Shown in pieces: positions 1 to 64,000 of a DNA stretch of 64,000 nt. Position numbers and translations under genes: made by a program. Source of the DNA: Paraglaciecola sp. T6c (lineage in GTDB: Bacteria > Pseudomonadota > Gammaproteobacteria > Enterobacterales > Alteromonadaceae). Each line of letters starts with the position of its first letter. The first letter of the stretch is position 1. The DNA lies in NCBI RefSeq assembly GCF_000014225.1, contig NC_008228.1, forward strand, positions 2,294,001-2,358,000, in the 5' to 3' direction. A model generated the notes under the pieces. It was not told where the DNA came from. It saw only the letters and a list, made by a program, of their open reading frames with translations, and did no database searches.

Positions 1-1722
1 GTCATCAAACTCGATCGTGTCACTGATAGGGTCTTTCGCCAACGGGCTGTTTGGGTCTAGCGTTACCGTCGGTGCTAGGTTTTCTTTTGAGTCATCCACC
101 ATGGCGTTCACCTTGTCCATATCTACTCGTTGCATTAATGCTTTGAATTTATTGATTTCATGGCCAGTTAGTACACTTTGGGCGCTGCTCCAGCTTAAAT
201 CATCGTTCAAGAAGGCTTCGGCTTGCTCGGCTAATTTGGGCACAACGGGTTTTAAATACACCATTAACAGGCGGAACAAGTTTATACCCAATGAACATAC
301 ATCGTGAGTGAAGGCTTGTTTACTTTCATCTTTGATGGTGACCCAAGGGGCGTTGGCATCAATGAACTGATTAGCTTTGTCCGCTAGTGCCATAATTTCG
401 CGAATGGCTTTGTGATATTGGCGCTCTTCAAATGCTTGGGCGATGCTCGCTTGTGCATGTTGAAATTCAGCTACTAACGCAGGCTCAAGCACGTTGTCTG
501 ACAGCTTGCCGTCGAAACGCTTGGTGATAAAGCTGGCACAACGACTGGCGATGTTAACGACTTTGCCTACTAAGTCTGAATTAACTTTCTGTGCGAAATC
601 TTCAAAGTTAAGGTCGATATCTGTCACGTTCGCGCCCAGTTTAGAGGCGAAGTAATAACGCAGATACTCGGGGTTTAAATGTTCTAAATAAGTCCGGCCC
701 TTAATAAAAGTACCTTTTGACTTAGACATTTTGGCACCGTTAACGGTGACAAAACCGTGCACGTTAACGCCCGTAGGCTTTCTGAAACCGGCGCCTTCAA
801 GCATGGCTGGCCAGAATAGACAGTGAAAATAGGTAATGTCTTTACCGATAAAATGGTATAGCTCAGCGTCAGAGTCAGCGCCCCAGTATTCATCGAAGTT
901 AATGCCGCTGCGATCACACAAGTTTTTAAAGCTCGCCATGTACCCGACGGGTGCATCAACCCATACATAAAAGAATTTGTTGGGTGCACCGGGAATTTCA
1001 AACCCGAAGTAAGGTGCGTCGCGACTGATATCCCACTGTTGTAGGCCTTTTTCAAACCATTCTTCAAGCTTGTTGCTGATTTCGCTTTGCAAGGCATCGC
1101 TTTTCAGCCAGTTTTGCAGCATGTCTGAAAATTGCGGTAAGTCGAAGAAGAAATGCTCTGAGTCTTTTAAAATCGGCGTCGCGCCTGAAACCACTGAGCG
1201 TGGGTTCTTCATTTCTGTGGGGTCGTAAGTCGCACCGCAGTTATCACAGCTATCGCCGTTTTGATCTTCAGCACCACAGCTAGGGCAAGTGCCTTTTACA
1301 AAGCGATCCGGCAAAAACATGTTCTTTTCAGGGTCAAACAACTGGCTGATAGTGCGCTTTGAAATATATCCCGCATCGTTTAAGCGGTTGTAAATCAGTT
1401 CAGACAGCTCTTTGTTTTCGTCACTGTGGGTAACGTGGTAGTTGTCATATTCTACGAAGAAGTCGAGCAAATCTTGATGATGCTCTTCACGGGTACGCGC
1501 CACCATTTCCTCTGGCGTAATACCTAGCTCTTGGGCTTTGAGCATAACGGGCGTACCATGTGCATCGTCGGCACATACACTGTATATTTCGTGGCCACAC
1601 ATTCGTTGAAAACGCGTCCAGATATCCGTTTGGATATGCTCTAAAAGGTGACCCAAGTGAATGGAGCCATTTGCATAGGGAAGGGCGCTGGTAACAAGAA
1701 TTTTACGTGGTTGTGACGACAT
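1..1722 (-). CDS. metG: Methionyl-tRNA synthetase (C-terminus beyond window edge)
   Basis: Charges tRNA-Met with methionine in the cytoplasm. The minus-strand reading opens with [20 protein letters not shown] at the ATG complementary to 1720-1722. The class I HIGH-type signature HLGH lies near residue 24, a zinc knuckle with CPSC and CDNC pairs near residues 143-161, and the KMSKS loop (AKMSKSKG) near residue 328. About 574 codons are visible. The family in enterobacteria is near 677 residues, so the missing part should be the rest of the anticodon-binding domain and the C-terminal dimerisation/tRNA-binding domain. The gene is divergent from mrp, with about 118 bp between the two starts, as is common in gammaproteobacteria. 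No frameshift was seen. Confidence 0.97.
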
Positions 1723-1840
1723 GTTTATTTCGGTTTCTTAGTTTAATTAAAAAGGCCGCAAATGGTATCGAAAATAAGCCGCCATTGCATTAGCTAATAG
1801 CTACCTAGGGCCAAAATCATCGTTATTAAGTAGGAGTGTC

Positions 1841-2905
1841 ATGTTATTTAGCCGGTCAACACCAGAGCAAAAACGTCAGTCATTGGTTTCAAAGCAACTC
1901 GCGGCGCAATTCGAACTCACTGACAAGCACGTCGGTACATGGGTGACGGTCTCCGGTGAAGATGTTCTCATCACTTTACCTTTTGCTGCCGCAGCCGTTC
2001 ATGATGTGCTAGTAGCGCGTATTAAAAAAGTAGCGGACGAGCAAAAGCTACCTATACAGAACGTAGTCATCGAAACAGACATTCACGCATCGCCCACGAA
2101 AGTAGCTAAAGTCCCTAACATTAAAAACATCATTGCCGTTGCTTCAGGTAAAGGCGGGGTGGGTAAGTCGACCACCAGTGTGAACATCGCCTATGCATTG
2201 ATGGCACAAGGGGCAAAAGTGGGGTTATTAGATGCTGACATTTATGGCCCTTCAATCCCAATCATGTTGGGTAATACCGACTCAACGCCTGCCTCTCGAG
2301 ATGATAAAACCATAATACCCTTTGCGGCCCACGGCTTGGTTGCAAGCTCTATTGGTTATTTTGTGCCAGCTGAGAATGCGACAGTGTGGCGAGGGCCGAT
2401 GGCCAGTAAAGCCCTTGAACAATTATTGCGTGAAACCGACTGGCCAGAGCTAGATTACTTAATTGTTGATATGCCGCCGGGCACGGGGGACATTCAATTA
2501 ACGCTCGCTCAACAAATGCCAGTCAGTGCTGCTGTGATCGTGACCACCCCACAAGATTTAGCGGTAGCAGATGCCAGAAAAGGCATTGCGATGTTTAATA
2601 AGGTCGATGTGCCGGTGCTGGGCCTCATTGAAAACATGAGCTTGTACATTTGCCCCAAGTGCGGTCATCAAGAGCATATCTTTGCTCAAGACGGCGGAGT
2701 GGAATTGGCCAAGCGTAATAAGGTGCCATTACTTGGCCAATTACCATTAAACATTAAAATTCGTCAACATACCGATGAAGGTACGCCTTTATTGGTGGCA
2801 GAGCCAAACGACCCCCTAAGCCACACCTACCTAAAATGTGCAGCAGCTGTTTCAAAACAGCTTTATATGAATGGTTTGATGGACTTGCGCATACAAAATA
2901 TTTAA
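1841..2905 (+). CDS. mrp: Mrp/ApbC-type Fe-S cluster carrier P-loop ATPase
   Basis: Mrp/ApbC proteins bind and transfer Fe-S clusters in the cytoplasm using ATP. This 354-residue protein has an N-terminal MIP18/FeS-assembly-like region (residues 1-90), then the deviant Walker A motif ASGKGGVGKSTT near residue 107, a Walker B-like DMPPGTGD near 210, and the cluster-ligating CPKC pair near 271. Length and domain order fit the family. The start is supported by AGGAG 4 bases before the ATG. It is divergent from metG. A GC-rich inverted repeat follows the gene, and dcd comes 105 bp later. Confidence 0.95.
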   Translation: MLFSRSTPEQKRQSLVSKQLAAQFELTDKHVGTWVTVSGEDVLITLPFAAAAVHDVLVARIKKVADEQKLPIQNVVIETDIHASPTKVAKVPNIKNIIAVASGKGGVGKSTTSVNIAYALMAQGAKVGLLDADIYGPSIPIMLGNTDSTPASRDDKTIIPFAAHGLVASSIGYFVPAENATVWRGPMASKALEQLLRETDWPELDYLIVDMPPGTGDIQLTLAQQMPVSAAVIVTTPQDLAVADARKGIAMFNKVDVPVLGLIENMSLYICPKCGHQEHIFAQDGGVELAKRNKVPLLGQLPLNIKIRQHTDEGTPLLVAEPNDPLSHTYLKCAAAVSKQLYMNGLMDLRIQNI

Positions 2906-2918
2906 AAACGTTGAACAT

Positions 2919-2956
2919 AGCCTCTTAGCTACGCATAATTGCGCGGCTAAGCGGCT
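2919..2956 (+). terminator. Inverted repeat after mrp
   Basis: AGCCtCTTAGC (2919-2929) pairs with GCTAAGcGGCT (2946-2956) between mrp and dcd. The tail after the stem is only mildly T-rich, so this may be a weak terminator or an mRNA-stabilising hairpin. Confidence 0.4.
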
Positions 2957-3010
2957 GTCATCTTTTATGATTCGCCAAATACCCAAAACCTATTTACTGA
3001 GTTAAACATT

Positions 3011-3610
3011 ATGCGTTTGTGCGACAAAGACATTCTGACCCATCTTCAAGAAGGCAAGATATCGATTACCCCTGAGCCTGATTATGCTGAGATCAGTGGC
3101 GTAACCGTCGACATTCGATTAGGCAACAAATTTCGTGTGTTCACTGAGCACCAAGCGCCATACATTGATTTGAGCGGCCCTAAGGCGCAGGTTCAAGAAG
3201 CACTAAACACTGTGATGAGTGACGAAATCAGCGTTGGGCAGGACAAGTCATTCTATTTACACCCAGGTGAGTTAGCGCTCGCAGTGACCCTTGAGTCAGT
3301 GACTTTGCCCGGCAACATTGTTGGTTGGTTAGATGGTCGCTCGTCACTGGCGCGGTTAGGGCTGATGGTGCATGTTACTGCGCATCGCATTGATCCCGGG
3401 TGGTCAGGCAACATAGTGCTAGAGTTTTTCAACAGCGGTAAATTGCCACTTGCGTTAAAGCCAGGCATGAAAATAGGTGCGCTGAGCTTTGAAGTGATGT
3501 CAGATTTTGCAGAAAAGCCTTATAACGCGCGTGTTGATGCCAAATACAAAAACCAAGAAGGCGCCATTGCCAGCCGCATTAGCGGCGATGACAAAACAAG
3601 CACTCAGTAA
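3011..3610 (+). CDS. dcd: dCTP deaminase
   Basis: Deaminates dCTP to dUTP, supplying the main route to dTMP in many gammaproteobacteria. The 199-residue product contains the family signature [20 protein letters not shown] near residues 110-130, which includes the catalytic Glu/Arg/Ser neighbourhood and nucleotide-binding loop, followed by [13 protein letters not shown]. coli Dcd is 193 residues, so this looks full length. The ATG at 3011 is preceded by a weak AT-rich leader (ACTGAGTTAAACATT). The mrp-dcd neighbourhood is typical for marine gammaproteobacteria. Confidence 0.96.
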
Positions 3611-3707
3611 AGGCTTGGTTATTTAACATTGCATGTGCCTATTAAATTGCACGCGCCTATTACAGTGGTTGGGAATGACACGCCAACCGTTTTGCTTCCA
3701 TTTTATG

Positions 3708-4742
3708 CTACTGCTGTTCACTTAAAGCCCGCACCGCACCGGGGCTAACACCAAGTACCCGCTTGAACGCTTTTGAAAATGACGACTCATTTTCGTAGCC
3801 ACTAGCAAGCGCCGCATGCAAGGTCGTCACGTTTTCATCGGCTAACATCCTGTAGGCTAGGCCTAAACGCCACTGCGTAACATATTCCATCGGGGATTGG
3901 TGCAGCACAGACTTGAATAATTCGTTAAAACCCGCTCGCGACATAAAGCACCGCTGGGCGAGCATTTCCACGGTCCATTTTTTGTCAGGCTCGCTGTGAA
4001 TAGCTGCCATAGCGGCTCCCAGTTTTGGGTGAGCCGTGGCCGCAAGCATGCCATTGTCCGCTGGCAAATGTTCCCGAAAAATGATGGCTAGAATCGCCTC
4101 GGCGATACGGCCCATAATCAGTGCAGATCCTTTATTAGGCTGCTTTGATTCATCTAGCAGGGCATCAAGTAAATAGTTTAACCCCGACGCACTGGTGCTG
4201 ACTGTTTGGTGTTTTATGATGATAACGCTGGGTAAATGCTTTGTTACACTAGCGACAAGCGGATGGTGATGGCTGAAATAACCACAGACTAACCCGGTAG
4301 CACTGGGATGGATGCCACTTGCATAGTTCTGAGAAGCCGCGGTATTGACCACTGCCGACGATCCTAAATCGCCACTGATGACGTGCTCGCTATCGCGGGG
4401 GAACAACACGACATCGCCCTGTACCAATTCGATAACGGTGTTTTGCTTTTGGTCGCATTCGCTGTGTTTATCACCTTCATGTTCACTCTCACGTTTAACG
4501 CTAGGCAAGGTCAAAAAACACGTGCCGTGGCTAACAACATGAAAGTTCATGTAATGTGTGCCCGAAGTATTGATGGCCCAACTGCCACAGTATTGCCCGT
4601 TGTGGAAGACGTTTGCAGAGACTTTAAAGGTCGCGAATAATTGATTTAATACATCCATAGACGTTGTGACATAACCTCTGGTTTTATAGACATAGTGGCA
4701 ATACTCACCACTGTTTACACTATTCCTCGTTGACTGCTTCAA
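3708..4742 (-). CDS. AraC-family transcriptional regulator
   Basis: Cytoplasmic transcription factor. The N-terminal half (to about residue 200) resembles the cupin-type AraC ligand-binding domain (GSWAINTSG, then the VVLFPRDSEHVISGD segment). The C-terminal 100 residues are an AraC double helix-turn-helix (WTVEMLAQRCFMSRAGFNELF and the closing FSKAFKRVLGVSPGAVR). The longest reading starts at 4742, only 30 bp from the divergent YHS gene. Met29 (MDVLNQLF, 4658) begins exactly where the domain normally begins and leaves about 114 bp of shared promoter, so it is the likelier start. The ligand is unknown. The YHS gene is the obvious candidate target. Confidence 0.85.
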   Translation of the reverse strand: MKQSTRNSVNSGEYCHYVYKTRGYVTTSMDVLNQLFATFKVSANVFHNGQYCGSWAINTSGTHYMNFHVVSHGTCFLTLPSVKRESEHEGDKHSECDQKQNTVIELVQGDVVLFPRDSEHVISGDLGSSAVVNTAASQNYASGIHPSATGLVCGYFSHHHPLVASVTKHLPSVIIIKHQTVSTSASGLNYLLDALLDESKQPNKGSALIMGRIAEAILAIIFREHLPADNGMLAATAHPKLGAAMAAIHSEPDKKWTVEMLAQRCFMSRAGFNELFKSVLHQSPMEYVTQWRLGLAYRMLADENVTTLHAALASGYENESSFSKAFKRVLGVSPGAVRALSEQQ

Positions 4743-4772
4743 TTTTTGAACATCTAAACCGAGGACATAAAA

Positions 4773-5240
4773 ATGAAAAAACTATTTACCCTTAAATCAC
4801 TCTTTACTGCTGTTGCCATTACGGTATCAAGCTTCAGTTTCGCCGGCGTTGATACCCAAACCGATAGCAACGACGTTATTTTAGCCGGTCATGACGCCGT
4901 TGCTTACTTTACGCAAAACAAACCTGTGCTAGGTAAAGCGGAATATACTGCTGTGCATAATGATGCCATTTATCGTTTTAGCAGTGCTGCGAACCGAGAT
5001 GCATTTAATGGCAACCCAGATAAATATGCTCCTGCATATGGCGGTTTCTGTGCCTTTGGTGCTACCTTCGGTAAAAAATTCGACATCGACGGCAAAGCTT
5101 TTGAAATCGTTGATGGCACCTTGTATGTAAACAAAAACCCTGACGTGTACAAAGCGTGGAAAGAAGACATTCCTAAGCATTTGGTTGAAGCCAACGAACA
5201 ATGGCCAAGCATTGAGTTCACGCCGAGTAACGAGCTTTAA
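4773..5240 (+). CDS. Secreted YHS-domain protein
   Basis: 155 residues with an N-terminal signal peptide (MKKLFTLKSLFTAVAITVSS, cleaved near FA-GVD) and a YHS-type domain. The segment DVILAGHDAVAYFTQNKPV plus YGGFCAFGATFGKKFDIDG matches the periplasmic YHS family found next to regulators and metal or redox genes. YHS domains are small metal-associated modules, and the exact role of this secreted subgroup is not known. A purine-rich GAGGAC lies 8-13 bases before the ATG. It is divergent from the AraC gene and followed by a hairpin at 5370-5388. Confidence 0.85.
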   Translation: MKKLFTLKSLFTAVAITVSSFSFAGVDTQTDSNDVILAGHDAVAYFTQNKPVLGKAEYTAVHNDAIYRFSSAANRDAFNGNPDKYAPAYGGFCAFGATFGKKFDIDGKAFEIVDGTLYVNKNPDVYKAWKEDIPKHLVEANEQWPSIEFTPSNEL

Positions 5241-5795
5241 TCTTATCGACTAGTGTGGCGTTTCGCTTCATATGCCGTTATTAGCGGCGCACTCATTCGC
5301 TATGCCATGGTTCGTAAAGCATGGCTAGTGCGTCTTTACTGCCAATGAGTGAGCGCAGCACGAAAGCATAACCCCACACGTTGGGGTTTGTTCGTTACTT
5401 TGTCGGGTAGTGTCACATCAGACCGGAGCGACATTGGTATTCATTCACTTTGATTGACCTTAAAGCCGCACACTGTTGAGTGAATACAGTATCGTTGGAA
5501 ATCAGTTTTATAATGTGCGATACGAAGACGGGTAGGGTGCTAAGGCTTGGGCAAGTGATTAATCGAGTTGCACTGCGCGCAAAGTCAGGCGCCAGAGACG
5601 TTCGAGCTGGTAGATCGCCAGAATATGCACAATGGCAAGCGAAAGTGACGGATAAAAAGAGTGAAGAACGTGACAGAAAAACGGTCAAACCGATCGAATA
5701 AGCTGCAGTTTGAACAACAAATAAGCGAACGAACAAGGTAAAGCATATTTCTCATTGCAAAAACGCCAGATTTCCGTATTATGCGCGTCTTCGGT
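5241..5795. other. Gene-poor stretch with large imperfect inverted repeat
   Basis: 555 bases without a convincing gene. CACTCATT (5290-5297) pairs with AATGAGTG (5344-5351), and nested inside GCCATG (5304-5309) pairs with CATGGC (5320-5325), making one long cruciform-like structure. A second hairpin follows at 5370-5388. A 73-codon reading at 5480-5701 has no recognisable motif and was not called. Confidence 0.5.
5370..5388 (+). terminator. Hairpin downstream of YHS gene
   Basis: AACCCCA (5370-5376), loop CACGT, TGGGGTT (5382-5388), followed by TGTTCGTTACTTT. A compact stem with a partly T-rich tail on the plus strand, likely terminating the YHS transcript. Confidence 0.5.
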
Positions 5796-5872
5796 CGGTG
5801 TGTAGCGCAGCTTGGTAGCGCACTGTCATGGGGTGTCAGGGGTCGTAGGTTCAAATCCTATCACACCGACCA
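5796..5872 (+). tRNA. tRNA-Pro (anticodon GGG)
   Basis: 77 bases including an encoded CCA. The acceptor arms CGGTGTG (5796-5802) and CACACCG (5862-5868) pair. The D-arm is GCGC...GCGC, the anticodon loop ATGGGGT gives anticodon GGG, and the T-loop is GTTCAAATC. The layout closely follows E. coli proL, including the imperfect anticodon stem. It decodes CCC/CCU. Its 3' end is copied at 6050-6069, and an accessory region begins right after it. Confidence 0.96.
5853..5872. repeat. att-like direct repeat, left copy (tRNA 3' end)
   Basis: The last 20 bases of tRNA-Pro, AAATCCTATCACACCGACCA, recur at 6050-6069 with a single mismatch. Duplication of a tRNA 3' end is the usual mark of tyrosine-recombinase integration, but no integrase is present. 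Confidence 0.6.
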
Positions 5873-5975
5873 ATTCAACTGCCCTCAAATTCCTATACCA
5901 AGAATTCCTACTCTATCAAATATCTCTGAACCTATGAAATCAGCGCGAAGCGATCACAGTCGTGTTCACAAAGTT

Positions 5976-6030
5976 GTCGGGAACAATTTTGAACGTGCGC
6001 AGCACGGCCCGCAGGGCGACATATTTATAG
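5976..6030 (+). repeat. Degenerate REP-like element
   Basis: TCGGGAACAATTTTGAAC...CAGCACGGCCCGCAGGGCGA resembles the palindromic element described at 7231-7301 (TCGGGA, ATTT, CAGC, GGCCCGCAGGG in the same order), but it has lost the CAGCTTTAGCTG core. Assignment is tentative. Confidence 0.4.
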
Positions 6031-6049
6031 GGGAAGGGATGTGCGGAGT

Positions 6050-6069
6050 AAATCCTATCACACCGAGCA
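6050..6069. repeat. att-like direct repeat, right copy
   Basis: AAATCCTATCACACCGAGCA repeats the tRNA-Pro 3' end at 5853-5872 with 19 of 20 bases identical. The 197-bp spacing is too short for a working element, so it is probably a deletion scar of a former insertion. Confidence 0.6.
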
Positions 6070-6393
6070 ATCTATCTCTTATTTTTCAATGATTTACCCC
6101 ATTCATTGAATGCCTCTCTAAATTAGCGTCCTTTAATCGCCCCATAATTGTCACAATATACAGTTCTTGTATCTTGGATATCAGTTGCATATTTTGTTCA
6201 CCAAAATGACATCGTTACTCTGGGTCTTAATTTGGATTGTTATCGAATTAGAAGTGATAAATTTTTCTAGGCTTGAAACTAGTTATTCCTGAGCTTTACT
6301 AAACAGGACTTAATTATGAGCAACAAAACAAGTCAGCGTGATCTGCAAATCACTTTTATTCATCAATTTGAATGAGCAACAAGCCCCACATAA

Positions 6394-6632
6394 CACAATT
6401 ACATAGACACCCATCTTTAGAATCTAATAAAAAGACTCTTGCTCAGAGTGGGAAATGCCCCTAAAGAAGCGTTGAGGTACTTTTCATCTGAACGATCAGG
6501 GATTCTTACTGGCACAATTACATAGACACCCATCTTTAGAATCGTATAAAAACTCTATTGTTCAGAAGGGGGCAATACCACTCAACTAGCGTCAAGGTAC
6601 TTTTGATCTCAATGATCGAGAATTTTTACTGG
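6394..6632. repeat. 119-bp imperfect tandem duplication
   Basis: Unit 1 (6394-6512) and unit 2 (6513-6632) both begin CACAATTACATAGACACCCA and end near TTACTGG. The first 31 bases are identical and the rest carries scattered substitutions and small indels. Neither unit encodes a protein. Their function is unknown. Confidence 0.75.
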
Positions 6633-7230
6633 AATATTGCGCTTTTACGAAGAAAAAGCAGCGCAAGGTCAGTTTTTGTGCACGCGGCAACGCTACAAGA
6701 TATGCATGATTGTACGGTTCGAAATTGATTTAGGCGCGCCTTAACAACGCTTTCGCTTTGGTCATTCCTCGCAGCCGTTGATGATGGGTATGGCGCTTAA
6801 ACGCATTCATCATTTGCTCCGCGCCAGCTGCGTAGCAGAAGTGTTTTTCGAACTCAGTGGTTAAGGTTAACCACTGAGCAGCGTCTAATCCCAATCTTTG
6901 TAGAATAGGACTGTGAGTGTTATCAATATGATCGGCCTTATCACCTCGAATGCATCGGCCTGTTGTGTCTACCAATTCACAATAGCCTTTGAGTGAGTAA
7001 GCGATACCTTGAGGCATATTTTCACGATGATTTCCTACAAACGGCATTAAAGCACTCGGTTGCTCTCGTTTATTTTTAACCGCCTGAGCACGTTTTTTGA
7101 TACTGGTGTGCTTTGACGTTTCGGGTGTTTTTGCCATTTTTGCACGAATGGGATTCAAGTCCACATAGGCCATACACGCTAAGACCGCACTCTCATCTAA
7201 TAGGGCTTGTGATTTAAATCGTCCTTCCCA

Positions 7231-7301
7231 CTAATTTATCAGGAGTAAATTAGAACAGCTTTAGCTGGCCCGCAGGGAGAGCGCCAAGGATGGCGGCGAA
7301 T
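7231..7301 (+). repeat. REP-like palindromic element R1 inserted in RAYT copy 1
   Basis: 71 bases (CTAATTTATCAGGAGTAAAT at the left, core CAGCTTTAGCTGGCCCGCAG, right end GGATGGCGGCGAAT) separate the codons for GRF and WEGRFKSQALL, which are adjacent in intact RAYTs. The core CAGCTTTAGCTG is nearly palindromic. Related copies lie at 7570-7643, 10683-10758 and 10934-11005. Confidence 0.8.
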
Positions 7302-7569
7302 AAAAACGACCGGTGCAACCATCCTCTTTATTAGCTTCACGAGCAATATACTCATTCAAATCACGCATAAACCAGCTTATGTCATACAAACGTTACCGAT
7401 AGGTTTCAACGGTCTCATCAAAGGTGATTAGCTCGCCTTGGCTCAGCGTATCGCCATTCATAAATTTCTGAGTCAGCAAAGTGCCTCTGTGTAGCTTGTG
7501 ATAGCGCCTCAACACTTCATCGCTATCCCAATTATCAGCCAAGACTTTATCCACACAAAGCACCACCTG

Positions 7570-7643
7570 AGTCTACTTCAGGCATCCTGCCTTACGCCCT
7601 TCGGGCCAGCTAAAGCTGTTGTAAAATGTTCCCGACATTTTTA
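7570..7643 (-). repeat. REP-like palindromic element R2
   Basis: GGGCCAGCTAAAGCTGTTGT on the plus strand is the inverted form of the R1 core. It interrupts RAYT copy 1 between the AVMNN and VVLCVDK segments. The same insertion at the same codon is present in RAYT copy 2 (R3), so it predates the split of the two copies. Confidence 0.8.
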
Positions 7644-7873
7644 CTGATTATTCATGACCGCATAGTCACAAATACGGTAGCCGCGCTATCTATGGCGAAT
7701 ACCGTAGATAAAAACAATAAACGCTCTGCTACCGAGCCTCGGGGATGCGCGTAAGTTTTTTCAGAATATTCATCGACCCATAAAAATCAAGTGTATTTGA
7801 GCACCGCAAATCACTCAGTTTTAAGATGAGTATTATCACTAATTGTTAAATACATATGAAATTTTGTGCATTG

Positions 7874-7901
7874 TTGACAATTTATTGTTAATAAATATAT
7901 T
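7874..7901 (+). promoter_or_regulatory. Candidate sigma-70 promoter for GH86 gene
   Basis: TTGACA (7874-7879), 16-base spacer, TATATT (7896-7901). It matches the -35/-10 consensus well and would leave a leader of about 270 bases, which contains the palindrome at 8094-8118. Confidence 0.4.
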
Positions 7902-8093
7902 ATCGTTAGCGTGAAAAAAATTAACCTAAAGTTAACGGGTTAATGAATGGGTAATCTATCGCTAGTCTGTGGCCATTGGTAATAGCTTGTTCGAATTACT
8001 ATGAAAAAATAATGGCAACATGGATATTTTATTACGACACAACATTTAAGCCTTCTTACTCAGTGTTGATTTTTGTTGAGTACTAAACGCTAT

Positions 8094-8118
8094 ATTTTAC
8101 GTTGCTACAACGCAAAAT
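8094..8118. promoter_or_regulatory. Candidate operator upstream of GH86 gene
   Basis: ATTTTACGTTG, CTA, CAACGCAAAAT: an inverted repeat with 11-base arms and one mismatched pair, 58 bases before the GH86 ATG. Size and symmetry suit a dimeric repressor. No regulator gene is adjacent. Confidence 0.5.
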
Positions 8119-8175
8119 GATAAACGCGACATCTGGTAAGTTATTGAAATAAGAAATGGTAAGGTAAAATTTATA

Positions 8176-10242
8176 ATGATAAAAAAATACAATAATAAAT
8201 GGTCTCTACAAAAAGTCGCTGTAACGCTTTTGCTTACAACGACTTCCAACAGTTTTAACATTGTTCATGCAGCGGAAAATAAAGTTTCTGTTGATGTTAA
8301 TTTAGACACTAAACATCGTATAGGTAATATTGAGCGCTTTAACCGTGAAAAATTCATCTCATTGCATTCGGCCCCAACAGAAAATGAATGGGATCATGAT
8401 AACAAAGGCAACAACGCCAAATCAGATCTAATTGGTAGCTTTATTAATGGTTATGATGTGTATTTTGGCCGTGATACGGGATACATGAAAAATCAATTAT
8501 TTGCTCAAAAGCAAGATGGTAATCGTTTAGGCTTTATTGATGAATCTGTTTTAACTACGAAGGGCAATGCCGCAATTAACTCGTTTGAAAACAGTAACGC
8601 TACTCGGTTTGTTAACGCCAGACGCTTTAAAAATAGATCTAAAGATATGGTTGTTGGTGGGCAAGTACATCCTTATTATCCTGACGGCACTAATATTGGT
8701 AATAGTAATTGGGCATTCTCACAAAAAAACACTGACCAAGAGCCTATTGGTACCGCCACAGGCCATTACATGGGGCAGTTTCTACAAAAATATTTTGCGC
8801 AAACGAACACAGCTGCAGGTGCGCCTAAACCTGCTTATTTAGAAGTTGTAAATGAACCTTTGTATGATCTAAATATTGCACCTAAAGACGGACGAGATAA
8901 GGCACCTATAGCTGATATCTTCAAATACCATAAAAGTGTCGCGCAAGAAATTCGTAAAAGTAATAATCAAGCATTAAACAAAAATATTAAGGTTGCAGGC
9001 TATACCGTTGCCTTTCCTAACTATGATTGGGATAATTTTGAACGCTGGGAAAGTAATGACAAATTTTTCATTGATACGGCAGGTGCCGATATGGACGTAT
9101 TTTCTATTCATCTGTATGACTTTCCAACTCACCCTCGAGGAGAGGAATATCGACGAGGCAGTAATGTCGAAGCAACACTCGATATGCTAGAGCAATATTC
9201 AAATATTAAATTCGGTCGTACTAAACCATTATTAATTTCAGAATATGGTGCATCTGTACATGCTTTGCGAAACAAACCATGGTCACAGGTAAGAGATGCT
9301 GAAAAGTTACGCGGTTATAATGCACTATTAACCCATTTTCTAGAACGTCCTGACGTTATAGCTAAAGCAATTCCTTTTATTCCCGTGAAAGCTGAATGGG
9401 GTCGTCATGGCGACACCGGCTACCCTTATGAAAATAGATTAATGAGACAACAATTTGAAAAAGCAGGGCAAACAGGAACCGATTGGATCTACACTGACTT
9501 AGTAAAATTCTTCGAATTGTGGTCTGAGGTTAAAGGTATACATGTAGACAGTTGGGCATCTGATCTTGATATCATGGTCGATGCATATGTACAGAATAAT
9601 AAAGCACATATCATAATGACGAGTTTAGAGTTTCAAGATACTGATGTTGCATTAAAAGCACTTGGGATCGATGGAAATACGATCAAATCAGTCCAAGTAA
9701 AAACCTTGTCTTATGATAATAACAACCATGCAAAATTGGCTACTAAAACAATGTCATCGGTACCTAAAACCGTTTCTTTGCCGAAAGAAAGTACCCAAAT
9801 CATGACAATTACTTACCACAATAAAATTAACATTGATAAGGTGAACCAACAGAACAAATATTATGCCACTACCTATAAGCAGCCTATAAAAGCGAACGTG
9901 GATATGTATTTTAATATCAAAGATGTGGAGGTAGGAGCACAAGGCGAAGCCGTTTTACGTTTAGGTATTGGTCGAGAACACGGTAAATCGCTCACACCGA
10001 CAGTAAACGTGAATAACGTACCAGTTGAAGTGCCTACTGACTTCAGAGGGTATGACCAGAAACAAGGTAAAACTCGCAACGGACGCGCAAGTTTCTTTGG
10101 CGTCATTGAAATACCTGTGTCACATGATCTACTACAAGGCAGCAATTGGATACGTATCAACTTTGATGATGCCGGCGGATTTGTAACAAGCGCAGCTTTG
10201 CAGGTTGTTAACAGTAGTGACGAGATTACGCGATCACTTTAA
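8176..10242 (+). CDS. GH86-like secreted beta-agarase/beta-porphyranase
   Basis: Predicted extracellular endo-hydrolase of agar-type red-algal galactans. 688 residues. A signal peptide (to about residue 32, ending IVHAAE) precedes a GH86-like catalytic domain with the clan GH-A signatures EVVNEP (acid/base Glu near 227) and LISEYGAS (nucleophile Glu near 356). Also visible are VVGGQVHPYYPDGTNIGNSN and an aromatic-rich substrate cleft (WGRHGDTGYPYENRL). The last 150 residues look like beta-sandwich domains. Agarase versus porphyranase cannot be decided from sequence alone. The gene is markedly AT-richer than the flanking housekeeping genes and is bracketed by two RAYT pseudogene copies, pointing to horizontal gain. 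A weak AAGG lies about 14 bases before the ATG. Confidence 0.85.
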   Translation: MIKKYNNKWSLQKVAVTLLLTTTSNSFNIVHAAENKVSVDVNLDTKHRIGNIERFNREKFISLHSAPTENEWDHDNKGNNAKSDLIGSFINGYDVYFGRDTGYMKNQLFAQKQDGNRLGFIDESVLTTKGNAAINSFENSNATRFVNARRFKNRSKDMVVGGQVHPYYPDGTNIGNSNWAFSQKNTDQEPIGTATGHYMGQFLQKYFAQTNTAAGAPKPAYLEVVNEPLYDLNIAPKDGRDKAPIADIFKYHKSVAQEIRKSNNQALNKNIKVAGYTVAFPNYDWDNFERWESNDKFFIDTAGADMDVFSIHLYDFPTHPRGEEYRRGSNVEATLDMLEQYSNIKFGRTKPLLISEYGASVHALRNKPWSQVRDAEKLRGYNALLTHFLERPDVIAKAIPFIPVKAEWGRHGDTGYPYENRLMRQQFEKAGQTGTDWIYTDLVKFFELWSEVKGIHVDSWASDLDIMVDAYVQNNKAHIIMTSLEFQDTDVALKALGIDGNTIKSVQVKTLSYDNNNHAKLATKTMSSVPKTVSLPKESTQIMTITYHNKINIDKVNQQNKYYATTYKQPIKANVDMYFNIKDVEVGAQGEAVLRLGIGREHGKSLTPTVNVNNVPVEVPTDFRGYDQKQGKTRNGRASFFGVIEIPVSHDLLQGSNWIRINFDDAGGFVTSAALQVVNSSDEITRSL

Positions 10243-10530
10243 AAAATCAAAGGACGCGAACCTGACACAACACATTTGGTCTAGATTTATAGTTTGTTGC
10301 TCATTGAGCTAATGACTATGTCTAGACCGCTTCGAGTGGATTATAAAATGTGCTTTATCATGTAATGAATTGTGAAAGAGGGTGTGAAAGAGAGTGTGAA
10401 AATAGCTTTTGAGTGATAACGACGTTAAGCCTTTTCTATACTGCATAGAGTTGGCATCGTTTCGATTCAATATTGAAGCGGAGTCACATTTTTTAATCAA
10501 AAAACACATGGAAAAATATACACATACCCC
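10243..10530. other. Intergenic stretch after GH86 gene
   Basis: AT-rich sequence with a direct GTGTGAAAGAG duplication near 10380 (GGGTGTGAAAGAGAGTGTGAAA) and no recognisable gene or strong terminator. RAYT copy 2 homology starts at its right end. Confidence 0.4.
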
Positions 10531-10682
10531 ATGCACAATAATGAGTTCCCCATGGCTCAATGCTTTGCCTCTTATAAATTTTTGAGTCAACAAGGTATCC
10601 TTGCGTAATTTGTCATAACACTTCAACACTTCGTTAACGGCTCAGTTAACTGCCAACGCATTATCAACACAAAGTGCCACAA

Positions 10683-10758
10683 GAGTCTGCTTAAAGCATC
10701 CTGCCATACACCCTTAGGGCCAGCTAAAGCTGTTGTAAAATGCTCCTGACATTTTTAC
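10683..10758 (-). repeat. REP-like palindromic element R3
   Basis: GGGCCAGCTAAAGCTGTTGT core, same orientation and same insertion point within the transposase gene as R2, with point differences. Confidence 0.8.
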
Positions 10759-10933
10759 TGATTATTCATAACCGCACAGGCACAAATACGGTAGCCGCGC
10801 TATCGATGGTAAACACCGTTGATAAAAACAACATACGCTCTTCTACCCAACCACGGCGATGCTCGTGACTTTGACCAGAATATTTATTAATGCCGGATAA
10901 ATATGACTGGCGAACGCAGCGAGAAACACAATA

Positions 10934-11005
10934 ACAAATTTATCGGGAAAAATTTGAGCAGCTTTAGCTGGCTTCTAAGAAGTGAACGACATGGATGTCG
11001 TGAAT
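10934..11005 (+). repeat. REP-like palindromic element R4
   Basis: TTTATCGGGAAAAATTTGAG, then CAGCTTTAGCTGGCTTCTAA and an arm ending ACATGGATGTCGTGAAT. It interrupts RAYT copy 2 between the DTPY and CVSRCVR codons and has the same orientation as R1. Confidence 0.75.
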
Positions 11006-11170
11006 AAAATAGGGCGTGTCGATTAAACTAATTTGGCTTTTTCGAGGTTGAGGCATTATCCATCTACCTGACAAAAATGAGACGCAAATCTAGTCTAGTT
11101 TAGCCCTGAAAATTGACCATTTTTATCATGGGTGTCATTATAACGAGCTTGTATTTAAAAAAGGATTTTC

Positions 11171-12280
11171 ATGCTCATAAAATTACTAGGTCAGTTTCTT
11201 ATTCTCGTGTGTATTAGCCATTTTTGTTTTGCAGAACAAACAAGTTTTGTATCACAAAAAATTGATAAGCATATTGGGAAATATGTTGAGGAAGAAGCTT
11301 TTAAAGGGGTCGTATTAGTTGCTAAAGAAGGGAAGGTGATCTTTAAATCTGCATATGGAAATGCTGATGAAAATAATAGTATACCCAACACAGTGGATCA
11401 CAAGTTCTTGATAGGTTCATTAACAAAATCATTTACCGCTGTTACCGTGATGAAATTAGTTGATAAAGGTAAATTGAATTTAACCGCCCCGATATCTACC
11501 TACATACCGAATTTACGTAAAAATATTGGCCAAGACTTAACGTTACACCTGTTACTAAAGCATCAGTCAGGTCTTCCTCAGCATTTAGAAAGACTAGCGA
11601 GTTTTGAAGATAAAGATGTTTCTTCAGACGAGATATTGGCCATTATCAATACTGCGAGTTTGGCCTTTGTGCCTGGAACACAATATCAATATTCAAATTT
11701 AAATTATCACCTAGCCGCCATTGCAATAGAGAACGTGACGGGCAAGACGTATGCTCAAGTTCTTCAAGATGAGATTTTTTCTCCCTTGAAAATGGGCAGC
11801 TCAGGCGTTGAACGTCTGAATAATGTCCCTGTTAATAGAGCAAATGGTTACCGCAAAGGATTTTTGGGTACCAACAGGGCAGAAAACATTGTGTCTTATG
11901 CGTTGGGCTCTGGGGATATTTATTCTACAGTGGATGATTTACTCACTTGGGAACAATCACTATACAACAACCAACTTTTATCAGAAAAGAGCCAAAGGTT
12001 GTTGTTTGCCGGTGAGAACAATGATTTTGGAGATTATGGCTATGGATTTAGGGTGCAGCAATATCAAAGAGCCGCTGGCAAAAATAATGGTACCTTAACA
12101 AGACATGGCGGGTCGATGGATGGCTTTTTAACAAATTTACACCGTTATACAGATGACAAGCTGACTGTTATTATCTTAGCGAATATCCGTAACTTTCCTA
12201 TCAGGAATTTAACCTTCGAGATTAAGGAAATCGCAATGGGCCTTGCCGTTGGTGATCGTAACCGAGCGGAATTTGAGTGA
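11171..12280 (+). CDS. Serine hydrolase of the class C beta-lactamase/PBP4* family
   Basis: 369 residues. A signal peptide (MLIKLLGQFLILVCISHFCF, cleaved near AE) precedes a PF00144-type domain: nucleophile motif SLTK (Ser83, Lys86), YSN near residue 175, and HGG near 311 in RHGGSMDGF. Such proteins are periplasmic esterases, D-aminopeptidases or true beta-lactamases, and sequence alone does not separate them. The start is backed by AAAAAAGGATTTTC just upstream. Base composition is AT-rich like the GH86 gene, and the gene sits between RAYT copy 2 and the RAYT scrap at 13081, so it is probably part of the same accessory island. Confidence 0.85.
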   Translation: MLIKLLGQFLILVCISHFCFAEQTSFVSQKIDKHIGKYVEEEAFKGVVLVAKEGKVIFKSAYGNADENNSIPNTVDHKFLIGSLTKSFTAVTVMKLVDKGKLNLTAPISTYIPNLRKNIGQDLTLHLLLKHQSGLPQHLERLASFEDKDVSSDEILAIINTASLAFVPGTQYQYSNLNYHLAAIAIENVTGKTYAQVLQDEIFSPLKMGSSGVERLNNVPVNRANGYRKGFLGTNRAENIVSYALGSGDIYSTVDDLLTWEQSLYNNQLLSEKSQRLLFAGENNDFGDYGYGFRVQQYQRAAGKNNGTLTRHGGSMDGFLTNLHRYTDDKLTVIILANIRNFPIRNLTFEIKEIAMGLAVGDRNRAEFE

Positions 12281-12849
12281 ATTTTGATAACTAGCTTAAA
12301 AGGACATAACAGCAGTTTATTGGGCCTTCAGCACGCAAGTTAGCAGCTTTGGTTCGTGCAAGGATCCTGCTTTTAGAAAGAGAAGTGAGCACAGTCAATC
12401 GATGTTTTAATTAATTAGCCAGCGCAGCTGAATTGAGTCAGTGGTGCACCTCAACGTTATGTTCGCGCCGTGTATTAAAAGTGACTTCGATGCCCTCAAA
12501 ATGACGAGAAAACGCTCAATCATTGCGATTGGGAAGGGAGCAAACGGCAGACAGCGCCTGAGTTCATAAACTGGTAAATCAGTATGTCACGGCATGTCTC
12601 AAAAAGTATCTTCGTGACACGAGCTAGGGTATGGATGATATTGACGTTGTTTAAATAGTTTTCGCTTAGGTGTCGATATTATTAACGACAGCAATGGTAC
12701 TTTTTCATTGCTAGCTTTGTGCAAAGCGCACAAAGTCGCACTGTGAAAGCGTTACTCCCATCACGCTATATGATCTTATCCTAAGTTGATTCACCCAGTT
12801 TAGCGCTGAATTAAACGCACATTAGATTTCGCGCATAAGGAAATACTGA
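12281..12849. other. Intergenic stretch, no feature recognised
   Basis: 569 bases with a few short palindromes (for example TTTGTGCAAAGCGCACAAAG near 12717, whose TTTGTGC and GCACAAA arms pair) and no gene supported on either strand. Confidence 0.4.
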
Positions 12850-13035
12850 ATGAGAAAAGTCGTTATGTTTTCTAAGACTAAAAAATGGTGGCATGAAAGC
12901 CCTGATCTAGCGTTGTTAAATACCCAGATTAGTGAAATGGAAAAAGAGGGGTGGGTTATTGTGTCTGTTTCAGCAAACACAAATTTTTTAGGATTTATCT
13001 CTTCATACACAATTTTAATAGAGTCACCTGATTGA
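12850..13035 (+). CDS. Small hypothetical protein (DUF4177-like)
   Basis: 61 residues starting MRKVVMFSKTKKWWHESPDL. The pattern of a short beta strand, a helix with INEL-like spacing (LLNTQISEMEKEGWVIVSVS) and a final strand resembles small DUF4177-type proteins of unknown function. AAGGAA lies 7 bases before the ATG, which supports translation. A RAYT remnant follows almost directly. Family assignment is tentative. Confidence 0.5.
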   Translation: MRKVVMFSKTKKWWHESPDLALLNTQISEMEKEGWVIVSVSANTNFLGFISSYTILIESPD

Positions 13036-13080
13036 CCGCTCTCAACAAAGTATGAATAACGCATCCGCTTTAATTCATCT

Positions 13081-13155
13081 GCCTAGATGCTGATGATTGC
13101 TCCGGTGCTTGAACACATTCATCATTTGCTGTGTACCTGATGCGCATTTTTGTAG
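13081..13155 (-). pseudogene. RAYT C-terminal remnant, copy 3
   Basis: The minus strand reads ASGTQQMMNVFKHRSNHQHL, matching AAGAEQMMNAFKRHTHHQRL at the C-terminus of RAYT copy 1. Only about 25 codons survive. Confidence 0.65.
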
Positions 13156-13305
13156 GGCCATATGCTGGCCATCCACATTTTAGTATCTCTGAGTACCGAA
13201 TTTACGCTAACCTTCCTCATAACGAACGCACTAATAGCCGCTTTTTACAGACATCAGCAGTGCTTCACTTAGTGATGGATAACTTCATAGTAGGGAGTAA
13301 ACGAT

Positions 13306-13635
13306 ATGAATATTAAAGATATTGGATTTAACTCTGAATACGCAGAAGAGGCGTTTACCTTTGATGAAATAAACGAGCTGAACGGTGATACTATACTGGA
13401 TTTTGGCGCGCCTTGGTGCGGCCATTGTCAGGCCGCAAGGCCTGCCATAGAAGAAGTCGTTTCAGAACACGCTGGACTGCGGCATATAAAAATTTATGAC
13501 GGAAAGGGGAAACCTCTGGGCCGTAAATTCAAGGTTAAACTGTGGCCGACTCTGATACTGCTGCGCTCTGGTAACGAAGTGGCTCGACTTGTTAGACCGT
13601 TAGAGGCAGATGAAATTCGCCAACTGGTTTCGTAA
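13306..13635 (+). CDS. Thioredoxin-fold protein (CGHC active site)
   Basis: 109 residues, single thioredoxin domain. The active site is WCGHC at residues 37-41 in the context FGAPWCGHCQAA, and the cis-proline segment KLWPTLILL is near residue 80. CGHC is the PDI-type dithiol rather than the CGPC of canonical thioredoxin. No signal peptide is visible, so it is probably cytoplasmic. TAGGGAG lies 7 bases before the ATG. The next gene starts 64 bases later on the same strand and encodes a secreted protein, but a functional link is unproven. Confidence 0.85.
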   Translation: MNIKDIGFNSEYAEEAFTFDEINELNGDTILDFGAPWCGHCQAARPAIEEVVSEHAGLRHIKIYDGKGKPLGRKFKVKLWPTLILLRSGNEVARLVRPLEADEIRQLVS

Positions 13636-13699
13636 ATCGGTTAGCGACTAATAACCCGCTAATAACATTCGTTACACAACCATAAAGGGAAGTTTTGGA

Positions 13700-15031
13700 T
13701 TGAAATTTGTATTTTTTGCCTTGGTTATTTTCATCGGCTTGAAAGCGTATGCCGCTGAGCATTACATATCTCTGCAAAAGCCAAGATTTGAATTGATTAC
13801 CGACCGTTTTTTTGGTCAGGCGCTGGACTTTAACTCGTTACCTGATACCAAAATGGTTAATTTGACCTATTGGGGAAGCACACCGCAAGCTGAAATTAAA
13901 TATAACGCTAGTAGCTTACTTGTGCGTGCTCAAGAAAATGAGTTGCAGCGAGTACATTTGCAGTTTGGGCAAAACGTTAAAACCATCATTTTCAACATGC
14001 AGACTCAGCCCGCCGAATATGATCAAGAATATATCCAAATGCATGAAGGCAAAGTTAGCATTGAAACGCCTGAAGTTTACGAGCTGAATAATATCATACT
14101 TACTTTAGCTGATAAGTATCACCAAACACAGTACCGAATGCATTCAAAAGGGCGGTATTACGCTGATGTATTAACATGGTTTTCGCCTTTTAAAAATCAC
14201 CCAATTTTCCGTGCGCTTGATGAGATAAACTATTACTCGTTAGTTGAAAACGGCCCAGCATATTCCTTTGATGGGGATAAAATAGCGCGTTCGACTGTAT
14301 ACCAGGGTTTTAGGGCGGCTGATGCAATCAAAGACAATAAGGCTTTATTAGAGGATTTTGCGAGAAAGAGTGACTTTAGGAAGTTCTACCAACAACACCG
14401 TCGATATTACTCACAATTGAGTAAGGTATTCGAGCTAGGCGCTCAGCCAAAAACGATTTGGCAATGGTTAGAATCTCACTTTCCGGCGAGATATCAAAGC
14501 TATCGAGTCTTTTTTTCACCATTGGGGCCTGGCAATAATAGCTCTCGCATGTTTGATGACAATGATTTTAAAGAATCAATTATGTTTGTCAGTGCGCCTA
14601 ATCGCTATGAGAGTGAGCACGAAGCATCTGGTATTCAGTCGATAAAGTTAACACGTTCATTTTTTACCGAAATAGACCATACCTATGTTAATCCAATCTC
14701 CGATCGGTATATCGACGATATTAACGCTGCTTTTATAGATTTAGCACCTTGGTACAAAGGTGGGGGATATAACAAACCTTATCTAGTATTTAATGAGTAC
14801 ATGACGTGGTCGATATTTTCTCTGTACGCGAGGGAGCATTATTCAGCTGATGATTACGCTTTTATAAAAAACTATATCGAACACTTCATGGTTGAAAAAA
14901 GAGGGTTTTATAAGTTCAAAGGTTTCAACGAAGAATTTATTCGGCTGTATGTCAACAGACCCATCGACGATAAAATCACTGATCTCTATCCCAAGATGAT
15001 AAGTTGGATAACAGATAACGATGACCATTAG
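13700..15031 (+). CDS. Secreted DUF4932-like protein, possible metallopeptidase relative
   Basis: 443 residues from a TTG start at 13700. AAAGGGAAG sits at the right distance and the N-terminus is a signal peptide (LKFVFFALVIFIGLKAYAAE), so TTG is preferred to any downstream ATG. The body matches the DUF4932 layout: a long helical N-terminal half, then FFTEIDHTYVNP near residue 325 and FNEYMTWSIFSLYA near 362. In this family the EIDH segment lies where zincin-like HExxH sites occur. Here the first His is Thr, so catalytic activity is uncertain. Function is unknown. Confidence 0.7.
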   Translation: MKFVFFALVIFIGLKAYAAEHYISLQKPRFELITDRFFGQALDFNSLPDTKMVNLTYWGSTPQAEIKYNASSLLVRAQENELQRVHLQFGQNVKTIIFNMQTQPAEYDQEYIQMHEGKVSIETPEVYELNNIILTLADKYHQTQYRMHSKGRYYADVLTWFSPFKNHPIFRALDEINYYSLVENGPAYSFDGDKIARSTVYQGFRAADAIKDNKALLEDFARKSDFRKFYQQHRRYYSQLSKVFELGAQPKTIWQWLESHFPARYQSYRVFFSPLGPGNNSSRMFDDNDFKESIMFVSAPNRYESEHEASGIQSIKLTRSFFTEIDHTYVNPISDRYIDDINAAFIDLAPWYKGGGYNKPYLVFNEYMTWSIFSLYAREHYSADDYAFIKNYIEHFMVEKRGFYKFKGFNEEFIRLYVNRPIDDKITDLYPKMISWITDNDDH

Positions 15032-15152
15032 TGCCCAAAAATTCGAGTTCAAGTTCCATTTTTGGCATGACACTGGGCGACTAGAGCAAACCGCTTTAAC
15101 TAGATAAAGCATATGCTAGCGATTGGAGCAATATTTAACCGATTTATCATGT

Positions 15153-15944
15153 CTAATCAACTCGCTGCTTTATATATCGCTTTGGCGATTCCCCTAGAAT
15201 ATTTTTGAACATAGTAATAAAGGCACTGACAGAGCTGTAACCTAAGTATTCAGATACTCTTTGTACGGTCATGTTGGTCATCAGTTTTTGCACGGCAATG
15301 ATCACGTGCATTTGAGCTCGCCAGTGGCCGAAGGTCATGCCTGTTTCGCGCTTTATTAATCGTGCTAGCGTGCGTTCAGACATAGCGAAGTAGCTCGCCC
15401 ATTGGGGAAGCGTTTTTTTGTCATCGGGATAAGACAAAAGCTGCTGGGCGAGCTTAGCCACCGTGGGGTGACTGGGTAAAGGTAAATTCATAGGTTGTTG
15501 GGGGGATTCACTGACGACGTCTATCAGAACCTGAGCTAATCTGTTTGTCGGGCTAAAGTGTGGGTAATGCTGATCTTGCTTGGCAAAATGGCAAATTAGT
15601 TCCTTGGCCAATACGCTTAACGCGAATGTACAGGTTTTGTCAGGCATGCGCAGTTCGCCAGGTTGAATAAACACGTGGCACAGCTCAGCATGATCAGATG
15701 CACGATTACTGTGAAGAGTGTGAGTGGGTATCCAAATTGCGCTCTGGGTTGGTACCATCCACATTTTCCCCTGTACTTCACAGGTGACATGCCCGTGCAG
15801 CGCGAGTATTAGTTGCCCCTTCGAATGGGTGTGCAGCGGCAATTCATGGCTGTTATTCACCTTCTCAATACGCGCGACCACGGGCTGGGGCATCACCTCA
15901 AATTGCTGCAAATCATCCCACTGTATAAAATTCAATAAACTCAT
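15153..15944 (-). CDS. AraC-family regulator, NimR-like
   Basis: 263 residues: an N-terminal cupin (LPLHTHSKGQLILALHGHVT, then IWIPTHTLHS) and a C-terminal AraC domain (ASYFAMSERTLARLIKRETG, then YLGYSSVSAFITMFKNILGE). The architecture and the divergent CynX/NimT transporter at 16185 match the E. coli nimR-nimT (yeaM-yeaN) pair, where the regulator represses the exporter gene. The intergenic 240 bp should hold the operator. The effector here is unknown. Confidence 0.85.
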   Translation of the reverse strand: MSLLNFIQWDDLQQFEVMPQPVVARIEKVNNSHELPLHTHSKGQLILALHGHVTCEVQGKMWMVPTQSAIWIPTHTLHSNRASDHAELCHVFIQPGELRMPDKTCTFALSVLAKELICHFAKQDQHYPHFSPTNRLAQVLIDVVSESPQQPMNLPLPSHPTVAKLAQQLLSYPDDKKTLPQWASYFAMSERTLARLIKRETGMTFGHWRAQMHVIIAVQKLMTNMTVQRVSEYLGYSSVSAFITMFKNILGESPKRYIKQRVD

Positions 15945-16184
15945 TTGTCAGTATTTAGCTATATGTTGTCTCTATTTGTAAATTATAAGCGCTGACGACC
16001 TTTTATAATACCCACAGTATTACAACGCCATGCTAGGTTTGCGCCTTAGTTGAAAATAGGTGATGAAGATAGTGGCTGGGAATGTGACGACTATCGATGC
16101 AAATTAGATTGACGTTGGTGTAAGCCGCGCCTGTTTCACTCATTCAACGCTTGGCAAGAGCGCAATAAATCAAAGAGAGTAAAA

Positions 16185-17489
16185 GTGGGATCTATAAGCG
16201 GGTTAGGGCGGTTAATCCCCAATAAAATCGTGGCATCTTCTGTTGTGTTGATCGCAGGCATTCTTTTGGTCGCGGCAAACTTGCGCGCGCCCATTACCGG
16301 TATCGCCCCCATTCTTGAGCAGATCATTCACACTTTCACATTGAGTAGCACACAAGCCGGAATGTTAACCACTTTACCGCTCATTGCATTCGCGGTCGCC
16401 TCGCCAATGGCTGCGTCACTCGCCAGAAAAATAGGCATTGAAAGCGCTGTATTCATCGCACTTATTTTTATAGCCACAGGTATAGGATTGAGGTTAATCG
16501 ATTCGGTATGGATGCTTTATATGGCCACAGCGGTGATAGGCGTAGGGATCGCCATAGGGAATGTGTTATTACCAAGTTTAATTAAGCGTGACTTCCCAGC
16601 AATGGTCGCGATGATGACCTCTTGCTACGTATTGGCAATGGGCATTTTCTCTGGCGGTTTTTCCGCCCTAGTGACACCCCTTGCCAGTATGAAATGGCTT
16701 CAGTGGCAAGGTGCGTTAGGGGTATTCGGCCTCGTTACTTTGGTCAGCATTGTGCTGTGGCTGCCTAGGTTAAAAACGAGAACGATGCCGGATGCTGCTT
16801 TGACGAACCCAACTGAGCAAACTAACGCTGGCTCTGCTGGCATTGACTCGGCTGACAGCGAACAGGCTAATGGCGCTGCGGCCAATAGAGTGCCGCCTCA
16901 TACAGCAAAACCAAGTAGAGTATGGCATTTTTCGCTGGCGTGGCAGGTGACGATTTACCTTGGTCTTAATTCCTTTATGACCTACGTATTGATTGGTTGG
17001 CTACCCAATATATTGGTTGAAGCGGGGTATTCTCAGGTCTACGCGGGCGTGCTTCACGGTTGGTTGCAGTTTGCATCGGCTGTTCCCGGTTTTGTACTCA
17101 TACCTATTTTGGCGCGATTGAAAGACCAGCGTGTACCGGCTGTAGTCATATCCCTGTTAGGGGCAATTAGCTTGCTAGGCTTGTTGTATGCTCCCCAGTT
17201 TGCGTTTTTGTGGACCGTGCTTGTGGGCTTTAGCTCGGGGGGATGTTTCATTTTGGGGCTGTCATTTATTAGCTTTCGCAGCCAGAACGCGCTTCAGGCC
17301 GCATCATTATCTGGCATGGCTCAGGCTTTTGGTTACTGCTTAGCCGCTGTTGGGCCGATGTTGGCTGGCTATCTTTATTCGTCTTTGGGCAATTGGTCTG
17401 GCAGTTTATGGATGTGCGCATTAGCCAGTGCATGCTGCGCGCTTGTCGGTTTAGGTTGCGGGCGAAATAGAGTACTGCCACACTTTTAA
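16185..17489 (+). CDS. MFS transporter, CynX/NimT family
   Basis: 434 residues with about 12 hydrophobic spans split by a Ser/Ala/Asn-rich central loop near residues 205-240. The opening AGILLVAANLRAPITGIAPI is the signature N-terminus of the CynX/NimT group, whose members export small compounds such as 2-nitroimidazoles or move cyanate. The start is GTG at 16185, preceded by AAGAGAG. It is divergent from the NimR-like gene. The inserted central loop is longer than in enterobacterial NimT. Confidence 0.87.
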   Translation: MGSISGLGRLIPNKIVASSVVLIAGILLVAANLRAPITGIAPILEQIIHTFTLSSTQAGMLTTLPLIAFAVASPMAASLARKIGIESAVFIALIFIATGIGLRLIDSVWMLYMATAVIGVGIAIGNVLLPSLIKRDFPAMVAMMTSCYVLAMGIFSGGFSALVTPLASMKWLQWQGALGVFGLVTLVSIVLWLPRLKTRTMPDAALTNPTEQTNAGSAGIDSADSEQANGAAANRVPPHTAKPSRVWHFSLAWQVTIYLGLNSFMTYVLIGWLPNILVEAGYSQVYAGVLHGWLQFASAVPGFVLIPILARLKDQRVPAVVISLLGAISLLGLLYAPQFAFLWTVLVGFSSGGCFILGLSFISFRSQNALQAASLSGMAQAFGYCLAAVGPMLAGYLYSSLGNWSGSLWMCALASACCALVGLGCGRNRVLPHF

Positions 17490-17766
17490 TACAAAGCTGG
17501 GAAGGGGCACGCCAGCAAGGCTGGGCCTAAAGACTTTACAGTGAGGCCTTGTAACATTTACTGCCATCATTCGTTTTACGCCGTTATTGCTGTGCACTGG
17601 CTATTCAGATTTTATCAATACACATTTTATTACGTTTGCTCTAGCGCATTAATGGCGCAGCCTCGCGGCCTTCTATTAAGTTACACACTCGTGCAAAATC
17701 CTTCTTGGCGTTGCATTTGCTCCCTTGGTCCTCGACTCCACATCCATTCATTTTAGGAGAGAGATT
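17490..17766. other. Intergenic stretch before aldehyde dehydrogenase
   Basis: 277 bases. A 71-codon reading at 17541-17756 has no recognisable motif. Probably holds the dehydrogenase promoter. No clear consensus elements were seen. Confidence 0.3.
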
Positions 17767-19143
17767 ATGTCAAACACAGTTAAAACGATTAACCCAACTA
17801 CCGAAGAGCAGCTAAAAGAATACACGCTGTTATCTACCGACGAAGCGATTAAAGCTGTCGATAATGCGGATGAGGCATTCCAACAGTGGAAGCTCACCAG
17901 CAGCGAAGAACGTGCAACACTGCTAAACAAAATGGCTGATGTGATAGATGCCAATAAAGACGAGCTTGTTACCCTGATGATAGATGAAATGGGTAAAGTA
18001 AAAGAGCAGGGCTATCAAGAGGTCGAATTGTGCGCCTCAATCTGCCGCTACAGCGCAGAACAAGGGCCGGAAATACTCGCCGATGAAGAGCGCGAGTACG
18101 AGCAAGGCAAAGCGATTGTTAGTTATCGCCCAATCGGGGTGGTGCTAGGCATTCAGCCATGGAATTTCCCGTTATATCAAGTGATCCGCTACAGCGCATC
18201 TAATTTGATGGCAGGTAACGTCACTGTACTGAAGCATGCTGCTAACGTCTTTGGCATGGCGGTTAAAATACAAGAGATGTACGAAGAAGCCGGTTTCCCT
18301 AAAGATGTCTACCAATCCTTATTGATTGATGGCGAAGCAGCAAGCGAATTGATTAAACACCCGAAAGTACGTGGTGTGTCTTTCACTGGCAGTGATGGCG
18401 TCGGTAAAAAGGTTGGCGCGTCTGCTGCTGAAAACGTGAAGATTTCGGTACTGGAACTGGGCAGCAATGACGCCTACGTGGTGTTAGATGATGCAGATAT
18501 CAAAGTGGCCGTTGAGGCGTGTGTAATGGGCCGTGTTATCAATAACGGTGAAACGTGTGTATCGGCTAAACGTTTTATTGTGACACAGAAAAACTACGAC
18601 GCGTTCAAAGAAGCATTCGTTGATGCTATGAAAAACATCAAAATGGATGATCCTAACCTTGAAGGCACTGACATTGGCCCCATGGCACGGGAAGACTTGC
18701 GTGACAAGTTACATGACCAAGTGACAGAATCAATCAAAGCGGGCGCGACGTGTTTAACCGGCGGTGAAGTACCAGATCGTAAAGGTTATTTCTACCCAGC
18801 CACTGTGCTTGAAAACGTTGAGCCAGGCTCACCCGCCTATGATGATGAGTTGTTCGGCCCGGTCGCATCATTGATCAAAGCCAAAGACGATGAAGATGCG
18901 ATGCGTATCGCTAATGACTCGCGCTATGGTCTGGGGGGCGGTATCTTTAGTCAGGACGAAGACAAAGCCATTCAGCTCGCTCGTGATGTGTTCGATACGG
19001 GCATGATCAATATCAATGGTTACGGCTTAGCGCACCCAAATCTGCCATTTGGCGGGGTAAAAGACAGCGGGTACGGTCGTGAACACGGTGGCTTTGGTAT
19101 CAAAGAATTTGTCAATGTTAAAGCCATCATGGTGACACAATAA
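17767..19143 (+). CDS. NAD(P)-dependent aldehyde dehydrogenase, succinate-semialdehyde dehydrogenase-like
   Basis: 458 residues from the ATG at 17767, chosen over an upstream in-frame start because TAGGAGAGAG lies just before it and MSNTVKTINPTTEEQLKEY is the normal family N-terminus. Visible motifs: GIQPWNFPLYQVIR near 122, FTGSDGVGKKVG, ELGSNDAYVV with the general-base Glu near 228, and NNGETCVSAKRF with the catalytic Cys near 263. It oxidises aldehydes to acids, and similarity to the Sad/GabD type suggests succinate semialdehyde, although Gly-Glu-Thr-Cys replaces the usual GQ(V/I)C. It ends at a shared bidirectional terminator facing the aminopeptidase gene. Confidence 0.88.
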   Translation: MSNTVKTINPTTEEQLKEYTLLSTDEAIKAVDNADEAFQQWKLTSSEERATLLNKMADVIDANKDELVTLMIDEMGKVKEQGYQEVELCASICRYSAEQGPEILADEEREYEQGKAIVSYRPIGVVLGIQPWNFPLYQVIRYSASNLMAGNVTVLKHAANVFGMAVKIQEMYEEAGFPKDVYQSLLIDGEAASELIKHPKVRGVSFTGSDGVGKKVGASAAENVKISVLELGSNDAYVVLDDADIKVAVEACVMGRVINNGETCVSAKRFIVTQKNYDAFKEAFVDAMKNIKMDDPNLEGTDIGPMAREDLRDKLHDQVTESIKAGATCLTGGEVPDRKGYFYPATVLENVEPGSPAYDDELFGPVASLIKAKDDEDAMRIANDSRYGLGGGIFSQDEDKAIQLARDVFDTGMININGYGLAHPNLPFGGVKDSGYGREHGGFGIKEFVNVKAIMVTQ

Positions 19144-19272
19144 ACCGCTTTTTCGATGAGAGCGCATGACAATCAAAACGATGTTGATATGCACTCACTG
19201 ATGACAAAGGGATTTAAAGGGATGATAGAAGGAATTTAAAGGGTTTAATAAGCGCAATATGAAGCGCAATAT

Positions 19273-19306
19273 AAAAAGGCAGCCAGATTATTCTGGCTGC
19301 CTTTTT
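19273..19306. terminator. Bidirectional rho-independent terminator
   Basis: A perfect 15-bp stem AAAAAGGCAGCCAGA / TCTGGCTGCCTTTTT with loop TTAT, ending in T runs on both strands, between the convergent dehydrogenase and aminopeptidase genes. Confidence 0.95.
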
Positions 19307-19350
19307 AGTTTCTGCTCGCCAATAGGGTATGTATTCAAGCGCGAGCCGCC

Positions 19351-21942
19351 TTAAAAGTAAGCAGTCGCTCCTTGCAGATACTGATTGAACGCGCCCTGAT
19401 TGGCTTGTTTCAACTTGGCACACTGCTTTGACTCATCTTGCGCTACGTCATAGCTACGGGCCATACCATCGTATTTGTCCATGTGCTTTTGATAAAAGCG
19501 CTGGGCTAAATCAATGTTGTGGTCGCTACAACTAGATGATACATATTCAGGCATACGCGCCACATGATAGGCCGGCATTTTCGCAGTCACTTGTTCCATG
19601 TTTTCATCTAACCATTGATACAATACATCCTGATCTTCTCTGGCTTGACTGGCCGTTGCAATAAACCCGAGTACATTGGCAGGGCTAACGGCATCATTTA
19701 ATGCCATATCAAGTACTTTACGCACAGTCACTGCCTCAGGGAATAACATGCCAAAGCGGATTGCGCTCTGGGTGTTAGCATCATTAGTGGCTAAATACGC
19801 CGCTTGATACTTGTCAAACCAGCGCTTGTCGCCATTAATCGCGAGGCTGCGCATAGCATTTGCGGCAATCGCTCGGCCAGTACTGGTGCTGTCATGCAGA
19901 AATTTTTCGGTGATGCGTTTGCTCTGTGCAATGACGTTGTCATTTTGAGTGTAGCGGCTAAGAAGGCCAAACACAGCATTACGCAGTCGACTCTGATCGT
20001 TGCTATCATTTTTGCCCTCAACGGTGCCTAAACGCGCAAACCAATGGCCCAATTTACTGTTTAAGAAATTAGCAAACAGGGTTTTGTTGTCGTTATCGAC
20101 TAAATAGGTGAGGTCGTTCAATGACGCTACCACAGAGCGTGCAACAACAGGATCTTTGTCCGTCGCTAGGGCATCAAGTACTGCCATATGTTGGTCTAAA
20201 GTGATTTTGTCAGCGTTGAGCAAAGCATCTGAGTTATACAGCAGTGATTTTTTCTCTCTGGCATTCAGCGCTTGCGTGTCTTCAAGTAGCGCATGCAATT
20301 GCGATGCAGGGATCTGCCAACGCATATAACCCATGGCATTATCGTTAGGGTAAATCCACTGGGCTGCGGCCAACTCAGGTAGATTCGTGTTGGCTTTATC
20401 TAAAAACAAGCGTGTGCGAATGATTTTGTCGTTTTTCTTGTACGTGATCGTAAGGGGCACTATCCAGGTCTGTGGGGGCACCTCGGCACCGGCTAAATGG
20501 TAACGGCTTTGGCTGATATCGCCGTTTTTAGCGAAGCTAACAAGAGGGTAAGCGGGTTGCTCTAAATACGTTTTCATCAACGCAGGCACATCAAAATCTG
20601 CGACAGTCGAGAGTACTTCCCACAAGTCATCTGCTTGGGCGTTACCCCAGGCATGTTTTCTCATGTAACTTTGCACACCTTTTTGAAACGGGGCTTCGCC
20701 CACTAACGCTTCGATCATTTGTAGAACCGACTCGCCCTTGCTGTAATTTAGGCCTAGGCCGTCCATGACATCGGTTTGGCTGCGTACCTCTTTTTTTACT
20801 GCACGTGTTGTCGGGCTCGCATCGGCTGCAAATGCACCTTCTTGCACCAGTTGCGCTTGGGTGTTTTGCTCAGGGTAAAGCGCCATGGTTATCTTGCTTT
20901 CCATCCAAGATGCAAACGCTTCGTTTAACCATAAATCATCCCACCACGCCATGGTGACCAAATTGCCGTACCACATGTGCGCAAGCTCATGGGCGATCGT
21001 TTGGGTCGGCCCGCTTTGCTCCGTTAAGCGAGGCTCATCGTCAAGCAGTAATAAGCTACTGCGATAGGTGACTAAGCCGGCGTTTTCCATTGCGCCGTGG
21101 GTAAAATTAGGCACGGCAATAAAATCGAGTTTTTCATAAGGGTAGGGCGTGCCGAAGTAATCTTCTAAGGCATCCAAAATTTTGGGTGTTTGCGCCACCG
21201 CGAATTTTGTACGGTGGGCTTGGCCTTTGGGGGTGTAAATCCTACCGGGCACGGATAATCCCGTGATTTCAGCTGAATCCATTTCGCCTACGGCAAAGGC
21301 GACTAAATAGCTCGGCATGGGTTTGGTCTTTTTAAATACGACGGTTTGCCACCCGTCAGCTTGGGTTCTTGATTCTACTGGGGTATTGGAAATCACCGTG
21401 TTGACCACAGGCGAAGTGATTGTCATTTTGTACGGAATTTTATAACTTGGCTCGTCAAACCCCGGAAATGCGCGGCGAGCGTGCATGTCTTCAAACTGGG
21501 TGAAAATGTAGTTTTTGCCCTCAAACGCGGATAAATACATGCCGTCTGAGGTGGTATTCACCTTGCCGGTAAATTGCATATGCAACTGATAGGTTTTGGC
21601 GGGCAATACGTCAGGCGCCTTACCGAGCTGTATATCATAGGATTGGCTTTCGACCGACAACGGGATATGACGCGAGCCGTCAATTATCTCGGCTTTATGC
21701 ACGTCTAAATCACGTTGATAAAAGCGCACTTCATCGGTGGCCTTCTCTATTGTCACTGTGATGGTGGTTTCACCGCTAAAGGTCGCTTGGTTTGGATCGA
21801 TCTTCAACATAATTTGTTGAAAGCTAGGTGTTACGTTATTGCCTAGGCGATAGGCCTCTTTATCGTCGTGCCCTTCGCCGGCAAACGCCTGTGTCATTAA
21901 AAACATGCTAAAGGCGGCTAGGCATCGTTGCATCAAACTCAT
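19351..21942 (-). CDS. Secreted M1-family (aminopeptidase N-like) metallopeptidase
   Basis: 863 residues. The signal peptide MSLMQRCLAAFSMFLMTQAFA suggests periplasmic or exported location. The M1 catalytic core is intact: exopeptidase motif GAMENAG near 283, and zinc site HELAHMWYGNLV near 317 with the downstream Glu in WLNEAFASWME. The C-terminal half is the ERAP1-like helical domain. It removes N-terminal residues from peptides. It differs from cytoplasmic PepN by its signal peptide. AGGGA precedes the ATG. Monocistronic, between two strong terminators. Confidence 0.92.
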   Translation of the reverse strand: MSLMQRCLAAFSMFLMTQAFAGEGHDDKEAYRLGNNVTPSFQQIMLKIDPNQATFSGETTITVTIEKATDEVRFYQRDLDVHKAEIIDGSRHIPLSVESQSYDIQLGKAPDVLPAKTYQLHMQFTGKVNTTSDGMYLSAFEGKNYIFTQFEDMHARRAFPGFDEPSYKIPYKMTITSPVVNTVISNTPVESRTQADGWQTVVFKKTKPMPSYLVAFAVGEMDSAEITGLSVPGRIYTPKGQAHRTKFAVAQTPKILDALEDYFGTPYPYEKLDFIAVPNFTHGAMENAGLVTYRSSLLLLDDEPRLTEQSGPTQTIAHELAHMWYGNLVTMAWWDDLWLNEAFASWMESKITMALYPEQNTQAQLVQEGAFAADASPTTRAVKKEVRSQTDVMDGLGLNYSKGESVLQMIEALVGEAPFQKGVQSYMRKHAWGNAQADDLWEVLSTVADFDVPALMKTYLEQPAYPLVSFAKNGDISQSRYHLAGAEVPPQTWIVPLTITYKKNDKIIRTRLFLDKANTNLPELAAAQWIYPNDNAMGYMRWQIPASQLHALLEDTQALNAREKKSLLYNSDALLNADKITLDQHMAVLDALATDKDPVVARSVVASLNDLTYLVDNDNKTLFANFLNSKLGHWFARLGTVEGKNDSNDQSRLRNAVFGLLSRYTQNDNVIAQSKRITEKFLHDSTSTGRAIAANAMRSLAINGDKRWFDKYQAAYLATNDANTQSAIRFGMLFPEAVTVRKVLDMALNDAVSPANVLGFIATASQAREDQDVLYQWLDENMEQVTAKMPAYHVARMPEYVSSSCSDHNIDLAQRFYQKHMDKYDGMARSYDVAQDESKQCAKLKQANQGAFNQYLQGATAYF

Positions 21943-22112
21943 AGTAAATCCCTGTTATTAATTGTTTTTAACTAAATGCAATGGCTTAGTGTGTTAAGCG
22001 CTTTGACTGCATTTGTTTGACGCGCAGATTAGGTGAAAACGGCAAAAATGCAACTAACAAAAAGTTAATACTTGTTTCGAAGAATAAGACGATGAGAACA
22101 GATGAGGAAAGG

Positions 22113-22138
22113 AAAAAGGCTCATTGCTGAGCCTTTTT
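22113..22138. terminator. Bidirectional terminator after acyl-CoA synthetase operon
   Basis: AAAAAGGCTCA, loop TTGC, TGAGCCTTTTT: a perfect 11-bp stem flanked by A and T runs, just beyond the 3' end of the minus-strand operon (22179). Confidence 0.9.
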
Positions 22139-22178
22139 ACGTGATGGTGACATTGAATTTCTAAAATAGATTCAAAAA

Positions 22179-23828
22179 TTAACCCGCTTCAGGAAACTCA
22201 TAATCTTCGAAGGATTTACGCAGTGCCAGCTTGTTCAATTTACCTGTGGCAGTGTGGGGCAGTTCATCTACAAATACCACATCGTCAGGCAAAGACCATT
22301 TATGCAATTTGTCGGTTAGGAAACTCAATATTTCAGCACTTGTGGCCTGTGAATCTGGGTTACGTACAGCAATCAATAACGGGCGTTCTGTCCACTTAGG
22401 ATGATAACGACCAATGGCCGCAGCTTCTGCGATAGCGGGATGGCCAACGGCTGCATTTTCAATATCGATAGAGCTTACCCATTCGCCGCCAGATTTAATC
22501 ACGTCTTTGGTGCGATCGGTAATTTGCATATACCCATCGGCATTAATCGTTGCTACGTCACCGGTATCAAACCAGCCTTTATCATCTACCGGGCAGCCTT
22601 CTTCGCCCGGTGTTTGCGACATGCCGTAATAGCCACTTATCACCCATGGGCCTCGAACTTTTAAGGCGCCAAACGCGACACCATCCCAAGGTAATTCGTT
22701 GTTGTCTTCATCGACGATACGCATTTCGATACCAAATACACCGCGGCCCTGTAGGGTTTGTAAGTCAGTGATTTGCTCATCGGTGTAGTCTTCCATACCG
22801 GGTTGTAAACCAAAGAATGTTCCCAAAGGGCTTGTCTCTGTCATACCCCAACCCTGATACACCATAGTGTCATGGTTGTCTTTGAAACGCTCAATGATGG
22901 CGCGAGGACAAGCCGCGCCGCCTACCGTTACTCGGCTAAGAGAAGGTATTTTTTTACCACTTTTATCTAAATAGGTCAGTAGGGCCAACCATATAGTGGG
23001 TACACCAGAACTAAACGTGACTTTCTCAGTTTCAATCAGGTCGTGGAGTGTCTCGCCATCACCCATTTTAGGACCAGGCATCACCAATTTAGCACCAGTC
23101 ATAATGGTAGCGTAGGGTAAACCCCATGCATTAACGTGAAACATAGGGACTACTGGTAACACGGTTTCTCGCCCTGATGCATTAGTTACATCAGGTAGCG
23201 CCCCAGCATAAGCGTGCAGTAATGTTGAACGATGGCTGTACACCACGCCTTTAGGGTTACCTGTGGTGCCTGATGTGTAACACATCCCGCTGGCGGTGTT
23301 TTCGTCAAACTCAGGCCATGTAAAATCACTAGACTGGTCAGCAATGAGTTCTTCATAGCAAAACACATTTTCAAGCGTGGTATCAGGCATATTGGCTTTG
23401 CTGGTCAACACGATAAACGCTTCTACTTTGGGCAGATGAGGGGCAAGGGCCTCGACTAATGGCATGACCAACACGTCAACAAAAATGAATCTGTCTTGTG
23501 CGTGATTAATGATGTAGTTAACCTGCTCTGGAAACAATTTAGGGTTGATGGTGTGGCACACCATACCACTGCCTGACACGGCGTAATAAAGCTCCAAGTG
23601 GCGGTAGTCGTTCCATGCTAGCGTGCCGATGCGATCTCCAAACTTAGCACCCAATGACGCAAGCGCGTTGGCTAACTTACGGGTACGCGTCGCTAAATCT
23701 TTGTAGGTATAACGGTGGCGCGGATTGTCAGAGGTAACAGAGACGATTTCACGCTTTGGATAGTTCCTCTCAGCGTGTTTTAAAATGTTTGAAATCATCA
23801 ACTGTGAGTTCATCATTAGAGCTTGCAT
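22179..23828 (-). CDS. Medium/long-chain acyl-CoA synthetase (AlkK-like)
   Basis: Activates fatty acids to acyl-CoA using ATP. 549 residues of the ANL superfamily: P-loop [11 protein letters not shown] near 188, [11 protein letters not shown] near 340, [20 protein letters not shown] near 415-440, [10 protein letters not shown], and the C-terminal catalytic Lys in [11 protein letters not shown] near 532. The sequence style matches the AlkK/medium-chain group from alkane-degradation loci. Last gene of a minus-strand operon with SDR and haloalkane dehalogenase (gaps 77 and 14 bp). AAGGAA precedes the ATG at 23828. Confidence 0.9.
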
Positions 23829-23905
23829 TTACGGTTCCTTATTCACATCAAAGGGCAATTAGATTGCCCCTTTTAATACATTAGTTAATAGCTAGTTTTT
23901 CGTTA

Positions 23906-24673
23906 CTACCAAGCAGTCACACCACCATCAAGGGCGATAGATTGACCTGTCATGTAGGTGTTGCCGGGTGAAAGCACTAATAGCATGGCGTTAACAATTT
24001 CTTGGGGCGTAGCAAGGCGCTTCATCGGGCAACCTACTGCTAATTGATTAATGCCTTCTTGCGATATTTCACCGTCAATATTCAATATATTGGTTGGAGT
24101 ATAGAAAGGACATATTGAGTTTGCGCGGATACCTTTGCGTGCATATTCAATCGCCGCCGTTTTGGTTAACCCGATAACCGCGTGTTTTGCTGCTGAGTAA
24201 GCAGCGCCTTTCGGTGCACCACCCAGACCAGCAAGTGAACTCACGTTTAGAATATGACCGCTACCTTGTTTAAGCATGACTTCAATTTGGTACTTCATGC
24301 CGAACATAACGCCTTTGACGTTCACGTCCATTTGTTTGTCCATGGTCGCTTCATCAAGGGTGTGCATAGGTGCCATGCTGTGAGCGATGCCTGCGTTGTT
24401 GACGCCAATGTCCACTCGACCAAATTTGTCCATCGCGCTGTCAACCATGGCTTTGCAATCAGCTTCTTTTGATACATCGCAATGCTGGGCGACAATGCTA
24501 TCTGCAAATTCACTCAGGCCTTCAACTGTTTCGGCTAAACCTTTTGGGTCGATATCGCTGATCACCAACTTACAACCACGCTCAGCTAACCCTTTTGACA
24601 ATAAACGACCGAAGCCACTGCCTGCACCCGTAATTAATGCCACTTGACCGTTAAAATCTAATAATGAATCCAT
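23906..24673 (-). CDS. Short-chain dehydrogenase/reductase (SDR)
   Basis: 255-residue classical SDR: cofactor motif TGAGSGFG (15-22), NNAG (92-95), catalytic Ser145/146, Tyr159 and Lys163 in YSAAK, and a C-terminal MTGQSIALDGGVTAW. Asp40 after the second strand (VISDID) suggests NAD rather than NADP. Placed between the haloalkane dehalogenase and the acyl-CoA synthetase, it could oxidise the alcohol released by dehalogenation or act on a 3-hydroxyacyl intermediate. The substrate is inferred only. Confidence 0.88.
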   Translation of the reverse strand: MDSLLDFNGQVALITGAGSGFGRLLSKGLAERGCKLVISDIDPKGLAETVEGLSEFADSIVAQHCDVSKEADCKAMVDSAMDKFGRVDIGVNNAGIAHSMAPMHTLDEATMDKQMDVNVKGVMFGMKYQIEVMLKQGSGHILNVSSLAGLGGAPKGAAYSAAKHAVIGLTKTAAIEYARKGIRANSICPFYTPTNILNIDGEISQEGINQLAVGCPMKRLATPQEIVNAMLLVLSPGNTYMTGQSIALDGGVTAW

Positions 24674-24687
24674 GTTGATACTCGCTT

Positions 24688-25608
24688 TTAATCTGTTGAA
24701 ATGGGGTTGTCGTTAATAAATTGCAGTAATACTTTCGCTAACTGCTGTGGTTGATCTTCTTGCAAAAAATGCCCGCCCTGCGTGATCGTGGTGTGAGACT
24801 GACCTTGAGTGCCAGGGATCAGTTTTTGCATTATTTTATCGCCGCCAGCGGTAACCGGGTCGCTATCGCTGAACGCCGTGATAAAAGGCTTGTTAAATTG
24901 CTGTAGAACTTGCCACGCTTTACGATTGTTCTGCGTTTGTGGGTCGTCTGTTGTCGCAGGCACCAATAAAGGGAATTGGCGCACGCCTGCTTTGTGCGCT
25001 TCAGTAGGAAAGGGCGCATCGTAAGCGTTTAGTACGTCAGTGGATAACGCTGTCACTGTGGCGCCTTTTATAATCCCTGCAACCGGAAATTCAGGTACTT
25101 CTTGTGAAAAAGCGCGCCACTTCATAAAGGCTTCACCTGGGGGATGATCGCCGGTGGGTAGCATAGTGTTTGCTGCTAATACACGTGCAAACAACTCTGG
25201 GTGCTCAGCCACTAAACGCAACCCGAGCAAGCCGCCCCAATCTTGGCAGACTAGTGTGACTTGCTTTAAATTAAGTTGTGTAAGGATGTTACGGATCCAA
25301 TCGAGATGCCGCTGGTAAGTATAGTCGCAGCGCTGGGTGGGTTTATCAGAACGTCCAAAACCAATTAAGTCAGGTGCAATGACCCGATAGCCTTTATCGG
25401 CAATGGGTTTGATCATGTCTCTGTATAAATAACTCCACGATGGTTCACCATGAAGCATTAAGACCACTTCACCTTCTTTGCTACCTTCATCTAGGTAGTG
25501 CATGCGTAAGTTGCCGCCTTCAAAATCGTCTACTTCTATATAATGAGGCGCGAACGAGTAACCCGACAAACCTTCGAAACAGTCGTCTGAGGTGCGTAAA
25601 TATTGCAT
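24688..25608 (-). CDS. Haloalkane dehalogenase, HLD-I type
   Basis: Hydrolyses carbon-halogen bonds to an alcohol plus halide. The alpha/beta-hydrolase core is complete: HGEPSWSYLYRD (53-64), nucleophile Asp123 followed by halide-binding Trp124 in CQDWGG, an acidic residue in SDSDPVTAG, and the catalytic His in GGHFLQED. A Trp in FMKWRAF fits the second halide-stabilising Trp of subfamily I. I start at Met 25608 (MQYLRTSDDCFEG) rather than eight codons upstream because AGGAAG lies 6 bases before it and family members begin there. First gene of the minus-strand operon, divergent from the beta-oxidation genes. Activity on natural substrates is unproven. Confidence 0.85.
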   Translation of the reverse strand: MQYLRTSDDCFEGLSGYSFAPHYIEVDDFEGGNLRMHYLDEGSKEGEVVLMLHGEPSWSYLYRDMIKPIADKGYRVIAPDLIGFGRSDKPTQRCDYTYQRHLDWIRNILTQLNLKQVTLVCQDWGGLLGLRLVAEHPELFARVLAANTMLPTGDHPPGEAFMKWRAFSQEVPEFPVAGIIKGATVTALSTDVLNAYDAPFPTEAHKAGVRQFPLLVPATTDDPQTQNNRKAWQVLQQFNKPFITAFSDSDPVTAGGDKIMQKLIPGTQGQSHTTITQGGHFLQEDQPQQLAKVLLQFINDNPISTD

Positions 25609-25871
25609 TAATGACTTCCTAACGTTGTGCAAATAACGGTGTGTAAGTGCTTTGTTAATTTTGTAAACGGAGTATTAGAAAATCATTTGGCTCATCAAAA
25701 GTCAACTCGCCTAAATTAATGCAGAAGTATGAATTTAATGAATAATATGTGGCAGTTGAATTTTTCTACGTTATTACCTCTAATTATTAATCAATATAAA
25801 ACCAATAAATTTGGATGATTCAACTCCCTGACCTAGTATTCGTTTACTAATTTATCTGGTAAGAGGTGTTT
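25609..25871. promoter_or_regulatory. Divergent promoter region between dehalogenase and beta-oxidation operons
   Basis: 263 AT-rich bases separating two outward-reading operons. No operator of known consensus was recognised. Both operons must start here, so shared regulation is plausible. Confidence 0.5.
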
Positions 25872-27980
25872 ATGAGTCAAGCAGTGATAGCTGAAGTACA
25901 AGGAAATGTCGCGGTTTTGTATATGCAGAGCCCACCGGTTAATGCGTTATCTAAGTCAGTTCGTGTTGGCTTAATTGAAAACATTAACCAAGCGCTGGAC
26001 AACGATCAGGTCGAAGCAATTGTAATCTCATCTAAGTTAGCATTGTTCTCTGGCGGTGCTGATATCAGTGAATTTTCTGGCGGTAATTTAGAGCCGCATC
26101 TACCTACCGTTTTAGATGTTATCGAAAATGCAAGTAAGCCAGTTATTGCCGTACTCAATGGCCCTGCTTTTGGTGGTGGTCTAGAAGTGGCGCTTTCATG
26201 TCATTATCGCGTTACGTTTGCCAGTAACAAGGTTGGCTTGCCAGAAGTGAATTTAGGTATATTACCTGGCGCGGGCGGTACTCAGCGCCTTCCTCGTTTG
26301 GCAGGCGTGGCAAAAGCACTCGATATGATAGTGTCGGGACGCCCAGAAAAAGCCAGCAAGTTAGCAGGTGTATTTGACTTAATAGTTGAAGACCCAACAA
26401 ACTTACTCAGTGAAGCAATGGCATTTGTCCAAAAAGTGGTTGCTGAGGGTGCGAAGGTGCGCAAAACCTCTGATGTGGCTATTGATAAAGCTAGCGCGCC
26501 TGATGAGCTATTTGCTCAATATCGTCAAGGCCTTAAAAAGCAAGCTCGCGGATTTTTTGCCCCTGAGCGTTGTATCCAAGCTGTTGAAGCATCTGTTTCG
26601 TTGCCATTTGAGCAAGGCTTGGTGCGTGAAAGTGAATTGTTCATGGAATGCATGGGCTCGAAAGAAGCTCGCGCACAGCAGCACTTTTTCTTTGCAGAGC
26701 GCGCGGCTGCTCACGTGAGCGATTACGACAAATCCACACCTACCCGAGATATCAAAAAGGTCGGCATTATTGGCGCAGGCACCATGGGCGGCGGGATCGC
26801 TATGAACTTCGCCAATGCTGGTATACCGGTCATCATGCTTGAACTTAAGCAAGAGGCATTGGACAAGGGCCTTGCGCTTATTCGTAAGAACTACGAAAAC
26901 TCCGCTAAGAAAGGCAAGCTTACCCAACAAGCTGTTGAAGATCGCATGGCGTTATTGCAAGGTTCAACTGAATACGAAGCACTAAGCGACGTAGATTTAG
27001 TTATTGAAGCCGTTTTCGAAAAGATGTCAGTCAAAAAAGAAGTATTTGGTGCACTGGATAAAGTATGTAAGAAAGGCGCCATACTCGCTTCAAACACCTC
27101 TACTTTAGATGTCAACGAAATTGCGGCGTCTACATCACGTCCTGAAGATGTGATTGGTTTGCACTTCTTTAGCCCAGCTAACGTGATGAAACTGCTTGAA
27201 GTCGTCAAAGCTGAAAAAACCTCTGCAGACGTTATCAAAACCTGTATGCAGATGGCGAAGAAAATCAATAAAGTCGCTGTGCTGGTTGGTGTTTGTTTCG
27301 GCTTTGTGGGTAACCGCATGATCGAACCGTACGGCCGTGAAGCCGCTCGCTTAATGCTTGAAGGGGCTACGCCGCAGCAAATCGACAAAGTGATTTACGA
27401 TTTTGGTTTGCCTATGGGCCCATTCACCATGGGAGACATGGCAGGCTTAGACATCGGTTTTTACGTACGCGAATCACGACGTGAATTTATTGCCCATGAT
27501 CCGAGTTACTGTGTGGTATCTGACCGCTTAGTGAAACAAGGTCGTGTCGGTCTTAAATCTGGTCGCGGTGCTTATATGTATGAGCCGGGTAACAGAATGC
27601 CGATCCCTGACCCTGAAGTGGTTGAAATGGCAAAAGAAGAGGCCGCACGTTTAGGCATTGCCCAACGTGACATCTCAGACCAAGAAATTCTAGAGCGCAT
27701 TATCTTTCCTTTGATTAACGAAGGTGCATTGATTTTGGAAGAAGGTATTGCCGCTAAATCAAGCGATATCGATGTTATTTATGTTTATGGTTACGGCTTC
27801 CCGGTTTACCGCGGCGGTCCTATGCAATACGCAGATGAAATTGGCTTGAAAAAAGTTTATGACGCGATGTGTAAATATCGCGATGAATTAGGTGAGTACG
27901 GCGGCCACTGGTTTGAACCAGCTCCGTTGTTGAAACAACTGGCTGAGCAGGGCAAACGCTTTGCAGATTTCAAACAGTAA
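25872..27980 (+). CDS. Bifunctional enoyl-CoA hydratase / 3-hydroxyacyl-CoA dehydrogenase
   Basis: Catalyses hydration and NAD-dependent oxidation in beta-oxidation. 702 residues from the ATG at 25872 (AGAGG just upstream). N-terminal crotonase domain: [18 protein letters not shown] near 100 and [19 protein letters not shown] near 125. The dehydrogenase NAD site [20 protein letters not shown] is near 297, [14 protein letters not shown] near 435, and the second C-terminal domain carries [14 protein letters not shown] near 640. The domain order resembles peroxisomal-type bifunctional enzymes and FadJ. First gene of an operon with thiolase and acyl-CoA dehydrogenase. Confidence 0.93.
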
Positions 27981-28011
27981 CACCTACTTAACCGATTAAA
28001 TAGAGAGAAAA

Positions 28012-29196
28012 ATGATGAAAGAAGCAGTCATAGTATCAACCGCAAGAACTCCAATTGGCCGTGCTTATAAAGGTGCGTTTAATAATCTTGAAGCGCCAAG
28101 CATGGGCGGTCACGCTATTCGCGAAGCAGTGAAGAAATCCGGTATCGACCCTGCCTCCGTAGATGATGTGATCATGGGTAGTGCATTAACTCAAGGTAGC
28201 GGCGGCATGAACATCGGTCGTTTAGCCGGTCTTGCTGGTGGATTACCTACATCGGTATCAGGTATGACCCTGGACCGTCAATGTAGCTCGGGCATGTACG
28301 CTATCGCAACTGCGGCTAAGCACATCATCACGGACAACGTACCTGTGATGGTAGCCGGGGGTCTTGACCAAATTAGTTTGGTTCAAAACAAATACATGAA
28401 TACTCATCGTATGGTTGATCCAGCGTTGGCTAAAATGCATAAAAACATTTACATGCCTATGCTGCAGACCGCTGAAGTGGTTGCTGCACGTTACGGCATC
28501 GACCGCGATGCAATGGATGAGTATGCACTACAAAGCCAGATGCGCACCGCAGCAGGTCAAGCCGCTGGTAAATTTGACGATGAAATCGTGCCAGTAACAG
28601 CCACTAAAGTGATTGTTGACCGCGAGACAAAAGAAGAAAGTTTTCAAGAAGTAACGTTAAGTAAAGATGAAGGTAATCGCGCAGAGACCACGCTCGAAGG
28701 TCTCAAAAGCCTTAAGCCGGTTATTGAAGGCGGCGTGATCACGGCGGGTAATGCCAGTCAGTTGTCTGACGGTGCATCAGCCAGCGTACTAATGGATTCT
28801 AAGTTAGCCGAGCAACAAAACTTAACGCCACTAGGTGCTTATCGCGGTATCGCGGTAGCCGGTTGTGAACCAGATGAAATGGGCATTGGTCCAGTATTCG
28901 CTATTCCAAAGTTGCTTAAGCAACATGGCCTAACGATGAACGATATTGGTTTATGGGAGCTTAACGAAGCGTTCGCTGTTCAGGTAATGTACTGCCGTGA
29001 CAAGTTGGGTATTCCTGATGAATTGCTTAACGTTAACGGTGGTGCCATTTCAATCGGTCACCCTTACGGTATGAGTGGTGCACGTATGGTGGGTCACGCG
29101 CTTATCGAAGGTAAGCGCCGTGGTGCGAAATACGTGGTATGTACCATGTGTATCGGCGGCGGCATGGGTGCGGCAGGTTTGTTCGAAGTTTATTAA
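28012..29196 (+). CDS. Acetyl-CoA acyltransferase (thiolase)
   Basis: Thiolytic cleavage of 3-ketoacyl-CoA. 394 residues with the nucleophile Cys91 in [14 protein letters not shown], the His loop [17 protein letters not shown] near 350, and the second active-site Cys in [13 protein letters not shown] near 382. [20 protein letters not shown] is a typical N-terminus, and translation may begin at either of the two adjacent ATGs. It lies 31 bp after the bifunctional enzyme. Confidence 0.95.
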
Positions 29197-29198
29197 AT

Positions 29199-29224
29199 TT
29201 TAGGCGCCCTTAGGGGCGCCAAAA
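29199..29224 (+). terminator. Intra-operon GC hairpin
   Basis: GGCGCCC (29203-29209), loop TTAG, GGGCGCC (29214-29220), extended by TTT/AAA. No T tract follows the stem, so it is more likely an attenuator or mRNA-processing/stability structure between the thiolase and acyl-CoA dehydrogenase genes than a full stop. Confidence 0.6.
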
Positions 29225-29243
29225 TGCAAAAGAGGTTACAAAA

Positions 29244-31046
29244 ATGGAAGGTTATAAAGCGCCGCAGAAAGATGCGTTGTTCGTCATGAATGAACTACTT
29301 GGCTTTGAAAAGCACTATGCAGATCTTGGCTTTGAAGATGCATCACCCGATATGGTTGAAGCGATTTTCTCTGAAGCTGCGAAGTTTAGCGAAAACGTAT
29401 TGGCTCCGCTTAATGCGGTAGGTGATGACGAAGGCTGTACCTGGGAAAACTCAGTGGTGACCACGCCTACAGGTTTTAAAGAAGCTTACCAGCAATATGT
29501 TGAGGGCGGTTGGCCGTCAATGACACATCCTGCTGAATTTGGTGGTCAAGAATTACCGTATTCACTTTCATCTGCGTTAGGCGAGTGGCTCTCTGGTGCA
29601 AACCATTCATGGGCCATGTACCCAGGTTTAAGCCAAGGTTGTATGGCGACACTTGAAGCACACGGTACGCCAGAGCAACAGAAGATGTTTTTGCACAAAT
29701 TAGTCGCAGGTACATGGACCGGCACTATGTGTTTGACCGAACCTCATTGTGGCTCTGACCTTGGTATGCTTAAAACGAAGGCCGTCAAAAACGATGATGG
29801 TAGCTACAACTTAACCGGCACTAAGATTTTTATCTCAGCCGGTGAGCACGATATGTCTGAAAATATTGTGCATATTGTTATCGCACGCTTACCTGATGCG
29901 CCTGAAGGCACGAAAGGGATTTCTTTGTTCGTTGTACCTAAATTCAATGTGAGCCCAGACGGTGAAAACGTAGATCGTAACGCCGTTACGTGTGGTTCAA
30001 TTGAGCATAAAATGGGTATCAAAGGTTCTGCCACCTGCGTGATTAACTTTGATGGCGCAAAAGGCTATTTAGTGGGCACAGAAAACCGCGGTTTGAACTG
30101 CATGTTTACCTTCATGAACTCGGCACGTATCGGCACCGGCCTTGAAGGTTTGGCATCAAGCGAAACGGCGTTTCAAGGTGCTTTAGCTTATGCAAAAGAC
30201 CGTTTACAGTTTCGTTCAATGAAAGGGGTGCAGAACCCAGATGGGCCTGCAGATCCAATCATAGTGCACCCTGATGTGCGCCGTATGTTATTAACCCAAA
30301 AAGCCTTTGCTGAAGGCAACCGTGCACTGGCGATTTATGCCATGAAGTTGGTTGATATTACCCTATACAGTAAAGATGAAGCCGCTAAACAAGTAAGCGA
30401 AGCTAAACTCGCTTTCTTAACGCCTATTGTGAAAGCCTTCTTAACTGAAACGGCACAAGAATCAACTAGTTACGGTATGCAAGTTTTCGGTGGACACGGT
30501 TTCATCAAAGAGTGGGGCATGGAGCAGTTGGCCCGTGATACGCGTATTTGTACTATGTATGAAGGCACGACGGGTATTCAAGCGATCGATTTGCTGGCGC
30601 GTAAAGTGGTTGGCTCAAACGGTAAATTGCTTGAAGTGTTCACTCAAGAAGTACGTGATTTCTGTGTCAGCATTCGTGACAAAGGTCAATTCAACGCATG
30701 GTCAAATGCAATTGAAGTACACCTTGATGAGTGGAAGCAAATCACGGTCGATATTACTAAACGTGCAGCACAAAACCCTGATGAACTAGGCGCTGCTTCA
30801 GTTGATTACCTAATGTACTCTGGTTACGTGACGGTAGGTTATTTCTGGTTGAAAATGGCCGTATTAGCCCAAGAAAAACTTGATGCAGGTGCAGATAACG
30901 CTGATTTTTACCAAGCGAAGTTACATACGGCTAAGTTTTACTTCGACCGTTTGTTAACCCGTACGCGCTCGCTTGTGTCAGCAATCGAAACCGGATCTGA
31001 CAGCTTAATGAGCATGCCAGTTGATCAATTCGATCTAGGTGCATAA
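29244..31046 (+). CDS. Acyl-CoA dehydrogenase (600-residue, C-terminal extended type)
   Basis: FAD enzyme for the first beta-oxidation step. 600 residues, longer than the 380-residue classical type. Core motifs are TMCLTEPHCGSDLG near 163, HKMGIKGSATC near 253, and the catalytic Glu in MYEGTTGIQAIDLL near 439. A C-terminal helical domain (from about 460) belongs to the longer group that also includes DmdC, the methylmercaptopropionyl-CoA dehydrogenase. Operon context with hydratase and thiolase favours ordinary acyl-CoA oxidation. Followed by a strong terminator. Confidence 0.93.
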   Translation: MEGYKAPQKDALFVMNELLGFEKHYADLGFEDASPDMVEAIFSEAAKFSENVLAPLNAVGDDEGCTWENSVVTTPTGFKEAYQQYVEGGWPSMTHPAEFGGQELPYSLSSALGEWLSGANHSWAMYPGLSQGCMATLEAHGTPEQQKMFLHKLVAGTWTGTMCLTEPHCGSDLGMLKTKAVKNDDGSYNLTGTKIFISAGEHDMSENIVHIVIARLPDAPEGTKGISLFVVPKFNVSPDGENVDRNAVTCGSIEHKMGIKGSATCVINFDGAKGYLVGTENRGLNCMFTFMNSARIGTGLEGLASSETAFQGALAYAKDRLQFRSMKGVQNPDGPADPIIVHPDVRRMLLTQKAFAEGNRALAIYAMKLVDITLYSKDEAAKQVSEAKLAFLTPIVKAFLTETAQESTSYGMQVFGGHGFIKEWGMEQLARDTRICTMYEGTTGIQAIDLLARKVVGSNGKLLEVFTQEVRDFCVSIRDKGQFNAWSNAIEVHLDEWKQITVDITKRAAQNPDELGAASVDYLMYSGYVTVGYFWLKMAVLAQEKLDAGADNADFYQAKLHTAKFYFDRLLTRTRSLVSAIETGSDSLMSMPVDQFDLGA

Positions 31047-31072
31047 CACTTCACTTATTCATTAGAATAAGC

Positions 31073-31112
31073 AAAGGCGAACCTTTTCATGTGAAAGCGT
31101 TCGCCTTTTTTA
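31073..31112 (+). terminator. Rho-independent terminator of beta-oxidation operon
   Basis: AAAGGCGAAC (31073-31082) pairs with GTTCGCCTTT (31099-31108), with an inner CTTT/AAAG stem, and runs into TTTTTTATT. Confidence 0.9.
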
Positions 31113-31127
31113 TTAAAGGGACAGACG

Positions 31128-32057
31128 ATGCCTATTAGTCATCATTACGCGGATATAAACGGCGTGTCATTGCATTACGTCGAAGCGGCGTGTCACAGTG
31201 ATAACCCCAATCCCGAAACCATTGTTTTCCTGCATGGGTTCCCTGAATACTGGGGCACGTGGCAGGCACAAATCGAGTATTTTCGTGAGCAATATCGCGT
31301 CATTGTGCCCGACTTGATGGGCTACAACTTAAGCGATAAACCAAGTCAATTAGCTGCCTATACGGTGCCGAACCTTATTGCTTTGTACGCCAAATTTGTG
31401 GAAAAAGTAAGCCAAGATAATCCAGTGCACTTGGTCGCCCATGATTGGGGCGGTGCTATAGCATGGCCCTTGGCCGCGTTTCACCCGCAACTTTTCAATA
31501 AGTTGATTATTTTAAATGCGGCGCACCCAAGCACGTTTACTCGAGAAATGGCGAGCAACCCACAACAGAGACAAAAAAGCGCTTATATTCATCAGCTTGT
31601 CGCTGACAATGGTGTCGAGTTTGTGAAGAGTGACGATTTTTCGATGTTAAGAAGTATGTTGTTTGAGGGAATGCATGAGACTCAGTTTAGTGAGCGTCAA
31701 AAAGCAGAGTACATACGTGCGTGGAAGCAACCTGGCGCCGTTAACGGAATGCTGCAGTATTATCGCGCCATGCCTCAATTACCTCCGGTAGAAGCTGCAG
31801 AGATAGTTATTAATGACGTAAAACAGACGTCTGAAAGCGAGCCCAACGGGTTCAAGATCCCCAATATTCGAATTGAGATGCCGACATTGATTTTGTGGGG
31901 GGAGCAAGATGAAGCGTTTGTCACAGACGTTTTACAAGGAATTGAGGCCTACGTACCGGATTGTGAAATTGTGCGTTTTAGCGATGCAACTCACTGGCTA
32001 CATCATGAGAAACCTGACGAGGTAAACTCTGCGATTAAGCGCTTTCTTACAGCCTAG
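31128..32057 (+). CDS. Alpha/beta hydrolase, epoxide-hydrolase-like
   Basis: 309 residues. The oxyanion motif HGFPEYWGTW (36-45), nucleophile Asp106 in VAHDWGGAIAW, and His in DATHWLHHEKPDEV near 290 are the pattern of soluble epoxide hydrolases and fluoroacetate dehalogenases. The Asp nucleophile rules out a simple esterase. AAAGGGACAG sits just before the ATG. It starts after the beta-oxidation terminator, so it is probably transcribed separately or by readthrough. Related in fold to the dehalogenase at 24688. Confidence 0.85.
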   Translation: MPISHHYADINGVSLHYVEAACHSDNPNPETIVFLHGFPEYWGTWQAQIEYFREQYRVIVPDLMGYNLSDKPSQLAAYTVPNLIALYAKFVEKVSQDNPVHLVAHDWGGAIAWPLAAFHPQLFNKLIILNAAHPSTFTREMASNPQQRQKSAYIHQLVADNGVEFVKSDDFSMLRSMLFEGMHETQFSERQKAEYIRAWKQPGAVNGMLQYYRAMPQLPPVEAAEIVINDVKQTSESEPNGFKIPNIRIEMPTLILWGEQDEAFVTDVLQGIEAYVPDCEIVRFSDATHWLHHEKPDEVNSAIKRFLTA

Positions 32058-32159
32058 AACGCTTGATGATATCCGACACGAACTTACCTTAAGGGGGAAA
32101 GTTTGGCGCGGTATTTTTAACGCGTTAGCTATCGTAAAAAATAGCTCGCGCGTGCAATA

Positions 32160-33200
32160 TTATTGCTTGGCTTCATCATCATGAGCGATGACCTGATTAC
32201 GGCCATTTTCTTTGGCATAATATAAACGTCTATCTGCTTTATTTAGCAGTTGGTTTAAATCTTCCCCGTCAGCACCGTAAGTAGACAATCCAGCACTTAG
32301 GGTAATTTTGATATCACATTTAGTGGTTGAGAAAGGCGTACTCATTAGCTTTTTACGCAATTCATCAACTTGTGTAAAACCTTTTTCTATGGGGGTCGCT
32401 ACCATTATTAAGGCGAATTCTTCGCCACCGAACCTGGCTAATAGGTCGGTTTTACGGGTATTCTTGCGTAAAAATGTCGCCACATGGCGAAGCGCATCAT
32501 CACCTACTGAATGTCCGTGGACATCATTAATGGTTTTAAATAAATCCAAATCAAACAACACAACGGTTAGAGGTGTATTGTGGCGAGTGGCTAGGGCGCT
32601 AAGTTGTTGAAACCCTTCATTGAGCTTCATGCGATTCGCAAGGCCGGTGAGTGGATCTGTGCCGGCAAGCGATAATAGACGCCCTTCGTTCTCTTCTCTT
32701 GTCCGTTCATAGACATGGGCGAACGCCATCATTAAAAGAGAACTCAATATCACGTTGGTGGATATAGCGACATTGAGTGACAACAGGTGGTCTTCGCGAA
32801 TAAAGCGCCAGTGATAGGCAAAAATACCACAAATAATGAAAGTCGTTGAAAACCAGAACCCTCTGACTCGGCCCATCAAAAGGTATGAAATAACGGGTAT
32901 GGTTAATATCCATACGAAAATAGATTCAGATGATTGGGGCAGTGACAGCCCATAAATCATAATGATAAAAAACGGCACCACATAAATGGTAACCCAGCGC
33001 TGAAAGTGCTTGGTGTTCTGGATCCTAAACCAAAGCCAAAGTGAAAATACCCCGTAGGATAATTCAATAGACGCAAGAGACCATAAACCTCGATAAAAAT
33101 TGATTATCGAGAAAATAACCCCACCGAGAAAGGTCACCATAAGCAACACGACCATGATATCTCTGCGATACTTATAGTTCTGTACTAACTGATCCGTCAT
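32160..33200 (-). CDS. Membrane-anchored diguanylate cyclase (GGDEF)
   Basis: Synthesises cyclic di-GMP. From the ATG at 33200 the protein is 346 residues with about six hydrophobic segments in the first 170, a short linker (ERTREENEGRLLSLAGTDPL) and a full GGDEF domain whose active loop reads ARFGGEEFALIM near 258. An RxxD inhibitory site is not evident at the usual place. An upstream GTG at 33218 is also possible. The sensed signal is unknown. Followed convergently by the alpha/beta hydrolase gene. Confidence 0.88.
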   Translation of the reverse strand: MTDQLVQNYKYRRDIMVVLLMVTFLGGVIFSIINFYRGLWSLASIELSYGVFSLWLWFRIQNTKHFQRWVTIYVVPFFIIMIYGLSLPQSSESIFVWILTIPVISYLLMGRVRGFWFSTTFIICGIFAYHWRFIREDHLLSLNVAISTNVILSSLLMMAFAHVYERTREENEGRLLSLAGTDPLTGLANRMKLNEGFQQLSALATRHNTPLTVVLFDLDLFKTINDVHGHSVGDDALRHVATFLRKNTRKTDLLARFGGEEFALIMVATPIEKGFTQVDELRKKLMSTPFSTTKCDIKITLSAGLSTYGADGEDLNQLLNKADRRLYYAKENGRNQVIAHDDEAKQ

Positions 33201-33447
33201 TTGTATCTCGCACAACACTTACATCACAGGCTAGGGTAAATGAAAGTAAAAAATGTTGGTGTTCCGACCGATAGGCGAATACACGTTCCTAAAGAGACGC
33301 GGGTAGTCTACTCGATATTGTGTTTAACATTATCACTAATGGGCAAGTTATCAATTGATTAAAGTTAATTATCACCAACTTGCGTAAATTATCGGTTAGG
33401 GAGGAATAGTTTATTGGTATTGATGTGAGGGCTTTTCAGGAATATAA
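33201..33447. other. Intergenic region upstream of GGDEF gene
   Basis: About 250 bases, AT-rich, presumably carrying the GGDEF promoter. Nothing specific recognised. Confidence 0.3.
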
Positions 33448-33475
33448 AAAAACGGCCTCAAAAGAGGCCGTTTTT
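33448..33475. terminator. Bidirectional terminator
   Basis: AAAAACGGCCTC, loop AAAA, GAGGCCGTTTTT: a strong stem with A and T flanks after the DUF3718 gene. Confidence 0.93.
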
Positions 33476-33534
33476 AAAGGAGTCAGGTAGCGCTACCTGA
33501 CTTACCATGTTGAAACTTTTTATAAGTGTAGTGA

Positions 33535-33930
33535 TTAGATACGGTCGTTCAATACCGCAACAATAGGCGACCCTGTTAAACCGTTTTCTGTGGCCCAAGC
33601 CACCACTGTTTTACCGTCTTGCTCTGGCGAACTTAAATCGCTCTTTGGCATCTTTTTTACCATCAGTGTGCCAGTCTCTACGGCATCATTTAGCATAGCA
33701 GTGCGTATTAAGCTGTTGCCGCCGCAGCTGATGCCTGAATAGTAATCTTGTAATTTAAGGCGATAGTCAGACTGAACGCGTTTCATTTTTTTACGCAGTT
33801 CGCCTTTATCATCTGCTTTAACGATAGTGCAGATATTTTGCAATGCTTCTGCAACGTCAGCTTGAGCAGGCGCAGCGAAGATAATAGAAGTAGTAGCAAT
33901 AGCGATAGAAGCTTTAACAATTTTCAACAT
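33535..33930 (-). CDS. DUF3718-family secreted protein
   Basis: 131 residues with a signal peptide (MLKIVKASIAIATTSIIFAA, cleaved near AQA-D) and a small domain with a conserved Cys pair (ICTIV and ISCGGNSLIRTAMLN). This matches the DUF3718 family, common in Alteromonadales and of unknown function. CGAGGAACTG precedes the ATG. Monocistronic, with its own terminator at 33448. Confidence 0.8.
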   Translation of the reverse strand: MLKIVKASIAIATTSIIFAAPAQADVAEALQNICTIVKADDKGELRKKMKRVQSDYRLKLQDYYSGISCGGNSLIRTAMLNDAVETGTLMVKKMPKSDLSSPEQDGKTVVAWATENGLTGSPIVAVLNDRI

Positions 33931-34218
33931 GGTCAGTTCCTCGGTGTTTATGTATTTGGTAACTCGTTTCGATGGAGTGATTTAACCCGATCTAATCTGA
34001 TTAAAAAATCTACAAGTCGATACTTTGGTATTAGGTTTAATACCTTTGGCTAATACGTGCAGAATGAATTGCTAAGATGCGAACGCATCAATTAGCGTGT
34101 ATGACGAATGTTGAAAAGAAGGGCTTATGGGAAATGAACAACGATGAAAAGCGACAAGCATAACATTGTTTATGCTTGTCTTCTGAATTATAGCAATGTC
34201 ACTGTTACATCAGGCGAA

Positions 34219-35391
34219 TTAGATACTTAAATCAAGTAGGTTGTAATCTTTGAGCTTATCTAAGGTATTGGTTTGCCAACTGAAATCTACTTTGCTGTGG
34301 GCAAGAGGCTGATACTGGTAAGCGGTTTCATCTGGGTATTGTGCTTTTCGCGCCTCAATGGCGTAGCCCAGAGCATGGGAGCGCTGCTCAATTAGTTTTT
34401 CGTCATACACCACGGCTTCACTGTGAATACCCGCGCCTTTTACATCCAGCACAGACGAGCGCTTATGAAAGCCAAAGTTGATAGTAATACGTGGTTCGAA
34501 CCCAGTATTAGCAAATGAACCGTGAACCAGTTGACGATTACAGATAACCACATCGCCTGGGTTACAAATAATCGGTAGTGCATCTGGAATGCGTTCGCTG
34601 CCGGCCTCTTTGACCAATTGCTTTATGTCTTTTCTACCTTCTTTGTGTGAGCCAGGGACCACCCACACACCATTGACCGCTGTGCTGCCGTAAGCTTGTG
34701 CCATGAAATTAAAACCATGAATTTGTGAATCAAACTCAGGGTTGTCCCAATGGGTATCCCCATCTTGATGCCAAGAGACCGCTGCCCCTAAGCCTGGCTC
34801 CTTGATAAATAAACATTCATGAAACGGCGCAAAGTCTCGCCCATTAATCGCTTCCGCTACTTTTAATAATTCAGGGTGAGCATACACGCGCAAGCAAGCA
34901 GGGGAGAACTGCAATGATCCTAGCAATACAAACGGTGATTCTTTTGGGGCGTTACTGGCTGCGGTCGGCTCGAACAATTTCACTTGATGACGGCCGTTTG
35001 CGATGGGAGTTCCCCCTAAAGGATCCCCCAATGGTTTAGCCCAAAGGAGATTAGGGGCTTTGCAATCTACGCCTAATGCGGGCTCACCTTTTGCATTCAC
35101 CGTTGCACCGTTTTCAGTAGCAAATCGTTGCTTCAACTGAGCCAAATCTTGCTCTATATCTGCAAGCTCACGCGCACTTAACACATTTTCGAAGATATAA
35201 AACCCATATGTGTCGTACGCCTCTAAAATCTTCTTGTCTAACTGGCCCTGTTGATTAAATAGCAAAGGTCCGCGATTCGGCAGTGCAACCGCTTTGGCTT
35301 GTCCGTCTAGTAGGTATTGTCGCATTGCGTCAGCATTGTCACCATAGTGAGTCGCGCAGGCGTCGATAGACGCGCTGATATCTTTCATCAT
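34219..35391 (-). CDS. Phytanoyl-CoA dioxygenase (PhyH)-family Fe(II)/2-oxoglutarate oxygenase
   Basis: 390 residues. The iron triad is visible as His208 and Asp210 in SWHQDGDTHWD and His290 in RQLVHGSFANTG, with the 2-oxoglutarate Arg301 in EPRITINF. PhyH-family enzymes hydroxylate small acyl, amine or secondary-metabolite substrates, and nothing here fixes the substrate. It is divergent from a TetR regulator with a perfect inverted repeat between them, so it is likely the regulated gene. Confidence 0.85.
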   Translation of the reverse strand: MMKDISASIDACATHYGDNADAMRQYLLDGQAKAVALPNRGPLLFNQQGQLDKKILEAYDTYGFYIFENVLSARELADIEQDLAQLKQRFATENGATVNAKGEPALGVDCKAPNLLWAKPLGDPLGGTPIANGRHQVKLFEPTAASNAPKESPFVLLGSLQFSPACLRVYAHPELLKVAEAINGRDFAPFHECLFIKEPGLGAAVSWHQDGDTHWDNPEFDSQIHGFNFMAQAYGSTAVNGVWVVPGSHKEGRKDIKQLVKEAGSERIPDALPIICNPGDVVICNRQLVHGSFANTGFEPRITINFGFHKRSSVLDVKGAGIHSEAVVYDEKLIEQRSHALGYAIEARKAQYPDETAYQYQPLAHSKVDFSWQTNTLDKLKDYNLLDLSI

Positions 35392-35445
35392 ACCGTGTTC
35401 CTCTTTTGTAAATATTTCGTTAACGCAATCATTCTTAATCTTTTG

Positions 35446-35470
35446 TAAATTTTATTCAACATAAAATTTA
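35446..35470. promoter_or_regulatory. Candidate TetR operator between PhyH and TetR genes
   Basis: TAAATTTTAT, spacer TCAAC, ATAAAATTTA: perfect 10-bp arms located 45 bp before the TetR start and 55 bp before the PhyH start. Position and symmetry suit autoregulation by the adjacent TetR protein. Confidence 0.65.
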
Positions 35471-35514
35471 ATGCGTGTTAAAGTTTACTGGTTGGAGCAA
35501 TACGAGCAAATTAT

Positions 35515-36186
35515 ATGAAGGCAGCTAGGGCACAGGGTGGGGTGGCAACACGCACAGCCAATAAACTGAAACGCAAGCAGACAATTCTGGATACCGCACG
35601 CAGTATTATCGCCAGTGGTGGGTTTTCTTCTTTTACGTTGGCTGAGTTGGCCAGCTCAGCCAATGTGACTGTGCCGACCATTCATAATTTGATTGGTAAC
35701 AAGGCTGAAGTACTGAAACACCTTGTGGTGGATATGGTAGAGCGCACCGAACTCGTGCTGTTTTCAGATACGTTTAAAGATCCGATTTCTACGGTTGAGT
35801 CGTTTACCGATAACTTAATGTCACTTTATCGAGATGATGAAGCCTTTTATAAAGCTGCCTTTGTGGTCGGTGAGCAAGAGTCATTATTTGAACATGGGCA
35901 TGCGGCAGGTATTTTCAAGAAATCCTTAAAACTGGCTTATCATGTATGCGTGGACGCCAAAGAGCACGGCTTTTTAAACGGTGAGGTGGATACTGACTTA
36001 CTCGCCGATCGTTTATTCGCCAACCAACGTATCGCTCGTTACGACTGGATGCATGGCTATATTGACCTTGCAGAATACCGCAAGCAGATGATTTGCGGCA
36101 TGTTGTTAACGTTTGCTGCCGACGCTACCGACGCTTATCGCCCTGTGCTGTTAGCGAAAATCAACAGCGTATTTGCCCAAGGGTAA
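35515..36186 (+). CDS. TetR-family transcriptional regulator
   Basis: 223 residues. The N-terminal helix-turn-helix reads TILDTARSIIASGGFSSFTL then LASSANVTVPTIHNLIGNKA (about 24-65), the standard TetR fold start, followed by an all-helical ligand domain without recognisable specificity. It probably represses the divergent PhyH dioxygenase. The ATG at 35515 has GGAG about 20 bases upstream, which is rather far. Translation could be weak. Confidence 0.85.
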   Translation: MKAARAQGGVATRTANKLKRKQTILDTARSIIASGGFSSFTLAELASSANVTVPTIHNLIGNKAEVLKHLVVDMVERTELVLFSDTFKDPISTVESFTDNLMSLYRDDEAFYKAAFVVGEQESLFEHGHAAGIFKKSLKLAYHVCVDAKEHGFLNGEVDTDLLADRLFANQRIARYDWMHGYIDLAEYRKQMICGMLLTFAADATDAYRPVLLAKINSVFAQG

Positions 36187-36408
36187 ATCGATTTTATTGA
36201 GTACAAAATGGGGTTATCTTATCTTGAACTCCTATGCAGAGTGGGCGTCAAAAAATTCACTCTGCGTAGCCCAAATGCAAAAGACTGTTATGTGGTTTTT
36301 ATGGTGGTCTGTCATTCAAGCACCTCGGTTATGCCCTTTTAAATTTTTGCTAAGCGGTTAATTATTTGCTGGAGTTGGTATTATACTAGCGTTAGATGAA
36401 AGGATCCG
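36187..36408. other. Intergenic region with inverted repeat
   Basis: CTATGCAGAGTG (36232-36243) and CACTCTGCGTAG (36258-36269) form a 12-bp stem with one mismatch after the TetR gene. A terminator without T tract, or a binding site. No gene. Confidence 0.45.
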
Positions 36409-36441
36409 ATGCCGCTAAATAGTCGATATGAAAAAGAGTAA
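36409..36441 (+). CDS. Possible 10-codon leader ORF overlapping next gene
   Basis: ATG CCG CTA AAT... encodes MPLNSRYEKE and ends with TAA inside the following gene, in a different frame. It has the only good ribosome-binding site nearby (AAAGGA, 4-5 bases upstream), whereas the next gene's ATG at 36428 has none. Could couple translation of the two. Confidence 0.35.
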   Translation: MPLNSRYEKE

Positions 36442-37174
36442 GCAAGTGTGGTTGTTTTTTTTATTGATGTTTTTACCACTAAACTTGGTGGCCGAGTCCT
36501 ATACGTCTCACTGTCGCAATCATCCCCCGGAACTATTTTTTGATGATGGTAAATGCCTCGGCGTCATCCCTGAACTAGTAGACGATATATTTCGCGAGCT
36601 CGGTCATGAAATAACGTGGTTAGAAGCACCGTGGGGGCGCTCATACCGAGAGGCTAAAAAAGGCACCGTCGATATATTGATTCGGCATTCTATGAATCCC
36701 TCCAGAGAGCCTTTTCTACGTGCTATTCCCTATGGATATAATATTAGAAATCTAGCGTTTTATATGTCGCCTACCTTATCTGCTGACATCACCTCTTATG
36801 CCGATTTAGCCAAGCTTAATGTAGGAGCCGTTAGAGGGGCATACTATTCGCCCCACTTTTCTAACCTTGACCCACTTGCCATGACCTTGGTTGGTCAGAG
36901 TGAGCAATTATTAGCCATGTTGGAACGTGGTAGAGTAGATGTAGTGGTCACCTCCGAGACTCAATGGGAAGGCCTATTTAAAAGTCGTTTTAAAAAGGCG
37001 ACCTTAGTGGATAGCTTCGAGAATGTTTATTACATAAGCATTGCTAAAAACGCCAAAGCCAATGCCATTTATGATGATGTGGCAAGGACCATGTTGGAAT
37101 ACCGAAAAAGCGGTAAAATAAACCGTTATTTCGAAAAATACGGGATAACGCCGCCATTACAAAATTTTGATTAA
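36428..37174 (+). CDS. Periplasmic substrate-binding-protein-like (SBP_bac_3) protein
   Basis: 248 residues. The signal peptide MKKSKQVWLFFLLMFLPLNL (cleaved near VAE) precedes a type 3 extracellular solute-binding fold: ELFFDDGKCLGVIPELVDDI, then WGRSYREAKKGTVDILI and LAKLNVGAVRGAYYSP. No ABC permease or ATPase is adjacent, which is usual for the many orphan proteins of this kind in Alteromonadales. The ligand is unknown, and they may act as sensors. See the overlapping leader ORF for its start. Confidence 0.75.
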   Translation: MKKSKQVWLFFLLMFLPLNLVAESYTSHCRNHPPELFFDDGKCLGVIPELVDDIFRELGHEITWLEAPWGRSYREAKKGTVDILIRHSMNPSREPFLRAIPYGYNIRNLAFYMSPTLSADITSYADLAKLNVGAVRGAYYSPHFSNLDPLAMTLVGQSEQLLAMLERGRVDVVVTSETQWEGLFKSRFKKATLVDSFENVYYISIAKNAKANAIYDDVARTMLEYRKSGKINRYFEKYGITPPLQNFD

Positions 37175-37262
37175 ATGAAGCGTGTTTTGATTAGATTAGG
37201 TCAAATCAAATAGAACTAATCTCAAACATATCAAGTATGTTGAGCAAACTTAAGGGGGAGAA

Positions 37263-37676
37263 GTGGGACTGATTTTAGGGCCATTGGTGATATTCTGGTT
37301 AGCTATCACTATGTTTGTATTGAATATCGGTTATGTGCTTTTAGATGATTTAACGAGTTATAGAGATATTGCCCTAGTGTGCCTTATGGCTATTCTATGC
37401 TTTGTATCTTACGTCTATTGGGGATTCGCACGATTCAAAAGGTGCAACGAACTCGCATGGTATGATATCCCCCTTTTTTTCACTGCCAATAAGCTTAGTC
37501 TCATTGCTTTTGTTAGCGCATTAGGTGTTCATTGGCTGGGCGTAAATCAATGGATGAACGAGTTTCTACCATCCTTGCCCGTTATCATCATGTTTACCCT
37601 TTCATTTGGTGCGCTCTTTGGTACATTTTGGGCATCTAGATTTATGAAGTATCGCGGTATTCAGCAGATCCATTAA
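37263..37676 (+). CDS. Hypothetical integral membrane protein
   Basis: 137 residues from a GTG start at 37263, chosen because AAGGGGGAGAA lies immediately before it. Four hydrophobic segments (about 2-25, 34-53, 68-85, 101-125) indicate an inner-membrane protein. I do not recognise the family. It sits between the SBP-like and sulfotransferase-like genes on the same strand. Confidence 0.6.
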   Translation: MGLILGPLVIFWLAITMFVLNIGYVLLDDLTSYRDIALVCLMAILCFVSYVYWGFARFKRCNELAWYDIPLFFTANKLSLIAFVSALGVHWLGVNQWMNEFLPSLPVIIMFTLSFGALFGTFWASRFMKYRGIQQIH

Positions 37677-37752
37677 CTTTTAAGCAATCAGCAAAAGACT
37701 CTGGTGCCATTAGCTGGTGCACCGTTGAATTAATATAAGGCTTAGCCATAGA

Positions 37753-38709
37753 ATGGACGACCCCATAATGCGTTTTACCCGAGACTTAGTCGCCCAATTG
37801 GACTTACGCAGTCCCGCAACATCGAAAAATCACGCACAAGGACCTGATGTCAATAAAATCAAACTCATCATTCATGCTGGCACGCCAAAAACAGGCACTA
37901 CGAGTATTCAAACCTACCTAAGTAAGAAACAGCGTAAATTAAGAGGTAATGGAATTTTGTACCCGCATAACTTAGCGGCATCAAATAATCCCGGTGCACC
38001 TGCTCATCAATGGTTTGAGAAAAATCTAGTGACCACGCATGTGGAAAATTTTGTGGCCAACATGAGCAATGTCATCTCACAAATAAAAGATGATACCCAT
38101 ACCATTATTCTGTCATCAGAGGGGATCTATAACTACTGGTGGGATTTCCCAGATGCTTCAAAAACGTTATTGGGGGAGCTTGCCACGTTATTTGATGTGC
38201 AGGTGTGGGTATGGTTTCGCGAGCCTGTCGCATTTATCGAAAGTTATTACAAGCAATGTATTCGTAATCCTCAGGTGGCCAGTAACCCTTGTTATGGTAA
38301 AAATTTATCATTCGCTGAAATGTTAGACGTTAAGTGGTTTTCGCAACATCTTGATTACCGAGGATTTGTAAATGAGTGCAAAACGATTTTCGGACAAAAC
38401 AGTGTGTCGGCCTTTGAATATAACGATGATGTGGTTCAACAAGTCAGTCGGCTGTTGGGCTTGGCAACCGCACATGACAACCCCACGCCTAGGCAGAATA
38501 ATAGCTTAAATAATGCGTCAATCAGCTTGTTACGGTCACTCAATCAATACGATGTAAAAGCCAAAGACAAGGAACGTTTGATGCCTCTTTTGAAGGAAAT
38601 TAACGGCATAATGGACAGCTATGTAAAGCCTAAGGACATGCACGACAATTTGATTGACGAAGTGGTCAGGAAACGTGTTCTAGCGCTGGCATCGCCGGTT
38701 CATTTCTAA
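37753..38709 (+). CDS. Sulfotransferase-like P-loop protein
   Basis: 318 residues. The motif IIHAGTPKTGTTSIQTYL at 39-56 is the 5'-phosphosulfate-binding loop of PAPS-dependent sulfotransferases, and VWVWFREPVAFIESYYKQCI near 155 fits the 3'-phosphate-binding segment (Arg/Ser region). Such proteins sulfate carbohydrates or other small acceptors. A role in sulfating a surface polysaccharide is possible, but no glycan genes are adjacent. Convergent with the MFS gene, 10 bp apart. Confidence 0.75.
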   Translation: MDDPIMRFTRDLVAQLDLRSPATSKNHAQGPDVNKIKLIIHAGTPKTGTTSIQTYLSKKQRKLRGNGILYPHNLAASNNPGAPAHQWFEKNLVTTHVENFVANMSNVISQIKDDTHTIILSSEGIYNYWWDFPDASKTLLGELATLFDVQVWVWFREPVAFIESYYKQCIRNPQVASNPCYGKNLSFAEMLDVKWFSQHLDYRGFVNECKTIFGQNSVSAFEYNDDVVQQVSRLLGLATAHDNPTPRQNNSLNNASISLLRSLNQYDVKAKDKERLMPLLKEINGIMDSYVKPKDMHDNLIDEVVRKRVLALASPVHF

Positions 38710-38719
38710 CGGTGGCTAC

Positions 38720-39946
38720 CTATTTTCGGTCTTTAAATTTCATGGTGAAGAAAAACAACAAAAAGTAGCAACCAAACGCGAACCAGTAAGGTAAAGCACC
38801 ATCAATTGAGTACAAGTACGTGCCTAATAACGGCCCTACAGTAAACCCTAAAGGTGGACAGGCACCTGCTACGCCAGCAACGGCTCCTTGCTCGTCAGAT
38901 GATACCGCAACTGATGCTCCCGCCATAAACCCAGGCCCTGCTAGGCCCATGCCTAAGCCAAGAATACACATGGCTAACATATACATGCTTTGGGTGTCCG
39001 TTGTCGCCATAATCGCAAATGCAATCATCATCATAGGCATGGATATGCGCAGCAGCACGAAAGGGCGTACAGATAATCGAGGGATAACCAGTAATTGGAC
39101 AATTAGCGCAGCAGCGGCTGATAACATGAGGCTTATCCCCACGATTTTTGCTGTTTGTGTGCCATCAAGTCCAAGTACATCTTGAAAACGAAAGGCGATA
39201 GTTTGTTGCACTATGGCAAAGCCCATAAATAACATAACTCCAGCTATCACGAGGGGAAATATGCGCGGGTCAGTGTATTTTAATTTCTGAGGCTTTCTAA
39301 CATGCTCTGGTCTAGGCAAAATGGGTAGGGCGTAAACGGCCAATATGGCGGCTGCCAGCGTTAATAATACCGAGAAATACAAAGGAGTAATCAAGCTGAT
39401 ACTTGCCAACAAACCACCTATGGCGGGGCCTAATATTGATCCAATATTGGTTGCGGCGCCTATGGCTCCCATGCCTTTGATACGATCTTGTACTGTCGTT
39501 ATGTCTGCCATGTAAGCGTTAGCTGAGGGAGAAACCGCTGCCATCACCACCGCATTGGCTACTCGTGTTGTGATCAAAAGCGCAAGGGCAATAAGGGGGA
39601 TCAGGTAACCCAGCAGGGCAGCTTGAAATACACCCGCGAATAAAATGGTACCTGCTGAATAGCCAAACAAACCAATCAGCAGGACTTTTCTTCTGCCCCA
39701 CATGTCACTGGCGCGTCCCCACAAAGGACTGACCAAAAATATGGTTAACGAAGAACAAGAAATAATGGCCCCGATTTGCACTTCCACTAAACCAATTTCA
39801 CGCCCAAGGGGGGCGAGTATGGCAAACAGCACGGTTTGGGCAAATCCCATGGCGCCTGCAGCTAACAATAAGGTGCGTTTGGCTAACGCATTCGCTGCAC
39901 GTGGATGGTTTACATCACTGGCTTGATCATTGTTTGATTGGGTCAT
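38720..39946 (-). CDS. MFS transporter (TetA/multidrug-like)
   Basis: 408 residues, about 12 hydrophobic spans. The loop-2 signature appears as LWGRASDMWGRRKVLLIGLF (about 75-95), and PSANAYMADITTVQDRIKGM near 145 matches the drug:H+ antiporter group. It likely exports a toxic small molecule. It is third in a minus-strand set with TetR and an Old Yellow Enzyme, which suggests an electrophile or xenobiotic response. The gap to the upstream OYE gene (124 bp) contains three 19-bp repeats. Confidence 0.85.
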   Translation of the reverse strand: MTQSNNDQASDVNHPRAANALAKRTLLLAAGAMGFAQTVLFAILAPLGREIGLVEVQIGAIISCSSLTIFLVSPLWGRASDMWGRRKVLLIGLFGYSAGTILFAGVFQAALLGYLIPLIALALLITTRVANAVVMAAVSPSANAYMADITTVQDRIKGMGAIGAATNIGSILGPAIGGLLASISLITPLYFSVLLTLAAAILAVYALPILPRPEHVRKPQKLKYTDPRIFPLVIAGVMLFMGFAIVQQTIAFRFQDVLGLDGTQTAKIVGISLMLSAAAALIVQLLVIPRLSVRPFVLLRISMPMMMIAFAIMATTDTQSMYMLAMCILGLGMGLAGPGFMAGASVAVSSDEQGAVAGVAGACPPLGFTVGPLLGTYLYSIDGALPYWFAFGCYFLLFFFTMKFKDRK

Positions 39947-40023
39947 AAAACGATAATTTGAACACTGTATTTAAAGCGCTTTACACATTGGAAAATGTAA
40001 AGCGCTGATAATATTACGACAAA

Positions 40024-40080
40024 GTCGCTAACTTACACTAAGGTCGCTAATGTACATCAAGGTCGTTAACTTACACTAAG
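40024..40080. repeat. 19-bp tandem repeat, three copies
   Basis: GTCGCTAACTTACACTAAG, GTCGCTAATGTACATCAAG and GTCGTTAACTTACACTAAG follow head to tail and a fourth begins at 40081. The third copy covers the stop codon of the OYE gene (40071-40073), so the array grew out of the gene's 3' end. Confidence 0.85.
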
Positions 40081-41174
40081 GTCGTTAGCGCTTCACCTGA
40101 ATACTGTTCTAGTTCTTCAAGTTTTCCGTTGCGAATTTTATTGGTCCAGTTTGCGTCTTGCAGTAACGCACGACCCACGGCAATTAAATCAAACTCGCCC
40201 TTGTCCATACGCTCGATCAAATCATCGATAGAGCGTGTATTCGAACCTTGACCTGCAAAGGCACTGAAAAAGTCTTCATTCAAGCCCACAGAGCCAACGG
40301 ATATAGTGGGTTTACCGGTGAGCTTTTTAGTCCAGCCAGCAAGGTTTAAATCGCTGCCTTCAAATTCATTTTCCCAGTAACGGCGCTGAGAGCAGTGGAA
40401 TATATCCACACCTGCATCACTTAAGGGCGCTAAGAACTCTTCAAGTAACTGCGGCGTTTCAGCCAGCCTTGCGCTGTAATCTTGTTGTTTCCATTGTGAG
40501 TAACGTAATACGATGGGGAAGTCAGGTGAGGTAGCTGCGCGTATTGCTTTGACAATTTCTACCGCTAAACGAGAGCGATTAGCCATGCTACCACCCCATT
40601 CGTCAGTACGTTGGTTAGTGCCTTCCCAGAAGAATTGATCAATTAAATATCCGTGAGCACCGTGAATTTCAATACCATCAAAACCAATTCGCTGAGCATC
40701 CGCAGCTGCAGTCGCAAAGCCGTTAATAACCGTTTCAATTTGTGCTTGGGTCATTGGCTCAGCACCTTGTTTACCTGGCTTGAACAGTCCAGAAGGGCCG
40801 ACGCTAGGTAATTCAGGAAACGGCGCTTTTTGCGCTACGCGCGCCATGCCTACGTGCCACAATTGAGGCATGATTTTACCCCCGGCACCGTGTACTGCAT
40901 CAACGGTCTTTTTCCATCCTGCAAGAGCAGCATCCCCATGAAACTGAGGAATACGATCACTCATGGTTGCCACAGGATCGTTTATGGTCGTGCCTTCGGT
41001 GATAATTAAGCCTGTTCCACCTTGTGCGCGGCGGCGATAATAATCGGCGACGTCTGAAGTAGGTACTCCACCAGGAGAAAACTCACGGGTCATTGGGGCC
41101 ATTACTACGCGGTTATCTAGCGATAAGCCTTTGTGGGTAAAGGGGGCGAATAATGCGTCTACTTTGTTACTCAT
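40071..41174 (-). CDS. Old Yellow Enzyme family NADH:flavin oxidoreductase (NemA-like)
   Basis: FMN enzyme that reduces activated alkenes, nitro compounds or quinones. 367 residues. N-terminal LFAPFTHKGLSLDNRVVMAP is typical, and the active-site pair is His171 and His174 in EIHGAHGYLIDQFFWEGTNQ. It resembles NemA/XenA-type proteins. AAGGACAACACT precedes the ATG. Adjacent to a TetR regulator, like nemR-nemA in E. coli, where NemR senses electrophiles. Regulation here is inferred from that parallel. Confidence 0.9.
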   Translation of the reverse strand: MSNKVDALFAPFTHKGLSLDNRVVMAPMTREFSPGGVPTSDVADYYRRRAQGGTGLIITEGTTINDPVATMSDRIPQFHGDAALAGWKKTVDAVHGAGGKIMPQLWHVGMARVAQKAPFPELPSVGPSGLFKPGKQGAEPMTQAQIETVINGFATAAADAQRIGFDGIEIHGAHGYLIDQFFWEGTNQRTDEWGGSMANRSRLAVEIVKAIRAATSPDFPIVLRYSQWKQQDYSARLAETPQLLEEFLAPLSDAGVDIFHCSQRRYWENEFEGSDLNLAGWTKKLTGKPTISVGSVGLNEDFFSAFAGQGSNTRSIDDLIERMDKGEFDLIAVGRALLQDANWTNKIRNGKLEELEQYSGEALTTLV

Positions 41175-41217
41175 AGTGTTGTCCTTGATAATGTTTATTT
41201 TCGTTAGTTTTGTCTAA

Positions 41218-41282
41218 TTTGAAACTCTAATTCGAAACTCTAATTCGAAACTTTCATTCGAATCCCTAAATTGAAACTGATA
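41218..41282. repeat. 13-bp tandem repeat array (about five copies)
   Basis: TTTGAAACTCTAA, TTCGAAACTCTAA, TTCGAAACTTTCA, TTCGAATCCCTAA and ATTGAAACTGATA in series between the TetR and OYE genes. The array overlaps the TetR stop codon (41266-41268). TTCGAA palindromes recur every 13 bases. Confidence 0.8.
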
Positions 41283-41886
41283 AAGCGGGTGCAACGCTAA
41301 CTGAACGCACTAGGGACTCAATCATGACGGTTGCAAGCTGCGCTATATCTCGTTGTTCACCCAACATGTGCGATAAGTGCAACGATATCAAGCCGTGGAC
41401 TCCGGCCCAAACTACATAACATATATCTGTTGGGTCACCTTTTAAGATCCCAGCGCTTACCGCTGACTTCACCACTTGGCGCATCGGCGCGCTACTACGT
41501 AAAATCTCACGTTCAAGAGCTGCATATTTGCTTAAGTCAGGCTGAGCTACGCTATACATGACGCGATAGGAATCTGGATATTGCAATGCAAAATCAAAAT
41601 AGGCATGGCAAAGTGCGCTCAGCTGCTTATCTTGGGTTGGCTCTTGGGCTAAAGCATTTTCGAGGGTGTCGGCAATCCGTGCAAATTCACGCTGGCGCAG
41701 CGCTGCAAGGATATCAGCCTTGTTTTTAAAATAACGATAGGGCGTAGTGCGACTGCAACGTAAATCAGCGGCTAATCCGCGCAATGAAATACCCTCTACG
41801 CCACTTTTAGCAAATGAAACCAAGGCGTGATCGCACATTCGATTGCGAAAACACTGTATCTCTTCATCCGTTAACACTTTAGGCAT
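41266..41886 (-). CDS. TetR-family transcriptional regulator
   Basis: 206 residues. HTH: SLRGLAADLRCSRTTPYRYF at about 34-53, preceded by an amphipathic helix. The C-terminal ligand domain is of the TetR_C_13/WHG kind (AYFDFALQYPDSYRVMYS). Probably controls the OYE and MFS genes downstream. A 29-bp near-perfect palindrome lies about 80-110 bp upstream of its start and is the likely operator. Confidence 0.87.
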   Translation of the reverse strand: MPKVLTDEEIQCFRNRMCDHALVSFAKSGVEGISLRGLAADLRCSRTTPYRYFKNKADILAALRQREFARIADTLENALAQEPTQDKQLSALCHAYFDFALQYPDSYRVMYSVAQPDLSKYAALEREILRSSAPMRQVVKSAVSAGILKGDPTDICYVVWAGVHGLISLHLSHMLGEQRDIAQLATVMIESLVRSVSVAPALSVSI

Positions 41887-42736
41887 TGAGGCTCTTTAGC
41901 GCTTCTGGCACATACATTTTTTGCATACACTTGGGTTTACTATTTCGGTGTTTGACGCCCATAATATATTTTATATTGACACTGTCAATTTAAAATAAAA
42001 CACCCATAAGCCAGTCTCGATATAAGTGGACTACCATGGATTTTTTATTATTAACTGCTCTTCAATTTGACAGTGATAATTGCGCAGTACTCAAGGAATG
42101 CTAATTACTTGGGTAAGATAGTTAATCCTTGATGCGCATCCGTACTTGAATCTGAATAATTGGTTTCACTTTTAAAGTAATAGTGAGTCGAGTAGATACA
42201 GTGGAATACTTATAAGTATTAACGTCGGGTTTGGGCGTAACCATTGTGCTTAGCTGGGTCTGGGGAATTTTTCCAGCTAAATAGAGCACTTGACCAAAGT
42301 GCATCATAGAGAGTCGTTAAGCAATGCAACCAATTGGTCTATCGCCGGAGTCGCAATCGGTTGTCGTAATTATTGTCGCCAAGGCAAGTTCAGCTGTATC
42401 AGCTATCGCCCTGGTTTGATCCGCTTGAGGGAGCCTTGATAGTAGAGCGGGTAGTAAGACGCTAACTGAGCTTTACTATTTTCAGTCTGTTGCGCCTAAA
42501 CGCGAAGATAGGGTTACTTGGTAAATTCTGAGACTTGATCTTCGTAGTCCAAATGCAAATTATCCAGTTTGCATGCCTAATACGGCATTTGCATAAGAAG
42601 AGCGCTACTAACACGAAAGTTGAATAATTGTGACATGAGTAACGCGTCAGCGGATGTAAGCGGACAAATATTAATGCGCCTTTAATCTGTAAGAAGATAA
42701 ATAAATATTGTAAGAAGATAGATAAACGCTCAAAGA
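41887..42736. other. Long intergenic region
   Basis: 850 bases between the TetR start and the RRM terminator. It contains the palindrome at 41968-41996 and a short direct repeat TGTAAGAAGATA(A/G)ATAAA near 42689 and 42711. No gene is supported. A 61-codon minus-strand reading at 42122-42307 lacks any recognisable motif. Confidence 0.5.
41968..41996. promoter_or_regulatory. Candidate TetR operator (29-bp palindrome)
   Basis: ATTTTATATTGACA, C, TGTCAATTTAAAAT: 13 of 14 base pairs match across the centre at 41982. It includes a TTGACA that could serve as a -35 box on the plus strand, and its complement serves the minus strand. The TetR ATG lies at 41886. Confidence 0.65.
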
Positions 42737-42760
42737 AAAACCCGCTCAGAAGCGGGTTTT
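42737..42760. terminator. Bidirectional terminator after RRM gene
   Basis: AAAACCCGCT, loop CAGA, AGCGGGTTTT: a perfect 10-bp stem just beyond the RRM stop codon on the minus strand. Confidence 0.9.
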
Positions 42761-42792
42761 AATAATATTTTCGCTATTGCTGTAAATATTCG

Positions 42793-43062
42793 TTACTCAG
42801 TGTCTTCTGGTTTATCTGTTGCCTTTTCTTCCGCTTTCTTCACGCGTATTTTATTTGCACCTAAGGTATGGCCGTTCAGATTAATAGTAGCGGCTTTTGC
42901 ATCGCCTGCTTTTGGCATTTCAACAAAGCCAAAGCCTTTTGAGCTTTGCGTTGCGGGATCAATCACAATAGTGCATGACTGAACAACACCATAACCTTCA
43001 AAAAGGGTGCGAAGCTCGTCTTGCGTGGTGGCTCGGTCTAAATTGCGGATCAATAATTTCAT
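42793..43062 (-). CDS. RRM-domain RNA-binding protein
   Basis: 89 residues, a single RNA recognition motif: RNP2 LLIRNL (3-8) and RNP1 KGFGFVEM (42-49), with a charged C-terminal tail (VKKAEEKATDKPEDTE). This matches the small Rbp-type proteins of cyanobacteria and gammaproteobacteria, often cold- or stress-related RNA chaperones. AAGGGCG lies before the ATG. Monocistronic with its own terminator. Confidence 0.9.
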   Translation of the reverse strand: MKLLIRNLDRATTQDELRTLFEGYGVVQSCTIVIDPATQSSKGFGFVEMPKAGDAKAATINLNGHTLGANKIRVKKAEEKATDKPEDTE

Positions 43063-43568
43063 GGTAACGCCCTTATAAAAAATAATGGGCTAATGATAAC
43101 AGCGTTTGCTGTGTATCAATACGGGTTAATGCTAGTGGCTGTTGATCCTTGATGTGGTTTTTTACATCCTTGTTATCTAGCTTCACTCCGAATTTGCGTG
43201 AGGTCATTGAAAAAGACTTCACTTTTTTTGTTCTAGGATAAAATATTTTTGAACCTCTACCCTTGGTAATGCTCGTCCGAATTGTATCCTATCGCCCTCG
43301 TTAACGTGTCGCTAAAAGCGGTTAACGTTAAATTTTTAGCACTTCTAAATTTCACAAATTTAAGTGTTTAATATGATTTTCATGGGATTATATAGACAAA
43401 ATTCAGTATTTTTAGCGAATTTACAGGTTTTTGTAATTAAGGCGGTTTTGGTTTAAATGTGTCAATCGTGCTTTTATTTAAGTCAGCAACATATGTGTTT
43501 TTGGGTAAAATAAATTCCTTTGGCGTGGGGCTAGTAATTCTAAATTTGTTGTCCTATTATCCGCACTC
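43063..43568. other. Intergenic region upstream of TPP riboswitch
   Basis: About 500 bases with no gene, AT-rich. It must carry the thiamin-operon promoter and the RRM promoter. No specific boxes called. Confidence 0.4.
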
Positions 43569-45606
<2,038 letters not shown>

Positions 45607-45610
45607 ACCT

Positions 45611-46843
45611 GTGGCTGTGCAAAGTGAACACAAAATGCGCATTGCCATTGTGGGTGCAGGCATTATGGGGCGAATGATGGCGTGGCAATTATTACACCGC
45701 CAAGCGGATATTTCGCTCACCATATTTGATAAAGATCCCATCGAAAGTGGCAGTGCTGCTGCGTATACAGCAGCTGGTATGTTAGCACCGTATAGCGAGC
45801 TTGAAAGTGCAGAGCTTGCTGTGTTTTCTATGGGGATGGCGTCTTTAACGCGCTGGCCGGATGTTATTAACAGCCTAAATTTGCACTTGGCTAAACCACT
45901 CACGTTGTTCGTTCAGGGCACGTTAGTGGTGGCGCACCGCGAAGATAAAGCCGATTTTCAGCAGTTTTCCCGCCAGTTAATGGGTAAGTTGCCAGATTTC
46001 GCGCAAGATGAAGAGTTTTCACATATGCAGTTATTAACCCAAGCAGCGCTTCATCATTATGCTCCGCAATTAGCAAAACACTTTGACGGCGGACTTTATC
46101 TCCCGAACGAAGCATGGGTTGATACCGCTGAGGTGATGACAGGCCTTGCATCCTACCTTGAGCAATCAGCTGTGACGTGGCAGTCAAACTCGCACGTGCT
46201 CAGGGTCGATAACGAACAGCGAAATAATAATGGCAATAGCGCAGCGGTAGTCTTGCCTGAGGGAAAACAGGTATTTGATTATGTGATTGACTGCCGCGGA
46301 CTTGGCGCAAAGCAAGTCCCACTTGCTGATACCCAAAGGCGGACTAAGTTCAACTACAACGCCACTAAACAGGAAACGTTCGGGCAGCAAATACCTGAGT
46401 TACGCGGGGTGCGCGGTGAAGTCATTACCCTATATGCGCCAGAGGTAGAGCTTAAGCACGCAGTGCGACTGATGCATCCGAGATACAAGTTGTATATTGC
46501 ACCGCGGCACAACCATCATTTTGTGATTGGTGCGAGTCAAATCGAAAGCGAAGATACTGGCCCAATCACAGTGCGCTCGACGCTTGAACTGCTGTCTGCA
46601 GCGTATTCCATTGACGTGGGTTTTGGTGAAGCAAAGATTGTACAAACTGCGACGAATTGTCGCCCAGCATACCCAGATAACCTACCTAAAATATATTTTA
46701 ATCAGCGGGTTATACGCATCAATGGTCTATTTCGTCACGGTTACTTGTTAGCGCCCATACTCGCTGAACAGGCGTGCGACAGGTTGTTCAATAGCGATTT
46801 CAAATCAACATTTGAGAACTTAATTCAGGAAGTAGCATGTTAA
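45611..46843 (+). CDS. thiO: Glycine oxidase ThiO
   Basis: FAD enzyme that oxidises glycine to iminoacetic acid (dehydroglycine) for thiazole synthesis, replacing the anaerobic ThiH route. About 410 residues from the GTG at 45611, which has GGAG 8 bases upstream. The ATG at 45635 is the alternative. MRIAIVGAGIMGRMMAWQLL is the FAD-binding beta-alpha-beta, FDKDPIESGSAAAYTAAGML the second block, and the C-terminus has the DAO-type TNCRPAYPDNLPKI and GLFRHGYLLAP. It follows thiC by 4 bp and overlaps thiS by 7 bp. Confidence 0.92.
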   Translation: MAVQSEHKMRIAIVGAGIMGRMMAWQLLHRQADISLTIFDKDPIESGSAAAYTAAGMLAPYSELESAELAVFSMGMASLTRWPDVINSLNLHLAKPLTLFVQGTLVVAHREDKADFQQFSRQLMGKLPDFAQDEEFSHMQLLTQAALHHYAPQLAKHFDGGLYLPNEAWVDTAEVMTGLASYLEQSAVTWQSNSHVLRVDNEQRNNNGNSAAVVLPEGKQVFDYVIDCRGLGAKQVPLADTQRRTKFNYNATKQETFGQQIPELRGVRGEVITLYAPEVELKHAVRLMHPRYKLYIAPRHNHHFVIGASQIESEDTGPITVRSTLELLSAAYSIDVGFGEAKIVQTATNCRPAYPDNLPKIYFNQRVIRINGLFRHGYLLAPILAEQACDRLFNSDFKSTFENLIQEVAC

Positions 46844-47034
46844 CTATTTATTTTAACGGCGAGCCGTTCAAGGTAACGCAACAGTCATTGCCTGACGTCC
46901 TTCGAGAACTCAATGCACCTGCTATGTGTGCGGTCGCGGTTAATGGACAGTTTGTGCCTAAAAATGAGCATGAGACTGTGGTACTGCAAGAGCAGGATGC
47001 TCTTGATGCGTTCACACCTATGCAGGGCGGCTAG
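46837..47034 (+). CDS. thiS: Sulfur carrier protein ThiS
   Basis: 65 residues with a ubiquitin-like fold and the required C-terminal Gly-Gly (TPMQGG). ThiF adenylates this end and it becomes a thiocarboxylate that donates sulfur to ThiG. It overlaps the thiO stop and is followed after one base by thiG. Confidence 0.95.
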
Positions 47035-47035
47035 C

Positions 47036-47836
47036 ATGAGTTGGCAACTTGCGGGTGAAGTACTCAGCAGTCGCTTTTTAGTTGGCTCTTCTTTATACCC
47101 ATCCCCACACATTATGCAGCGAGCTATTCAAGCGTCGGGCGCTCAAGTGATCACCGTTTCATTGCGTCGCCAGTCTCCTAGTCAGAAAGGCGGCGAGAGC
47201 TTTTGGCAACATATAAAAAGCTTGAATTGCCATATACTGCCCAACACGGCTGGTTGCTATAGCGCAAAAGACGCTGTTCACACTGCCAATATGGCGCGAG
47301 AGGTGTTTAACACTCACTGGATAAAACTTGAAGTGTTGGGTGATGAATATAACTTACAACCCGACCCATTCGCATTGCTTGAAGCTACCAAAGAGCTTAT
47401 CGCGCAGGGCTTTGAAGTTTTTCCCTATGCCACTGATGATTTGGTTTTAGCCGAACGATTGGTCGATGCTGGCTGCAATATAGTGATGCCGTGGGGAGCG
47501 CCAATTGGCACGGGACGGGGATTGATGAACCCGTATGCACTCAAAACCCTCAGAGCGCGTTTACCGGATACCACCTTGATTATTGACGCAGGACTTGGCG
47601 CACCTTCTCATGCTGTGCAAGCAATGGAGTTAGGTTTTGACGGAGTATTACTTAACACGGCTGTGGCTGAGGCGCAAAATCCTATATTAATGGCCCAAGC
47701 TTTTCGAGATGGTATTGTCGCAGGGCGAAGTGGTTTTGAGGCAGGTGTTATTCAACAACGGGACTTAGCGAAACCCAGTACGCCCGTGATAGGTACCCCA
47801 TTTTGGCACCAAGACAAAAATGAGCGAGGTGGCTGA
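47036..47836 (+). CDS. thiG: Thiazole synthase ThiG
   Basis: Forms the thiazole phosphate from DXP, iminoacetic acid (dehydroglycine) and ThiS thiocarboxylate. 266 residues starting [20 protein letters not shown] at the ATG just after thiS. Motifs: [18 protein letters not shown] with the Schiff-base Lys, [17 protein letters not shown] near 155, and [20 protein letters not shown] then [12 protein letters not shown]. Length fits the family. Confidence 0.96.
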
Positions 47837-47838
47837 GC

Positions 47839-49677
47839 ATGATAAGCCATGATGCAATAGTCAGCGATCCCGAGTCGTTAAATAACGGTATAAAGCCGTC
47901 GGTTTTGACCTTTTCTGGCAGCGACAGCGCAGGGCTAGCCGGCATGCAAATGGATGTAAAAGTCCAGCATGCATTAGCTGTACACTGCACCAGCGTGTTA
48001 ACAGCCGTGACAGCACAAAATAACCAACAGGTTTTTGCGGTTAACGCTGTCGATAGCGCTATGTTTCGCGCACAAATTGAGGCCGTATCGGTATTTCGTC
48101 CTAAGGCAATTAAAACAGGATTCGTTGCCAGCGAAGCACAAGCGCAACAAATCATTGCGGTTCGTCAGAGGCTAAAAATCCCGTTAATTTGTGACCCCGT
48201 TGGCGCCGCAACAAGTGGCGCTGAATTACACGGTAAGCGAAACACCGACAGCCATAGAAATATAAATAGGCTGCTACTTGCTCACTGTAGTTTGCTCACC
48301 CCTAACATTCCTGAGGCACAATCGCTTGTTGGGTTTGATATCGAAACTGCCAAGGATTTAAGAAGGGCTGCTAGAGCTTTGGTTGAAATTGGGGCTCAGG
48401 CGGTGCTAATCAAAGGCGGGCACTGGCAGTATGCTGATCATATGGGTCTAGATTTTTTTTACAGCCCAGAAGAGCAGTTTTGGCTGCAAAATGAACCGGT
48501 AGACACACCTCATACACGCGGCACCGGCTGCGCACTCGCCTCAGCAATAGCCAGCGCTATCGCCCTAGGTTACTGCTTAAAAGACGCTATTGTCATAGGG
48601 AAAATGGCCATTACCCAGGGCCTACACAATGCGAAAGGCCTACTCGCCAAAAGCGTGCGTTATCAAGACGTGCGTTATCAAGACACCCATGATAAACAAC
48701 GTTATCAAGACACCCATGATAAGCAGATTAAGGAACTCGCTTCTTTCGACACGCCTGAGTTAACAAGTGAGCAGAGTCTTCGACAGCAACAGAGCCAGCT
48801 GAATTATCAAGACACCCATGATAAGCAGATTAAGGAACTCGCTTCTTTCGACACGCCTGAGTTAACAAGTGAGCAGAGTCTCCGACAGCAACAGAGCCAG
48901 CTGAATTATCAAGACACCCATAACAAAGGTGGCGTCGAAATCCTTTGTTTTCCTGCCACTCAGCGCAGTTTACCCGGTCTGTATATTGAGTCCCTGATGG
49001 CGACGAGCGAACTTAGCTCTCTCGTATTACAGAAACAAGAGAACCCATTTCCAGGTATTGGCGACGAATCACTGGGCTTATATCCCGTTGTTGATCGCGC
49101 ACACTGGCTGGATACCTTGTTGCCACTTGGGGTGACTACCATTCAACTTAGAATAAAAGATTTAACTGGGCAGTCACTTGAAGAGGAAATCAAACGCGCG
49201 GTTGAAATAGCAACGCGCTTCCAGTGTCGTTTGTTTATCAATGATTATTGGCAACTGGCTATTAAGCACGGGGCCTACGGCGTGCACTTAGGCCAAGAAG
49301 ATTTAGTCGCTGCCGCTCAAAATGAGTCGAACCCAATTAAGCAATTGTTAGAAGCGGGAATGCGTTTAGGCATTAGTACCCATTGTCATTATGAAGTTGC
49401 ACGCGCCCATGCGCTGAAACCTTCTTATATTGCATATGGTCCGGTTTTCGCCACACAAAGCAAAGACATGCCGTGGGTCCCGCAAGGGTTAGCAGGGTTA
49501 GCGTACTGGCAAAAATTATTAGATTACCCTGTGGTTGCCATTGGGGGGATTGATCATGAGCGAGCAAACGCGATCCACGGGCTTGGTGTATCGGGTATTG
49601 CTATGATTAGCTATATTACTCAAGCCGAGAACCCTATTAAAGTGACAAAATCGTTATTGAGAGCGCTGGCATTATGA
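47839..49677 (+). CDS. thiDE: Fused ThiD-ThiE (HMP-P kinase / thiamin-phosphate synthase)
   Basis: 612 residues. Residues about 15-270 are a ThiD-type kinase (LTFSGSDSAGLAGMQMDVK, LLTPNIPEAQSL, VLIKGGHW, TRGTGCALASAIA). Residues about 413-605 are ThiE (LYPVVDRAHWLDTLLPLGVT, IQLRIKDL, INDYWQLAIKHGAYGVHLGQ, AYGPVFATQSK, VAIGGI). It phosphorylates HMP-P and joins it to thiazole phosphate. The two domains are separated by a low-complexity linker (about 274-362) made of repeated YQDTHDKQ units, including two near-identical 102-bp copies in frame. It starts 2 bp after thiG and overlaps thiF by 4 bp. Confidence 0.93.
   Translation: MISHDAIVSDPESLNNGIKPSVLTFSGSDSAGLAGMQMDVKVQHALAVHCTSVLTAVTAQNNQQVFAVNAVDSAMFRAQIEAVSVFRPKAIKTGFVASEAQAQQIIAVRQRLKIPLICDPVGAATSGAELHGKRNTDSHRNINRLLLAHCSLLTPNIPEAQSLVGFDIETAKDLRRAARALVEIGAQAVLIKGGHWQYADHMGLDFFYSPEEQFWLQNEPVDTPHTRGTGCALASAIASAIALGYCLKDAIVIGKMAITQGLHNAKGLLAKSVRYQDVRYQDTHDKQRYQDTHDKQIKELASFDTPELTSEQSLRQQQSQLNYQDTHDKQIKELASFDTPELTSEQSLRQQQSQLNYQDTHNKGGVEILCFPATQRSLPGLYIESLMATSELSSLVLQKQENPFPGIGDESLGLYPVVDRAHWLDTLLPLGVTTIQLRIKDLTGQSLEEEIKRAVEIATRFQCRLFINDYWQLAIKHGAYGVHLGQEDLVAAAQNESNPIKQLLEAGMRLGISTHCHYEVARAHALKPSYIAYGPVFATQSKDMPWVPQGLAGLAYWQKLLDYPVVAIGGIDHERANAIHGLGVSGIAMISYITQAENPIKVTKSLLRALAL
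48661..48925 (+). repeat. In-frame 102-bp tandem repeat in thiDE linker
   Basis: Copy 1 48703-48804, copy 2 48805-48906, then a partial third (48907-48925) that diverges. The two full copies differ by a single silent base (CTT/CTC). Shorter YQDV and YQDTHDKQ units precede them from 48661. Each copy is 34 codons, so the frame is kept. Confidence 0.95.
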
Positions 49678-50897
49678 GCTTGTTTAGCGCGGGTGAGTGG
49701 CAGCAATACCAACGCCATATACAATTAGATGCGGTGGGGGTTGATGGGCAATTTCGCCTTAAAAATGCCAAAGTGCTGGTTGTTGGTGCTGGCGGACTAG
49801 GGTGCCCCGTGGCGATGTACTTAGGTGCTGCAGGGGTCGGGAATATCACCATCATTGACGGTGACAGCATTTCTCAAACGAATTTGCATCGCCAAGTTTT
49901 GTTTGCCTACACAGACGTGGGTAAACCTAAAGCGCATGTTGCTGCAATCCGTATTCGTGAGAATAACCCTTTTATCACTGTGGCAGCGCTGGATGAGCTG
50001 CTTAGCGAGTCGAATATTGATATCTTGGTAGCGCAAGCAGATATTGTGCTTGATTGTACCGACAACTTTGCGACACGCTTACAGATCAACGATACCTGCC
50101 GAGCGCATGATAAACCTTGGGTTTATGCCAGTGTACTTGGGCTAGAAGGGCAAGTAGCCTTGTTCACACCTAGCTGCGCTTGCTTCAGGTGTATCTTTCC
50201 CGATATCCCGGCTGACGTCGCGGATTGCAATTCAGCGGGTGTATTGGGTAGCGTGGTCGGTGCAGTGGGTCTGCTGCAAGCCAATACCTGCTTGGGCTAT
50301 CTTTTAGATTTACAAGATGAAAGCCAGGGCAAGTTACATTTCTTTTCAGGTATCAGTAATCAGGTTCGCAGTATTGCATTGCAGCAGAATAAGCTGTGTA
50401 CTTGCGCGAGTCCGTCACAGGTACTACGTTGCCAACCTCTTAAAACTGCTGACCCGATTGAATCTAAAGAGCTTGGGCAAGAACCTGGGCTACACATCAC
50501 TGATGACATTCAGTCGCAAATTCGGTCGCAAATTGAACTGAGCCCCGAGCAATTTGTTAAACAGCTCGGGCGTTTAGAGGGCGCTCCTGAAAGTTGCCTT
50601 AACAGTGCCCGTAAAAGTAAAGTGATAGACATCGGTTTAATTGATGTGCGAAGCGCAGACGAGCATCGAGGCTTTAATATTGGTGGCCAATGCCTGCCCT
50701 TGAGTGATGACTTTGCTGATCGGGTTGGCACAAAACTCTCACATAAAACCCAGCCTATTTTACTCTATTGCCAGTCAGGCAAACGTAGCTACAAAGCGGC
50801 CTTACGTCTTCGAGCGAAGGGGTATGGGCGGGTGTATAGCTTAAAGGGCGGTTTAGGCGAGTTACTTAGTCACTCTCAATTCGTGAAATGGTTTTAA
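49674..50897 (+). CDS. thiF: ThiF/MoeB-type adenylyltransferase with C-terminal rhodanese domain
   Basis: Adenylates the ThiS C-terminus and may also deliver sulfur. 407 residues. E1-like domain: VLVVGAGGLGCPVAMYLGAA near 31, DGDSISQTNLHRQ near 61, DCTDNFATRLQIND near 125, and Cys pairs CFRC and CTCA for zinc. A rhodanese domain follows from about residue 320 (IDVRSADEHRGFNIGG) with active-site Cys in LLYCQSGKRSYKA. A central spacer (about 265-310) is of low similarity. Last gene of the thi operon. The ATG overlaps the thiDE stop. Confidence 0.93.
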   Translation: MSLFSAGEWQQYQRHIQLDAVGVDGQFRLKNAKVLVVGAGGLGCPVAMYLGAAGVGNITIIDGDSISQTNLHRQVLFAYTDVGKPKAHVAAIRIRENNPFITVAALDELLSESNIDILVAQADIVLDCTDNFATRLQINDTCRAHDKPWVYASVLGLEGQVALFTPSCACFRCIFPDIPADVADCNSAGVLGSVVGAVGLLQANTCLGYLLDLQDESQGKLHFFSGISNQVRSIALQQNKLCTCASPSQVLRCQPLKTADPIESKELGQEPGLHITDDIQSQIRSQIELSPEQFVKQLGRLEGAPESCLNSARKSKVIDIGLIDVRSADEHRGFNIGGQCLPLSDDFADRVGTKLSHKTQPILLYCQSGKRSYKAALRLRAKGYGRVYSLKGGLGELLSHSQFVKWF

Positions 50898-51054
50898 ATG
50901 TTGTTCAGTTTGAAGCAGTGACAGTATTGCATGACACTTGCAGTCAGCATTTTTGGCTTAGCAACTTGGCACTCAATCTCTTTACCGCCTTGCTAAATAA
51001 GGACACAGCGACAAAACTCATGACTCACCCACATCAGCAAAAAGAGGATACACA

Positions 51055-51432
51055 ATGAGCAATCCAGTAGGATGGTTTGAGATATATGTAGATGACATGC
51101 CACGAGCACAAGCATTTTATCAAACGGTATTAGCGGTTGAACTGGAATCGTTAAGCGATCCTACAGACGGCAATGCGCAGATGTTAGTGTTTCCGTCAGA
51201 CATGGAGAATTACGGTGCCTCTGGGGCGTTGGTGAAAATGGACGGCTTTAGCGCTGGCGGTAACGGCACGCTTGTGTATTTTGCGTGTGAAGACTGCGCC
51301 ATCCAAGAGAGCCGAGTCGAGGCTGCAGGTGGCAAGGTTGAACGGGCAAAAATGTCGTTAGGGGAACATGGGTTCTGCGCCTTAGTAACCGACACCGAAG
51401 GCAATATGTTTGGCCTGCATTCTCAGCAGTAA
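51055..51432 (+). CDS. VOC-family (glyoxalase/bleomycin-resistance-like) protein
   Basis: 125 residues of the vicinal-oxygen-chelate fold: VGWFEIYVDDMPRAQAFYQT at the start and the second beta-alpha-beta half ending FCALVTDTEGNMFGLHSQQ. The final Glu of the metal site reads EGNMFGLHS. Members range from dioxygenases to isomerases, and many small ones have no known substrate. AGAGGATACACA precedes the ATG. Monocistronic. Confidence 0.85.
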   Translation: MSNPVGWFEIYVDDMPRAQAFYQTVLAVELESLSDPTDGNAQMLVFPSDMENYGASGALVKMDGFSAGGNGTLVYFACEDCAIQESRVEAAGGKVERAKMSLGEHGFCALVTDTEGNMFGLHSQQ

Positions 51433-52101
51433 CGCTCAACAGCAACTCGTTTTTACCGGCGCATGCTAAAGGCTGCGCTTTTTCATTGGCTTATAATGCT
51501 CTTGTACGCTTTTCTAGTGCTTAACGTTTAATACACGCCCTTGGTCGTACACTTTGCATTCCGCTTGGGTCTCAACTCAGCAAAGCTACCTCCGATACAG
51601 ACAGTTCTTAGTATGTGTTTGGCAAGAAAGGGGCGATAGTAGCAACGCCAGCTAAACGAGCGCATCATCCATGCTTGAATTTTGCGCATACTCTCTCTAT
51701 CAATAGCAGCCTCTTTGTTCGCATTCTCGCAATACTTTTTGTGCTCAACGCCCTGTTGCTGTGTGCCTTAAACATTTGCAATAAATTTTCGTTGGCACTG
51801 CTTTCGCTGGCACCGCACTCCTTTACACGAGATTGGGTAAGGCTCTTAAAATGGTATTGGTTGTTTTACGTAACGTTGAAGGCGAGAGCTAATTCTTGTT
51901 GGCCTATGAACGCATAAGGCTAACATTGAAAATTGTACAAGATTAGGTAGCAGAACAAATCTAGTCAGTGTGGATAGTTAACATAAACTTTTCATGCCCT
52001 AATAGCTTCTTGATTTTAACGTCAATTAAAACATTGGGTTACGTAATTTTTGCCGTATCGTTTCAAAAGTGTACTGTTAAAATTATGTTGTATATTTTTA
52101 C
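51433..52101. other. Intergenic region before TonB receptor 1
   Basis: About 670 bases. A 100-codon reading at 51615-51917 has a hydrophobic stretch (FVRILAILFVLNALLLCAL) but no recognised family and was not called. AT content rises towards the receptor gene. Confidence 0.4.
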
Positions 52102-52115
52102 TGAATACGTATGCA
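52102..52115. promoter_or_regulatory. Candidate LacI-type operator box 1
   Basis: TGAATACGTATGCA with palindromic core ATACGTAT, 127 bp before the TonB receptor start. The identical 14-mer occurs upstream of the second receptor at 57174. Confidence 0.65.
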
Positions 52116-52242
52116 AGACATTGAGCATTCACCATGTGTAACTGTAATATCGCGGCAACTAGAACAAAGCTGTAACATTTGACTACAAGTTGTTAACCGA
52201 TACCTAGGTTTCCATTTGAGTCTCGAACCGGGATACACACAC

Positions 52243-55158
52243 ATGAAAAATTTTAAACCTAATTTAATCAAGGCCGCGCTAATCACTAGCGGTTTTGCGT
52301 TTGGTATAACACCCACAGCATTTGCTCAAGAAGCAGCTGCAGATGCCCCAGGGAATGACACAGAAGTTATTCAAGTTACGGGTATTCGCGGGTCTCTTAT
52401 CCGTGCCCAAGCAGTAAAAATGGAAAACACCTCGATTGTTGAAGCCATTTCAGCTGAGGATATTGGTAAATTACCAGACTCGTCTATCGCTGAGTCGTTA
52501 GCGCGTTTGCCTGGTATGTCAGGTGAAAGGGTAGGCGGTCGTACTTCAGGTATCTCTGTTCGTGGATTTAAAGAAGACTTTACTGGTACCTCACTTAATG
52601 GTCGCGAGTTAATCGGCATTGGTGATAACCGAGGTGTAGAATACGATTTATACCCTTCAGAAATCATGACCGGAGCCACAATTTATAAGACCGCAGAGGC
52701 CGGCCTTATGGTGCAAGGCATTGGGGGTACGGTTGATTTACAAACTGTTCGCCCATTACAGGCTCAAGAAACCTTAACCATTAATGGTAACTATGAATTA
52801 TCGGGTCGAGACTCTGACAACCCCGAGTTTGACAACACTGGCCATCGCTTATCTTTGTCATTTGTTGAAAAGTTTGCCGACGACACCATTGGCTTGGCCG
52901 TTGCACTCGCCAGCACAGAATCGCCAAACAACCAGCGTAAATATGGTGTGTGGGGATATAACACCAATGATGAAGGTCAAGTAACGCCATCTGGCCTAGA
53001 TAGCCAAGCTATCAGCACCGTTCTTGAGCGAGACACTATCTCTGCTGTGTTGCAATTCCAGCCGACAGAAAACCTAGACATAGTGATTGATGCACTTGAT
53101 ATAAGCTACTCAGATTCTGGTGTTATTCGCGGCTTTATTGAACCTTTCTCTGCTGGCAGTATTTCAGGCACAGGTACCGAGACTACAGGTACTCAAGTTG
53201 GTGTTAACCCGGTCCTACGAACTGATCCATCTCAGAAGGACGGTGATTTACAGGTATTTGGTTTAAATGTTCAATACCATTTGAATGACAGTTGGTCAGT
53301 AGAAGTTGACGTAGCGAATAGTGAGTCTACGAAGCGTGATTTGCGCGGAGAGTCATACGCAGGCTTAGCGCGCTCTGGCGCACTAGATTCTTCAGGGTTA
53401 GGCACGCGTGATTTTGTGATGAGTCAAGATGGGATCACCTTTACTGACTCTTCTGGTTTAGATGCATTCTCTGATCCAAGTGCTTTGCAACTGACAGGCC
53501 CACAAGAGTGGGGTGGTGGTTTAGCTAATTTAGCGGATCAGTTTACTAGCACTGAATTAACCGCCAATGGAGCTCCTTATAGTTACTTGAATGCCCAGGA
53601 CGGGTTTTTGAATTATGCTGATTTCAGCGAAGAGTTGACCACCTATAAGTTTGAAGTGGTGGGATTGTTGGATGGTGATATCTTTACTCAAGTAACAGCG
53701 GGTGTTAATTACAGTGACAGATATAAAGACAAAGAAAATAAAGGTTTCTTTGCTACATCGTCATCATACCCAGCCTCTACTGCTATTCCTCAAGCGTATT
53801 TATACAATGGTTTAGCCGATTTAACCTGGGCGGGCATGGGATATGTTGTTGCATATGATGGTTTTGCACCATACAACGATGGCGAATATACCTTAAATGA
53901 TGCGGGCTTATTAGAGCCGGATCGTTTAGGCGATACCTATGTAGTAGAAGAAGAAGTCACCACTTTGTATGCAAAAGTCGATTTCAATACTGAACTGGGT
54001 GATTTTCCTGTTATGGGTAACATCGGTGTTCAGTATGTACAAACAGATCAATCCTCTTCTGGTTTTACAGGTGTGGTTGGGTCAAATTTTGCCGTGTGTG
54101 ATGCAAATAACGATCAGCAAATAGATGACGACTGCCGAACATCTGTTAGCTCAGACTATAGCCATGTTTTGCCAAGTCTGAACGTCAGTGTAGAAGTGGC
54201 AGACAACAAGTTTGTGCGTTTCGCTGCGAATAAGACGATCAGCCGTGCACGAATTGACCAAATGAAGGCCTCTGGTTTTGTGAAGTTCGACCAAAACATC
54301 GATTTGTTGTCTATACCGAACACGCAAGCTGCAGTGGACGAATATGGCTCACCTTGGTCTAAATTTGCCGGTAATCCATTGCTGAAACCGTTGGAAGCGA
54401 ATAATTTTGACTTGTCATTTGAAAACTATTTTGAAGATGAAGGCTATGTTTCAGCCGCGGTCTTCTATAAAGATTTAGTCAATTGGACAAGAGACGGCGA
54501 CCTAGACATCAATTTCAGAAATGATGTAACCAATGACGGTGCCGATTACTTCATCCCAGGGTTCCACGACCGCGTCGCTGTTGAAGATGGTCTCTACGGG
54601 CCAGCAAACACGCCTTATTCAGCAGGAGATGTCATTACACCCCCTGACTTTGGCACCTTTTCCTACTTTGAAGATGGCTTAACGGGTGATGTTAAAGGGC
54701 TAGAGCTAACAGCGAACGTGCCATTAAATATGCTTGCTGACGCACTTGAAGGCTTTGGTATTGCTGCTTCAGCTACGTTAATTGATGCGGAGCTAGAGGA
54801 CGGTACTGCCATTCCAGGGCAATCGGATCGCACTTATTCATTGACCGCTTATTACGCAATGGGTGGCTTTGAGATTCGCCTTGCTGGCACCGACCGTTCT
54901 GAATTCAGCACATATCAACGTGGTGGCTCGAACAAGGTTGAAACGGCAACACGTAACGGCGTTACCTTGTTAGATGCACAAATTAGTTACGACTTTGAAG
55001 ATTCAGACATTGATTATTTGCAAGGTTTACGCGTTTCGTTACAAGGAACGAATTTGACCGACGTCGATGAGGAGACGCTGGACAGCGATGGTATCGTCAC
55101 AACTCGTCGTCAATTTGGCCCTTCATATATGATGAACTTTAATTATTCGTTTTACTAA
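52243..55158 (+). CDS. TonB-dependent outer-membrane receptor (TonB-Xanth-Caul type) 1
   Basis: Energised outer-membrane transporter, probably for oligosaccharides. 971 residues from the ATG at 52243. The in-frame TTG at 52216 was rejected because the signal peptide MKNFKPNLIKAALITSGFAF (to about residue 29) begins at the ATG. The TonB-box-like TEVIQVTGIRGSL lies near 41, the plug domain carries IGKLPDSSIAESLARLPGMS and ISVRGF, and the barrel ends in an aromatic Tyr (NFNYSFY). This layout is the large Xanthomonas/Caulobacter glycan-receptor group. Followed by a strong terminator. Confidence 0.93.
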   Translation: MKNFKPNLIKAALITSGFAFGITPTAFAQEAAADAPGNDTEVIQVTGIRGSLIRAQAVKMENTSIVEAISAEDIGKLPDSSIAESLARLPGMSGERVGGRTSGISVRGFKEDFTGTSLNGRELIGIGDNRGVEYDLYPSEIMTGATIYKTAEAGLMVQGIGGTVDLQTVRPLQAQETLTINGNYELSGRDSDNPEFDNTGHRLSLSFVEKFADDTIGLAVALASTESPNNQRKYGVWGYNTNDEGQVTPSGLDSQAISTVLERDTISAVLQFQPTENLDIVIDALDISYSDSGVIRGFIEPFSAGSISGTGTETTGTQVGVNPVLRTDPSQKDGDLQVFGLNVQYHLNDSWSVEVDVANSESTKRDLRGESYAGLARSGALDSSGLGTRDFVMSQDGITFTDSSGLDAFSDPSALQLTGPQEWGGGLANLADQFTSTELTANGAPYSYLNAQDGFLNYADFSEELTTYKFEVVGLLDGDIFTQVTAGVNYSDRYKDKENKGFFATSSSYPASTAIPQAYLYNGLADLTWAGMGYVVAYDGFAPYNDGEYTLNDAGLLEPDRLGDTYVVEEEVTTLYAKVDFNTELGDFPVMGNIGVQYVQTDQSSSGFTGVVGSNFAVCDANNDQQIDDDCRTSVSSDYSHVLPSLNVSVEVADNKFVRFAANKTISRARIDQMKASGFVKFDQNIDLLSIPNTQAAVDEYGSPWSKFAGNPLLKPLEANNFDLSFENYFEDEGYVSAAVFYKDLVNWTRDGDLDINFRNDVTNDGADYFIPGFHDRVAVEDGLYGPANTPYSAGDVITPPDFGTFSYFEDGLTGDVKGLELTANVPLNMLADALEGFGIAASATLIDAELEDGTAIPGQSDRTYSLTAYYAMGGFEIRLAGTDRSEFSTYQRGGSNKVETATRNGVTLLDAQISYDFEDSDIDYLQGLRVSLQGTNLTDVDEETLDSDGIVTTRRQFGPSYMMNFNYSFY

Positions 55159-55180
55159 CCTCTATTGAGTTTATAAGTGC

Positions 55181-55215
55181 AAGGCCCCTTAGCGACACCG
55201 CTAAAGGGCCTTTTT
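55181..55215 (+). terminator. Rho-independent terminator after receptor 1
   Basis: AAGGCCCcTTAGCG, loop ACAC, CGCTAAaGGGCCTT then TTT: a 14-pair stem with one mismatch and a T tract. Confidence 0.92.
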
Positions 55216-55217
55216 GG

Positions 55218-55251
55218 TTTTTGCGACGTTCAACTTTTTGCGACGTTCAAC
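55218..55251. repeat. 17-bp perfect tandem duplication
   Basis: TTTTTGCGACGTTCAAC occurs twice head to tail (55218-55234 and 55235-55251), right after the terminator. Confidence 0.9.
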
Positions 55252-55352
55252 AAGGTAAAGAATGTAGGTATGATGTAATTCATGATCAGTGACTTATGTG
55301 TGAGTCAGGTCTTAGGTTACAAATTCCCTGTTTTAATTTAGTAAGGCGTAGT

Positions 55353-56849
55353 ATGTCTCAACCATTTAATATTGTTATCCTTGGCGGCGGCTCAGCAGGT
55401 TGGATGGCGGCTAATTTATTTGCTCACAAGTGGGCTGACAAGTTGGTAGATAAGTCCTTAACAATAACCTTGGTTGAATCACCAGATATCGGTATTGTCG
55501 GGGTTGGAGAGGGTTCAACCCCCACACTGAAACGTTTTTTTAGCATGCTTGGTATTGGGGATAGCGACTGGATGCCTCAGTGCAACGCCACGTACAAAAT
55601 GAATATCGCCTTTGAGAATTTCAGCCCTGCATCGGGTAACACGCGATACAGCCATCCCTTTATATCGCAAATAGACACCTTCACCCAACGGGCATTTATG
55701 GTGAACGCCCGCACTCGTCGCCTCGGGCTTGATACGCACACAAACCCTGGCGATTTTTTATTAAATGGCGTACTCGCTAAGCAGAACAAAGGCCCACACA
55801 CACCGGCTAATTTTCCGTTTAGTATAGAATACGGTTATCACTTTGATTCCCACTTGTTAGGTGCCTTTCTACAGCAACATGCTATCGGTCTAGGCGTGGA
55901 TCACGTTCAAGCAAATGTAGAAAGCATCAAGCAACATCCTAATGGTGATATCGCGGCGCTGCACTGTAAAGAAGGCATTGAGATAAGCGGTGATTTATTT
56001 GTAGATTGCAGCGGCTTTTCCAGCGTACTGATGCAAAAGACCTTAGGCGTCAAATTTAACAGTTACAAAGACAATCTATTTAACGACTCTGCGGTTGTGG
56101 TGCCAACGCCTATAAGCGAACATATTCCGGTTGAGACGACATCCACGGCCTTATCAGCAGGCTGGTGCTGGAAGATCCCCCTAACGAATCGATTCGGTAA
56201 CGGTTATGTCTATAGTTCCGATTTTGTCAGTAAACACGACGCTGAACGAGAGTTGAAGAACCATCTGCAACTAAATGAAAATACTGAATGTCGTCATTTA
56301 TCCATGAAGGTGGGGGCCTTGGAGAAACAATGGCACAACAACTGTTTAGGTATTGGGCTGTCAGCAGGCTTTATCGAGCCCCTTGAAGCAACCGCTTTAC
56401 ACCTTACGCAGATATCCATCGAGCAATTCATATTAGAATTCGAAGAGGGCGACTTTTCTAATCGTTTGCAAGGGCAGTTCAACGCCAAAATGCAATTTAG
56501 AACGGAGCGCACGCGGGATTATATTGTGGCGCACTACAAGCTCAATACCCGCAACGACAGTGAGTATTGGCGAGCGAACCGCAATAATATGCACCTGTCT
56601 GAATCACTGTTGCAGATATTGGACGTTTGGTATAAACGTGGGGATTTAGAAGCAGAGATCACGCGCCAAGACCTTTCTACGCACTTTAACGCCGTATCAT
56701 GGAATTGCTTGTTAGCAGGTTATGGCGCATTTCCGGCACTGGCCGCAAAACAGCCTGGCACAGGCGATTTGTACAAAGAACAAAACATCGAAACGTTCCT
56801 ACAAGGGTGCGCATTAAACTTCACCAGTCACGCTGGTCAGTTGTTTTAG
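55353..56849 (+). CDS. Tryptophan-halogenase-like flavoprotein of a TonB receptor locus
   Basis: 498 residues from the ATG at 55353 (TAAGGCGTAGT upstream). An upstream in-frame start at 55296 was not used because it lacks family similarity. FAD site IVILGGGSAGWMAANLFA (about 6-23), GVGEGSTPTLKRFF near 50 and the halogenase motif W-x-W-x-I-P as GWCWKIPL near 270 are intact. FIEPLEATALHLTQ near 350 is typical. Proteins of this type lie beside TonB receptors in glycan-utilisation loci of Alteromonadales, Xanthomonas and Caulobacter, where a halogenation role has not been shown. It sits between the two receptors. Confidence 0.88.
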   Translation: MSQPFNIVILGGGSAGWMAANLFAHKWADKLVDKSLTITLVESPDIGIVGVGEGSTPTLKRFFSMLGIGDSDWMPQCNATYKMNIAFENFSPASGNTRYSHPFISQIDTFTQRAFMVNARTRRLGLDTHTNPGDFLLNGVLAKQNKGPHTPANFPFSIEYGYHFDSHLLGAFLQQHAIGLGVDHVQANVESIKQHPNGDIAALHCKEGIEISGDLFVDCSGFSSVLMQKTLGVKFNSYKDNLFNDSAVVVPTPISEHIPVETTSTALSAGWCWKIPLTNRFGNGYVYSSDFVSKHDAERELKNHLQLNENTECRHLSMKVGALEKQWHNNCLGIGLSAGFIEPLEATALHLTQISIEQFILEFEEGDFSNRLQGQFNAKMQFRTERTRDYIVAHYKLNTRNDSEYWRANRNNMHLSESLLQILDVWYKRGDLEAEITRQDLSTHFNAVSWNCLLAGYGAFPALAAKQPGTGDLYKEQNIETFLQGCALNFTSHAGQLF

Positions 56850-57337
56850 GTTTTGCTCTCACCGCTTCGGTCTTTCAATCAAATACAGTCTTTGTTCATG
56901 CACGGCCGACAAGGACTGCCAATAACACCCATTTGATTTTAAAGGCTGTTTAAATTGCCCTTTGGCACATCGGCACCATATTTTTGTTTACAAAATATTG
57001 TGCTTGTAGCCGTTTTTCGGTCTTATCATTGCTCTCTTTGTTAAATACCCCTCTGTCGACTTTTGTAAATAAATAGCATCTAACGTTCGGGATATCGTAC
57101 CTATATTACAGAAAATGTACCGCTGACGTTTTATCCTCTTTCTACATCTAAATCTTTAATGTTAATAAATTGTTGAATACGTATGCAGTGCGTTGTGTTG
57201 CTTATTAACTCAGCGTTAACATCTTTGGCTGGGAACAACAAGGTGTACTTCGTTTCAAAAGTTAACACTTATCTTGCGTTGATAAATGACCAAGAAGGTG
57301 TGAAACGGACGTTCGCCATATGTAATGGGACACACGC
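56850..57337. other. Intergenic region before TonB receptor 2
   Basis: 488 bases, AT-rich, carrying the operator box at 57174-57187 and presumably the promoter of receptor 2. No gene recognised. Confidence 0.5.
57174..57187. promoter_or_regulatory. Candidate LacI-type operator box 2
   Basis: TGAATACGTATGCA, identical to the box at 52102-52115, 150 bp before the start of receptor 2. Confidence 0.65.
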
Positions 57338-60300
57338 ATGAAAAGATTTACACCGAATTTGATTACCGCGGCGTTGCTGGCAAGTGGCACTGCGTTTATC
57401 GCATGTTCAGCAGTAGCACAGCAATCGGTAGATGAACCAATCACAGCAGGGACCGTCAGTGAAAATGACGAACAAAAACAAGGCCAGGAACTCGAGCGCA
57501 TAGAGGTCAGAGGCTTTGCCACCAGTTTGATCCAGTCACTTAACCAAAAACGTTTTAGTGATACGGTATCCGAGCAAATTTCAGCAGATGACTTGGGCGG
57601 CTTGCCCGATGTGTCCATGGCAGATGCATTGACTCGATTACCCGGTATTTCAGCTGTAAGAACTGGCGGCCAAGCAGCAGAGATCAACATTCGTGGTATG
57701 TCGGGAGACTTTGTATTCTCGACCCTCAATGGCCGCGAGCAAGTGTCTACCAGTGGCTCGCGCTCTATTGAGTTTGACCAATATCCTTCAGAGCTGATTT
57801 CATCGGCTGCAGTGTATAAATCCCCTAAGGCTTCGCTGATTGAAGGCGGTGTGGCCGGTAGCGTGGAGCTGCAAACAGCTAGCCCGTTAAGTAACGATCA
57901 ACAACACACGTTTAATGTTAACGCTCGAGGTATGTTTAACGACAGAGCAGGCGAGGTGTCTGATGCGGAAGAGTTTGGCCATCGTTTAAGTTTGTCTTAT
58001 CAAGGTAAGTATTTAGACGATACCTTAGGGGTAGCCCTTGGCTACGCACGCTTATTTCAGCCAAGTGTGTCAACCCAATTCGTTGGCCTTGCCTATAACG
58101 CCACTAAAGACGTGGATAATGATGGTGACGAAGAGTTTCTAGGCGAGGGCTTTGAGTTACAACACAAAGGTGGCGAAGAAACCCGCGACGGTTATATGGG
58201 CGCGATTGAGTGGACGCCTGTTGATACCTTTACCCTAAAGGCGGATGCGTTTTTCTCAAAATTTGACTCTGAAGAATTCGCCCGTGGGTTTCGGGTCAAG
58301 CTAGGCGGTGCATCTGCTGCTGTAGCCAACCCTGTGCTCAATGGTAACGCTGTAATAGGGGGTACGTTTAATCGCACATCACAAAGCTTTACCCGTGTGG
58401 AGTTGGTTAACGATGACAACCAAGACTATGACCAAGTGTCCAGCTATGGCATTAACGCCGATTGGCAAGCGACAGACAACTTAACCTTGGCATTTGATGT
58501 GTCACAGTCAGTTGCTAAGAGTGACTTTAGAAATGGTTTGTTATGGGCCCTAGTGGGGGAAGATGCCAATGCTGAGCTACCCGTTTTCGATAACGACATC
58601 TCCATTAGTTACCTGTTGCACGGTTTAGATTTACCCGATGTCGGCTTTAGCCAAGCCGAGGCCTTCACTGATTTAGATAGGGTAATGGTCACAAAATACG
58701 GTATTTACCCTTACGAAAACGAAGATGAGCTGAACGCTTATCGCTTTGATTTGACCTACGAAATAGACGACAACGCTTTTTTCTCTTCAGTTGAATTTGG
58801 TGCGCGTTACTCTGATCGTGAATACAGCAACGACCGTTCAGTATTCGAATATGGCAGCGACTCTAGCTTTTCAGCCAGTCAACCGCCGCTGCGCTTAACG
58901 GACGATATGGTGGATGTGGTCGATTGGGAAGGTGACTTTGGTTATTTGCCTAGCTATCTTTCTATCGACTTAAATTCAGCGCTCAATGCGTGGTTCCCCT
59001 CCGGCATACCGCAGCCAGTTAAAACGTGGGGGGCAGGTAGCCCCGGCGTGATAAACGGACCGGGCGAGGGGCCTAACACCAGCTGGACCATGCTTGAAAG
59101 CGGTAAAGTGTTTGAAAAGGTCACCGCTGCATACATCATGGCAAACATAGATACTGAGCTGTTTGGCTTGCCCGTTACCGGAAACGTGGGTGTGCGTATG
59201 GTGGAAACCGAGCAATCATCTACAGTACTGCAAGACGTGTCTGAAGACATCATTGACCCAGATACAGGTGAAGTCATTGATACCCGAGGTAACCCAGCCA
59301 ACGGTGCTCAATTTATTACGGATGATGCGGGCTTGGTGAATGACTTTTATCGCCCAGCACTGCTGACTGATAAATACCGAGATTACCTACCTTCAATCAA
59401 CCTGAACGTTAAGCTGACTGACAGTGAACAGCTGCGCTTTGCTGCGGCGAAAGTGCTTGGCCGAGCGCCGATTAATCGTTTGTTTGCCAACGCCACTTTG
59501 CGGGTGGAAGACGTACAAGCCTTTCGTGACCAAGACACAGGCGAGATTGTTTTATCAAAACCGACGGCAGTTATCTCTGGCAGTGCCACGAACAGCCCGT
59601 ACCTTCGCCCGTTCTATGCCGATCAATACGATATCTCTTACGAGAAGTACTTTGAAGATACTGATGGTGCCTTCATCGCGGCGTTATTTTACAAAGACAT
59701 TAAGTCGTTCATCAATACCTTTAAAGAAGACCCGTTTGATTTCACCGGTAACGGATTCACCATCCCGGCAGACATTACCGTACTGGTGACAGATGAAGAG
59801 GGCGAGCCGTTATTTAATGACGATGGTTCACGCTTATCGGTGCAAGTACCCACTGAAAATGGTGGCTATGAAACCGCCGTGAATAACGACAAAGGCGGCT
59901 ATATTCGCGGCGCTGAGTTGTCATATACGCAAATCTATTCGTTTCTTCCTGACATGTGGTCGGGCTTGGGCATGAGTGCCAGCTATTCCTACACAGAAAG
60001 TGAAATTCAAACCCAAACCACATTAGGCGGTGCATCGGTAGAGCAAACCTTGCCAGGTTTATCTGAAAACGTCGTCGCGGCCACGGTGTTCTGGGAATAC
60101 GAAGATTTCGAAACTCGATTAAGTGTGCGTTGGCGTGATGCGTTTGTGTCAAAGCAGGTGGCGGTGAATGAACAAGTGGTTAATTTCGATTCAGAAACCG
60201 TGATTGATTATCAGGCGTCATACAACATCAACGAGAATCTCGGCATGTTGTTTCAAGTGAATAACCTGACCGACGAGCCAACCAAAAGTTATTTCGGCAG

Positions 60301-60370
60301 TGAAGCGCAAACGGGGACCATTCAGTACTTTGGTCGCCAGATATTTCTAGGCGTGACGTACTCGCTTTAA
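57338..60370 (+). CDS. TonB-dependent outer-membrane receptor (TonB-Xanth-Caul type) 2
   Basis: 1010 residues. A signal peptide (MKRFTPNLITAALLASGTAF, ending near VAQQ), a TonB-box-like LERIEVRGFATSL near 52, a plug with LGGLPDVSMADALTRLPGIS and INIRGM, and a barrel ending GVTYSL. It belongs to the same group as receptor 1 and is close to it in its N-terminal style (MKxFxPNLIxAAL), suggesting an old duplication. The pullulanase lipoprotein gene follows 95 bp later with no terminator seen between, so the two are probably cotranscribed and handle alpha-glucan. Confidence 0.93.
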   Translation: MKRFTPNLITAALLASGTAFIACSAVAQQSVDEPITAGTVSENDEQKQGQELERIEVRGFATSLIQSLNQKRFSDTVSEQISADDLGGLPDVSMADALTRLPGISAVRTGGQAAEINIRGMSGDFVFSTLNGREQVSTSGSRSIEFDQYPSELISSAAVYKSPKASLIEGGVAGSVELQTASPLSNDQQHTFNVNARGMFNDRAGEVSDAEEFGHRLSLSYQGKYLDDTLGVALGYARLFQPSVSTQFVGLAYNATKDVDNDGDEEFLGEGFELQHKGGEETRDGYMGAIEWTPVDTFTLKADAFFSKFDSEEFARGFRVKLGGASAAVANPVLNGNAVIGGTFNRTSQSFTRVELVNDDNQDYDQVSSYGINADWQATDNLTLAFDVSQSVAKSDFRNGLLWALVGEDANAELPVFDNDISISYLLHGLDLPDVGFSQAEAFTDLDRVMVTKYGIYPYENEDELNAYRFDLTYEIDDNAFFSSVEFGARYSDREYSNDRSVFEYGSDSSFSASQPPLRLTDDMVDVVDWEGDFGYLPSYLSIDLNSALNAWFPSGIPQPVKTWGAGSPGVINGPGEGPNTSWTMLESGKVFEKVTAAYIMANIDTELFGLPVTGNVGVRMVETEQSSTVLQDVSEDIIDPDTGEVIDTRGNPANGAQFITDDAGLVNDFYRPALLTDKYRDYLPSINLNVKLTDSEQLRFAAAKVLGRAPINRLFANATLRVEDVQAFRDQDTGEIVLSKPTAVISGSATNSPYLRPFYADQYDISYEKYFEDTDGAFIAALFYKDIKSFINTFKEDPFDFTGNGFTIPADITVLVTDEEGEPLFNDDGSRLSVQVPTENGGYETAVNNDKGGYIRGAELSYTQIYSFLPDMWSGLGMSASYSYTESEIQTQTTLGGASVEQTLPGLSENVVAATVFWEYEDFETRLSVRWRDAFVSKQVAVNEQVVNFDSETVIDYQASYNINENLGMLFQVNNLTDEPTKSYFGSEAQTGTIQYFGRQIFLGVTYSL

Positions 60371-60465
60371 TTGCTAACGCATTTTCATTTATGCATGACT
60401 AAATTCATTGCGCCAGCGTTGCGTGATGATTGTTATTTGATAAAAATTTTATGGAGTATAAACGT

Positions 60466-63400
60466 ATGTTTACTCGCACCAATAGTCTGCCTTTGTTGGC
60501 AATTTCAATTAGTTTACTTAGCCTCAATGGCTGCGGTGGTTCAGGCTCCGAGCCCGGCACCACATTATTAACCTGTAGCATCCCTAATGTGCCCGATGCC
60601 GCTGGCACCAGTTGCGTGGCCCCAGAGCCGATTAGCTGTGCGCCACCAACCGTGCCTGACGCCTTAAACGAGTATTGCGTGGTAGGGGCTGACCCTGCAG
60701 CACCTGCACCTATGGCAAGCCCCGCGATGGACCAAGCCGTATTGTATTTTAACTTAGCCGCTAAAGGCGCTGACAACAGCCAAAATGATGAAACCTACAC
60801 TGGCTATCGTTTACATACTTGGAATAACGATACGTGTGACGCCTACGCCGATGCTGACACCGATTGGGCGAATGGCCGCGAACACACAGGCATCGACCCC
60901 AATTATGGTGCGTACTGGGTCCTTGAATTAAAACCGGATTACGCTGGCACACTGGGTGCGTGCGGTAATTTCATTATTCACGTAGGCACTGATGACGCTG
61001 GCAAAGAGCTTGGTGGCGGTGACTTTACAATGCCTTTATCACAAGACGATCCCGAGTTTGCCAGAATGAACTTTACCTTCACTGACGTGGCTTCTATTTT
61101 CGAATTCCCGATTGTGTCGTTAGGGCCTCAACCGGTGAAAATTGATGGTGCGGCTGCCCATTGGATAGATGGCAACACGTTACTGTGGGATATAGACCCT
61201 ACCGCTGTTAGCCAAGTGAAATTACATTATTCAGCCAATGCAGACTTAAGCGTTGACGTGGACACAGGTCTAAGCGGCACGGCAATCGAGCTTGAAGAAA
61301 TCGAGCTCACCGACGCGCAAAAAGCCCGCGTACCTCATTTGGCCAATATGCAGGCATTTGCAGGCGACTGGAGCACGGATGAGGCAAAAGAGGTGGTTAA
61401 AACCCAAGCGTTATTGGCCTCGTATGATGCCGAAGGCGTGCTTAATGGCGCGACCCAAATTCAGTTAGCTAACGCCATAGATGCGCTGTACACCCAGGGC
61501 GAAAATGATGCTGATGAAGCCCGCTTGGGGGCGGTTTACAGCGACGGGGGGATTCAAGTTAACCTATGGGCTCCGACTGCTCAGTCAGTGAGTTTGAAAC
61601 TGTTTAATGATGCAAAAGCAGAAACGGCCAGCTACCCCATGGCGCTTGATAGCAATAGTGGCATATGGCGCTATGAGGGCGGTGCAGAGCTTGACCGTCA
61701 ATTGTATCGTTTCGAAGTAACAGCCTATCATCCAGTGACTATGTTGCTTGAAACCATGCTCACAACGGACCCTTATTCGTTGAGCTTATCCACCAATAGC
61801 CGCTTCTCGCAGTTTGTAAATTTAAATGACGAAGACCTCAAGCCTGAGGGGTGGGAAACCCACGAGATCCCTACCATCTCCAACCCTGAAGATGCCGTGA
61901 TCTACGAAGGTCATATTCGGGATTTCAGTGTGCGTGATGAAAGCACCAGTGCACAACATCGCGGTAAATATTTGGCGTTCACCGAACAGGGCAGTGTGCC
62001 CAATCAGCATTTAGCGAAATTAGTTGAAAACGGTTTGACTCATTTTCATGTGTTGCCAGCAAACGATATGGCGACGGTTGAAGAAGATGAAAGCCAAAGT
62101 GTTGACTTGACCAGTACTGTAGCGGATTTATGCCGCCTAAATCGCCAAGCGGCCGTGTGCGATGAAGAAAACGCAGACGCGACTCTGCAATCTGTGTTTG
62201 ATAGTTATGACGCTATCGCTGAGCCACAAAAAGCCCAAGCTCTCACCGAGCAAATGCGCGGCGATGATAGGTTTAACTGGGGCTACGATCCTTATCACTT
62301 CAACGTGCCAGAAGGGAGCTATGCCACTGACGCGGATGGTGTAACACGCATAAAAGAGATGCGTGCGATGAATCAATCATTACATGAAATGGGCATGCGA
62401 GTAGCGCTAGATGTGGTGTACAACCATACCAATGCGTCTGGCTTAAATGGCAAGTCGGTATTGGATAAAGTCGTGCCGGGCTATTATCACAGATATGACA
62501 CCATTACCGGTGGTATCGTGCGCGAAACGTGCTGTGACGACACCGAGCCACGCAATCGCATGATGGAAAAGTTCATGCAAGACTCGTTGGTGATGTGGGC
62601 CACGCAGTACAAGTTCGACTCATTCCGTTTTGACATTATGAGTCAAGCCACCAAAGACACCATGCTGCGCTTAGAATCCGCTGTTAAAGCGGTGGATGAA
62701 GACAACTATTTCTATGGTGAAGGTTGGATAAAAGAAGACCGAGGCTACGAGCAAGCTACGCAGATTAATATGGCAGGCACACAAATTGGCACCTACAACG
62801 ACCGCATTCGCGAAGCTGTGCGCCAAGGCCAAATATTCAGTACCGAGCCAAGCGATAGCGCATTAGCCGCCCAAGATAACGTTAAAATGAGCCTAGCAGG
62901 TACGTTAACTGACTATATTTTGGAAGATTACAAAGGCGCAGCGTCAGCCACCAGTAATATAGGTGGCTACGCAACTGACCCAGCTGACATCATCAACTAT
63001 GTGTCAAAGCATGATAATGAAACCTTGTGGGATCAATTGCAGTACACCTTACCCAACGATATGACCTTGGCCGAGCGGGTACGGGCGCAGAATATTGCGG
63101 CGACCCTTCCTTTGATGTCTCAAGGTATTCCGTTCTTTCAATTAGGCGGTGATTTCTTGCGCTCTAAATCGATGGATCGCAACACCTATGATGCCGGCGA
63201 TTGGTTTAACTATGTAGATTTCACTATGAACAGTAATAACTGGCTGGTGGGGCTACCGTTAGCTCAAGATAACGAAGGTCGCTGGGCAGAAATGGCTAAT
63301 TTCATCTACAGCCCTGAGCGCGCCGCCAGCATGACCGAAATTGAGTTTGCATCTAATGTGTTTAATGAGTTGCTTAAAATACGTAGTTCATCAGCGTTAT

Positions 63401-64000
63401 TCCGCTTAACCACCGCTGACGATATTATCGACCGTATTGGCTTTCATAACATCGGCGCCCGTCAAACCCAAGGTTTGATTGTGATGAGCATTGATGATGG
63501 CATAGCGGCTGACAATGCCGAGGCAGGTGAAAACCAAACACAACGAGCTGACATTGACCCAATGGCTGATGCGTTAGTGGTGATCGTCAACAGTAGCAGC
63601 GAACAGCAAACCCATGGCGTGCCAACCGCACAGGGTTTCGAGTTACATTCAGTGTTAATGAACTCAGTTGATAGCCAAGTACGAGGTGCAAGCTTTGCCC
63701 AAGGTGAAGGGGATAACGAAGGCAAAGGCATGTTCACGGTACCTGCATTGACCACAGCCGTATTCGTTAAACCACAAATGGGCGCACAAGGTGTGGGCTT
63801 ATCGGCTTATGCGACATCAGGTGCACCAGATGTTGTCCCGTATGGCAGCACATCTGTGTTTGTGCGCGGTGCGATGAATGGCTGGGGTGAAGTAGATGAA
63901 ATGGTTTATCAAGGCGATGGTGTTTACGCCGCAGTAATATCCATTGAGCCTGGTGATTATGAGTTCAAAGTGGCTTCAGCTGATTGGTCTACCGTGGATT
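60466..64000 (+). CDS. pulA: Pullulanase-type GH13 lipoprotein (incomplete at window end)
   Basis: Debranches alpha-1,6 linkages in pullulan/starch. Open from 60466 to the window end (about 1178 codons visible). The start ATG at 60466 has GGAG 9 bases upstream. An in-frame ATG lies at 60451. The lipoprotein signal ends LLSLNGC, with Cys23 as the predicted lipid anchor. Domains: a CBM41-like module from about 90 (YRLHTWNND), a CBM48-like module from about 360 (VNLWAPTAQSVSLKLF), and a GH13 barrel with YEGHIRDFSVRD near 479, ALDVVYNHT near 647, FRFDIMSQ (nucleophile Asp) near 720, GEGWI (acid Glu) near 751 and SKHDNET near 847. A further starch-binding-like domain starts near 1128 (FVRGAMNGWGE). 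Confidence 0.93.
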   Translation, partial: MFTRTNSLPLLAISISLLSLNGCGGSGSEPGTTLLTCSIPNVPDAAGTSCVAPEPISCAPPTVPDALNEYCVVGADPAAPAPMASPAMDQAVLYFNLAAKGADNSQNDETYTGYRLHTWNNDTCDAYADADTDWANGREHTGIDPNYGAYWVLELKPDYAGTLGACGNFIIHVGTDDAGKELGGGDFTMPLSQDDPEFARMNFTFTDVASIFEFPIVSLGPQPVKIDGAAAHWIDGNTLLWDIDPTAVSQVKLHYSANADLSVDVDTGLSGTAIELEEIELTDAQKARVPHLANMQAFAGDWSTDEAKEVVKTQALLASYDAEGVLNGATQIQLANAIDALYTQGENDADEARLGAVYSDGGIQVNLWAPTAQSVSLKLFNDAKAETASYPMALDSNSGIWRYEGGAELDRQLYRFEVTAYHPVTMLLETMLTTDPYSLSLSTNSRFSQFVNLNDEDLKPEGWETHEIPTISNPEDAVIYEGHIRDFSVRDESTSAQHRGKYLAFTEQGSVPNQHLAKLVENGLTHFHVLPANDMATVEEDESQSVDLTSTVADLCRLNRQAAVCDEENADATLQSVFDSYDAIAEPQKAQALTEQMRGDDRFNWGYDPYHFNVPEGSYATDADGVTRIKEMRAMNQSLHEMGMRVALDVVYNHTNASGLNGKSVLDKVVPGYYHRYDTITGGIVRETCCDDTEPRNRMMEKFMQDSLVMWATQYKFDSFRFDIMSQATKDTMLRLESAVKAVDEDNYFYGEGWIKEDRGYEQATQINMAGTQIGTYNDRIREAVRQGQIFSTEPSDSALAAQDNVKMSLAGTLTDYILEDYKGAASATSNIGGYATDPADIINYVSKHDNETLWDQLQYTLPNDMTLAERVRAQNIAATLPLMSQGIPFFQLGGDFLRSKSMDRNTYDAGDWFNYVDFTMNSNNWLVGLPLAQDNEGRWAEMANFIYSPERAASMTEIEFASNVFNELLKIRSSSALFRLTTADDIIDRIGFHNIGARQTQGLIVMSIDDGIAADNAEAGENQTQRADIDPMADALVVIVNSSSEQQTHGVPTAQGFELHSVLMNSVDSQVRGASFAQGEGDNEGKGMFTVPALTTAVFVKPQMGAQGVGLSAYATSGAPDVVPYGSTSVFVRGAMNGWGEVDEMVYQGDGVYAAVISIEPGDYEFKVASADWSTVD

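Follow-up and report, generated by a model that had tools for sequence, protein, structure and literature searches.

A GH86 gene enclosed by overlapping pieces of a RAYT-type transposase gene in Paraglaciecola sp. T6c

After Campbell-type integration by a single crossover, the inserted DNA is enclosed by direct, overlapping halves of the target. As regards the transposase genes considered here, the definition of a RAYT includes a gene flanked by inverted REPs (PMC2817692). Subclass 2.3 of these proteins is described as about 325 aa long and present in several, poorly conserved copies per Alteromonadales genome, and REP insertions are known inside tnpA-REP genes of subclass 2.4 (PMC6006769). 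Within the genus, Paraglaciecola hydrolytica is described as possessing two GH86 enzymes, for which transfer from other gammaproteobacteria has been suggested (PMC5943477). In the titles and opening parts of abstracts of open-licence literature, we found no description of a CAZyme gene within a RAYT gene.

The locus studied here lies in a window of 64,000 nucleotides of the Paraglaciecola sp. T6c chromosome (NC_008228.1, positions 2,294,001 to 2,358,000). It resembles a Campbell-type integration in its direct overlapping halves and in the single uninterrupted gene present in the closest relative; unlike such an integration, its overlap is now 78% identical, its right flank is not continuous with that of the relative, and a circle was not seen. 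The case of P. hydrolytica is similar in that a Paraglaciecola carries GH86 with a suggested horizontal transfer, but its genes are reported within a large polysaccharide utilization locus, whereas here a lone GH86 sits inside a RAYT remnant (PMC5943477).

Layout of the locus and the RAYT1 gene

An intact GH86 gene is flanked by two same-orientation pieces of one RAYT-type transposase gene (RAYT1), hereafter winL (left) and winR (right). The features of the locus are as follows (window coordinates).

5796..5872, plus strand: tRNA-Pro(GGG), detected by ARAGORN; left anchor of the site, kept in relatives
6394..6632, no strand: array of REP-like repeats, 3' end of the RAYT1 unit, with the GACACCCAT outer motif at 6406 and 6525
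6733..7777, minus strand: winL, residues ~42-337, N-terminus missing (tblastn; 89% identical by blastn to two full paralogues)
7230..7303, plus strand: hairpin insert 1 in winL (comparison with other RAYT1 copies)
7427..7777, minus strand: overlap, left copy (repeat search, blastn; counterpart 10541-10887)
7573..7644, minus strand: hairpin insert 2 in winL, splitting the codons of the HuH motif
7778..7869, no strand: junction DNA, whose best match to other DNA in the compared loci has E 0.06
7870..8175, plus strand: GH86 upstream region, which arrived with the gene (229/298 aligned bases identical to Pseudoalteromonas sp. FUC4)
8176..10242, plus strand: GH86 gene, 688 aa, beta-agarase/beta-porphyranase family (Pfam and PDB matches; 97% aa identity to FUC4)
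10277..10531, plus strand: 5' fragment, degenerate, of RAYT2, another RAYT (intact at L141:4481-5452, beside the donor-type GH86)
10541..11142, minus strand: winR, N-terminus to ~residue 130, C-terminus missing (tblastn, blastn)
10541..10887, minus strand: overlap, right copy (repeat search, blastn)
10687..10758, minus strand: hairpin insert 2 in winR (copy comparison)
10933..11007, plus strand: hairpin insert 3 in winR (copy comparison)
13085..13143, no strand: short remnant of a RAYT1 tail (59-bp match, 80%, to the RAYT1 of P. mesophila); synteny resumes here

The two pieces were delimited by tblastn with the intact 337-codon RAYT1 frame of Paraglaciecola mesophila KMM 241 (G008), the closest relative compared. 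On the minus strand, winL matched residues 82-337 at 7572-6733 and 42-74 at 7777-7679, and winR matched residues 5-74 at 11074-10793 and 82-130 at 10686-10540; that is, winL lacks approximately the first 40 residues and winR everything past about residue 130. The shared part was recovered by an ungapped repeat search as a direct repeat of 300 nt (7427-7726 and 10541-10840, 79% identical) and by whole-genome blastn as 7427-7773 versus 10541-10887 (78%, E 1.5e-77). In line with an earlier note on this DNA, the two pieces are thus complementary in truncation, share a diverged middle part and lie in the same orientation with GH86 between them. That note was silent on the palindromic inserts in both pieces and on the second-RAYT fragment. 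Full-length RAYT1 paralogues at 379 kb and 2,287 kb contain no gene and match both pieces in the expected order. Locus 4317k, considered as a second bracketed gene, was rejected, as the RAYT1 ends occur there in the wrong order.

The whole GH86/RAYT1 unit carries inverted GACACCCAT at both outer ends; winR includes the outer end of the RAYT1 unit, with ATGGGTGTC at 11128-11136, and an array matching the REP-like array at the left also precedes the RAYT in P. mesophila. To the right of the unit, 11171-13085 comprises a beta-lactamase-family gene (PF00144) and the DNA that follows it. The gene gave no result over the cut-off among the 25 of 47 NCBIfam matches listed. At the search sensitivity used, none of the 21 relatives in the genus had a DNA match to it, which indicates that this stretch is also variable.

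As for the identity of RAYT1, its intact relatives are mostly 327 aa long among the protein matches listed, and some sources name them "REP element-mobilizing transposase RayT"; the named relatives among the 120 matches listed belong to Paraglaciecola or Alteromonadaceae. In the alignment rows of at least 300 aa (24 of the 30 rows), YVDLNP and WE were each present in 24/24 and NHxHVV in 20/24, so that RAYT1 carries both the HxH (HuH) and the Y---NP tyrosine motif of RAYT/TnpA-REP subclass 2.3; its 327 aa and many matches in the genome likewise agree with this subclass. It therefore resembles TnpA-Y1/RAYT subclass 2.3, as described, in length, the WE, YVDLNP and HxH motifs, multicopy occurrence and low conservation between copies (PMC6006769). 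It differs in its HuH motif, which is NHYH in the table of that paper and mostly NHTH here, and in that the copy at this locus is broken and houses a foreign CAZyme gene (PMC6006769).

Pfam returned no match for RAYT1, and a search of its own genome with the Y1_Tnp profile was empty, from which RAYT1 appears to lie beyond the detection range of that profile. NCBIfam NF047646 reached E 1.7e-8 and 34 bits, below its cut-off of 80, and a relative (P0339) carries PF01797 in precomputed annotation. Regarding the HUH endonuclease fold of the subclass, no sequence match was obtained in the PDB, and the AlphaFold2 model (mean pLDDT 43.8) was too poor for a structure search. By blastn, RAYT1 has 59 matches in this genome, among them the self-match and short hits to inserts or repeats alone. 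At the protein level, four RAYT1 clusters, each of 327 aa, are attributed to the genome.

RAYT1 occurs in two forms, insert-free and three-insert. In the latter, multi-hairpin palindromic elements of about 72 nt occupy three fixed sites in copies from this genome, P. mesophila and a further relative (G005), and two of the three sites in relative G016; the loci concerned are L111, L112, L117, L118 and L119. The site of insert 1, for instance, is occupied in the 379k, 2287k, G008:C21 and G005:C56 copies and empty in the insert-free ones. Between species, the inserts are 94-100% identical and their 40-bp flanks 76-93%; insert 2 of winR is 89-90% identical. In an 18-copy alignment, 8 of 15 pairs had changed on both sides, and the covariation score was reached by 0/500 shuffles. 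A search of 7200-7680 against Rfam was empty at E <= 1. The arrangement recalls subclass 2.4, in which palindromic elements within a RAYT gene are also described; the differences are that RAYT1 is, by motifs and length, of subclass 2.3 and that its elements are multi-hairpin, of about 72 nt, at three fixed sites (PMC6006769). Two three-insert copies of different species, L118 and L111 (the 379k copy), align over 1303 bp at 82% identity with zero gaps, which is unexpected in pseudogenes and may reflect conversion by intact copies.

Further copies of the hairpin element, with the core CAGCTTTAGCTG, occur in genomes of the genus (L123, L125, L126, L132, L133 and L140). In these, the first hairpin varies yet pairs, and the loop of the last hairpin is often GGAT.

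Origin of GH86 and of the RAYT2 fragment

The GH86 frame contains BPA_C and Porphyrn_cat_1 domains, with PF18040 and PF18206 over the Pfam cut-offs, and matches PDB entries 8h97 (beta-agarase, E 3.7e-153) and 4aw7 (beta-porphyranase, E 2e-66). By sequence, its product is a member of the GH86 family of beta-agarases and beta-porphyranases. The gene has a GC content of 0.38 compared to 0.45 for the window. In a collection of species-level genomes, the single relative was that of Pseudoalteromonas sp. FUC4, 97% identical over all 688 residues, to which a protein search added Pseudoalteromonas sp. 20-92 (97%) and KAN5 (87%) and Colwellia sp. E2M01 (79%). Within the genus, 7 of 22 genomes, its own included, have a GH86 match, the best outside its own genome being 51% identical. 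In the genus of FUC4, 4/108 genomes match at E <= 1e-100 (97, 79, 48 and 48%), and in a sample of the order 2/394 match at E <= 1e-215, namely its own genome and one at 79%. Acquisition of GH86 by horizontal transfer from another genus is well supported by these comparisons. Searches of plasmid and phage collections gave no match to the cassette.

At the DNA level, similarity to FUC4 spans 7870-10291, and 1987 of the 2067 bases of the coding sequence (96%) are identical. The values for this pair (dS 0.138, dN 0.015, omega 0.11) indicate that GH86 is under purifying selection, and that either the transfer lies some time back or a relative of FUC4 was the actual donor.

On its 3' side, GH86 runs into the degenerate start of RAYT2 (10277-10531). 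RAYT2 had no match at E <= 1e-10 in the genome of the window; in the genus, its best-scoring match was 46% identical over 298 residues and its most similar one 54% over 213. The fragment therefore probably travelled with GH86. In FUC4, GH86 is immediately preceded by an intact RAYT2 and followed downstream by some 20 bases of the same RAYT2 edge. In the ancestral donor, RAYT2 probably lay on either side of GH86. The junction near 10531-10541, between the RAYT2 fragment and winR, joins two different RAYT types.

In FUC4 (L141:3352-9405), the RAYT2-GH86 segment is itself enclosed, lying between two same-orientation copies of a peptidase-like gene, one reduced to a C-terminal fragment and the other full (903 bp, 94% identical). 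By analogy, this bracketing has the layout expected after entry by a single crossover; a duplication would give the same look. RAYT2 5' fragments are present at several junctions of this FUC4 locus. The association between GH86 and RAYT genes is not universal, as a Colwellia-type locus (G485, GH86 79%) had no RAYT1 or RAYT2 match in 18 kb. In another locus (G108, GH86 79%), RAYT1 fragments lie 3' of GH86; they are about equally distant from winR (70% identical over 92 bases) and from the P. mesophila RAYT (68% over 123). An origin of winR from a Pseudoalteromonas RAYT1 was rejected, since in 108 genomes, with five candidate places per genome scored, the best-scoring match was 76% over 122 bases and higher identities were shorter and mostly due to inserts.

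The site in relatives and the mosaic of the overlap

The left flank (1-6002) is syntenic with P. mesophila at 88% identity. At the same place, that species carries one intact, likewise oriented RAYT1 and lacks both GH86 and the beta-lactamase-family gene. Beyond this RAYT1, 1 kb of different DNA leads to a second, similarly oriented RAYT tail, past which synteny returns at about 13085 of the window. In G005, both flanks enclose a gene with weak AAA similarity and a RAYT tail, without a full RAYT1, and in G009, G010, G013 and G016 long matches were confined to the left flank; both flanks were found close together in 2/21 relatives, a count in which draft contigs may hide others. These differing contents indicate that the site near tRNA-Pro is variable, and the right outer flank of the GH86 unit is not matchable to an ancestral state.

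According to the earlier note, a single RAYT in a relative without GH86 would support its model, and P. mesophila has this. It also named two observations that would speak against its model, and neither was made: 0 of the 6 left-flank loci show the two halves already separate without GH86, and both halves belong to one RAYT subfamily. That GH86 lies within a gene represented in the closest relative by a single RAYT1 is well supported. The resident gene of P. mesophila is insert-free, whereas both halves here carry inserts, which indicates that the resident of this lineage was replaced, was converted or gained inserts.

We then considered substitutions private to each half, counted at sites invariant in nine reference copies (eight from this genome and the site copy of P. 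mesophila). L010, L020, L026 and L039, strongly diverged or partial, were left out of these counts, as were the copies of G005, G009 and G016 and G008:C21. In winL, private substitutions amounted to 7/593 in the outer part versus 5/25 in the inner one, the last ~40 bases (p 5e-5). In winR, they fell from 25/109 beside GH86 to 10/110 in the middle and 4/103 at the outer end (inner versus outer, p 4e-5). Change-point tests agreed, separating 5/587 from 11/41 in winL (reached by 0/2000 shuffles) and 24/84 from 18/238 in winR (1/2000). Both halves are thus unusual where a donor copy would be expected.

The change points themselves differ, that of winL lying near 7726 and that of winR at the column equivalent to about 7525. 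Between them both halves look ordinary, and in this zone, comprising insert 2 and C1, identical runs of 26, 22 and 24 bp are common to the two. Among the nine controls, the E379k copy was comparably patchy (0/2000) and the P. mesophila copy less so (12/2000). Given the non-coinciding change points and the patchy E379k, the mosaic alone is no proof of a single crossover. In addition, winR is divergent in more than one segment, D0 among them (62-78% to other full copies), and matches of at least 180 bases to its inner part are 69-77% identical. No donor RAYT1 or circle was found among the sequences searched.

Exchange between RAYT1 copies was apparent elsewhere in the genome. The copies L004 and L008 (1.67 and 4.97 Mb) share an identical tract of 551 bp though they differ at 84/1104 positions overall (expected number 1e-17), and winL shares 194 bp with the E2287k copy (4.5e-7); both expectations are rough and assume a uniform difference rate. 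The 551-bp tract clearly stems from a recent ectopic event, either gene conversion or duplication. Its copies lie at G000:C1:1669871-1670582 and 4969442-4969938, 3.3 Mb apart by linear coordinates. Moreover, the insert-bearing RAYT1 genes of P. mesophila and G005 are 92% and 89% identical, respectively, to an insert-free copy of their own species, compared to 83-85% and 76-78% to the insert-bearing copies of this genome, winR aside. As judged from these alignments, RAYT1 copies in this genome recombine, and the patterns are those of gene conversion.

Possible routes of entry into RAYT1

The most economical reading is that GH86 was brought in through RAYT1 homology, probably by ordinary recombination between transposase copies. 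Several explanations for how this came about were weighed, and the best of them, to which we assign a rough probability of 0.46, is a Campbell-like single crossover between the resident RAYT1 and a divergent RAYT1 fragment joined to the cassette. A Pseudoalteromonas-like donor would have supplied the GH86 cassette plus a piece of the neighbouring RAYT2, and this cassette would have become joined to a second, more divergent RAYT1 fragment. Homologous recombination with the resident RAYT1 near tRNA-Pro would then have involved a single exchange midway along RAYT1; its likeliest position is around 7600-7736, the part with the shared runs of 26, 22 and 24 bp. The product would be a half without the N-terminus, the cassette and a half without the C-terminus, the inner parts of the overlap being donor DNA. 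We infer the single crossover, the circular donor and the order of events alike; a circle delivering GH86 in one crossover is plausible.

The Campbell-type entry put forward in the earlier note thus gains from the single subfamily, the single-RAYT relative, the mosaic halves, the recombining copies and the foreign GH86, and loses from the right flank. At the site of P. mesophila, the target is single and uninterrupted, with a further RAYT tail 1 kb away; of the outer flanks, the left one is continuous with this empty site and the right one differs up to about 13085. Later changes could account for the latter mismatch. Because continuity of the right flank was tested and did not hold, we do not present the locus as a proven Campbell integration.

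A possible, though less probable, history is that two separate neighbouring RAYT1 copies of different age were present and that GH86 entered between or next to them by illegitimate recombination, each copy being cut at its own junction and the overlap merely reflecting the parts that survived. RAYT1 pieces are frequent in the genome (the 59 blastn matches, with self, insert-only and repeat-only matches counted in), P. mesophila and G005 have other DNA at the site, and P. mesophila has a complete RAYT1 with a second same-orientation RAYT tail 1 kb on; the joining of two RAYT types near 10531-10541 and the divergence of winR in more than one segment also fit. However, the common strand, the complementary truncation and the overlap would all become coincidence, and inner divergence with ordinary outer parts in both halves would not be predicted.

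An improbable alternative is that the resident RAYT1 was duplicated in tandem by unequal recombination, with the cassette inserted between the copies and the inner ends lost. Insert 2 at the same site in both halves, direct RAYT1 copies about 12 kb and 59 kb away, and the full RAYT1 plus RAYT tail in P. mesophila agree with it, but the halves differ by 22% in the overlap, whereas the full copies of this genome that were compared differ by 8-15%. Finally, mobilisation of the GH86 segment as single-stranded cargo, by RAYT1 in trans or by RAYT2, is very unlikely: GH86 does adjoin RAYT2 in FUC4, the whole unit is bounded by inverted GACACCCAT ends and four 327-aa RAYT1 protein clusters are attributed to the genome, but no exact GACACCCAT occurs inside the cassette (7778 to 10540) and the break in the gene shows an overlap in place of a clean insertion.

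Returning to the Campbell-like reading, a bolder extension, which we regard as rather doubtful, is that GH86 moves between marine genera on small circles that bear RAYT genes together with a host-gene fragment picked up by chance, settling by a single crossover in the gene which this fragment matches; the landing gene would be, with the same reserve, RAYT1 here and the peptidase-like gene in FUC4. If so, dead RAYT genes would be standing landing sites for seaweed-degrading genes, and the present unit, with intact RAYT1 ends as its borders, could be moved once more in trans. Should the idea of landing pads hold, RAYT remnants would help explain the scatter of single CAZyme genes among marine gammaproteobacteria. 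The locus is an instructive rather than revolutionary example of gene capture, and a readable case of a single carbohydrate-active gene changing genus, for which both junctions and the recombining repeat family are available together with the donor-type gene and a relative with the empty site.

Away from both RAYT1 pieces, the GACACCCAT end motif also occurs in the window as a direct array of four copies at 48682-48921.
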